A stretch of DNA of 37,227 bases from Nitratidesulfovibrio oxamicus (GTDB lineage Bacteria > Desulfobacterota > Desulfovibrionia > Desulfovibrionales > Desulfovibrionaceae): the NCBI RefSeq assembly GCF_015731765.1, contig NZ_VRYY01000442.1, forward strand, positions 1 through 37,227, in the 5' to 3' direction. A model generated the notes under the pieces. It was not told where the DNA came from and ran no database searches. It was given only the letters and a program-made list of their open reading frames with translations. Position 1 is the first letter of the stretch. Each line of letters begins with the position of its first letter. This document shows, one piece after another, positions 1 to 37,227 of this stretch. A program made the position numbers and the translations under genes.

Positions 1-127
1 CAAGCGGCGAGAGCCAGAGCCCGAGGATACCGAAATGTGGAGAACTTCATCACCATGGTCTACCTGATCGCGGCCCCGATTCAGGTCGTGGTGGCTTCAT
101 GAATTCCACATCAAACGTCGAAGAACC
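1..127 (+). mobile_element. Right end of an ISL3-like insertion sequence (transposase C-terminus)
   Basis: The plus strand reads an open frame from base 1 to a TGA at 100-102. Its product includes the stretch ARGYRNVENFITMVYLIAAP, which resembles the conserved C-terminus of ISL3-type transposases (IS204/IS1001/IS1096/IS1165 group). The 25 bases after the stop, read inward from about 127, begin GGTTCTTCGACG, which looks like an ISL3 terminal inverted repeat. The lactate permease frame loses family resemblance exactly here. The rest of the element lies outside the window, so the left terminal repeat and the expected 8-bp target duplication cannot be checked. The family assignment comes from memory of the motif. 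Confidence 0.68.
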
Positions 128-1222
128 GCCAGAGTACACCAGCTTCTTGGCAGTGCTGCCGAGCACGCCGGTGATTTCGCGCACCTTCACGCCCTGGATC
201 ATGCCGCCGATGTAGGTGGCGATGATGATCAGCGCGCCGGGGGTGGCGATCCACTTGAAAGTGAAGGGATTGTCGCCGTAGATGCGCACGGTGGTCTTCA
301 CGGCGCCGAGGGCGTCGCGGATGGCCGGGAACAGGTTGCTGCACAGGATGATGAAGGCGAACACCAGGATGTACGGCAGCCAGGCCTTCACCTTTTCCGC
401 GGCGGGAATGGGATCGACCTGCGCGGCGGTGTCGCGGTGGAACAGGCGCGCCCAGACGATGGTGGCGATCATGCTGCACACGCTGCCGATGAGGCACGGC
501 AGTTCGGCGCCCATGTACTTTGCGGTGTACAGTTGCGGAAAGGCGAAGGCCAGGCCGGAAACCAGGGTGGCCCAGAACACGCCCTTGATGCCCTTGAACC
601 CGGCGGTGAGGATGACCAGCAGGTAGGTGATCAGGATGATGAACACGAACAATTGCAACGCAGTGTAGTAGCTGATGGTCTCCACCGGCAGGCCGGTGAC
701 GCCCGCCATGGTCACGATGGGAATGCCGATGGCGCCGAAGGCCGTGGGCACGGTGTTGGCCACCAGGCAGATCACCGCGGCGAACATGGGCTGAAAGCCC
801 ATGGCGGCAAGGATGCTGGCGGGAATGGCCACGGCGGTGCCGTACCCGGCCACGCCTTCGAGAAAGCCGCCGAAGCCCCAGGCCACGATAAGCACCAGGA
901 GACGCTTGTCGGTGGTGATGGACGAGAGCATGCGGGTGATCACGTCCATGCTGCCGGTGTGGCGGGCAAGGTTGTAGGTGAACACGGCGGCGATGATTAC
1001 GATCATGATGGGCCACATGGCCATGGCAGCCCCTTCAAGCGCGGCGGAAAAGGCCATGACGGCGGGCATCTTCCACCAGCCGAACACGGCAAGGGCCAGC
1101 GTGCAGACCAGCGTGAGCGCACAGGTGCGATAGGCTGGCAGCTTGAGTACGACAAGCGAGAAGATCAGCCAGACGATGGGGGCGAGTGCTGCCGCCAGTT
1201 GCAGATAATCCATGGACGCCAT
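50..1222 (-). pseudogene. lctP: L-lactate permease (LctP family), 3' part cut off by an IS
   Basis: The protein is an integral membrane lactate/glycolate symporter of the LctP family, which normally has about 550 residues. Only about 365 residues of the family remain. Hydrophobic segments run throughout, and the conserved regions GFGGFLEGVAGYGTAVAIP and ANTVPTAFGAIGIP are present. The frame continues through the antisense of the insertion sequence and stops at 50, so the last family residues are near KKLVYSGG and the C-terminal third is missing. I chose the ATG at 1222 because a GGAGG lies 10 bases upstream; the longer start at 1249 has no ribosome binding site. The missing part contains several transmembrane helices, so the product is probably inactive. 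A continuation beyond the IS may exist outside the window. Confidence 0.85.
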
Positions 1223-1613
1223 TGTGGGTTGCACCTCCGAAGTGAGCATTCACATCATTCGGCATGTCCTCACTCCATGCCAAATGTATTGGTTGGTCAA
1301 GCAATGAGCGGGGAGGTAGCATTTCGACCTGACAGCGTCAAGATTCGGGACAGGTATTTTCCATGAAGCTGCGGCGCATTCCCGGGGTTCGATGGCACGT
1401 TTCTCATGTCATGTGCTTACGGTGCAAATAGCGGCTCACGCACTTTGTGTAACATGCATTTAAGAGTGATGTTTGTGTGCGTTGCGTTGCGGATGTGGCA
1501 GGTGAAAGAAAGAGCGGCTTCGGGATATGTGCATCCGAAGCCGCTCTATATTGACTGTTGTGCGATGTTTTTTGATGCAAATTGCGCGTTTTGCGCAAAG
1601 CATCACGAGTGCA
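1223..1613. other. Intergenic region upstream of the permease and downstream of phoU
   Basis: No gene is seen. It should hold the permease promoter on the minus strand. A TTGACC with the flanking sequence TTGACCAACCAATAC around 1287-1301 could be a -35 element or part of a regulator site, but no convincing -10 follows it. The phoU terminator lies at 1511-1547. Confidence 0.4.
1503..1547 (-). terminator. Rho-independent terminator downstream of phoU
   Basis: A perfect 13-bp stem pairs 1511-1523 with 1535-1547 around an 11-base loop. On the minus strand it is followed by TTTCTTTC. It lies 66 bases past the phoU stop. Confidence 0.8.
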
Positions 1614-2297
1614 CTATGTCTGATCTTCGTCCTCGAAATGGCTGTGCTTGGCGTTGACGCCGCGTACGGCGAAAAACACGCTCTCGCCGATGTTGGTGGA
1701 AAGGTCGCCAATGCGTTCGAGCCTGCGGCAGATGATCAGGAACGACAATGCCGCTTCGACCCTTTCGGGGTTGGACTTCATGTACTGCACGACCTTCAGG
1801 GTAAGCTGGCGCAACCCGCAGTCCACGCCCTCGTCCAGTTCGGCCAGCCTGCGCCCCCTGTCGGCATCCATGTCCACCACGCATTGCACCGCCTGATGCA
1901 CCATGTTGCGCACCAGCGGCACGAAGGCCTTGAAGTCTTCGTCGAATGGCAGCGGCGGCAAGGCCACCAGGGGCATGGTGCGTTCCGCGATGTTGGCGGC
2001 CTCGTCGGCCATGCGCTCGATGTCGTTGGCGATGCGCATGGTGGCAAGCACGGTGCGCAGGTCCTGCGCCAATGGCCCTTCTCGGGCCAGAAGGCGCATG
2101 CCCATTTCGTCGATGCAGGTTTCCATGCCGTTGATGGCATGGTCGTGCGACGCGACTGACCATGCTCTGGCTTCGTCGCGCTGGCAGTAGGCTTCGATGC
2201 AGCTGTCGACGGCCTGCTCAACCGTGGCGAGCATGGCCAGCAACTTGTGGCGCAGGGCATCAAGGCGGTCGGTGGTCAGGTTGCGGGCGAGGGCCAT
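1614..2297 (-). CDS. phoU: PhoU-family phosphate signalling protein
   Basis: This 227-residue protein is an all-helical PhoU protein with two tandem PhoU domains. Each domain carries the family metal-binding signature: DIERMADEAANI in the first half and RRLERIGDLSTNIGE in the second. PhoU proteins act in the cytoplasm and down-regulate the Pst transporter and PhoR/PhoB signalling. Residues up to about 115 form the first domain and 120-215 the second. The start at 2297 has a GGAAGGAG sequence 6 bases upstream; the longer frame to 2342 has no such site. No pst or pho genes are adjacent, so this may be a stand-alone PhoU paralogue. The downstream terminator ends it as a single-gene unit. Confidence 0.92.
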   Translation of the reverse strand: MALARNLTTDRLDALRHKLLAMLATVEQAVDSCIEAYCQRDEARAWSVASHDHAINGMETCIDEMGMRLLAREGPLAQDLRTVLATMRIANDIERMADEAANIAERTMPLVALPPLPFDEDFKAFVPLVRNMVHQAVQCVVDMDADRGRRLAELDEGVDCGLRQLTLKVVQYMKSNPERVEAALSFLIICRRLERIGDLSTNIGESVFFAVRGVNAKHSHFEDEDQT

Positions 2298-2505
2298 GGC
2301 GCACTCCTTCCGTTGGGGGGCCGCATGCCGGACGCGGCCCACATGTGCTTTCTTTCACGTGGATCATGCCATCTTTCGCGCCGGGGCGAAACCCCCTGCA
2401 TGCCGTGTTTTACGGACACGTGGGGTTGCCGCCCGCAACGCCGGTGCGCACTGCGACGGGAGCAGCGTCGGGCGTCCCCCAGCCCGGCCACGCCGCTCAA
2501 CGAAA

Positions 2506-2531
2506 GCGCCCCGGCGGGTGGGCCGGGGCGC
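2506..2531 (-). terminator. Rho-independent terminator of greA
   Basis: A perfect 10-bp GC-rich stem (2506-2515 with 2522-2531) with a 6-base loop is followed on the minus strand by TTTCGTT. It lies about 30 bases past the greA stop. Confidence 0.75.
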
Positions 2532-2558
2532 GAGGAATGGCGTATGACGGACCCGGCG

Positions 2559-3041
2559 CTAGCGGCGCGCGCCCTCGAAGGCAATGGAGAGGATTTCGTA
2601 GCTGATGCGGCCACGCGGGGCATCGACCACGATTTCGTCGCCTTCTTCCTTGCCCAGCAGTGCGCGGGCCACGGGCGAAAGGACGGAGATGGTGCCCTGG
2701 GCGTAATCGGCCTCGTCAGGGCCGAGCAGCGTGTAGCGCTTGGCTTCGCCGCTGTCGAGATCCTCGATTTCCACCGTGGCGCCGAACATCACCTTGTCGC
2801 CGGACAGGCTGTCCAGATTGATGACGTTGAACTGGGCCATGCGCGATTCGATGTACGAGATGCGGGCTTCGAGCATGCCCTGCCGTTCGCGGGCGGCGTC
2901 GTACCCGGCGTTTTCTTTCAGATCGCCTTCTTCGCGGGCTTCCTTGATGGCCTGGATGATCGCCGGACGTTCCGACTTCAGGCGTTCCAGTTCCTTCATC
3001 AGTCGATCGTAGCCTTCGGTGGAGATGGGGATGCTGCTCAT
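2559..3041 (-). CDS. greA: Transcription elongation factor GreA
   Basis: This 160-residue protein rescues backtracked RNA polymerase by stimulating transcript cleavage in the secondary channel. The N-terminal coiled coil (about residues 8-75) includes the motif EAREEGDLKENAGYDAARE, whose acidic tip holds the catalytic Asp/Glu pair. The C-terminal FKBP-like domain (about 80-160) contains the GPDEAD segment and the closing GRISYEIL. The length matches the family. The ATG at 3041 is preceded by AAGGA at a good distance, and the longer frame to 3128 adds residues unlike the family. A strong promoter lies at 3162-3190 and a terminator at 2506-2531, so the gene appears monocistronic. Confidence 0.96.
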   Translation of the reverse strand: MSSIPISTEGYDRLMKELERLKSERPAIIQAIKEAREEGDLKENAGYDAARERQGMLEARISYIESRMAQFNVINLDSLSGDKVMFGATVEIEDLDSGEAKRYTLLGPDEADYAQGTISVLSPVARALLGKEEGDEIVVDAPRGRISYEILSIAFEGARR

Positions 3042-3448
3042 GCTCGTTCCTTGAGATGTCTGGGCATGGTCTGTTGCCGGGCAAAAAGAAAGTGTCCCGC
3101 CGACGGGGCAAACCCCGCGCAGCGGCACAGTTCGGTGCCGTCATCCGGCGGCACGTTGCGCAATATAGGGCAGCCGGGCGCGCCGGTCAAGATGTCGAGA
3201 GGCCGCGGCTACCGGCTCGGAGACAGGCGCATGAAGGCCAGGTGGCGAAGGTGTGGGCGATAGCGCGGGGATCGCCGGAGTGTGCGGGGTGCGCGGGGCC
3301 ACATTGCGCCACGCAGGCACGCCGGTCTCGGCTGGTCGGCGGTCCTGGTTGACCATGCACGAATCCTGAGGCATCGTCACAATGGACATTCCCCCAACGC
3401 GCACGGCGTGCGCCTCCCATTGGCCACGCCGCACCCCCGGAGGCCGCC
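3042..3448. other. Intergenic region between greA and the zinc-ribbon gene
   Basis: No gene is seen in this stretch of about 400 bases. It holds the greA promoter on the minus strand, a greA leader of roughly 115 bases, and an otherwise unremarkable segment before the ribosome binding site of the gene at 3449. Confidence 0.5.
3162..3190 (-). promoter_or_regulatory. Sigma70-type promoter for greA
   Basis: Read on the minus strand, TTGACC (3190-3185) and TATATT (3167-3162) are separated by 17 bases. Transcription would start near 3155. Confidence 0.7.
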
Positions 3449-3643
3449 ATGCCCGAATACACCGCCACCCTGACCATTCGCGGTGAAGGTTGCGACTATG
3501 ATCCCGAGGAACACGTGGCCCGCATCCCCTGCGAGAACTGCGGGCACATCAACGAGGTGGAAGTCTGGACGGACGATGCCGGGGCGGCGGACTTTTCCGG
3601 ATTTGCCTGCGAGAATTGCGGGCATTGGAATGGTCCCGGTTAG
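3449..3643 (+). CDS. Small zinc-ribbon protein with two CENCGH motifs
   Basis: This 64-residue acidic protein has two identical CENCGH motifs, at about residues 28-33 and 54-59, separated by about 20 residues. Four cysteines in two CxxC knuckles are the arrangement of a treble-clef or zinc-ribbon fold, so a structural zinc is likely. A further cysteine is at position 15. The ATG follows CCGGAGGCCGCC, a good ribosome binding site. I do not recognise the family. The protein could bind a nucleic acid or a protein partner, but nothing in the neighbourhood shows which. Confidence 0.7.
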   Translation: MPEYTATLTIRGEGCDYDPEEHVARIPCENCGHINEVEVWTDDAGAADFSGFACENCGHWNGPG

Positions 3644-4017
3644 GGGCTGTTTCCCGATAGTTCCTCCGCCCGTTGGCCGACCGGCCCGAAGGGGCGCAGC
3701 GTGCCCGTCGGGAGGGCTTGCGTAGTTTACGGGCACCGGGCGCAGGCCGGTCAAGTTTCACCTGCCATTGCCCTGCTGGCCATGTCTGCGCGCTGGGGTT
3801 CCTGTCCGTAAGGTTCGAAAGCTCGCCAACGACCGGGGCAAGTCTCGCGCTGCGAGCTCGCCCAACGGCAACGGCTGGTGGCATGCCACCGCCCCGTCCG
3901 CCCTGGGCGACACGACTGTCCTGTAACGTACGACTGTCCTGTAACGTACGCCTGTCCTGTATCGCACGACTGGCGGGGCCGCTCTTTCCGTCCATTCCTT
4001 CTGCCACGCCATTACCG
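3644..4017. other. Intergenic region with an 18-bp tandem repeat
   Basis: No gene with a convincing start or recognisable product is seen. The main structure is the tandem repeat at 3913-3966, downstream of the minus-strand gene that ends at 4018. Confidence 0.45.
3913..3966. repeat. Three tandem copies of an 18-bp unit
   Basis: The unit CGACTGTCCTGTAACGTA occurs twice exactly (3913-3930 and 3931-3948), then once with three changes (3949-3966). The start of a fourth copy (CGACTGGC) follows. Confidence 0.9.
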
Positions 4018-4440
4018 TCAGGGCATGGTCACCTCGCGGTTGTACTCGCGCACGGCCTTGTCGATCTTGCCCTGAATGTGTTCGATGTCCGCGCGGGCCC
4101 GGCGCACGTAGGTATCCACGCAGGCCCGGTAGGCGCCCATCTTCTGGCGGTACATGTCCCATTCCCAGGCCTTGTCGCCCGCAAAGGGACGCATGGGCGA
4201 GGTGCATTGTGCGTCGGGGTATTCGCCCCCCGGCAATAGCGTGGCCTGTGCCCGCGCTGATGCAGGCAGTGCGCCTGAAAGCGCGGCACACAAGGTCAGG
4301 CACGTCAGGACCAGGCGCATCTGGGCCACCGCAGAGCGGCGGCGCGCGGTGCGCTGGCCGCCGGGGGCGGCAACCTTCACGCAAGGGAATCCGGTCTGTC
4401 CATTCCGCCTGCCGACCATTGTCAGCTCGTTGTTTCGCAT
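4018..4440 (-). CDS. Small exported protein of unknown function
   Basis: The frame encodes 140 residues. A hydrophobic signal peptide begins at about residue 41 (MRLVLTCLTLCAALSGALP) and ends in an Ala-x-Ala-like site (ASARA) near residue 64. The mature part of about 76 residues has two cysteines and a charged helical C-terminus (about 100-135). The ATG at 4440 has an AGGAGA ribosome binding site. It gives an unusually long basic region of about 40 residues before the hydrophobic core. The internal ATG at 4320 would give a normal signal peptide but has no ribosome binding site, so the start is uncertain. The family is not recognised. Confidence 0.6.
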   Translation of the reverse strand: MRNNELTMVGRRNGQTGFPCVKVAAPGGQRTARRRSAVAQMRLVLTCLTLCAALSGALPASARAQATLLPGGEYPDAQCTSPMRPFAGDKAWEWDMYRQKMGAYRACVDTYVRRARADIEHIQGKIDKAVREYNREVTMP

Positions 4441-4680
4441 GGCGTTCTCCTGCCGTGCCCCGCATGCGGCGGGGCCGGGCTTTCCCGCAGATTCCGGCAA
4501 AAGTCCCGCCCCTGTCAACGCTCCCGATTACCTGCCCCTGCCCCGGCGGCTTCCTGATGCCCGCACCGCCCTGACCATCCGGAGCATGACCCCGCCCTTT
4601 TTGCCCTTTCGGCTGGCACCGATCTTGCTCATTCCCGCCCCAGACACGGAAAAGGAAATTTCTGCACGACGGAGGCGGGC

Positions 4681-5304
4681 GTGGCCATAGACGGCATTTT
4701 CAACAATCTCGGCAGCATGATGGTCGTCCACCGTACCACGGGTCAGGACACCGATGCAGGGCGCACTGCGTCCGGGTCCGAGCAGACGCAGGCGGCGGAC
4801 GGCAATCTTGCCCGTCTGACCGACAGCGCCAGCCTTTCCGCGTTGAACCCCAAGTTGCGGTCCACGCTGGAAGATATTTCCGAGCGCGGCGGCAATGTGT
4901 TGGAAACGCTGGAACAGAACGTCGCGGACCTGCAAGAGGGATTTCTGGATACCCTTTCCGACCGGCTGGAGGCCGCCGGGGTGTCGCTGGACGAAAAGCT
5001 GACCCTGTCCATGGATGACGAAGGGACGCTGACCGTGCTGGGCGACCACCCGGACAAGGCGCGCATAGAAAAGACCTTGACCGATGCGCCGGAGCTTTCC
5101 TCGGCCTTCGGAGAGCTCGCCTCGCAGTCGGAGTTGATCCGCGACATCCGCAGCCTGCGCCGGGTGGTCACCACGCGCGTGGGCGCCGCCGCCTACGACG
5201 CCGTGGACGCGGCAACGACCGACACCGCTGAGACGGCATCTTCCGCCTACCGGGTCAGCCTGAAGGGGGCCATGTCGCACTTCTACTTCGGCAGAAACGC
5301 CTAG
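4681..5304 (+). CDS. Hypothetical cytoplasmic protein, GTG start
   Basis: The 207-residue product is acidic and mostly helical. Residues about 60-105 form a likely amphipathic or coiled-coil segment (LEDISERGGNVLETLEQNVADL). A middle part with DEKLTLSMDDEGTLTVLGDH looks like beta strands. It has no signal peptide, membrane segment or recognised catalytic motif. The start is the GTG at 4681, preceded by ACGGAGGCGGGC; there is no earlier ATG in frame with a binding site. No operon partner is evident. I do not recognise the family, and the function is unknown. Confidence 0.65.
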   Translation: MAIDGIFNNLGSMMVVHRTTGQDTDAGRTASGSEQTQAADGNLARLTDSASLSALNPKLRSTLEDISERGGNVLETLEQNVADLQEGFLDTLSDRLEAAGVSLDEKLTLSMDDEGTLTVLGDHPDKARIEKTLTDAPELSSAFGELASQSELIRDIRSLRRVVTTRVGAAAYDAVDAATTDTAETASSAYRVSLKGAMSHFYFGRNA

Positions 5305-5725
5305 CCGCCTTGTCCTGCGGGCTGCCCGGCAGCGTATGCATGGGATGCGGACTGGCGGCTCCGTGTCGCCGCCTTACCCGGCGCGGGCATGAAGACGGCG
5401 CCGGCCCCCCGCACCCCGGAACAGGGAGTCCTTACGTATCTGCCCCCTTTGCCCGTCATCAGGAAAACATGTCCGCCCGGCCCCGGCACCATGCCCGGAC
5501 CGGGCGTTGTACGTTGTGGCCTGCGCGGCGCGCATCCCTTGCCACCGGGTACAAAAAACCGTATAGGCCCTGTTCCGGTCGGGCCTTGGTGGGTGCGCAA
5601 CCGCCACAAGCGTGTGCCAGCCACCTTGCCTTTGCCGGAAACGGCATTATACTATGTGACGCGGGATGGTGGCCCGCATTGCATCGCGGCAGAACAAGCC
5701 GTTCGCCGGACACCGCCGTACATAC
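5305..5725. other. Intergenic region upstream of ssrA
   Basis: No gene is supported. A GC-rich stem (CGCCCGG at 5474-5480 with CCGGGCG at 5500-5506) followed by TTGT may end transcription of the gene at 4681. The ssrA promoter is at 5626-5653. Confidence 0.45.
5626..5653 (+). promoter_or_regulatory. Sigma70-type promoter for ssrA
   Basis: TTGCCT (5626-5631) and TATACT (5648-5653) are 16 bases apart. Transcription would start near 5660, about 65 bases before the mature 5' end, which fits a precursor trimmed by RNase P. Confidence 0.6.
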
Positions 5726-6078
5726 GGGGGCGCCCTGGTTTCGACGGGGATGTGGAAGCCGGAATTGCAGGCCGAGGCGCCGCTGGCCTCGTAAAAAGCG
5801 GCACCAAAAGTAATTGCCAACAATTACGAATACGCACTGGCTGCCTAATTAGTGGCCACGCCAAACCGATCGACGCCTGATACGTCGGCGAGGTGTAACT
5901 TCATCAGGCTGGCATCCAAGGGCGCTCGCCGCTGCGGGTGTAAGAACTATAGGTGAGCTGGTCTAGGGCCGCCCGGTCGGGGGCCAAGCCCGTGACGACA
6001 ATTGTTCCCGACATAAGCCTGTAGACGTTTCGCGTGGAATGTTCTCGGACGCGGGTTCGATTCCCGCCGCCTCCACCA
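5726..6078 (+). ncRNA. ssrA: tmRNA (transfer-messenger RNA)
   Basis: This one-piece tmRNA of about 353 bases rescues stalled ribosomes and tags the nascent peptide for degradation. The 5' end GGGGGCG pairs with CGCCTCC before the 3' CCA at 6076-6078. The tRNA-like part shows GGTTTCGACGGGG near the 5' end and a T-arm with GGTTCGATTCC near the 3' end. The tag frame at 5816-5848 reads GCC-AAC-AAT-TAC-GAA-TAC-GCA-CTG-GCT-GCC-TAA, giving ANNYEYALAA with alanine as resume codon. The 3' end is the integration site of the island that follows. The mature RNA is intact because the att repeat restores it. Confidence 0.97.
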
Positions 6079-6083
6079 ATTTC
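6062..6083 (+). repeat. attL: 22-bp direct repeat at the ssrA 3' end
   Basis: The 22 bases covering the ssrA acceptor-stem 3' strand, CCA and five bases beyond are repeated without mismatch at 19465-19486. Identity stops sharply on both sides. Confidence 0.93.
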
Positions 6084-6087
6084 GAAG

Positions 6088-6133
6088 AAAGCCTTACTTT
6101 TCAGCAACGTGCTGTTAGGTAAGGCTTTTTTCT
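6088..6133 (+). terminator. Island-borne terminator for ssrA
   Basis: A stem of AAAGCCTTAC (6088-6097) with GTAAGGCTTT (6119-6128) encloses a second small stem (CAGCA/TGCTG, 6102-6106 with 6110-6114). TTTTTT-rich sequence follows. It starts 10 bases past the tmRNA CCA and is inside the island. Confidence 0.85.
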
Positions 6134-6176
6134 TTGGTCTGCTCCACCCATGTGTTACAGTGGAGGTATGGAAACG

Positions 6177-7973
6177 ATGCCCAAACACCCCCGCTTGTTC
6201 CGCCGTGGAGCCACCTACTACCACCGTGCGGTCGTGCCCCAAGACATAAAGGCGACCTACCCCAAGACCGAGGAAACCTTCTCCTTGCGGACCACCGACT
6301 ACAAGGAAGCACTCCGGCGCGTTCGTATCGCCGCCGTTGAGGTAGACCGCCGGTTTGAGGCCCATCGCCGTATGCTTGCCGAGAGCGGCAGCAAGGCCCC
6401 GCTCAAGGAACTGGCAGACTCCGACATTGATCGCGTGGCGGCGGCATACTACGCCCATCTACTTGAGGAAGATGAAGAAATACGAATCCAAGGATTCACC
6501 GACGACGATAACGACGACGACGACGGCGTTGAGGACCAGAAGCTAACCGCCATCGTCCAGACCGATGACCCGGAAGTGATCAACCGGCTTCTCGCTGCCC
6601 GTCTGCAAGAAAGGCCATCGTTCACGGACCACCAAGCAGCAACAAGCATGGTCGTGGACAATACGAAGCACGGCTATGCCCGTGGCCGTGTTGATGCGTT
6701 CATCGCAAGCGAAGCCGAAGATGTCCTGAACTGGGACAACATCAACATACGCCTTGAGCCATCGTCACCCAGTTGGCCGAGGCTGGCCCGAGCGTTACAG
6801 GCGGCCACCCTCAAGGCATACGAGGCCATCCGGCGCAGGAATGAAGGCGAGGTCATCGAAACACCGAAGGCCGCCGGGGTGCCCCCTGAATCCAGAACGC
6901 CCCTGCTGTCGATGGCTGTCGAGGAGTGGATCGCGGAGAAGTCCCGCACCAGCTGGGTGCCCAAGACAGAGAAGGAGCATCGCGTCTGGATGGACCACTT
7001 TATCTCGCTGATTGGTGATCGTCCCCTCGATTCATACACCAAGGCCGATGCCAGAGCCTTCAAGGCCGTACTGCTGCGCCTGCCGCCAAACTGGGTCAAG
7101 GTTGCAGAACTCCAGGGGCTGCCCATCGAGAAGGCCGCAGACAAGGCCAAGAAGTTCGGCCTTGCTCCCATGTCAGACCACAACGTGAACAAGCTGATGC
7201 GGTACGTTGGCTCGTTTTGGACGTGGGCACAGGGGCACTATGACGAAGCCACGGCCCACCCATTCAACGGCCTCCAGATAAAGCTCAAGAAGAACGTGAG
7301 GGATGAGCGCGACCCGTTTACCACGGATGAACTGCGCACGATCTTCAACGCCCCGATCTACACAGGGTGCAAGTCGGCTGAACGGTGGCACAAGGCTGGA
7401 TCGGTAATTCCGATCGAATCGGCCTACTACTGGGTTCCGTTGATCAGCCTCTATACCGGGGCGCGGCTGGGGGAGGTGCTCCAACTTTACCTCGCTGACA
7501 TCCGAGAAGAAGATGATGTCTTGTACTTCGACATCAACGACGCCGGGGACGATAAGCGACTCAAGACGCCAAGCTCACGGCGCATCATCCCTGTTCATAA
7601 CGACCTTATCGAATTCGGCTTGTTGGAGTACGTCGAGAAACGCAGGGGGCAGGGACACAAGCGGCTCTTCCCTGACATTGAGATGGGACAGGATGGCTAC
7701 TACTCCTCGCCCTTCTCAAAGCGGTTCAGCAGGTTCCTGAAGTACACAGGAATCAAGCACAAGACAAACGCCTTCCACAGCTTCCGCCATTGCTTCGAGG
7801 ATGCGTGCCGCGACTCCGACATCTCGACCGAGATTATGAACGCCTTGCAAGGGCACAGTGAAAAGGGGATGGCTGCGCGGTACGGCAAGGGATTCGCCTT
7901 GAAGAAGCTTGCCGAAGCGATGGGACAACTACGCTTCCGTGGTCTTGATCTGTCGCACCTCATGCGCCGCTAA
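6177..7973 (+). CDS. Tyrosine integrase of the ssrA island
   Basis: This 598-residue site-specific recombinase catalyses integration and excision of the island at ssrA. The N-terminus (MPKHPRLFRRGATYYHRAVV) matches the DUF6538 domain common in large phage-type integrases. A SAM-like core-binding domain lies at about 235-380 and the catalytic domain at about 395-585. Catalytic residues visible are R430 (TGARLGE), H534-x-x-R537 (HSFR), H560 (GHSEKG) and nucleophile Y569 (ARYGKGF). The ATG at 6177 lies 10 bases after GGAGG at 6162-6166; the upstream ATGs at 6150 and 6168 are too close to that site or precede it. An acidic Asp-rich run (about residues 105-118) is unusual. All catalytic residues are present, so it is probably active. 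Confidence 0.95.
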   Translation: MPKHPRLFRRGATYYHRAVVPQDIKATYPKTEETFSLRTTDYKEALRRVRIAAVEVDRRFEAHRRMLAESGSKAPLKELADSDIDRVAAAYYAHLLEEDEEIRIQGFTDDDNDDDDGVEDQKLTAIVQTDDPEVINRLLAARLQERPSFTDHQAATSMVVDNTKHGYARGRVDAFIASEAEDVLNWDNINIRLEPSSPSWPRLARALQAATLKAYEAIRRRNEGEVIETPKAAGVPPESRTPLLSMAVEEWIAEKSRTSWVPKTEKEHRVWMDHFISLIGDRPLDSYTKADARAFKAVLLRLPPNWVKVAELQGLPIEKAADKAKKFGLAPMSDHNVNKLMRYVGSFWTWAQGHYDEATAHPFNGLQIKLKKNVRDERDPFTTDELRTIFNAPIYTGCKSAERWHKAGSVIPIESAYYWVPLISLYTGARLGEVLQLYLADIREEDDVLYFDINDAGDDKRLKTPSSRRIIPVHNDLIEFGLLEYVEKRRGQGHKRLFPDIEMGQDGYYSSPFSKRFSRFLKYTGIKHKTNAFHSFRHCFEDACRDSDISTEIMNALQGHSEKGMAARYGKGFALKKLAEAMGQLRFRGLDLSHLMRR

Positions 7974-8078
7974 AGAGCTGGCAATGTGCTGCGGTCTATT
8001 TCCCTCAAGCAGCATTGGATCAAATCATCGTCTATGGCACCCATGATTCAACCACCAACACAACACGGATCATCAACC

Positions 8079-8504
8079 ATGAACACGACACAGACAGAAA
8101 CCACCACTTCCATCACCCCCTCCTCTTCCGCCGCTGCCCTGCTCTGCGACCGTCTGTCCTACTGCCTGTCCGCCGTCCATGCGGTGGACCGGATAGCCTC
8201 CCTGCTGGGCCTCCCGCCGTCCACCGTGGCAAACCTGCTGGCCCCGGTCATGGGCAACACGGAGCACGGCAAAGGGCCGGACATCACCCGCCTCGACACC
8301 CTGTTCCACACCGCCAAGGTCTTCGGACTGATCGAGGAGTATGCCATCTGGGAGGCCCCCACCGCCACCGAAGGCCCGGACATCGGAGCACCCCAGATCA
8401 CCGTCGAGGCCACAGACACCCAATGGCTAGAGTACCGGATCGTCCTGCCGGGCGCGGAGGTCGTGCTTGCCCTCCCCGGTGCGGGGGAGGCGTTGATGAA
8501 CTGA
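8079..8504 (+). CDS. Hypothetical island protein downstream of the integrase
   Basis: The product has about 141 residues and begins with a Thr/Ser-rich tail. A helical region with CDRLSYCLSAVHAVDRIASL and LPPSTVANLLAPVMG follows, which could be a helix-turn-helix, though I do not recognise a family. The C-terminus (about 110-140) looks like a small beta domain. The start at 8079 is a guess: ATGs at 7986, 8035 and 8044 are in frame and none has a strong ribosome binding site. The last 60 bases of the gene have a diverged copy downstream of the second recombinase (from about 11043). This suggests the same gene once followed that recombinase too. Confidence 0.5.
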   Translation: MNTTQTETTTSITPSSSAAALLCDRLSYCLSAVHAVDRIASLLGLPPSTVANLLAPVMGNTEHGKGPDITRLDTLFHTAKVFGLIEEYAIWEAPTATEGPDIGAPQITVEATDTQWLEYRIVLPGAEVVLALPGAGEALMN

Positions 8505-8760
8505 CCGGCCTACCCCGCCGGAATCGCGCGAGGTTGGCGTATCCGACCTGATCCTGTCCGGGCATGACCAACGATCTACCCGGACAGATTCACCCCCGAA
8601 CTTGCACGAAAAAAGGCCCGCTGTGTTCTGATGACGCAGCGGGCCTTTTCGCGTTCTGGGGCAGTAGACTGACGACCATGCGGGTCCGGATCAATATCCA
8701 GGTATCGTCGTTGATTTCAGGCCATTACCGGCTTGATACCACCCCCGAACAAAGGGAACC
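8440..8760. repeat. Dispersed repeat family 1, copy 1
   Basis: This segment starts in the 3' end of the small gene and runs past its terminator. It is similar over its length to 11043-11400 and, in part, to 11499-11620. Shared blocks include GCGGAGGTCGTG, CCTGATCCTGTCCGGG / GTGATCCTGTCCGGG, ACTTGCACGAAAAAAGGCCC and CTTTTCGCGTTCTGG. Confidence 0.8.
8611..8649 (+). terminator. Terminator after the small island gene
   Basis: AAAAGGCCCGCTG (8611-8623) pairs perfectly with CAGCGGGCCTTTT (8637-8649). The A and T tracts on both sides let it work in either direction, so it could also end transcription of the small heat-shock gene. Confidence 0.8.
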
Positions 8761-8800
8761 TCAAGCTTGCTCTTGTTTCTTTGGACTGCCCTTGGTTAGG

Positions 8801-9370
8801 TTAGTCCTCGTTCGAATTTTCAATCGCAATCTTGCGGGATTCGGTTTCAATAGCCTTGTTTCTCGGCATGGTGATTCGCAGCACGCCCTTGTTCAACTTG
8901 GCGTTTATGCCTTCCTTGTCTGCATCATCAGGGACATTGAGTACCCGACGGAAGGAACCGTAAGAGCGCTCAATGCGGTAGTACCCCTTTTCTTCTGTTT
9001 TCTCCTCATGCTTCTTTTCGGCAGAGAGAATCAACACATCATCTTTCAGCTCAACAGACAAGTCGTTCTCTTCAATGCCGGGAAGGTCAACTTCAACAAC
9101 GTACTCTTTGTCTGTGCCGTAAATATCGACCTTCGGCTTGATGACAGACTTGCCAAGCACCGGGCTGGCTGCGTCGAGCCAGCGGCGCGGCGAAGGCATT
9201 CCAAAGCCAGAGAACATTGAATCAACCATACGGTCGAGTTCGGCGTGGAAGTGGTCAAGCGGAGAAGCGTATTCCCGTGCTCCCCGTTCCGCCTGCTTAA
9301 CCGGAAGGGTCTTTTCCTGTTCGCTTTCCCTCTTAAACCAGTTCCATGGATTCAGCTTAGAAACCATCAT
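8801..9370 (-). CDS. Small heat-shock protein (Hsp20 family)
   Basis: This 189-residue chaperone holds unfolding proteins. The alpha-crystallin domain spans about residues 80-175. It begins KPKVDIYGTDKEYVVEVDLPG, continues with DLSVELKDDVLILSAEKK, and ends with the conserved LNKGVLRITMPR. The N-terminal arm (1-78) is hydrophobic and aromatic (NPWNWFKR), typical of bacterial class A small heat-shock proteins. Its start (ATG-ATG) follows AAGGAGGACGCT. It is the only minus-strand gene in the island and is visibly richer in A and T than its neighbours, so it may be a separately acquired cargo gene. A promoter-like sequence is at 9412-9439. Confidence 0.94.
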   Translation of the reverse strand: MMVSKLNPWNWFKRESEQEKTLPVKQAERGAREYASPLDHFHAELDRMVDSMFSGFGMPSPRRWLDAASPVLGKSVIKPKVDIYGTDKEYVVEVDLPGIEENDLSVELKDDVLILSAEKKHEEKTEEKGYYRIERSYGSFRRVLNVPDDADKEGINAKLNKGVLRITMPRNKAIETESRKIAIENSNED

Positions 9371-9411
9371 AGCGTCCTCCTTGAAGTGTTTAAATTGTGG
9401 TCAGCGTAGAA

Positions 9412-9439
9412 TGAATAAATCAAGAGAAGGCGGTGTCAA
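9412..9439 (-). promoter_or_regulatory. Candidate promoter of the hsp20 gene
   Basis: On the minus strand TTGACA (9439-9434) is followed after 16 bases by TATTCA (9417-9412). The -35 is perfect and the -10 is weak. A heat-shock sigma factor could also read it, since CTTGACA is close to that class, but this is not settled by sequence. Confidence 0.45.
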
Positions 9440-9551
9440 GACATGGGGCATAATTTCGTAACATGCTAACAACAAGATACAAAACTAACAACAAAATACA
9501 AAACATGGCTGGCAGGGTGTTGGGCACACCACCGCCACGGCGCGAGAGGTC

Positions 9552-11039
9552 TTGCAGCGGGCGGGCTATCCGGCCACCGTGTCACAGCGGGCCGATTTCG
9601 GGGAAAAAAGCCCATCGAACGACGGTACCCCAACAAATGACGCGACCGGAACCGGATCGTCGCTCTCCGGCCATCCTCGTGCGTCGAAAGATGGCCCCGC
9701 AAACAACGATGGATCGCGGTCCCCTGTCTCCCGCCTTCAGTTCCTCAAGCTCTGCGATGCCCTGCTTCTGGCACAGGCCGCCGTCATCGAGTCGGCATCG
9801 TGTCCGACGTTCGCCGGGGAACTGACTGCCCGGCCCGACTACCGGCTTTCGGCAGTCCGAACCATCATGGACGTCCCCGGATGGCAGGCCCCGGCCACGG
9901 TGCCACATCCGGCCCTTGATTCAGCCCAGGCATCGACTACCACCGCCACCACCGGGGCAGCACAGGCCATCACCCTGTCGGCGGCGGTCGAAAAGTACAT
10001 AGCGGCGAAAGACCCCGAACTGGCGGAAGGCAGCAAGCGCAACGTCTACGTCAACGTCCGCCAGTTTGCGGAGGCCATCACGGAAACGCGGGGCCGGGAC
10101 GTCACCTTGGCTGAACTCGACCGGGACATGATCCGGGAATATGGCCGCCTCATGGCTGCCCAGCCTGCGAACCCGAAGAGCAGGGAGTACGCCGGTAAAC
10201 GCCTGCATGCTCTCGCCGCTCTCGACCTTCCGGCGGAAAAGCGACTGTCCGCAAAGACGCTGAACACGAAGTTCAACATGGTCCGTTCGCTGCTGAACTG
10301 GCTGGAACTGGAATACGGGATCATCGCCAAACCCCTGAATGCCGCCTTTGTGATCCCGAAGGCGCAGGGGAAGGCCCGCCCATCCCGACGCCCGTTCACC
10401 ACCGAAGAACTGCAACGGCTCTTCAACCCTCGTTCCTACCTCGCCGCTACCGGGCAATCCCCGGCCTACTTCTGGACGCCCCTGATCGCGCTGTTTACCG
10501 GCATGCGCATTGAGGAGATTGCACAACTCCTCGTGACCGACATTCGACTGGACGAGGGCGTGTGGTGCATCGATGTGAACGAGGCCGGAGACGGGAAGCA
10601 CGTCAAGACCGAGGCGGGGGTCCGCTTGGTTCCAATCCACCCGTTCCTGATCGACGGCCTTGGGTTCCTGCGGTTCGTCGAGGAACAGAAGGCCGCCGGA
10701 CACCATCGCCTGTTCCCCGACCTCAAGCGCGAGAAACGCGGCAACGTCGGTGGCCCCATCACCACTTGGTTCACCCGGTACCGGCGCAAGCTGGGCATCG
10801 GCGGGACGGACGGCGAGGAGGAAAGCTCCGTCGTGTTTCACTGTTTCCGCTACACTGTGATCAACCACCTTGAAACGCAGGCACGGGCAAACCTTCGGCT
10901 GATCCAGAAGGTTGTCGGGCACAGGCTAAAGGCCGGAGACATTGGCATACCCGAGCGGTGCAGCGGAAAGCATCCCACGGCCACCTTGCGAGATGAGGTG
11001 ATCGCCGTTCTTCCGTGGGTGCCCCTCCCATCCTTTTGA
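9552..11039 (+). CDS. Second tyrosine recombinase, nucleophile Tyr replaced by Cys
   Basis: The 495-residue frame is an integrase-family recombinase related to the island integrase but without the N-terminal DUF6538 domain. A SAM-like core-binding domain lies at about 145-265 and the catalytic domain at 275-490. R319 (TGMRIEE), H430-x-x-R433 (HCFR) and H457 (VVGHR) are in place. The position where the tyrosine is expected (ERxSGKH) reads TGC, Cys470, and no other tyrosine follows the HxxR motif except the adjacent Y434. The start is uncertain: the frame opens at 9489, the listed start is TTG at 9552, and its first 45 codons run through dispersed repeat family 2. It is probably a decayed integrase of an earlier insertion. 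Confidence 0.8.
   Translation: MQRAGYPATVSQRADFGEKSPSNDGTPTNDATGTGSSLSGHPRASKDGPANNDGSRSPVSRLQFLKLCDALLLAQAAVIESASCPTFAGELTARPDYRLSAVRTIMDVPGWQAPATVPHPALDSAQASTTTATTGAAQAITLSAAVEKYIAAKDPELAEGSKRNVYVNVRQFAEAITETRGRDVTLAELDRDMIREYGRLMAAQPANPKSREYAGKRLHALAALDLPAEKRLSAKTLNTKFNMVRSLLNWLELEYGIIAKPLNAAFVIPKAQGKARPSRRPFTTEELQRLFNPRSYLAATGQSPAYFWTPLIALFTGMRIEEIAQLLVTDIRLDEGVWCIDVNEAGDGKHVKTEAGVRLVPIHPFLIDGLGFLRFVEEQKAAGHHRLFPDLKREKRGNVGGPITTWFTRYRRKLGIGGTDGEEESSVVFHCFRYTVINHLETQARANLRLIQKVVGHRLKAGDIGIPERCSGKHPTATLRDEVIAVLPWVPLPSF
9574..9686. repeat. Dispersed repeat family 2, copy A
   Basis: About 113 bases similar to 13872-13986 and 18316-18430. Shared ends are a GGGCCG(T/A)TTTTC-like block and CTCTCCGGCCATCCTCGTG. 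This copy overlaps the start of the second recombinase frame. Confidence 0.7.
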
Positions 11040-11042
11040 CAT

Positions 11043-11400
11043 GATCTTCACGGCGCGGAGGTCGTGCCTGCCCTCCCCGATGCGGGGGAGGTGGCTCGAA
11101 CGAGAAGCACCCGACCGCCCCTGACGCCGGGCTGAACTGACCAGCTGAATCCCTCGAAAATCGCGCGAGGATGCCCTCTCCGGCGTGATCCTGTCCGGGT
11201 ATGGCCTAAGACCTATCCCGGCCTGATTCACCCCAAAACTTGCACGAAAAAAGGCCCGCTGTGTTATGACGACGCACTGGGCCTTTTCGCGTTCTGGGGG
11301 CAGGAGACTGACGACCATCCAGAGGCTGGCGCAAAGGCCGCATATCGTCATTGATTCCAGACTATTGTCGATTATGTCCCACTCTCGGGCAAAGGGCCGC
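11043..11400. repeat. Dispersed repeat family 1, copy 2
   Basis: This copy begins with a remnant of the 3' end of the small gene seen at 8079-8504 and includes a copy of its terminator. It follows the second recombinase just as copy 1 follows the island integrase and small gene. Confidence 0.8.
11249..11287 (+). terminator. Terminator in repeat copy 2
   Basis: AAAAGGCCC and GGGCCTTTT form the stem, a diverged version of the terminator at 8611-8649. The inner stem is imperfect. Confidence 0.6.
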
Positions 11401-11498
11401 CTTAAGCAGACTGAAAGGGACCACCTACCGGGGCTATAAACAGGATGAACTACGCCTGACACCCTAAGCCCACCTGCGGCTCACCTAACGCCAACCAC

Positions 11499-11620
11499 AG
11501 GTCCGCTGTGTGTTGCCGACGCTGAGGGCCTTTACGCGTTCTGGAAGGGGGGGGGCAGATTGACGACGTGTCATTTCCAAAGATTCTAGAATGTTATCGA
11601 TTATGGGCCACTATCGGATA
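11499..11620. repeat. Dispersed repeat family 1, partial copy 3
   Basis: The blocks TCCGCTGTGTGTTG, GGGCCTTTACGCGTTCTGG and TATCGATTATGGGCCACTATCGG match copies 1 and 2, with larger gaps. The terminator arm has lost its A tract. Confidence 0.65.
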
Positions 11621-11784
11621 TAAGCGCCAATTTCCAGAGCGACCATCAGTCGGTGAAGTTGAATGTTTTCAGGGTGATGTCAATTACCGTGCACTCTCGG
11701 GGAAAGACCACCCAGCACGACCTCAAGCCCACCTCAAGCACTCACCAGAGGAGCAGCTATAGCTCCCCTATAAGATATACTTAA

Positions 11785-11808
11785 AGAGAAGAAGTAAGAG
11801 AAGAAGTA
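11785..11808. repeat. 12-bp tandem repeat in an AT-rich block
   Basis: AGAGAAGAAGTA occurs twice in a row, followed by AGAG. The block is unusually A/T-rich for this genome. Confidence 0.85.
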
Positions 11809-12164
11809 AGAGATAACTATAGACGACTACTCCTAGAGTAACTCCTGTGGCTCACCTGATGCCAACCAAAGGCATCACCACAGGCCCACCTTCAGGGACG
11901 CCGCTGCCGTCGTCGTTCATCGTCCATCCCCGTCACAGTCACCCCACCAGCTACGCAAGCCTTCCTGTTCCCCTCTCGGTTCAACCGCCTGCGGCCTCAC
12001 GTCTCCCCTCCACCGCGCATGGGGGACGGCGTGAGGTCGTGGGCGGTTCTTGGCGCTCCGGGGCACCCCGCCGTCAGCCCGTGAGGAGGATCAGTCGTCC
12101 ATGTCGTTCAAGGCCCACCCTGTCCACCAACCCCAGCCGCTCTACCGAGAGCAAGGAACACACC

Positions 12165-12812
12165 ATGACCATGAAGCTTACCGCCCCCACCATGTCCCCC
12201 GAACCTGCCGCCCTGACCATCACCACCTGCCCGCTTCTGCCGGAGACCCGTGACGCACTGCTGGAAGCGGTGGGGGACCATGTGGCCTTCACCAGCGAGG
12301 CAGAAGCCGAGGAGGTCTTCGCGGTTCTCGACAAGGTCTTCCCGGCCATATCGTGGTCCGACGATCCCGGCCCCACAAGCCCAGCCTCGCCCCTCTTCGA
12401 CGCCATCAACGCCGCTGCCAGTTCCGGCAAGGTGGACCAGGAGAGAACCAAGCCGCTCTATGACCTGATCCTCAACCCGGCGCGTCCCATCGACCCGGCC
12501 ACGGTGTCTGTCGAAGACCTCCGCATCGAACTCGACAATGCCGCCCGCAGGCTTCACGAGGTCGCCGACGCTCTCGACAATGCCTCCGATGCCGTGAAGG
12601 CCGTGAGCGACATGGAGGCCGCCCTTGCGGACGAGGTGAGCGAAGCGTTGGTGGTTCATCTCGCCCCGTCTGCCATCGTCGTCATGACGGCCCGTGACGC
12701 CGCGCCTGCCCTGCGGTCCGCCGCCGAAGCCACCGAGGCCCGCGCCCGGTCCCTGCGGTCGGTGGCCCCAGCTCGTGGAACCTGCGCCCTTCGTGGCAGC
12801 AAGCGGGCCTAA
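12165..12812 (+). CDS. Hypothetical Ala-rich island protein
   Basis: The 215-residue product is acidic and alanine-rich. Residues about 120-205 are predicted helical with coiled-coil character (VEDLRIELDNAARRLHEVAD and DMEAALADEVSEALVVHLAP). No membrane segment, signal peptide or recognised motif is seen. I chose ATG 12165 because AAGGA lies 7 bases upstream; the open frame extends to 11847, but that part looks non-coding. The two genes that follow start 15 and 12 bases after the preceding stop codons, so the three probably form an operon ending with the gp14-like protein. This suggests a phage structural or host-takeover role, but that is only context. Confidence 0.6.
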   Translation: MTMKLTAPTMSPEPAALTITTCPLLPETRDALLEAVGDHVAFTSEAEAEEVFAVLDKVFPAISWSDDPGPTSPASPLFDAINAAASSGKVDQERTKPLYDLILNPARPIDPATVSVEDLRIELDNAARRLHEVADALDNASDAVKAVSDMEAALADEVSEALVVHLAPSAIVVMTARDAAPALRSAAEATEARARSLRSVAPARGTCALRGSKRA

Positions 12813-12827
12813 TGGGGGAGGGTCATC

Positions 12828-13250
12828 ATGAGTGAACCAACCACAACGACCACCCAGTGCATGACGGTCGAGCAGGCCGCCGACCACCTCGTGGCCTGTC
12901 TGTTCGCCGGGAGTACCCCGCCTCGTTCCATGACCGCCCTTGAGGCCATCCGCCACCACTGCGTCCACGACTGCATGGGCGGTGACCGGCGGGCCGTCGA
13001 GGAGTGCGCCGATGCCGGGTGCCCGCTGCATCCCTACCGCTTCGGACGCCGGGCCACGACCTGTCCCCATCGGCCCACCCCGGCCATCCGGTCCTTCTGC
13101 CTCTACCGCTGCATGGGAGGCGATGCCGATGCCGTGGTCGGGTGCGAGCTGTCCCCGGACGTCGATCCACGGTACTCCCCGTGTCACCTCTACTCGTTCC
13201 GCTGTGGTTGCAATCCGAACTACGCCGCCGCCACTGCGGGCCGGGCATAG
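12828..13250 (+). CDS. Cys-rich phage-type protein with a duplicated CMGGD motif
   Basis: The 140-residue protein has two copies of a cysteine motif. The first (about 44-71) reads CVHDCMGGDRRAVEEC then CPLHPYRFGR. The second (about 91-125) reads CLYRCMGGDADAVVGC then CHLYSFRCG. Each copy has four regularly spaced cysteines, which suits zinc binding. Single-copy versions of this motif (C-x3-C-GG-x(4)-V-x2-C-x(n)-CPL-x-PYR-x-G) are common in small phage proteins of unknown function. The ATG at 12828 has GGGAGGG upstream. It sits in a probable operon with its neighbours. Confidence 0.75.
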   Translation: MSEPTTTTTQCMTVEQAADHLVACLFAGSTPPRSMTALEAIRHHCVHDCMGGDRRAVEECADAGCPLHPYRFGRRATTCPHRPTPAIRSFCLYRCMGGDADAVVGCELSPDVDPRYSPCHLYSFRCGCNPNYAAATAGRA

Positions 13251-13262
13251 GGCGAGGTCGTC

Positions 13263-13859
13263 ATGTGTGGTCTAATGGCTGGCCTCGCCACCTCACTTGC
13301 CACCGCTTCCACCGCCGCATCCCTCCACGCCCAACAGCAGCAGGCCGACGCCCAGGCATCGTACCAGTCGGCCATGTCCGACGAGTACGCCCGCACGGCC
13401 AAGCTGAACCAAGAGGCGGCCAACAAGGAATACATCGAGGCCGCAGCCGCCGAGCGCATCAACCAGATGCAGCAGCAGGCGTCGGCTTCCGAAGAACTCC
13501 AGAAGCTCCAGCAGGAGAAGATGCAGAAGCAGGGTCAGGCCCTCGCCTCCAGTGAGGCCGCAGGCACCGCCCTCGACGCGCTCATGGCCGACTACGAGCG
13601 TTCCGCCGCCCAGAAGCGGGACGTGATCATGCAGCAGCTCGACATGGTGGGCGTCAACGCCGACACCGCCATCAGCGGCTACAAGGACAAGGCCGAGGCC
13701 CGCATGAAGTCCCAGTCCAACTACGTCAGCTCCCCCATCAACCAGCCGAACTACCTCGGTGGTGCCCTGTCCATCGCTGGCGCTGGTTTCAACGCCTACG
13801 ACAAGTACGTCTATCAGCCGGAGCAGAAGGCCAAACGGTCAACTACTACCGTGCCGTAG
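13263..13859 (+). CDS. Internal virion protein, T7 gp14-like
   Basis: This 198-residue protein resembles the gp14-type internal core proteins of T7-like podoviruses, including those of cyanophages. The features are an N-terminal MCGL-plus-hydrophobic helix, a long Gln/Ala-rich coiled coil (about 20-140, with QQQQADAQASYQSAM) and a closing hydrophobic segment near LGGALSIAGAGFNAYDKY. In T7, gp14 is ejected into the cell envelope and forms the outer-membrane end of the DNA channel together with gp15 and gp16. No gp15, gp16, tail, capsid or terminase gene is seen here, so it is an orphan. The start at 13263 has GGCGAGG upstream. The assignment rests on architecture and remembered similarity. Confidence 0.7.
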   Translation: MCGLMAGLATSLATASTAASLHAQQQQADAQASYQSAMSDEYARTAKLNQEAANKEYIEAAAAERINQMQQQASASEELQKLQQEKMQKQGQALASSEAAGTALDALMADYERSAAQKRDVIMQQLDMVGVNADTAISGYKDKAEARMKSQSNYVSSPINQPNYLGGALSIAGAGFNAYDKYVYQPEQKAKRSTTTVP

Positions 13860-13871
13860 GCTGTCGTGGTG

Positions 13872-13986
13872 GTCGTCGTGTTACGGTGGGCCGTTTTTCG
13901 ATGAAAGACCCCACTGAAACAAGGCAACCGAGGTCATTGTCCCTCCTTGCCCCTGATCACCTCTCTCCGGCCATCCTCGTGAGCGG
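13872..13986. repeat. Dispersed repeat family 2, copy B
   Basis: About 115 bases similar to 9574-9686 and 18316-18430. GGTGGGCCGTTTTTC near one end and CTCTCCGGCCATCCTCGTG near the other are the conserved blocks; the middle is diverged. Confidence 0.75.
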
Positions 13987-14035
13987 ACGGCCCATCCTGC
14001 CCGCCTCGCGTGGTCCCATACCCACACGACGCACA

Positions 14036-14091
14036 ACGACGGCCCCTCCACATGTCACCCACTCAAGGGCGGCGCATGGAGGGGCCGTCGT
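14036..14091. repeat. Long hairpin with a 15-bp perfect stem
   Basis: ACGACGGCCCCTCCA (14036-14050) is the exact reverse complement of 14077-14091, with a 26-base loop. No T tract follows on either strand, so it is not a typical terminator. Confidence 0.85.
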
Positions 14092-14484
14092 CGGTCGTGC
14101 GGGGCTATCGGCTCTGCAAACGGAAGATGCCCGTTAGATCAGGACTGACAAGGAACTCGTGGGAACAACGGTCGCGTTTCCTCACCGCTGTGATCACCGG
14201 CTTTTCGGTCCGATGGAGACACCCGGCTTGCCAAGGACACTGTCCACTACCCGGCGGACATCCCCCAGGCATCACCTGCCGGAAGGGTTTGTCTCGGCAC
14301 AGCGACAGGCCCCGTCGTGCTTCTCGCGGATAATCCGTTCAAGGATCGTCGATCTACCGTTTCGGATGGCATCTGCCTTGATGTCGACTGCCGTGTAGCC
14401 AAAGCAGTAGCAGATTAGTTCGGCGTCCAGACTCTTACCCCTTGGCTATGCGCTTGCGTGGGAGGCCGTGCCCCTGTGAGCATC

Positions 14485-14635
14485 GGCTGACTTGAGGAGG
14501 AGGAGGAGGAGGAGGATGGTGGTGGCCGTCGCGGGTCGGCAGGGTGTGACCAGCCCACGGCTAGGGACTCCCCTCCTGCCAGTCGGCGTGGTCAACATCG
14601 ACCCTCCGCCATCATCCCCCCTCCTCAAGTCAGCC
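14485..14635. repeat. Long-range inverted repeat around a GAG run
   Basis: GGCTGACTTGAGGAGG (14485-14500) is the exact reverse complement of 14620-14635. The enclosed 119 bases include the GAG triplet run. Confidence 0.8.
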
Positions 14636-14708
14636 GGTAACACAGCGCCGAGACCGCTTCAACACCCGCGCAGGGGTGTCCGCAGTGTGGACGTCTTCGC
14701 TGAAAGGA

Positions 14709-14764
14709 GCGACTACGCCGCGCCGGACAAGGGGGGGGGTATGTCAGTCGCGCGGCGTAGTCGC
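14709..14764. repeat. Hairpin with a 15-bp perfect stem and a G-run loop
   Basis: GCGACTACGCCGCGC (14709-14723) is the exact reverse complement of 14750-14764. The 26-base loop contains nine consecutive G. Confidence 0.85.
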
Positions 14765-14855
14765 AGGCCAGAGGAGACCTACACCATTCTCTTAATGTAG
14801 CGTCGGGCCTGAATCAAGACCTCATGACCAACCCCTGGGTTCCCATTCCGCCGTT

Positions 14856-14901
14856 CCCCTTCCCGCTCCCCTTCCCGCGCCCCTTCCCGCGCCCCTGCCC
14901 C
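14856..14901. repeat. 12-bp C-rich tandem repeat
   Basis: CCCCTTCCCGCT, CCCCTTCCCGCG and CCCCTTCCCGCG follow one another from 14856 to 14891, with a degenerate CCCCTGCCCC after them. Confidence 0.85.
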
Positions 14902-14940
14902 TACTAGGCTGCGCGGCCAGAACATCGACACCACAACGCC

Positions 14941-14975
14941 AAGGCCCACTGGAGATCATCGCTCCGGTGGGCCTT
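14941..14975 (+). promoter_or_regulatory. Hairpin leader of the first antirepressor gene
   Basis: The 14-base arms 14941-14954 and 14962-14975 form a stem with one G-U pair around the loop ATCATCG. It lies 48 bases before the gene's ATG. The same hairpin, loop and ribosome binding site occur before the second antirepressor gene. It lacks a T tract. Confidence 0.7.
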
Positions 14976-15022
14976 CGTGCGTTCAGCACCAAGCAATCAC
15001 AACACCACAAGGAGAAGACATC

Positions 15023-15799
15023 ATGACCACCACCTCCTAGAACACCCCCGTCATCTTCAGCAACCCCGACCTGTTCTCCGGCAACCTCCGCGTCATCATG
15101 CAGGGTGACGATCCGTGGTTCGTGGCGAAGGATGTGTGCGATGCGCTCGACCTCCACACCACGAACATCAACACGGTCCTCGATGCGGATGAGATAATGA
15201 CCTTACACTATAAGGTCATTGGCGACGAACCCAAGCGCGGCAACCCCAACCGCCTCCTCATCAACGAGTCCGGCCTGTACTCCCTCATCCTCCGCTCCCG
15301 CAAACCCGAAGCCCTGCGCTTCAAGAAGTGGGTCACCGCCGAAGTCCTGCCCTCCATCAGGAAGACCGGCGGCTACATCGTCGCCCGCCCGGACGAATCC
15401 CCCGAAGCCATCCTGGCGCGGGCCGTGCTCGTGGCGCAGGACACCATCGAGCGGATGAAGGCCAAGACAGAGGCTCTGGAAGCGGAGGTCAAGGAACTTG
15501 CCCCGAAGGCCGAGACCTACGATGCCGTGGTGGCCCAGCGCATGATGAAGGTTCATGACTTCGCCCGCCGTCTGCACGGGGTGAACTCCAACCGTACCAA
15601 GGATGACCTCCGTCGGCTCGGCTACCTGCACCGCCAGTGGGGTCCGTACCGCGTGTACGCCCAGTACCGCGACAAGTTCTTCGTGGAGAAGGTGAACGAC
15701 CAGTACGGCACCGTGGACATCTACGTCACCGACGCCGGAAAGCAGCTCATGACCCGTCTGTACAACGAGGGGAAACTCACCATGCGGGTGGGGTTCTAA
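15023..15799 (+). pseudogene. BRO-N/KilAC antirepressor with an amber codon at codon 6
   Basis: The ATG at 15023 has the strong leader AAGGAGAAGACATC and starts MTTTS, then TAG (15038-15040). The frame then continues as NTPVIFSNPDLFSGNLRVIM and on to a full antirepressor. The BRO-N domain covers about residues 6-115 (DPWFVAKDVCDALDL, SGLYSLILRSRKPEA). A linker helix and the KilAC (ANT) DNA-binding domain follow (about 155-258; MMKVHDFARRL). Restart at the internal ATG 15098 would remove the first strand of BRO-N and has no ribosome binding site. The gene is therefore probably silent unless the amber codon is read through. Such proteins normally antagonise a phage repressor. Confidence 0.82.
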
Positions 15800-15834
15800 T
15801 CCACGACAACGAAAACGCCGACAGCAACGGCACG

Positions 15835-15869
15835 AAGGCCCGCTGGAGATCATCGCTCCGGTGGGCCTT
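15835..15869 (+). promoter_or_regulatory. Hairpin leader of the second antirepressor gene
   Basis: The arms 15835-15848 and 15856-15869 form the same 14-bp stem and identical loop as at 14941-14975. One sequence change, A to G in the left arm, keeps pairing by replacing A-U with G-U. It lies 59 bases before the ATG at 15929. Confidence 0.7.
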
Positions 15870-15928
15870 CATGCGTTCAAACCAACCAACTCCCCATCAC
15901 AGCAATACTACCACAAGGAGAAGACATC

Positions 15929-16747
15929 ATGACCACCCCCACCCTCACCCCCGTCCGCCACGAAGAGATCGCCATCTGCAACGCCACCATCCTCGCCGCT
16001 GTCACCTCCGATGACCGCTGCTACTTCTCGCCCCGCCATGTCTGCGGTGCGCTGGGCATCACTTGGCAGGGCCAGCTTGAAAAGATCAAGGCAGACCCGG
16101 TGCTTGCCAAGGGTGTAACGAATATCGTGACGCCTTCCGCTGGCGGTCCCCAGACCACCCTCATGCTCCCCATCGAGTTCCTGTCTGGCTGGCTCTTCAC
16201 CATCAAGAAGGTCCGCCCCGAAGTGCAGGACAAGCTGAACGTCTTCCGGGCCGAAGGCTTCGTTGCCCTTGATGCGTGGTTCCGCAAGGGGCTGCGTCAT
16301 TCACCCACCGTGGCCGACATGCTGTCGAACCCCGACTTCGCCATCGAACTCCTGACCAAGTTCAAGGAGGAGCAGGAGGCCCGCCGTCGTGCCGAAGTCA
16401 ACGCCCGTGACCTCGGGGAGCACAACCGCATGCTGGCGGCCCAGGTGCGGGCGACTGAAACGGTCCTCGACGAACTGGACGACGTGATTACCGAGCACCT
16501 CCGCTACGTCACTGTGGATAAGTGGCGGGCGCTCAACCAGATGTACCTGCGTCAGGGCGAGAAGGTGCGCCTTGGCAAGCGGGCCTCGGAACTCTGCCGT
16601 CAGCATGGTCACCCCATTGGCAAGGAGCCGCGTGTCATCCACACCGCCTTCGGGACCAAGGACCGCGAGTTGAACGTCTACCCGCTGCACATCCTGAATC
16701 AGGCCGGTCGTGAGATGGGCCTCAAGGTGATCATGGAGGAGGTCTAA
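15929..16747 (+). CDS. Phage antirepressor, P22 AR N-terminal type
   Basis: This 272-residue protein has an N-terminal domain (about 15-115) matching the P22 antirepressor N-terminal family: YFSPRHVCGALGI, then LPIEFLSGWLFTI. A charged coiled coil follows (about 130-175; KFKEEQEARRRAEVNARDLG). The C-terminal domain (about 180-270) with VTVDKWRALNQMYLRQGEKV and a closing NVYPLHILNQAGR region is probably DNA- or partner-binding. It would inactivate a phage repressor and favour excision or lytic genes. The start has the same AAGGAGAAGACATC leader as the preceding gene. The first and second antirepressors are otherwise different in sequence, so only the leader was shared or duplicated. Confidence 0.87.
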   Translation: MTTPTLTPVRHEEIAICNATILAAVTSDDRCYFSPRHVCGALGITWQGQLEKIKADPVLAKGVTNIVTPSAGGPQTTLMLPIEFLSGWLFTIKKVRPEVQDKLNVFRAEGFVALDAWFRKGLRHSPTVADMLSNPDFAIELLTKFKEEQEARRRAEVNARDLGEHNRMLAAQVRATETVLDELDDVITEHLRYVTVDKWRALNQMYLRQGEKVRLGKRASELCRQHGHPIGKEPRVIHTAFGTKDRELNVYPLHILNQAGREMGLKVIMEEV

Positions 16748-16749
16748 CC

Positions 16750-17001
16750 ATGAAGGTCACCATCATCCACGAAGCTGGCTACGAAGCCGCTCTCCTCGGG
16801 ATCGGTCTGTCGTTCGGCCTGACCTCCGACATCAGCGCCCACGACTTCATCTGGGACAACGCGGACCTGTGGGACCGCATGGAGAAACGGGCCAAGGGGT
16901 TGCGGGCGACGTCGGGAGGCGCTATCAATGAATTCCTTGGTCTTCCTCTCGCATGCGACCACATCGCCCCTGTCCCGCCCCAATGCCCTCCCCGGTGCTA
17001 G
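16750..17001 (+). CDS. Small phage-type protein after the antirepressor
   Basis: The 83-residue product starts 2 bases after the antirepressor stop, with GGAGGAGG inside that gene's end as ribosome binding site, so the two are translationally coupled. The N-terminal 65 residues (MKVTIIHEAGYEAALLGIGL to AINEFLGL) look like a family of small phage proteins with an AGYxxALLGL motif, function unknown. The last 18 residues are Pro/Cys-rich and are encoded by the left arm and loop of a terminator hairpin. The natural C-terminus was probably near residue 65, and the tail may be a frameshifted or replaced end. Confidence 0.6.
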   Translation: MKVTIIHEAGYEAALLGIGLSFGLTSDISAHDFIWDNADLWDRMEKRAKGLRATSGGAINEFLGLPLACDHIAPVPPQCPPRC

Positions 17002-17034
17002 TGGATGTGGGGGTGATGTGGTCGCTCCTTTTTT
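16955..17034 (+). terminator. Terminator of the antirepressor operon
   Basis: GCGACCACATC (16955-16965) pairs exactly with 17015-17025, and the stem extends about 5 further pairs inward with a G-U. TCCTTTTTT follows. The left arm lies inside the upstream reading frame. Confidence 0.85.
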
Positions 17035-17179
17035 CCAGAATGACGACAAAGCACTATCGGGCCGCGTAGTGGTGGCTGGCCGAAACCACCTTGCCGCTCC
17101 CTGCCGACAGGCTTAATGTGCATGATGGAGGTTCCACCCACCAGCACCTCGTTAAGCCGCCAAGCAAGGGTACAAGGCC

Positions 17180-18016
17180 ATGAAACGCCAGTTATTACAG
17201 CGGGTTGCGTTTGCTGCATACATGCTGGTTGGCGGGGACGCTTACCCCGCACCTGTAGATCAGCTATCAGTCTGCTACATTGAGCATCCCCCGTACTACT
17301 TCACGGAGGATGGGCAGCCGAAGGGGATACTCGTGGCCAAGGTCAAGGCGGTCCTCGAAGCTGCCCGCATCCGGCACGAGTTCAAACCCATGCCCGCCAA
17401 AAGGGCCTTGGAGCGGGTCGAGCGTGACCCCACTGCCATCTCGATTGGCTGGTTCCGCAACGAAGCACGAGAACGTCGCTTCATCTTCTCCCGCCCCATC
17501 TACACCAACAGGCCGCCAGAGCTGCTGGTCCTGTCCAGCCGCGTTGCTGAATTCAGGAACCACCGCACCTTCGCAGGGCTGATGAAAGATGCCTTCTTCC
17601 GCCTTGGCACTATCGTTGGATATTCCGAGGGTGAGTACTGTGACGCCATCATCGCAACGCACGCCGGGGACGTGTACCACCTTGCAGGAACACGGGTACA
17701 GCTTGTCAAGATGCTTCGAAGCTACAGAATAGATGGCGTCCTAGTGCCACCAGAGGAAGTCGATGCACTCACGGAGGCTGCGGGCATCCCTCGTGATGAG
17801 ATGACCACTATCAAACTCGACGACATCCCCGCAGGCAACGCACGGCACATCATCTTCAACAAGAACACCAACCCCGGTGTCATTGCAACGATCAACGCTG
17901 TGATCCAGTCCCTTGAGGACGCGTCGTCGGGGTCGGCCTCCTCACCACCGCTCACGCCTGCCACTGGCCCCGGTGCAGGTGAAGCTCCCCACAGGCAAGC
18001 CGGGGCGGGACATTAG
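17180..18016 (+). CDS. Periplasmic solute-binding protein (SBP_bac_3-like), island-borne
   Basis: The 278-residue product has a short signal peptide (about 1-24, cleavage near DAYPAP). The body resembles family-3 extracellular solute-binding proteins: LSVCYIEHPPYYFTEDGQPK at the start, then GILVAKVKAVLE, IGWFRNEARERRF and LVKMLRSYRIDGVLVPPEEV. The last 40 residues are low-complexity (Ser/Pro/Gly). No ABC permease or ATPase gene is nearby, so it may be an orphan or sensory binding protein. The start at 17180 has a moderate AAGG upstream. A second, unrelated-looking member of the same superfamily is just outside the island (19862), so this one may descend from a captured host gene. Confidence 0.78.
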   Translation: MKRQLLQRVAFAAYMLVGGDAYPAPVDQLSVCYIEHPPYYFTEDGQPKGILVAKVKAVLEAARIRHEFKPMPAKRALERVERDPTAISIGWFRNEARERRFIFSRPIYTNRPPELLVLSSRVAEFRNHRTFAGLMKDAFFRLGTIVGYSEGEYCDAIIATHAGDVYHLAGTRVQLVKMLRSYRIDGVLVPPEEVDALTEAAGIPRDEMTTIKLDDIPAGNARHIIFNKNTNPGVIATINAVIQSLEDASSGSASSPPLTPATGPGAGEAPHRQAGAGH

Positions 18017-18315
18017 GGGGGCCAGAAGACCGGCAAGGGGAAGGGCAAGAAAAGAGCGACCACGCTGCCGGAGGGGTTTCGGCATACGTGGTCGCCAGCA
18101 TTGGGGAGATCAGGTAGGAAGTCATTAAGTCGCCCCCTGCCAGCAGGCAAGACCCTCAAGTCGACTTTTTGTGCGGGGGCGTCGTCTTCGTCGGCTTCAT
18201 AGCCCCCCCCGGATGTTCTGACGCAAAAATCTGAAAGCCCATCTCACCCACCGACCGGGGCACATTCCCCCCGTACCGGGGTGGTCACAATCCATACGAT
18301 CGGGGCCGCTACCAG

Positions 18316-18430
18316 CCCACCGTAACACCGTGGGCCGTTTTTCATCGAAGAACGCCCTTCCCCGCCGCAGTCTGACCTTTGGCCCATCCGTCTCACGTTC
18401 CGTCGCTCTCAGTCCATCCTCGTGCGTTGC
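18316..18430. repeat. Dispersed repeat family 2, copy C
   Basis: CCGTGGGCCGTTTTTC near the left end and CGCTCTCAGTCCATCCTCGTG near the right end match copies A and B. The minus-strand translation shows THEDGLRAT and RPTVLRW, similar to THEDGRRAT and RPAVTRW on the minus strand of copy A. Confidence 0.75.
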
Positions 18431-18662
18431 CGGGGCCGGGGTGCTCCTCATACATAGAGGCGACCACGGATCACCGCTGACTGGGGCGACGACCACCACT
18501 CTCCAGACGGCCATCATAGGCGAGTCGGACGATCAGCGGGGATGATAGTTGTCGCCATTGTTCATATTTGCCGTTCGACAATGTGTCATCCTAGGGTAGA
18601 CCACAAGTCGACACCTTGCCCTGACAATCTTTCCGTCAGGGTAGAGTCGTTTTTCATTTTTA

Positions 18663-18691
18663 TTGACATTCATAGCCAGACATCTTAAACC
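18663..18691 (+). promoter_or_regulatory. Candidate promoter of the serine recombinase
   Basis: TTGACA (18663-18668) is followed after 17 bases by TAAACC. The -35 is perfect and the -10 is poor. It lies about 40 bases before the ATG. Confidence 0.35.
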
Positions 18692-18732
18692 CTTTCCTGA
18701 CATATCACCTACTGATGCCATGGAGGAAGGGC

Positions 18733-19290
18733 ATGATCACCGGGAAGAACATAGGCTACATCCGCGTCAGCACTGCCGACCAGAACACAGTCCGCCAGCT
18801 TGAAGGCGTTGCCTTGGATCGAGTGTTTGAGGACAAAGCAAGCGGTGGCACAACCAACCGCCCTGCATGGAAAGAGTGTCTTGCGTTCATCAGGGAAGGG
18901 GACGTACTGCATGTCCACTCTATCGACCGCTTGGCCCGTAATCTTCAAGACCTCCTTTCCATCCTGACTGCAATGACAGCATCAGGCATTACCGTCATGT
19001 TTCACAAGGAAGGCTTGGAGTTCAACGGGCAGGACTCGCCCTTTCAACGGCTTCAACTTCAAATCATCGGAGCAGTGGCCGAGTTTGAGCGGGCAATGAT
19101 CAAAGAGCGGCAGAGGGAAGGTATTGCGATTGCCAAGTCTGCCGGGAAATACAGAGGACGTAAGCCAAGCCTTGACAGCGCACAGATTGCCGAGATTCGC
19201 CGCCGGTTAAAATCGGGGGAAAAGGTCGCTGCCTTGGCTCGCGAGTACGGGGTTTCGCGCCAGACATTGTATGAAAGCCTACGACGGTAG
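18733..19290 (+). CDS. Serine recombinase (resolvase/invertase family)
   Basis: This 185-residue protein belongs to the small serine recombinases. The catalytic domain (about 6-140) starts IGYIRVSTADQNT with Ser13 as nucleophile and contains HSIDRLARNLQDLL and AEFERAMIKERQREG. A C-terminal helix-turn-helix (about 145-185) ends in VAALAREYGVSRQTLYESL. Such enzymes resolve cointegrates or invert DNA between short sites. The ATG at 18733 follows GGAGGAAGGGC; the frame to 18715 has no better site. It is the last island gene, about 175 bases before attR. No transposase accompanies it. Its sites might be among the repeats of this island, but I could not identify a classic res site. Confidence 0.93.
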   Translation: MITGKNIGYIRVSTADQNTVRQLEGVALDRVFEDKASGGTTNRPAWKECLAFIREGDVLHVHSIDRLARNLQDLLSILTAMTASGITVMFHKEGLEFNGQDSPFQRLQLQIIGAVAEFERAMIKERQREGIAIAKSAGKYRGRKPSLDSAQIAEIRRRLKSGEKVAALAREYGVSRQTLYESLRR

Positions 19291-19464
19291 GTCGACATGC
19301 CCTTCACGGTTGGGATGTAGCACGTCCCGTTTGTTGGCTACAGTTTTTGTCTGACAAACGGCTTGACCTCACTTGCTCCTGTTACAAAAACTTGCTACAT
19401 GCCTCCCAAGCGCAACACGCCTAACTACCTAAAAAGGTAAGAGTCTTTCTTGGAGTGGCTAGAA
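19291..19464. other. Right end of the island before attR, with inverted repeats
   Basis: No gene is seen. AGTTTTTGT (19342-19350) and ACAAAAACT (19384-19392) form a 9-bp inverted repeat, and CGTTTGT/ACAAACG pair at 19328-19360. These could be integrase arm-type sites or binding sites of an excisionase, which is an inference from position only. Confidence 0.4.
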
Positions 19465-19486
19465 TCCCGCCGCCTCCACCAATTTC
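19465..19486 (+). repeat. attR: 22-bp copy of the ssrA 3' end
   Basis: The sequence is identical to 6062-6083. It carries the last part of the ssrA acceptor stem, CCA and flank, with no other ssrA sequence before it. Confidence 0.93.
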
Positions 19487-19487
19487 T

Positions 19488-19526
19488 GGGCCGACCTGCC
19501 GCAAGGCAGGTCGGCCCGATCTTTTT
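19488..19526 (+). terminator. Original ssrA terminator, now beyond the island
   Basis: A perfect 13-bp stem (19488-19500 with 19505-19517) with a GCAA tetraloop is followed by GATCTTTTT. It begins two bases after attR. In an island-free chromosome it would sit about 12 bases after the ssrA CCA. Confidence 0.9.
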
Positions 19527-19861
19527 GGGTTCTTCCTGCAACTGGCTGCGTATGTCCATTGCTCAAAGCCCCTACGCCCCACGCCGCCGCACGAAAGCAC
19601 ACACCCCAGCCACTCTGGCCTGTTGACGAAAGTTCAGGATAGAATAGACACTCAACAAAACAACCGAGGAATCGCACACCCGCCGTGGGGGATGCCCCGT
19701 GCGGCTCCTGGTGCGGCACCGTGTGCGGGCAGTGGGCGGCGTCATGCCGTTCCCCTCCGTCCGCCGTGTTTCCGAAGTCATACGCCCGACGGCACAGGCC
19801 ACGGCTCCATGAGCGCGCGTTGACGACCAGGTCGAGGGTTCAGGGTTTACAGAGGCGCCGG
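19527..19861. other. Intergenic region after the island
   Basis: I see no supported gene or clear promoter in these 335 bases. It precedes the solute-binding protein gene. Confidence 0.4.
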
Positions 19862-20764
19862 ATGGCTTTTACACCAATGAAGAGACTGCGGGCGATGTTG
19901 CAGATCATGGCACAGGTCATGGCGCAACTGCTGTCACGGGCATTGCCGTGTGCGCTTCTGCTGTTCGTGACCGCATCCGGAGCGGGTGCCGGGCAGTTCC
20001 CTCCGGCTGTTTCTACCCCCTCCGTTTCCGGTCCATCTGCTGCTGCCCCCCCGGCTTCCGGCCCTTCTGTCGGCGTCCCGTCCGGCCCTGCACGGCCCGT
20101 TCCCGCACAGTCCGCGCCCACCCTTACCCTGGCCACCACCATATCCCCACCGCTCAGCGAACCCGGTCAGGACGGCATGCTTGACCTGATCATCAAGGGG
20201 GCCTTCGCGCGTACCGGGGTGGGCGTCTCCTTGCTGCAGTTGCCCAGCGAACGCGGGCTGTTCATGGCCGACAGCGGGCAGGTGGACGGCGATGGCAACC
20301 GCATCAGCGGGTTGCAGGCCGCCTACCCCAACCTGCTCCAGGTGCCGGAAAGCAACATGACCTACGAGTTCACGGCCTTTGCCCTGCGGCCAGACGTGAA
20401 TGTAGGCAACTGGGACGACCTGCGGCGCTACACCGTCGCCTACATCATCGGCTGGAAGATTTACGACGAGAACGTGCGCGCCAGCAGCACGGTAAAGGTC
20501 GCCACGCCGGAAAACCTGTTTGCGCTGCTGCGGGCCGGGCGCGTGGATGTGGCGCTCTACTACCGCCTGGGCGGCCTGTACTACGCCCGCAAACTGGGCC
20601 TGCCCAACCTGCGCGTGTTGGCCCCGCCCCTGGCCACGCGCGAGATGTACATGTATCTCAACAGCCGCCATGCCGATCTGGTGCCCCGCCTGGCCGAAAC
20701 GTTGCGCGGCATGAAGAAGGACGGCAGCTACGAGCGCATCGTGGCCCCGTTCATGGGGCGATAG
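19862..20764 (+). CDS. Periplasmic solute-binding protein (transporter substrate-binding type)
   Basis: The 300-residue product has an N-terminal basic stretch and hydrophobic signal segment (about 10-42) ending in ASGAGA. A Pro/Ser-rich linker follows (about 45-80), in which GPS/PSVG-like elements repeat. The folded part (about 82-300) resembles family-3 binding proteins: TLTLATTISPPLSEPGQDGM, then AYPNLLQVPESNMTYEFTAF and LRAGRVDVALYYRLGGLYY, with the typical last helix LAETLRGMKKDGSYERI. No permease or ATPase is adjacent. The start is uncertain among ATG 19862, 19877 and 19892, none with a strong ribosome binding site. Confidence 0.75.
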   Translation: MAFTPMKRLRAMLQIMAQVMAQLLSRALPCALLLFVTASGAGAGQFPPAVSTPSVSGPSAAAPPASGPSVGVPSGPARPVPAQSAPTLTLATTISPPLSEPGQDGMLDLIIKGAFARTGVGVSLLQLPSERGLFMADSGQVDGDGNRISGLQAAYPNLLQVPESNMTYEFTAFALRPDVNVGNWDDLRRYTVAYIIGWKIYDENVRASSTVKVATPENLFALLRAGRVDVALYYRLGGLYYARKLGLPNLRVLAPPLATREMYMYLNSRHADLVPRLAETLRGMKKDGSYERIVAPFMGR

Positions 20765-21015
20765 CGCGCAAACAGCAAACGCGGCCTGCCGGTCCCGCGG
20801 CCTGCCGCCTGCCCCTTGCCGATTTTCTTCTTTCGCCCCCCGCCCCGGCCCTGTCCGTAGTCCGTACGGCCTGCCCCGGCACCCGCGCAGGCCACGAGCA
20901 TCGCAGCCCATTGAAACCATAACGCAGCCGGCGTAACGCTGGGCTGAACAAAAGGCCGTCGCCGCCGGAATCGTTCCGTCGTCGCGCCTTTCCATGGACA
21001 TGTCGAAGGTGACGC

Positions 21016-21861
21016 ATGCTGATGCATCGTGTTTCCCCCCTGGTGGCACTGGCGCTGCTGCTTGCATTGTGCGCGTTCCTCCCCGCCCCGGCCCGGGCCG
21101 CCACCAGCTTTCTCGTGCGCGAGGGCGACGAGATGCTGACGGCAGAAGGCGACCTGACCACCCGCCGCGCGCCCTGCTCCACCTTCAAGATCGCCATCAG
21201 CCTCATGGGCTACGACGCGGGCATCCTGATCGACGAAACGCACCCCGTGCGCGCCTACGATGAAAGCCTGAACGTGGACTACGACGTGTGGAAGCAGCCG
21301 CACGACCCGGTCATGTGGATGCGCAACAGCTGCGTCTGGTATTCGCAGGCCACCACGCGCGAACTGGGCATGGAGCGCTTCAAGGCCTACGTGGATCGTT
21401 TCGGCTACGGCAACCGCGACGTTTCCGGGCGGCGCGGCCCGCAGGATGCCATGGCTCCGGACGACGGCCTGACCCGCTCGTGGCTGTCCGGCAGCCTGGC
21501 CATCTCGCCCGAGGAAGAAGTGGACTTCATCGGCAGGCTGGTGCGTTCCGAACTGCCGGTGGCGGCGAAGGCGCAGGAAATGACCCGGCGCATCCTGTTC
21601 GTGCAGGATTTGCAGGGCGGCTGGAAGCTGTACGGCAAGACCGGCAGCGGGGTGCGCCAACTGCCCGACGGCACGCGGGTGGAGGACCGGCAGATCGGCT
21701 GGTTCGTGGGCTGGGCGCAGCATGGGGATGGCCGTACCGTGCTGTTCGCCCACCTGCTGGAGGACGAGGACGACAACCCCGCCCCTGCGGGGCGCAGGTC
21801 GCGTGATGCGGCCATCGTCAAGGTGCAGCGCCTGCTGGGCGTTGCGCCCGGCGAGTGGTAG
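21016..21861 (+). CDS. Class D beta-lactamase (OXA family)
   Basis: This 281-residue secreted enzyme hydrolyses beta-lactams by a serine acyl-enzyme. A signal peptide covers about 1-28 (ends APARA). The class D motifs are all visible: S55-TFK (catalytic serine and K58), S105-CV (SxV), Y131-GN, the tryptophan in RSWLSGSL that stabilises the carboxylated lysine, and K208-TG. The spacing between motifs is that of chromosomal class D enzymes. A GAAGG ribosome binding site precedes ATG 21016, and a stem-loop lies about 110 bases downstream. There are no mobile-element signs around it, so it looks like a native chromosomal gene. The substrate range cannot be told from sequence. Confidence 0.94.
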   Translation: MLMHRVSPLVALALLLALCAFLPAPARAATSFLVREGDEMLTAEGDLTTRRAPCSTFKIAISLMGYDAGILIDETHPVRAYDESLNVDYDVWKQPHDPVMWMRNSCVWYSQATTRELGMERFKAYVDRFGYGNRDVSGRRGPQDAMAPDDGLTRSWLSGSLAISPEEEVDFIGRLVRSELPVAAKAQEMTRRILFVQDLQGGWKLYGKTGSGVRQLPDGTRVEDRQIGWFVGWAQHGDGRTVLFAHLLEDEDDNPAPAGRRSRDAAIVKVQRLLGVAPGEW

Positions 21862-21970
21862 CGACTGGCGCAGCTGCAAGGGCGCGGCACGCCGAACCCG
21901 GCCTGCGGGCACCGGCCAGGCCGTGGCGATTCGATAACCGCGGGGCGGTAACAGTGCCCGCAAGAATCGT

Positions 21971-22005
21971 GAAGCCGGGTGACGTTGCGCACGCCACCCG
22001 GCTTC
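21971..22005 (+). terminator. Stem-loop terminator after the beta-lactamase gene
   Basis: GAAGCCGGGTG (21971-21981) pairs perfectly with CACCCGGCTTC (21995-22005). The following TGGTTGCTTC is only weakly T-rich. Confidence 0.55.
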
Positions 22006-22110
22006 TGGTTGCTTCGGAAGGGCGGAAACGGGAAGCCGTAGCGCAGGATGGTCATCCCGTGCTGCGTCCGCCCCGTCGCCCCGTCGCCCTGTTGCCCTGA
22101 CGCCGTCCCG

Positions 22111-23511
22111 CTATTCCGCAGCCTTTTTGCGTGCGCGGGGCTTTTTGGGCGGCGCGGCAGGCGGGGGATTCAGCAGGTCAAGGGACGCTGACCGGGGCGC
22201 GGGCTGGCCGGAAGGTTCATGCAGGCCCGGCTCCACGGGTTCGTCTTCAGGGATGGTATCGGGCACGCTGCCGGACATGTTGCCGGGCGCGTGCGCGGAC
22301 AGGCCGGAGGACGCATTTCCAGTTACGCCGGTGGCCTCGTGCGCGGCCTCGCTGGCGTCGACGTCGTGCACGTCCACCACGTAGGTCACCCGCACGTCAT
22401 CGGCTGGGGTGGCGTCTGCCGCAGGAGCCGCTGGCGGCGCAACCTCGGTATTCTGAGCCCCGGTTGCGCCCTGCCCGAAAGGAGCGCCCTGCCCGAAAGG
22501 AGCGTCTGGTCCGGACGGTGCGATCTGCCCGGAAGGCGCATTCGCGGTGGCCGGACCATCCGGCCCGGGCGGCAGCACCCTGGTGGCCTGCACCCCGCCG
22601 GAAGGCGACACGTCGATGGTGCCCGGCAGGGCGCGGGGCATCATGGCGTCGCCCTGCGTCGGCAATTGGGCCAGCATGGTCCGCTGGTCCACGATGATCA
22701 TGCCGGTGCGCTCCAGCACCTCGCGCCGGTAGGCGTATTCTTCCTGCACGCGGCGCACCTTGTAGGCAAACAGCATCCGCCCCAGATAGCCCACGCACCA
22801 CGCGGCCAGCACGCCGCCGCCCACCCACAGCACCAGGTGTTCCGTGGATTCGCCCAGCCGTATGACGAAGCCCAGCACCTTGTCGAAATAGTAGATCACC
22901 GTGGCCAGCAGGGTCACGCCCAGCAGCAGCAGAAAGGTGGGCACGCCGTTCACGGCGGCCAGCATTTTTTGCAGCCACGGAGGCAGCTGGCGCAGTTGCG
23001 CCTCTGTCAGCACCGGGTCGCCCTTGATCAGGCGGGTGTAGCCCAGCGCAATGACCTGCAATACCAGCAGCACCACCACCGGCGCGGCAGCCACCGAAAC
23101 CAGGTAGCCGCCCCACGGAAAGCGGAAGCGCACCGTGCCGTCCGGCATGCTCTGCACGTTGGCCACGCCCTGCCAGATGGCCACGATGGCAACCAGAAAT
23201 TCCACCAGCACGATGCCTATGACGATGTAGGCCAGAACGTACTTGCGCTCCTGCTCGCCCAGCAGGTCGCCCAGCCCGCCGAATCCGCCACGATCGCGTG
23301 CGGACTGGTCCGATGCTTGCCCGGGAGACTGCTCTGCGGACTGGCCGGAACCGGCAGCGGAGCCCGATGGCGCCTCGCCAGACGCGTCGGCAGATGCGCT
23401 GCCGGACGTGTCCGCGGACGTGTCCGCGGGCGAGTCGGCGGACGTGCTGGCGGCCCGGTGGGCGTCATCCGGCTCGTTTTTCGAGCCAGAGAAGAATTTC
23501 GAGAAGAACAT
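22111..23511 (-). CDS. Membrane protein with low-complexity tails, unknown function
   Basis: The 466-residue protein has an N-terminal Ser/Ala/Asp-rich tail (about 12-75, with repeating TSADxSG units). A core with four or five transmembrane helices follows (about 90-115, 135-160, 190-215, 230-255), and then a charged cytoplasmic-looking stretch (KVRRVQEEYAYRREVLERTG). The last 190 residues are Pro/Ala/Gly-rich low complexity, including a PFGQGAPFGQGA repeat, and end in the basic PPKKPRARKKAAE. I do not recognise the family. The start at 23511 has only a weak GGA upstream. It appears to be transcribed alone. Function unknown. Confidence 0.65.
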   Translation of the reverse strand: MFFSKFFSGSKNEPDDAHRAASTSADSPADTSADTSGSASADASGEAPSGSAAGSGQSAEQSPGQASDQSARDRGGFGGLGDLLGEQERKYVLAYIVIGIVLVEFLVAIVAIWQGVANVQSMPDGTVRFRFPWGGYLVSVAAAPVVVLLVLQVIALGYTRLIKGDPVLTEAQLRQLPPWLQKMLAAVNGVPTFLLLLGVTLLATVIYYFDKVLGFVIRLGESTEHLVLWVGGGVLAAWCVGYLGRMLFAYKVRRVQEEYAYRREVLERTGMIIVDQRTMLAQLPTQGDAMMPRALPGTIDVSPSGGVQATRVLPPGPDGPATANAPSGQIAPSGPDAPFGQGAPFGQGATGAQNTEVAPPAAPAADATPADDVRVTYVVDVHDVDASEAAHEATGVTGNASSGLSAHAPGNMSGSVPDTIPEDEPVEPGLHEPSGQPAPRSASLDLLNPPPAAPPKKPRARKKAAE

Positions 23512-23823
23512 GCGGAATATCCGTGCGACGGCGGTGCCGTGTTGTCATCGTGCGTGGGTGCCCCGGAGACGGGAAAAAACGCCCCCGGCTGGCGCATGGC
23601 GCGTGCTGGGGGCGCCTTCCGCCGGTCACGGCGCCGTCTGGCGGGCGCGGGGCGGCAGGAGCGCCTTTGCTCCGTTTGCCACCTTACGATGCACGGCGGC
23701 TTTTCTCAAGATGTTCGAAGGAAGGAATACGCCGCATGCCATGCGGCAAGATTGCCGGGCATGGCGGCGGATGTTTGCCGCGTGCAGGGCGTCGCCAGGC
23801 GGATTACCGCGCGGGACGTGCCG
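23512..23823. other. Intergenic region downstream of the carbonic anhydrase gene
   Basis: No gene is seen. It contains a minus-strand terminator at 23574-23614. Confidence 0.45.
23574..23614 (-). terminator. Rho-independent terminator after the carbonic anhydrase gene
   Basis: On the minus strand CGCCCCC (23614-23608) pairs with GGGGGCG (23586-23580) and is followed by TTTTTT (23579-23574). Confidence 0.65.
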
Positions 23824-24480
23824 TCAGATGCATTCGCGCACCATGGGCTGGAAGGTCTTCGTGGCGGCGTCCCAGCCCAGCAGTTCTCCCTTTTCCAGGT
23901 CGAAGAACCAGCCGTGCAGCGAAAGTTCGCCCCGTTCCACCCGTTCGCGCAGCCAGGGGAAGGTCATCAGGTTTTCCAGCGAAACCAGAATGGATTCCTG
24001 CTCGCAGGCGCGATGCAGTTCCTGCTCCGAGCAATGCGGGCAGCTTTCCTGCACCCTCTCCTGGGCGGGCGCGGCAATGCTTACCCAGCGCGACAGGAAT
24101 TCCGTGTTGTCCTTGATCCCGGCCGCGCCGGAAAGCAGCGTCTTGATGCCGCCGCAACGGGCGTGGCCCAGGATGATGATGTCTTCCACCTTCAGGCTGC
24201 GCACGGCGAATTCCAGCGCGGCGCTGACCCCGTGCTGGGTAGTGGTGTGCGCCTCGTACGGTGGGACAAGGTTGGCCACGTTGCGCACCACGAACAGGTC
24301 GCCGGGGTTGCAGTCCAGCAGCAGGGCCGGGTCCACGCGCGAATCGCTGCACGCTATGACCAGCGCCTTGGGGGACTGCTCTTCCACCAGGTTTTCGAAC
24401 AGGTTGTGGTCGCGGCAGAACCAGCTTTTCTGAAAACGCCGGAAACCGGCGATGAAGCGGCCAAGATCGGGTGCGGGCAT
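23824..24480 (-). CDS. Beta-class carbonic anhydrase
   Basis: This 218-residue zinc enzyme interconverts CO2 and bicarbonate. The zinc ligands are C44, H106 and C109, and the Asp-Arg dyad is D46/R48 in ACSDSRV; HARCGG completes the family signature. DLFVVRNVANLV and the conserved helix with HGVSAALEFAV are also present. The length fits the family. ATG 24480 has CGGAG 7 bases upstream. The longer frame to 24669 runs through sequence without family similarity. It is transcribed alone between a terminator and the sensor-kinase gene. Confidence 0.94.
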   Translation of the reverse strand: MPAPDLGRFIAGFRRFQKSWFCRDHNLFENLVEEQSPKALVIACSDSRVDPALLLDCNPGDLFVVRNVANLVPPYEAHTTTQHGVSAALEFAVRSLKVEDIIILGHARCGGIKTLLSGAAGIKDNTEFLSRWVSIAAPAQERVQESCPHCSEQELHRACEQESILVSLENLMTFPWLRERVERGELSLHGWFFDLEKGELLGWDAATKTFQPMVRECI

Positions 24481-24690
24481 GAAAGGCTCCGGGGCTGCCG
24501 TGCGGGACGGGATGCGGTATTGCGGGGTGCGGAAAACGTATGGGGCCCCGGCGCGGCCTAGGCCGCAGCCGCCGGGTAACTGGGGATTGTACGTTTTTTT
24601 GTCCGTCGCGCAACCCGGATGCGAGTAACCGCTTGCGTTTTCATGCGCCGCGCTGCCCTTTCCGGACATGGTACGTGCGTTCGGCGCGGC

Positions 24691-26988
24691 TCAGGTCGGC
24701 TTGTCCGACGTGCGCCGCGCCACGGCAGCGGCGATGGCCATGAAGAGTTCGGTGACCATGACCGGCTTCGACACGTATGCGTCCATGCCCTCGGCCAGGA
24801 ACTTTTCCTTGTCGCCTGCCATGGCGTAGGCGGTCATGGCGACAATCGGAATGCGCGCGTCCAGCACCCCGGACGAACCGCCGCGTATCTGCCGCGTGGC
24901 CTCCACGCCGTCCATGACGTCCATCTGCACGTCCATGAGCACACAGTCGAACCGCCTGGCGCGCAGGGTATCCAGCGCCTGGGCACCGTTGGCGGTGGTT
25001 GTCACTTCATGCCCCATCTGTTCCAGAAGCCGCCGGGCGCACAGGCGGCTCACTTCGTCGTCCTCGGCCAGCAGGATATGCAGTTTGCCGCAACCGGTGC
25101 CGGCAGGGGCTTCGTCCGGCGGCGCGAACTGCGTCGCCCCGTCGGGAAGGCTGAAGGGCAGGGTCATGCAAACGCAGGTGCCCTCTCCTTCCGCGCTGTC
25201 GAATTGCAGGGTGCCGCCCATGGCGAGCACCAGGTTGCGCACGATGGCCAGGCCAAGCCCGGCACCCTGATGGGACCGGGTGTAGCTTTCCTCCACCTGG
25301 GCAAAGGGGCGGACGATATGGTCCAGTTTGTCATCCGGAATGCCGATGCCGGTATCGCTGACGATGAACAGCAGGCGTATTTCGCCGGCGGTCGTGGGCG
25401 GCAGCGGAAATACCTCGAGGCGGACCTCGCCCTTTTCGGTGAACTTCATGGCGTTGCCCACGAGATTGAACAGTATCTGCCGCAGGTGAACCTCGTCCCC
25501 CACCAGCACAGGCGGGATTTCCGGCGCGCATGCGAGAACGAGAGGCACCCGCTTGCTCTGGTGCATGGGCGAGAACGTTTCCGCCAATGCCGCGAAAGCA
25601 CTGGCCAGAGTGAAGGGGCTGCGGTTGATGCGCATGCCCCCGGCCTCGATGCGCGACAGGTCCAGCAGGTCGCCCAGAAGGTCCGTCAGGCGGCGACCGG
25701 AACGCTGGGCAAGATCCAGGTACGTGTCCCTTTCGTTGGCGTCCTCGTTGCCCTTGATGAGTTGCAGCATGCCCAGCAGGCCATTGAGCGGGGTGCGCAG
25801 TTCATGGCTCATGTTGGCCAGGAACAGGCTTTTGGCGTGGTTTGCGGTTTCCGCCTGGCTTCTGGCCTCGCGCAGTTCGGCCTCCGTGCGGGCGCTTTCC
25901 AGCCTGTCCCGCTCAAGTGCCTGCGCCATTTCATTGAACGAGCGGGCCAGGATGTCTATTTCGGTAACCCCCCGCTCCGGCACGACGCGGGTATTCAGAT
26001 CACCTTCGCCGATGCGCGTCGCCGCGGCCGCAAGCTCTTCCAGCCTGCGCCCCATGTTTCGGCCACCGAGAAACCAGCCGCTGCCCAGCGTAAGCACCAC
26101 CATCAGCAGCAGGATGCCGAGGTCGCGCCGCAGGATTGCCAGTGCCTGGGCGTGGATCCTTGCCTTGGGTGTGCCCGCGAACATGTACATGAAGGGCGGG
26201 GCGTCCGGCGCGGTGCGGATTTTCCGAAAGGCCACGATGCGCAGCACCCCGTCCGATCCCATGTCTTCCACAAGGCCATCCTCGCCACCGGCCCTGGCGG
26301 CGGTGAACACGGGGCCGTGTATGGGGCGGCCGAGGGGCTGGTCGTCGGTCACGGGATAGCGGAACAGGCGTACCCCCTGATGATCGCAAACGCCGAAGAA
26401 GGAGTCGGGCTGAAAGCGCATTTCGGTGAACAGGTCGCCATAGTTGCTGAGCAGGATGCTGGCCAGCAATACGGCGCGAATCTTGCCGTCCGGACCGATC
26501 ACCGGGCAACCGAAGGGAAGGACGGGAACGCCCAGGCTGACCCCGAGCTGATACTCGCCCACCACGAAGCCCCTGGTCGCCAGGGCATCGCTGAAGTGCT
26601 TCACGCTGGCGAAGTTGACCCCGCTCGCGCCGCCGCCGGTGGCCAGGATGTTGCCATCCAGATCGACCAGATGCAGCGCGGAATAGCGTTGCTGGTTGAT
26701 CCGGAGCACATTGATGAAGATGCGCGTGCAGGCCGCTATGTCGGCGCGCTGCACTTCGGGCACGCGGGACAGGTTTTCCATGAGCAGCCGGGTTGCCGTG
26801 GTTGCTCGCACCTGGGTTTCGGCGGCAGTGCGGACAAAGCCTTGCAGCCCCTGCGTGGCGTCTTCGATGGCCGTGTTCCTGGCCTGTAACCCGAGTACGA
26901 GGATAAGGGCCAGCGTGGGCAGCGCGGACATGAGGATCAGCAGCGCAAGTTTCTTGCGAATGGACCCTTTGAGCGGATGAAATGGCAT
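24691..26988 (-). CDS. Hybrid sensor histidine kinase with periplasmic sensor domain
   Basis: This 765-residue membrane kinase has TM1 (about 10-35), a periplasmic Cache-like sensor region (about 36-280; LHLVDLDGNILATGG, RGFVVGEYQLG) and TM2 (about 288-312). A HAMP segment follows (about 315-365), then a HisKA domain with H395 in MSHELRTPLNG and a HATPase domain (about 500-620; NLVGNAMKFTEKGE, DTGIGIPDDK). A C-terminal receiver domain follows (about 635-755; phospho-acceptor D686 in LMDVQMDVMDG, closing lysine in YVSKP). It would sense a periplasmic ligand and pass phosphate to its own receiver. No cognate regulator is adjacent. ATG 26988 has GAGG upstream. Confidence 0.93.
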   Translation of the reverse strand: MPFHPLKGSIRKKLALLILMSALPTLALILVLGLQARNTAIEDATQGLQGFVRTAAETQVRATTATRLLMENLSRVPEVQRADIAACTRIFINVLRINQQRYSALHLVDLDGNILATGGGASGVNFASVKHFSDALATRGFVVGEYQLGVSLGVPVLPFGCPVIGPDGKIRAVLLASILLSNYGDLFTEMRFQPDSFFGVCDHQGVRLFRYPVTDDQPLGRPIHGPVFTAARAGGEDGLVEDMGSDGVLRIVAFRKIRTAPDAPPFMYMFAGTPKARIHAQALAILRRDLGILLLMVVLTLGSGWFLGGRNMGRRLEELAAAATRIGEGDLNTRVVPERGVTEIDILARSFNEMAQALERDRLESARTEAELREARSQAETANHAKSLFLANMSHELRTPLNGLLGMLQLIKGNEDANERDTYLDLAQRSGRRLTDLLGDLLDLSRIEAGGMRINRSPFTLASAFAALAETFSPMHQSKRVPLVLACAPEIPPVLVGDEVHLRQILFNLVGNAMKFTEKGEVRLEVFPLPPTTAGEIRLLFIVSDTGIGIPDDKLDHIVRPFAQVEESYTRSHQGAGLGLAIVRNLVLAMGGTLQFDSAEGEGTCVCMTLPFSLPDGATQFAPPDEAPAGTGCGKLHILLAEDDEVSRLCARRLLEQMGHEVTTTANGAQALDTLRARRFDCVLMDVQMDVMDGVEATRQIRGGSSGVLDARIPIVAMTAYAMAGDKEKFLAEGMDAYVSKPVMVTELFMAIAAAVARRTSDKPT

Positions 26989-27163
26989 GGGCGCCTCGTG
27001 GGTACTGTCCTGCGGGGGGGACAGGAATGCCGCGAAGCTAGCGTGACCCGAAGATTTGATGAAGTATAACTTGTGGTTTCTCCGTTTGGAGGAAGGAGCG
27101 TGGCGCGGGCGCACGGGCAGGGACACGCAACGGTGCCGCCAAGGGGGGGGGCCGTGTTGCGCC

Positions 27164-28615
27164 TTACTCCCCCACCGGCTCCATGTGCACCACCACCCGG
27201 TGCAGTTCGGGCAGGCTGGCGCGCAGGCGCGCCTCCAGTGCGGCGGACACGCGGTGCGCCTCGGTGACCGGGGTTTGAGGCGCCATGCGGCAGTGGAAGC
27301 TCAAGGATATGTCCTCGCCCTGTCTGCGCACATGCATGTGATGACAGTCGCACACGCCGGGTTCCGCGTCTGCCGCGGCCTGTACGGCGGCCTGAATGCG
27401 CGGTGATTCCATCAGGCGTGACGGCGCGGCGGGAGAGGCGCCCAGCGTGTCCTGTGCGGGTTCGATGTGCGTGGCCACGTGCAGCGGCCCCAGTTCGGCA
27501 CGCAGTGATTCTTCAAAGGCCGTGACGCGAGCGTGCGCGTCGGCCAGCGGCATGCGCCCTTCAAGTTCCACATGAAGTTCGACCATCAGGTCTTGCGGGG
27601 CACCCACTTCGGTTTGCGTTTCAACGACTTCCACGGCGTGCACCGGCAGTGCATGGGTGGCGGCCACGCAACGTATGCGGTCCAGAACGCCACGTTCCCC
27701 GGCCTGTTGCGGCTCGAAATGGATCGTCACGTCCGTGCCGGGGGCCACCTCGTGCACGGCGGCCTCTGCCCGCCGGGTGATCTCGTGGGCCGCGTCCAGT
27801 GACAACCCTGCCGCCACGATGATGGTCATGTCCACAAAGGCGTGCGGCCCGCTTTCCCGCAGGCGGATGCGTTCCACCCGGACCACGCCGGGCTGGGCGT
27901 TCACGGTGGCCTCCATGCGTCCGGCAAGCCCTGCGTCGCCCCCGTCCAGCAGGGCATCCACGGCGCGGCGGCCAAGCCCCAGGCTGACGTGCACCACGAT
28001 GACGCACACCGCAAGGGCGGCCACGGCGTCGGCGCGCTCCAGCACGGGGCGCAGGGCCGAGCCTTCGGGCAGCAGATCCGCCGCCAGCAGGGCCAGCAGC
28101 CCCACTATGACCACGGCGGACGACCAGATGTCGGTGGAAAAATGCAGTGCGTCGGCCTCCAGGGCCTGGCTGTTGTATTTCTTGGCCACGCGGCGCAGCA
28201 TCCGTGCCCGTGAGAAATCCACCACGATGGATACGCCCATCACCCCCAGGCCCCATACCGACGGCACCACGACTTCCGGCTCCACGAACAGCCGGTGCAT
28301 GGCTTCCCACACGATCCACCCGCAGGTGACCAGCAGCAGCAGCGTTTCCACCAGGGCGGAAAGGTTTTCGACCTTGCCGTGCCCGTAGGGGTGGCGCGCG
28401 TCGGGCGGGCGAGAGGATATGCGCACCGCGAACCACGTGACGGCGGCGGCCACCAGGTCGAGGCCGCTGTGGGCCGCTTCCGACAGGATACCCAGGCTGT
28501 TGGTGGATACGCCCACCATCAGCTTGAGCGCGGTCAGCAGCACGGCTGCCAGCACCGATGACAGCGCGGCGGCATTCTTTTCGCGCAGGGCGGTTTCGTA
28601 ATCGTGGGGTTGCAT
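27164..28615 (-). CDS. Cation diffusion facilitator with three C-terminal dimer domains
   Basis: This 483-residue CDF transporter exports divalent metal ions by proton exchange across the inner membrane. The membrane part (about 15-215) contains the metal site motifs SEAAHSGLD and ALHFSTDIWSS (xxxxD pairs) and HPYGHGKVE. Usual family length is about 300. Here three consecutive cytoplasmic ZT-dimer-like repeats follow (about 225-305, 310-395, 405-480), each with an AHxxxxxxE-type helix and each closing with H(I/F)EP or HMEP. The extra domains suggest a more complex metal-sensing or oligomerisation module. GGAGGCGCC precedes ATG 28615. The metal is not predictable: the site could suit Zn, Fe or Mn. 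Confidence 0.92.
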   Translation of the reverse strand: MQPHDYETALREKNAAALSSVLAAVLLTALKLMVGVSTNSLGILSEAAHSGLDLVAAAVTWFAVRISSRPPDARHPYGHGKVENLSALVETLLLLVTCGWIVWEAMHRLFVEPEVVVPSVWGLGVMGVSIVVDFSRARMLRRVAKKYNSQALEADALHFSTDIWSSAVVIVGLLALLAADLLPEGSALRPVLERADAVAALAVCVIVVHVSLGLGRRAVDALLDGGDAGLAGRMEATVNAQPGVVRVERIRLRESGPHAFVDMTIIVAAGLSLDAAHEITRRAEAAVHEVAPGTDVTIHFEPQQAGERGVLDRIRCVAATHALPVHAVEVVETQTEVGAPQDLMVELHVELEGRMPLADAHARVTAFEESLRAELGPLHVATHIEPAQDTLGASPAAPSRLMESPRIQAAVQAAADAEPGVCDCHHMHVRRQGEDISLSFHCRMAPQTPVTEAHRVSAALEARLRASLPELHRVVVHMEPVGE

Positions 28616-28981
28616 GGCGCCTCCGGGCTGGCCGTCCTGTACGGGTCTGCGAAACGCAGGCGGATGTGGACCGCCGGGACAGGTAAACTGTGTGTGCGCT
28701 GCTTTTTCCGCAGTGGCCGCATGGCTTCGGACTGCCATGGCACGGGACGGAGAACTGGCGCACGGCATTCTAGCACGCCCGTGGAGGTGTGACCAGCAAA
28801 GAGCGCATCCCACCGTCATTGATGATGAACATCGACTTCAGGCGGTAGGTTGCGAAAACGGACGCGGCCGTGATGCAGGTGCCTGCCGGATATGAATACT
28901 GGAGGAGGCGGCGGAAATCGGACCTGCGTCCGGAGAGCCTTGCGGGACAAGGGCAGGGCTGCCACCCCCTGGGCGAATCGG
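28616..28981. other. Intergenic region with an ssrA-like fragment
   Basis: No protein gene is supported. The notable item is the ssrA 3'-end-like fragment at 28900-28931. The CDF promoter should lie at the left of this stretch, but no clear -35/-10 pair was seen. Confidence 0.45.
28900..28931 (-). repeat. Degenerate copy of the ssrA 3' end
   Basis: Read on the minus strand these 32 bases match ssrA positions 6047-6078 at 28 of 32 positions (T-arm and acceptor strand including CCA). The 5' part of a tmRNA or tRNA is not present in folded form nearby. It may be a scar of an old integration or a decayed tRNA-Ser/tmRNA remnant. Confidence 0.55.
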
Positions 28982-29407
28982 CTAGGTGTCCATCGTATTC
29001 GGGTCGTCCTGCCCGGTCAGCAGCTCCAGCACCCCAACGACACGAATGCGCGCGTCGTCGGGCAGGTCGGCATACGCAACCGGCGTGAACCGGCGCGCGC
29101 GTTTGCCGTCGACGCTGTCCTTCCAGCCGTGGAATTCATCGTACGGGCGGGTGAACAGCGCATGCCCGGATGGGTACAGGGTGCGGTACACCACCACCCT
29201 GCCCTCGGTGGCCGTGTCCAGCGCCTCGCCCACCACCTGATAGTAGCGCCCCTTGAAGTGCCGGTAAAAGGCGTGCCCGGACAAGATGGCGCCAGACACA
29301 GTGGCTTCGGCCTTGGGGGTTGCCGCCACGCCTGGCTGGTGTGCGGCTTGGCCGGTCTCGCCATGTCCGGTCTCGCCATGTCCGTTGACGTTCTCGTTCC
29401 GCGACAT
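28982..29407 (-). CDS. DUF1653 family protein
   Basis: This 141-residue protein has an N-terminal low-complexity tail (about 1-40, with GETGHGETG repeats). A DUF1653-like domain follows (about 45-110): FYRHFKGRYYQVVGEALD, VVVYRTLYPSGHALFTRPYD and FHGWKD. The family is widespread in bacteria, usually as small cytoplasmic proteins, and has no established function to my knowledge. GGAGGGAGC precedes ATG 29407. It is followed by no partner; the lut operon upstream is separated by a stem-loop. Confidence 0.85.
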   Translation of the reverse strand: MSRNENVNGHGETGHGETGQAAHQPGVAATPKAEATVSGAILSGHAFYRHFKGRYYQVVGEALDTATEGRVVVYRTLYPSGHALFTRPYDEFHGWKDSVDGKRARRFTPVAYADLPDDARIRVVGVLELLTGQDDPNTMDT

Positions 29408-29445
29408 GCTCCCTCCGTGATTGCCGTTTTGCCGCACCATGCGCG

Positions 29446-29481
29446 ACGCGCCGGAAAAAGGGAATCCCCCTTTCCGGCGCG
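29446..29481 (-). terminator. Stem-loop between lutC and the DUF1653 gene
   Basis: CGCGCCGGAAA and TTTCCGGCGCG pair perfectly over 11 bp around a loop of about 14 bases, downstream of lutC. A T tract is lacking, so the terminator role is likely but not certain. Confidence 0.45.
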
Positions 29482-29548
29482 CGGTTGTCAGCAGATGTGC
29501 GAGGCGAGTCACCTCGCGAATGCGGATTTCCGTTTGGCGTTGTGGCGC

Positions 29549-30205
29549 CTATTCCAGCACGAGAACGATCAACTCCTTGGGCCCGTGCACCCCGAAGGCA
29601 AGGGTCATCTCGATGTCCGCCGTCTTGGACGGGCCGGAGATGAGCAGCGCGTTGGTGGGCATGTTCTCGGCCCAGCGCATTTCGCGCATGGCCTCGGCAA
29701 GGGTGCTGTGGATGGTGTCGGCCTTCAGCAGCGCCACATGCACCGTGGGCACCAGCGATAGCAGGCGCGGTTCCTGCGGCGTGGGCCAGACGATGAGCGT
29801 GCCGTTTTCGGCAATGCCGCCCAGGGTGGAGGTAATGCCCACGTCAATGCCGAACAGTTCGTCGCGGAAGGCCTCGGCGTTTTCGCCATAGGGCACCAGC
29901 CTGGGCATCCCCTTGCCCTTGATCTTGGAACGCAGGGCGCCGCCGAACCACGCATCGTGGCCGTAGGTCAGGGTCTTGGCCTCGCGCACCTTCAACAGTT
30001 CCACCAGCTTGGCGGACCATTCCGCCTCGGGTAGCACGTGCACTTCCGAGCGCACGGTTTCCATGCGTTTTTTCAGCAGTTCGATGCGCTGGTCCTTGTC
30101 CAGCATGGGGGCCTGCCAGGTGCCACCCTGGGGCACGTAGGGCGATACGGTGGTGCGCGCCGCGTGCAGGCGCGCGAAGATGCGGTCGCGGGCGGTGCTA
30201 CTCAT
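29549..30205 (-). CDS. lutC: Lactate utilization protein LutC (LUD domain)
   Basis: This 218-residue LUD-domain protein is the third subunit of the LutABC lactate oxidation complex. The conserved part includes LTYGHDAWFGG, GITSTLGGIAENGTLIVWP, PRLLSLVPTVHVALLKADTI and LISGPSKTADIEMTLAFGVHG, which is the family's closing signature. The start at 30205 overlaps the lutB stop by 8 bases, showing translational coupling. It differs from LutB in lacking the iron-sulfur domain. It is the last gene of the operon before a stem-loop. Confidence 0.92.
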   Translation of the reverse strand: MSSTARDRIFARLHAARTTVSPYVPQGGTWQAPMLDKDQRIELLKKRMETVRSEVHVLPEAEWSAKLVELLKVREAKTLTYGHDAWFGGALRSKIKGKGMPRLVPYGENAEAFRDELFGIDVGITSTLGGIAENGTLIVWPTPQEPRLLSLVPTVHVALLKADTIHSTLAEAMREMRWAENMPTNALLISGPSKTADIEMTLAFGVHGPKELIVLVLE

Positions 30206-31625
30206 GGCGGATCCCCTCTTCCTTGGCGAGTTGATGCAGGCTCTTGGACGCAAAGCGAGGCGCGGTGCGCACGCTGGTCCACGCCTTCAGCGGGCCGACG
30301 TTGGGCAGCTTGTCTCCGAACCTGCCCAGCATGGACACCACGAACCTGTTCAGCGCCGGGATGCGGTAGGTCAGCTCCCAGCCCTTCCAGACCAGGGTTT
30401 CCAGCAGGTTCTTCTTGGCGCCGTGGCCCTTGACCACGCCGTCGCCCTTCTCGTCGTACGCTTCGGTGCGCATGCGCCGGATGATGCCCGGAATGGGAAT
30501 GCGCACCGGGCACACCTCTTCGCAGGCGTTGCACAGGCTGGACGCGGTGGCCAGCACGCCCTTGTCGGCCAGCCCGTCGATCTGCGGGGTGAGTATCTTT
30601 CCGATGGGGCCGGGATACACGGACCCGTAAGCGTGCCCGCCGATGCGGATGTACACCGGGCAGTGGTTCAGGCAGGTGCCGCAGCGGATGCACTGCAGGG
30701 TGCGGCGCAACTGGGCGTCGGCCAGCATCTTGGAACGACCGTTGTCCAGGATGACCAGGTGGATTTCCTTGGGGCCGTCGCGCTCGCCGTCCTTGCGGGG
30801 GCTGGTGATGCAGTTGACGTAGGTGGTGACCAGCTGGCCCGTGGCCGATGCCGTCAGCAGGCGCAGCAGCGGCGGCAGGTCGGACAGCGATTCCACCACC
30901 TTCTCAAGGCCCATGACGGCCACGTGCACCGGAGGCACCGTGGTGCACATGCGCCCGTTGCCTTCGTTCTCCACCAGCACCAGGGTGCCCGTTTCCGCCA
31001 CGGCGAAGTTGACGCCCGAAAGGCCAACGTGCCCGGTGCGGAACTTTTCGCGCAGGGTCTTGCGGGCGATGGCGTTCAGTTCCTCCACCACGTCGGTGTA
31101 GGGAATGCCTTCCAGGTTGTCGGCAAAGATGCGCCCCACCTGCTGGCGGTTCTTGTGCACGGCGGGCACGATGATATGCGAGGGCGGCTCGTGGTTCAGC
31201 TGGATGATGAACTCGCCAAGGTCCGTTTCCAGCGCCTCGATACCGTGGCTTTCCAGAAAGTGGTTCAGGTGCATTTCTTCCGAGACCATGGACTTGCCCT
31301 TCACCAGCTTGGTGGCGTCGTGGCTGCGCATGATGCCCAGGATGATCTCGTTGGCCTCTGCGGTGGTTTCGGCCCAGTGCACGATGATGCCGTTTTCCGT
31401 ACACCTGCGTTCCAGCCGCTCCAGCAGTTCGGGCAGCTTGGCCAGTGCCTTGCGCTTGGCGGCTTCCGCGTCATCGCGCATGCGTTCACGCTCTGCCGCG
31501 TCGGGCAGTACGGCCACGCGTTTTTTCATCAGACCGGTAAGGGCCGACTTGAAGTTGGCGCGCAACTGGCGGTCGGCAAGGGCCTCGGTGACGTTGGCCG
31601 TGAAGTCGAGGTGCTGGCTACCCAT
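30198..31625 (-). CDS. lutB: Lactate utilization iron-sulfur protein LutB
   Basis: This 475-residue protein combines a LUD domain (about 60-290; GIVGKSM-like LVKGKSMVSEEMHLN, TGTLVLVENEGNGRM) with a ferredoxin-type domain. Its two 4Fe-4S cysteine clusters are CIRCGTCLNHCPVY and CNACEEVCPV. It passes electrons from lactate oxidation to the membrane pool. The family C-terminus ends in an ASKSLHQLAKEEGIR-like helix. ATG 31625 overlaps the lutA stop by 8 bases (ATGGGTAG). The longer frame to 31652 adds residues from within lutA and was rejected. It is the middle gene of lutABC. Confidence 0.95.
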   Translation of the reverse strand: MGSQHLDFTANVTEALADRQLRANFKSALTGLMKKRVAVLPDAAERERMRDDAEAAKRKALAKLPELLERLERRCTENGIIVHWAETTAEANEIILGIMRSHDATKLVKGKSMVSEEMHLNHFLESHGIEALETDLGEFIIQLNHEPPSHIIVPAVHKNRQQVGRIFADNLEGIPYTDVVEELNAIARKTLREKFRTGHVGLSGVNFAVAETGTLVLVENEGNGRMCTTVPPVHVAVMGLEKVVESLSDLPPLLRLLTASATGQLVTTYVNCITSPRKDGERDGPKEIHLVILDNGRSKMLADAQLRRTLQCIRCGTCLNHCPVYIRIGGHAYGSVYPGPIGKILTPQIDGLADKGVLATASSLCNACEEVCPVRIPIPGIIRRMRTEAYDEKGDGVVKGHGAKKNLLETLVWKGWELTYRIPALNRFVVSMLGRFGDKLPNVGPLKAWTSVRTAPRFASKSLHQLAKEEGIRHE

Positions 31626-32379
31626 TGATGCGCTCCCATATGAATTCGGCAAGATGACGGGGCGCCACGGGCACGCCCTTGTGCTCCATGGCCCCGCCGA
31701 TGTTCATCAGACAGCCGCAGTCGCCGGAAAGGATGGCGGATGCGCCGGTGGCGCGGATGTCCTCGATCTTGTCGGCCACCATGGCGGCGGAGATTTCCGG
31801 CTGCTTGATGGAGAACGTGCCGCCAAAGCCGCAGCATTCGTACTCGCGCTCGATCTCCACCAATTCCACGTTGGACAGCTGGCCGATGAGCGCCTTGGCG
31901 GCAGCCGTGGCCCCCATTTCGCGCATGGCGTGGCACGAGGAATGCCACGTGACCTTCACCGGCTTGCCCTTGTCCTCGTAGCGCACGTGCAGGGCGTTGT
32001 GCAGAAAGTCGCCCAGTTCGAAGACCCGTTCGGAAAACTTGCGCACATCGAAGTATTCCGGGTCGTTGGCGAACATTTCCGGGTAATGGTGACGCATCAT
32101 GCCCGCGCACGAGCCGGAAGGCACCACAATGGGCCAGTCTGCCCTGGAGAACGCCTTGATCTGCGCCCTGGCAACGGCCCTGGCTTCTTCAAGAAAGCCG
32201 GAGTTGTACGCGGGTTGGCCGCAGCACGACTGTTCCTGCGGAAAGACCACTTCCACACCGGCGCGACGCAGCAGGTGGATGCCCGCCATGCCCGCCTGCG
32301 GGAACGACATGTCCACAAGGCAGGTGCCGAAGTAATAGACTGTTTTCACGTCGCGGGGATAGGTGAAGGTATGGGCCAT
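31618..32379 (-). CDS. lutA: Lactate utilization protein LutA (CCG domain)
   Basis: This 253-residue protein belongs to the LutA/YkgE family with duplicated cysteine-rich CCG domains that bind Fe-S or heterodisulfide-type clusters. Visible signatures are CCGQPAYNSGF, PSGSCAGMMRHHYPEM, HSSCHAMREMG, and near the end CCGFGGTFSIKQPEI and GDCGCLMNIGG. It is the first gene of a lutA-lutB-lutC operon for L-lactate oxidation to pyruvate. AGGAAGG precedes ATG 32379. Which promoter drives it is not clear from the upstream sequence. Confidence 0.95.
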   Translation of the reverse strand: MAHTFTYPRDVKTVYYFGTCLVDMSFPQAGMAGIHLLRRAGVEVVFPQEQSCCGQPAYNSGFLEEARAVARAQIKAFSRADWPIVVPSGSCAGMMRHHYPEMFANDPEYFDVRKFSERVFELGDFLHNALHVRYEDKGKPVKVTWHSSCHAMREMGATAAAKALIGQLSNVELVEIEREYECCGFGGTFSIKQPEISAAMVADKIEDIRATGASAILSGDCGCLMNIGGAMEHKGVPVAPRHLAEFIWERING

Positions 32380-32789
32380 GTGTGCCTTCCTGTGTTGCGG
32401 TTGGACGTGCGCCACGCGCGGCGGGAGGTCCGGTGCGGCAGGGAATGAACTGGCTTGGCCGGGGGCGCGTCAAGGCCGGAAGCGCACCGGCATCGGGGCT
32501 GCCGCACGGGCATGCGGCAGTGTTTGCAACAAATCTAGCACGGGGGCGCGTTCCATGTCGATATGCAGGAGCAACGCATGCAACTTGGGTTTCGTGTCCG
32601 CCGTTGAGCGACCACTACCGTTTGTGCGGGCGAACGGCTTGCCTGTCGGGCGCACCGAGGCTAGTATGCGCCTCCGTGTCGGCTTCCGCTTCGCAAGCGC
32701 CAATGCGGGGGGCCGCGGGCATGGTCGCCCCGCCCCGGATCATCCGGCGGGTACGGCCTTCACAGGAACTTTCAGCACAGGACGCCATC
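32380..32789. other. Divergent intergenic region between lutA and the SDR gene
   Basis: No gene is supported. It should hold the promoters for both directions. A stem CTGCCGCA/TGCGGCAG occurs at 32500-32520, of unknown role. I see no convincing -35/-10 pair. Confidence 0.4.
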
Positions 32790-33569
32790 ATGACCGATAC
32801 CACCCGAACCGCCCCCCATGGGGGCATCGTCTGCATCACCGGGGCCACCGCCGGTTTCGGCGCGGCCACCGCCCGCCGCTTCACCGCCGACGGCTGGCGC
32901 ATCATCGCCACCGGACGCCGCCAGGACCGGCTGGACGTATTGGCGGCGGAACTGGGTGACGGCAACTGCCTGCCGCTGTGCTTTGACGTGCGCGACGCCG
33001 ATGCGGTGCAGGCCGCGCTCGGGAACCTGCCGGAGGCGTGGCGCGCCGTGGACGTGCTGGTGAACAATGCGGGCCTGGCCCTGGGGCTGGAACCCGCCCA
33101 CCGATGCAGCCTGGACGACTGGACGACCATGGTGGACACCAACATCAAGGGCCTGTTGCACGTCACCCGCGCCTTGCTGCCCGGCATGGTGGAGCGGAGG
33201 CGCGGGCATGTCATCAATCTGGGGTCCATCACCGGCACCTATGCCTACCCCGGTGCCAACGTGTATGGTGGCACCAAGGCGTTCGTGATGCAGTTTTCGC
33301 GCGGCCTGCGGGCAGACCTGCACGGCACGGGCGTGCGGGTGACCAACATCGAGCCGGGGCTTGCGGAAAGCGAGTTTTCCGTGGTGCGCTTTGGCGGTGA
33401 TGCCGACCGCGCCGCCAGGCTGTACGAAGGGGCATCCGCCCTGCGCCCGGAAGACATCGCCGCAACCATCGCCTGGGCCGTGTCCTGTCCCGCGCACGTC
33501 AACGTGAACCGCATCGAGGTCATGCCCACCAGCCAGTCCTTCGGCGCGCTGCCTGTTCATCGCGCCTAG
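32790..33569 (+). CDS. Short-chain dehydrogenase/reductase (YdfG-like)
   Basis: This 259-residue NAD(P)-dependent oxidoreductase has the Rossmann glycine motif TGATAGFG (about 19-26), the ATGRRQDRL segment suggesting NADP preference, NNAG (about 92-95), the catalytic serine in NLGSITGTYAYPG and the YxxxK pair in YGGTK. The closing part (IEPGLAESEFSVVRFGGDAD, VNVNRIEVMPTSQSFG) matches the YdfG group of serine/3-hydroxy acid dehydrogenases. ATG 32790 has AGGA upstream. Substrate unknown. It is followed by a 20-bp perfect palindrome (33582-33601) that may act as terminator. Confidence 0.92.
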   Translation: MTDTTRTAPHGGIVCITGATAGFGAATARRFTADGWRIIATGRRQDRLDVLAAELGDGNCLPLCFDVRDADAVQAALGNLPEAWRAVDVLVNNAGLALGLEPAHRCSLDDWTTMVDTNIKGLLHVTRALLPGMVERRRGHVINLGSITGTYAYPGANVYGGTKAFVMQFSRGLRADLHGTGVRVTNIEPGLAESEFSVVRFGGDADRAARLYEGASALRPEDIAATIAWAVSCPAHVNVNRIEVMPTSQSFGALPVHRA

Positions 33570-33581
33570 CATCGTCCGCAA

Positions 33582-33601
33582 CTCCGGGCGATCGCCCGGA
33601 G
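33582..33601 (+). terminator. 20-bp perfect palindrome after the SDR gene
   Basis: CTCCGGGCGA followed by its exact complement forms a tight stem 12 bases past the stop. Only GATTCCCCCTT follows, so termination is plausible but weakly supported. Confidence 0.4.
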
Positions 33602-33728
33602 GATTCCCCCTTCCCGGCGAACCGCCCGGCGTCGTACAATCCGCCCGCCCTGCTCCGCCAGCCATGCCCGATACGGTCGGCGGGGCAACCGGGCATGCAC
33701 ATCCTGCCACCCCATGGGAGCGGCATCC

Positions 33729-34331
33729 ATGAGCGCCATCGCCAATCTGTTCGTGACCACCTTCGTGAAGATGTTCTTCCTCCTGACGCCGTTCTTCGTG
33801 CTGACCATGTTCCTGACCATGACCAGGGACATGACGTCCCAGGCGCAGCGCAGGCTGGCCGTGCGGGTGGGCGTGGCCGTGTACGTCGTGTGCATGTGCC
33901 TGTATTTTTTCGGCGAATACATCTTCGATCTGTTCGGCATCACCCTGGATGCCTTCCGCATCGGCTCCGGCTCGCTGTTGTTCCTGTCCGCCGTGGCCCT
34001 GGTGCGCGACCCCTCGCCCTCGCGCGTGCAGGAGGTCAACGGCGACATCAGCGTGGTGCCGCTGGCCATTCCCATCACCGTGGGACCCGCCACCATCGGT
34101 GCGCTGATGGTCATGGGCGCCACGGTGCGCACCCCGCTGGAACGGGTCATTGCCAGCCTGGGCCTGCTGGCCGCCGTGGGGTGCGTGGCGGTGATCCTGT
34201 ACATCGGCCCGGCCATCGAAAAGCTGCTGGGCCGCACCGGCATTTCCATCCTGAGCAAGATCACCGGGCTGATCCTGGCGGCCCTGTCCGCGCAGATTGT
34301 GTTCACCGGGGTGCGCGGATTCCTGAACTGA
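33729..34331 (+). CDS. MarC-family integral membrane protein
   Basis: This 200-residue membrane protein has six hydrophobic segments. The family features include FVKMFFLLTPFFVLTMFL at the start, SGSLLFLSAVALV, and VPLAIPITVGPATIGALMVMG, a conserved MarC loop that repeats the proline/glycine pattern. The family was named from marC of E. coli, but a role in antibiotic resistance was not confirmed and its function is unknown. ATG 33729 follows GGGAG; the frame to 33714 adds five residues and has no site. A stem-loop lies downstream at 34451-34477. Confidence 0.9.
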   Translation: MSAIANLFVTTFVKMFFLLTPFFVLTMFLTMTRDMTSQAQRRLAVRVGVAVYVVCMCLYFFGEYIFDLFGITLDAFRIGSGSLLFLSAVALVRDPSPSRVQEVNGDISVVPLAIPITVGPATIGALMVMGATVRTPLERVIASLGLLAAVGCVAVILYIGPAIEKLLGRTGISILSKITGLILAALSAQIVFTGVRGFLN

Positions 34332-34450
34332 CAACGGGGGCGGTTGCCCGCCCGCCAGTTGGCGTTCCGCCCGCACCCCGTCCGTCCCCCACCCGACTCC
34401 ACCGGCTGGCCATCCTGTCCGCCAGTCCCTTTTCGAGATCGAATGCTCAC

Positions 34451-34477
34451 GGCCACCCGTTCACCCGACGGGTGGCC
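34451..34477 (+). terminator. Stem-loop terminator after the MarC-family gene
   Basis: GGCCACCCGT pairs perfectly with ACGGGTGGCC around 7 bases, followed by CGCTTCTGTTC. Confidence 0.6.
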
Positions 34478-34677
34478 GCTTCTGTTCGTCACGGAAGCCT
34501 TCCGATGTTCACGACGCTCGGGCTGGCGCGACGCAATCGATGAGGGACACACATTCTCACGCCAGATGCCTGCCGGGTCACAGTGTTCAACACAGTTCCG
34601 CGCTGTTTCGAACGGGCACGAACGGGTTCGGCATGACGCGAGGCCCCGCGCGCCAATTGCCCGCCAGTCGCCGCCGG

Positions 34678-34716
34678 ACAAAACGAAAGGGCGGCACCCT
34701 CGCGGGGGCCGCCCTT
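34678..34716 (-). terminator. Rho-independent terminator of the trxA-trxB-bamD unit
   Basis: On the minus strand AAGGGCGGC (34716-34708) pairs with GCCGCCCTT (34695-34687), followed by TCGTTTTG. Confidence 0.75.
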
Positions 34717-34745
34717 GTGAATCTGTCGTGCCGGTGTCGATGCGT

Positions 34746-35486
34746 CTACAGCCAGTTGAACCAGCGCTTCCACGAGCCTTCGCGCTGTTCCTGCACCTGC
34801 TGCGACTGCTGCTGGCGGTACTTGAGGTAGGCGACCTTGCCCTTTTCTTCGGCATGGTCACGCAGGTCCTCGATTTCCGGGAAGTTCTCCACCACATACA
34901 CGTAGCGGCGCCAGGCGGCGCCATAGCGCTCGGCACGCCAGAAGAAGTCGCCGATGTACAACTCGCGCTCGGCGAGCAGGCGGCGGCATTCGGCGATGTG
35001 CTGCTTGGCCTTCTCGGCGTATTCGGTGCCGGGGTAGCTTTCGCGCAGGCGCTGGTAGTACTGGATGGCTTCCGTCAGGCCCGTGGTGGGCCGGTCGATG
35101 GACAAAAAGGCCTTCTGGCGCGACTGGCCCACCTGGTACAGCACGTAGGGGATGGCCTCGTGCCGGGGGTGCAGGGTTTCGAATTCCTTGTAGGCCTCGC
35201 CCGCCAGCAGGTAGTCCTCGTCCAGGAAGTGGGCGTCGGCAAGCGAGAGTTCGGCTTCGATGGTGTACGGGCTGAACGGGAACTGTTCCTTCAGCTTGCT
35301 GAAGGATTCCGCCGCTTCGCCGTAGCGCTTCTCGCGCATGGAGTCGTTGCCGGCCTCGAAGAGTTCCTGCGCGGTTTCTTCCGGCGGGGGCAGGTAGAAG
35401 TAGTCGATGATGCCGCAGCCCGAAAGCAGCAGCACCAGCAGCACAGGGGGCAACACGGCCAGGAGGCGGGAAAGGGCGTTACGCAT
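34746..35486 (-). CDS. bamD: Outer membrane assembly lipoprotein BamD
   Basis: This 246-residue lipoprotein is a subunit of the BAM complex that inserts beta-barrel proteins into the outer membrane. The signal peptide ends in the lipobox LSGC with Cys24 as the lipidated residue. The body consists of TPR-like helical repeats: [58 protein letters not shown]. The C-terminus is Gln-rich ([12 protein letters not shown]). The ATG overlaps the trxB stop (ATGCGTAA), so the gene is translationally coupled to the thioredoxin genes. Confidence 0.93.
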
Positions 35487-36402
35487 CGAGCTGTTCCAGG
35501 TAGGTGAAGGCTGCGGTTGCGGCAGTGGCCCCGTCACCGACGGCGGTGGTCACCTGGCGGCAGGCCTTCGACCGGATGTCCCCGGCGGCGAAGACACCCG
35601 GCAGGCTGGTGCGCATCTCGGTATCGGTGATGATGAAGCCCTGCGGGTCCTTGTCGATGCCGTCGGGCAGAAAGTCGCCCACGGGTTCGAAACCGATGAA
35701 AATGAACAGCCCGTCCAGCGGCAGGAAGCGCTCTTCGCCCGTCTTCACGTCGGCCAGGGTGACGCCGGTCAGGCCGGTGTCGCCGTGCAGCTTTCGGACG
35801 ACGGAGGAAAACTCGATGTCGATGTTGGGCGCGGACTGCACCTTTTCCTGGTAGCACTTGCAGCCGCGAAACTCGTCGCGGCGGTGTATCAGGCGCAGGT
35901 TGGCCACCAGCTTGGCGAGGTACAGCGATTCTTCGAGGGCGGAGTTGCCGCCGCCCACCACGCCCACCTTCTGGCCGCGAAAGAAGTTGCCGTCGCACAG
36001 GGCGCAGTACGAGATGCCCTTTCCGATCAGGCGGTCTTCGTCCGGCAGCCCCAGCTTCTTGTAGCGGGCGCCGGAGCAGACCACCACGGTCTTGCCGACG
36101 ATCCATTCGTCGCCCACGCGCACCCGGTTGGCGCCGGGGGCGGGTTCGAACGCGGTGACGGCGTCGTTGTACTTGTCGTGGGGGTAGCGTTCAAGGTGGG
36201 CCGCGAACAGGTCCGCCAGTTCCCAACCCTGGATGCCCTTTGGAAAGCCGGGGTAGTTCTCTATCTCGGCGGTCATGAGCACCTGCCCGCCGGGAGACAG
36301 CTTTTCGACAAAGGCGACGCTTACGCCGGAACGCAAAAGATAGAGGGCGGCCGTCATGCCGGCTGGCCCTCCTCCAATGACGATGGCGTCGTATGTCTTC
36401 AT
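35479..36402 (-). CDS. trxB: Thioredoxin reductase
   Basis: This 307-residue flavoenzyme reduces thioredoxin. The FAD Rossmann motif is GGGPAG (about 10-15), the NAD(P) motif GGGNSA (about 155-160), and the redox pair C133/C136 lies in YCALCDG, a variant of the common CATC. The closing FAD motif is GVFAAGDIR. After the second glycine motif [11 protein letters not shown] is present, but the downstream charged residues would have to be compared to tell NADPH from other donors. ATG 36402 is used because the frame to 36411 would need a TTG within trxA. It lies one base after the trxA stop and overlaps bamD. Confidence 0.95.
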
Positions 36403-36403
36403 G

Positions 36404-36727
36404 TTAGCCAAGGGCCTTCTGCGCGATCATGTCCTTGATGCTGCTCTTGGAGACGGCGCCGGTGATCTGTTCGACCACTTCGCCGCCCTTGAACAGGATC
36501 AGGGTGGGGATGGCGCGGATGCCGTACTTGGAGGGGGTGGCGGGGTTTTCGTCCACGTTCATCTTGGCGATGAGCACCTTGCCGTCGTATTCGGCGGCAA
36601 GTTCGTCGATGACGGGACCCATCGCGCGACACGGACCGCACCAGGGAGCCCAGAAGTCGATCAGCACGGGAATGGAGGATTTGAGGACGTTGGCTTCGAA
36701 GTTGGCGTCGGTGATCTGAACGGCCAT
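36404..36727 (-). CDS. trxA: Thioredoxin
   Basis: This 107-residue protein is a classic thioredoxin. The active site is W29-C30-G-P-C33 in FWAPWCGPC. IPTLILFKGGEVV contains the cis-proline and the glycine pair of the fold. It is reduced by the TrxB encoded next to it. ATG 36727 has AAGGAGTGCACC upstream. The longer frame to 36937 has no family similarity. The promoter at 36905-36933 probably drives trxA-trxB-bamD with a leader of about 170 bases. Confidence 0.97.
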   Translation of the reverse strand: MAVQITDANFEANVLKSSIPVLIDFWAPWCGPCRAMGPVIDELAAEYDGKVLIAKMNVDENPATPSKYGIRAIPTLILFKGGEVVEQITGAVSKSSIKDMIAQKALG

Positions 36728-36904
36728 GGTGCACTCCTTTTGGTCATATATGCGATGCGGCGACCGCTCCCAAGGCGGTCTGTGCCCGGTTTCGATGCGG
36801 ACAGAACCCGGAAACGGCATGGGCAGAAGCGTCGTGCGGGGCTGCGCGGCGGCCCGCGCATGGCGAAGCCCCGACAGGTGACCCGCCTCCTGCCAACCTA
36901 TGAA

Positions 36905-36933
36905 GAAATAGTAGGGCGCTGCTGGCGTGTCAA
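36905..36933 (-). promoter_or_regulatory. Sigma70-type promoter for trxA-trxB-bamD
   Basis: On the minus strand TTGACA (36933-36928) is followed after 17 bases by TATTTC (36910-36905). The -35 is perfect and the -10 is fair. Confidence 0.55.
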
Positions 36934-36958
36934 GCACGACGGCGCGGGCAGCCCGCTT

Positions 36959-37227
36959 CTATCCACTGCGGAACATGGTGAAATCATCGGGAATAGAGCG
37001 CCCGCGCGGGATGGCTTCCAACGCAAGGCCGTGCCCCAGTCCAAGGGATGCCAGCTGCCAGCCCGCATGGGCCACCATGATGCCGTTGTCGGTGCACAGG
37101 GCGGGCGACGGCAACAGCAGCGGCAGGTCCGCGCGCCGGGCAAGATCGGCCAGGGCCTCGCGCACATACGAGTTGGCGGCCACGCCGCCAGCAGCCCGTA
37201 ACGCTTCAGCTTGCGCCACAGCGAGGC
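36959..37227 (-). CDS. tsaD: tRNA threonylcarbamoyladenosine synthase TsaD, C-terminal end (partial)
   Basis: About 88 C-terminal residues of the TsaD/Gcp/YgjD family are visible, running off the window's right edge. [13 protein letters not shown] and [17 protein letters not shown] are the conserved C-terminal motifs; the latter holds an ATP/metal contact (D in CTDN). TsaD transfers the threonylcarbamoyl group to A37 of ANN-decoding tRNAs. The gene begins beyond the window. Confidence 0.93.

Follow-up and report, generated by a model that had tools for sequence, protein, structure and literature searches.

The nearest studied parallel to the locus described here is the isrK-orf45-anrP unit of Gifsy-1, in which a Rho-independent terminator lies directly 5' of the antirepressor gene and partial read-through gives the antirepressor mRNA (PMC4825925). 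In that unit, isrK has its own promoter and yields a trans-acting short RNA, and an upstream ORF is coupled (PMC4825925). The C4 RNA of P1/P7-type immI regions (RF01695) is likewise a structured RNA in an antirepressor leader. In a moron-type phage cassette, a gene lies between a promoter and a terminator of its own. We analysed a 37,227-nt stretch of a draft genome (hereafter the window), which belongs to the same genus as Desulfovibrio sp. A2 (A2) and Nitratidesulfovibrio liaohensis XJ01 and carries two antirepressor genes, each placed behind a terminator-type hairpin. The promoter, the trans-acting short RNA and the coupled ORF of isrK, however, were not found in the window. Specifically, an Rfam search of the window returned the tmRNA only; the isrK model (RF01394) gave no match there, nor did any other antirepressor-linked family, and the C4 model gave none at the gathering score or up to E 2. 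The loci of 20 relatives were equally free of matches to C4, isrK or other antirepressor-linked families, and C4 has no match in the Desulfovibrionaceae loci examined; an antisense complement to the shared leader was not found either. As in moron cassettes, the antirepressor genes are parted by terminators and vary as units, but no promoter was recognised between terminator and start codon: a scan that covers the sigma-70-like type only found none between 14976 and 15929, and the own promoter that marks a moron was not seen.

The island carrying the two genes is bounded by the tmRNA gene (5726-6078) and, at 19457-19486, by a 30-bp direct repeat of the tmRNA 3' end; besides the antirepressor genes, Pfam assigns to it integrases, a T7 gp14-like gene and a serine resolvase. 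It is a degraded bacterial prophage, and the antirepressors are lysogeny-switch genes. An Hsp20-like heat-shock gene (8820-9370, minus strand) also apparently lies within the island, as judged by eye. The antirepressor unit is on the plus strand and consists, in order, of hairpin 1, a Bro-N/KilAC gene, hairpin 2, a P22_AR_N gene, an 83-aa ORF and a third terminator. Upstream of it, the stretch between the gp14-like gene and hairpin 1 (13990-14780) is without clear genes and holds three long-armed inverted repeats, which are kept in A2. A possible proline-rich ORF of 27 aa (MTNPWVPIPPFPFPLPFPRPFPRPCPY; 14824-14907, plus strand) ends 33 nt before hairpin 1; it is conserved in A2, where it is four residues shorter and has a shorter repeat.

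Hairpin 1 with its tail CGTGCGTTC (14941-14984) has a 14-bp stem and is followed by leader copy 1, ACCACAAGGAGAAGACATCATGACCACCACCTCC (15004-15037), which includes the Shine-Dalgarno sequence AAGGAG, and by the Bro-N plus ANT/KilAC gene (15023-15799; Pfam PF02498 and PF03374). Hairpin 2 with its tail CATGCGTTC (15835-15878) has a stem of 14-15 bp; leader copy 2, ACCACAAGGAGAAGACATCATGACCACCCCCACC (15910-15943), was recognised by alignment as a direct repeat of the first, and the P22_AR_N antirepressor gene (15929-16747; PF10547) is intact. The 83-aa ORF (16750-17001), without a Pfam match, lies directly 3' of the P22-type gene. The unit is closed by the third terminator (16955-17034), a long inverted repeat GCGACCACATC..GATGTGGTCGC followed by six T; this is a real T run, and the 3' part of the structure was also picked up by the terminator scan.

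The two genes differ in their state. Read from the shared ATG (15023), the Bro-N frame is interrupted at codon 6 by an in-frame TAG (15038-15040); A2 has CAG there and one extra ACC codon. The TAG is either a nonsense allele or a sequencing error, or translation starts at the internal ATG 15098, which leaves a present ORF of 15098-15799 with a truncated Bro-N domain. For the P22-type gene, 15 synonymous and 0 nonsynonymous changed codons were counted in 150 in comparison with A2, a pattern indicative of purifying selection outside a hypervariable core, so this gene must at times be expressed. The core itself comprises about 39 codons of P22_AR_N (window 16020-16160; contig C477 of the same genome, 9860-10130; related locus L238, 5000-5333) and has 13-16 nonsynonymous changed codons versus 0-2 in the 41 flanking codons compared, which suggests diversification or swapping of a specificity segment.

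Comparison of the two upstream regions reveals two direct repeats. The hairpins, AAGGCCCACTGGAG-ATCATCG-CTCCGGTGGGCCTT (14941-14975) and AAGGCCCGCTGGAG-ATCATCG-CTCCGGTGGGCCTT (15835-15869), form a 45-nt repeat of 96% identity, and the leader ACCACAAGGAGAAGACATCATGACCACC forms a second one of 34 nt and 94% identity, inside which 25 nt are identical. Hence the shared hairpin and leader, the identical loop and the stem change that keeps pairing through G-U (an A/G difference between the two hairpins), all noticed in the initial annotation, are borne out. The similar spacer that it also described is not: hairpin 1 lies 47 nt 5' of the original Bro-N ATG and hairpin 2 lies 59 nt 5' of the P22-type ATG, and the spacers are clearly different and gene-specific. 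The coding parts had further been called unrelated, and their N-terminal domains are indeed very different, but hhalign gives a weak sign of distant kinship between Bro-N and P22_AR_N (E 3e-4, probability 38%). Each hairpin folds at about -30 kcal/mol (-30.3 for hairpin 1), with z of about -6 against dinucleotide shuffles, and 0 of 200 shuffles were as stable as either. The exact 15-mer of loop and stem occurs at just two sites in the 4.0-Mb genome, which are these hairpins, and in eight genomes of the genus the leader pattern ACCACAAGGAGAA..ATG marks only four sites, each the start of an antirepressor gene.

The hairpins are not peculiar to antirepressors. Hairpins with the 3' tail GGGCCTTCRTGCGTT are found genus-wide on many different stems; the pattern AAGGCCC..GGGCCTT-N-GCGTT is matched in each of the 8 genus genomes and nowhere in a reversed control. 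Of 33 distinct contexts of the 13-mer tail GCCTTCRTGCGTT, 29 have it closing a stem of 8 bp or more, versus 12 of 141 for any GCCTT. One member, at locus L255, has the identical tail, CCTTCGTGCGTT, on a different stem 43 nt 3' of 5S rRNA, and at two further loci (L259 and L260) a tail-bearing hairpin is likewise placed just 3' of 5S rRNA. This is the spot where an rRNA-operon terminator is expected, and from this position we infer termination there. Because tail-bearing hairpins are genus-wide and stand 3' of 5S rRNA, the antirepressor hairpins appear to be members of a genus-wide terminator-type class. They resemble the rRNA-operon intrinsic terminators of the same genus in a stable, GC-rich perfect stem of the Rho-independent type (14-15 bp, -30 kcal/mol), in the tail, and in a position behind a transcription unit, hairpin 2 beginning 35 nt after the Bro stop codon. 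They differ in standing before antirepressor genes as two copies that were duplicated along with a translation leader, and in the poor U tract of the window copies (CTTCGTGCGTTC), the tail being shared with the rRNA-operon relatives. Owing to this poor U tract, a simple terminator scan called neither of the window hairpins. The initial annotation had held that its proposal would fall if the hairpin worked only as an ordinary terminator of the preceding transcript; a class that is genus-wide and closes rRNA operons comes close to this, and the poor U tract is where the match falls short.

We favour, with a probability of roughly 0.6, the reading that a host-style terminator and a ribosome-binding leader were duplicated and insulate the two antirepressor genes, which would be expressed by read-through. 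On this reading, each gene stands behind one copy of a module that combines an intrinsic terminator hairpin of host style with a strong ribosome-binding leader and the opening codons. Transcription arriving from upstream would be ended or attenuated at the hairpins, and each antirepressor would thereby be insulated and kept low until polymerase reads through, as might happen under phage antitermination; the shared leader would be what is left of a duplication of tandem antirepressor cassettes or of recombination between them. Both termination at the window hairpins and read-through as the route of expression are what we infer. Besides the poor U tract, two points speak against the terminator reading: with no sigma-70-like promoter seen between hairpin and start codon, complete termination would shut off a gene kept by selection, and the stems are more alike within a genus than between genera, which is unexpected for plain independent terminators.

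Further copies bear on the nature of the hairpin. A2 has the same arrangement of hairpin, leader and antirepressor, split over two contigs; its Bro hairpin is identical to the window copy, whereas in the P22-type one the loop is five bases long (CAACC) and a stem change from C to T keeps pairing through G-U. A third stem copy in the same genome as the window, on contig C477, lies 3' of a related gp14-like gene and has the loop AGCGA. In the five copies compared, 70 of 70 stem pairs are standard; two changes are one-sided, kept through G-U, and none is two-sided, and the loops differ. A stem that is kept while the loop varies points to an RNA hairpin whose loop is free to change, although this rests on few changes. 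The duplication, the hairpin class with its rRNA-operon relatives, and a pairing constraint with a free loop are direct observations. The free loop and kept pairing favour the terminator reading, since they fit an RNA hairpin better than a DNA operator. Two regulatory genes with a 14-bp inverted repeat close by might suggest such an operator, bound by a repressor or by the antirepressors themselves, but we regard it as highly improbable: the spacing of the half-sites shifts from 7 to 5 bp, the stem substitutions break the DNA symmetry and keep the RNA pairing via G-U, and the same class stands 3' of 5S rRNA.

The leaders are 94.6% and 91.7% identical for the same gene across strains (92-95% as summarised), and 67.6-73.5% identical between different genes (68-74%). 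The leaders group by gene and not by strain, which places the duplication before the window and A2 islands split. Both leaders descend from one duplicated module that is found in A2 too, and the claim of a leader module common to different antirepressor genes holds in two strains, with an analogous pair in another genus.

This last case is a genome of another genus of the same family (G065), in which a Bro-N and a P22_AR_N gene again form a tandem, each behind a hairpin. Its hairpin stem, AAGGCTGG..CCAGCCTT, is found at just these two sites in the 3.6-Mb genome, and the hairpins carry real T runs, CCTTTTTT and CCTTTTC (T6 and TTTTC), which speaks for the terminator reading. The stem sequence differs from that of the window, so that the pair is alike within a genus and unlike between genera. 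Independent duplication in each lineage, copying between the sites, or a common recognising factor would explain this pattern; it is one case, too few to choose among the three. The uniqueness of this stem pair in its genome and its unlikeness to the window's suggest copying within the element, as would be expected if hairpin and leader served as homology arms for the duplication, exchange or homogenisation of cassettes, with any terminator activity secondary. The A2 Bro gene, which has the same leader and C-terminal region and a different segment in the middle of Bro-N, and the truncated antirepressor fragments scattered round related islands agree with this. We nevertheless consider such a recombination module rather unlikely, as in the other genus the similarity stops at the hairpin, coding breakpoints also lie inside the genes, away from the leader, and no swap was observed whose two joints both lie in the leader. 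Also noted was a repeat that is noncoding, about 230 bp long and 73-76% identical (window 18207-18440; C477 9624-9857; L238 5322-5570; L135 3583-3812); it adjoins a truncated antirepressor fragment in three relatives and lies near serine recombinase genes.

We also surveyed viral contigs. The exact loop-stem 15-mer was found in 64 stretches, none of which has the stem extension among the contexts listed; these are consistent with chance and were rejected as true relatives. The stem pattern occurs in 4 stretches, all in other contexts, one of which (L154) is followed by TTTTCCTTTTT and looks like an ordinary terminator. A strong hairpin excess was present 5' of Bro genes in 15% of 66 viral cases versus 13% of 319 other ORFs; the median shift is small (one-sided Mann-Whitney p 0.006, for loci that are not independent), and a general strong antirepressor hairpin was rejected for these viral cases. 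Nor is an upstream region repeated within the locus commoner for antirepressors (14/92) than for other ORFs (84/437). Most such repeats are short chance matches, with contig L163 as a striking exception.

L163 (IMGVR_UViG_3300031541_000072), a viral contig unrelated to the window, has five antirepressor-type genes in tandem at 2034-3978, in the order Rha, Bro-N/KilAC, Bro-N, Bro-N/KilAC and KilA-N. A leader of about 200 nt, including a T-run hairpin, is common to three of the five with 88-91% identity, and Rfam reports the C4 antisense RNA above threshold in two of its copies. By eye, CCTACTG in the C4 part complements the ribosome-binding stretch CAGTAGG of each of the three genes, and a 7-bp stem covaries, its sequence changing from copy to copy with the pairing kept in each (GGTCAAT/ATTGACC, CTGCTAG/CTAGCAG, GTGCTAA/TTAGCAC). 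No relatives of this leader were found in the phage collection, and a 21-mer of its start region occurs in that contig only among viral contigs. As the L163 leader holds C4, coordinated control through a shared leader is plausible by analogy for tandem antirepressors generally, via a known RNA that the window lacks.

Coordinated post-transcriptional control had been the initial proposal for the window, where a protein, RNase III or a trans-acting RNA would recognise hairpin or leader and control both antirepressors. The L163 array gives it a precedent elsewhere, and the leader is confined to these antirepressor genes in the genus genomes, with the stem pairing kept. In the window, however, neither a factor bound to the loop nor an antisense RNA finds support. 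Recognition of the loop by a protein or other factor is at odds with a loop whose sequence and length vary between copies (ATCATCG, CAACC, AGCGA), and RNA binding to the leader with a best island duplex of -24.0 kcal/mol, no better than the -20.5 to -28.7 kcal/mol reached by shuffled leaders. Together with a hairpin class that is not tied to antirepressors and the lack of antirepressor-linked Rfam matches in the window and the 20 relatives' loci, this makes such control quite improbable here.

Taken together, these results correct a tempting reading, since a hairpin that two regulatory genes have in common can be a terminator of host style that was duplicated. Tentatively, and with more doubt than confidence, the matched hairpins of tandem antirepressors in the Desulfovibrionaceae might evolve in concert within each island, serving a common trans-acting factor or as joints for cassette swapping. 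If so, the C4 array of L163 would offer a parallel, in which several antirepressors are coordinated through the leaders they share. Arrays of tandem antirepressors with a common leader, one of them with C4, offer a place to study joint control by phages and the exchange of specificity parts.
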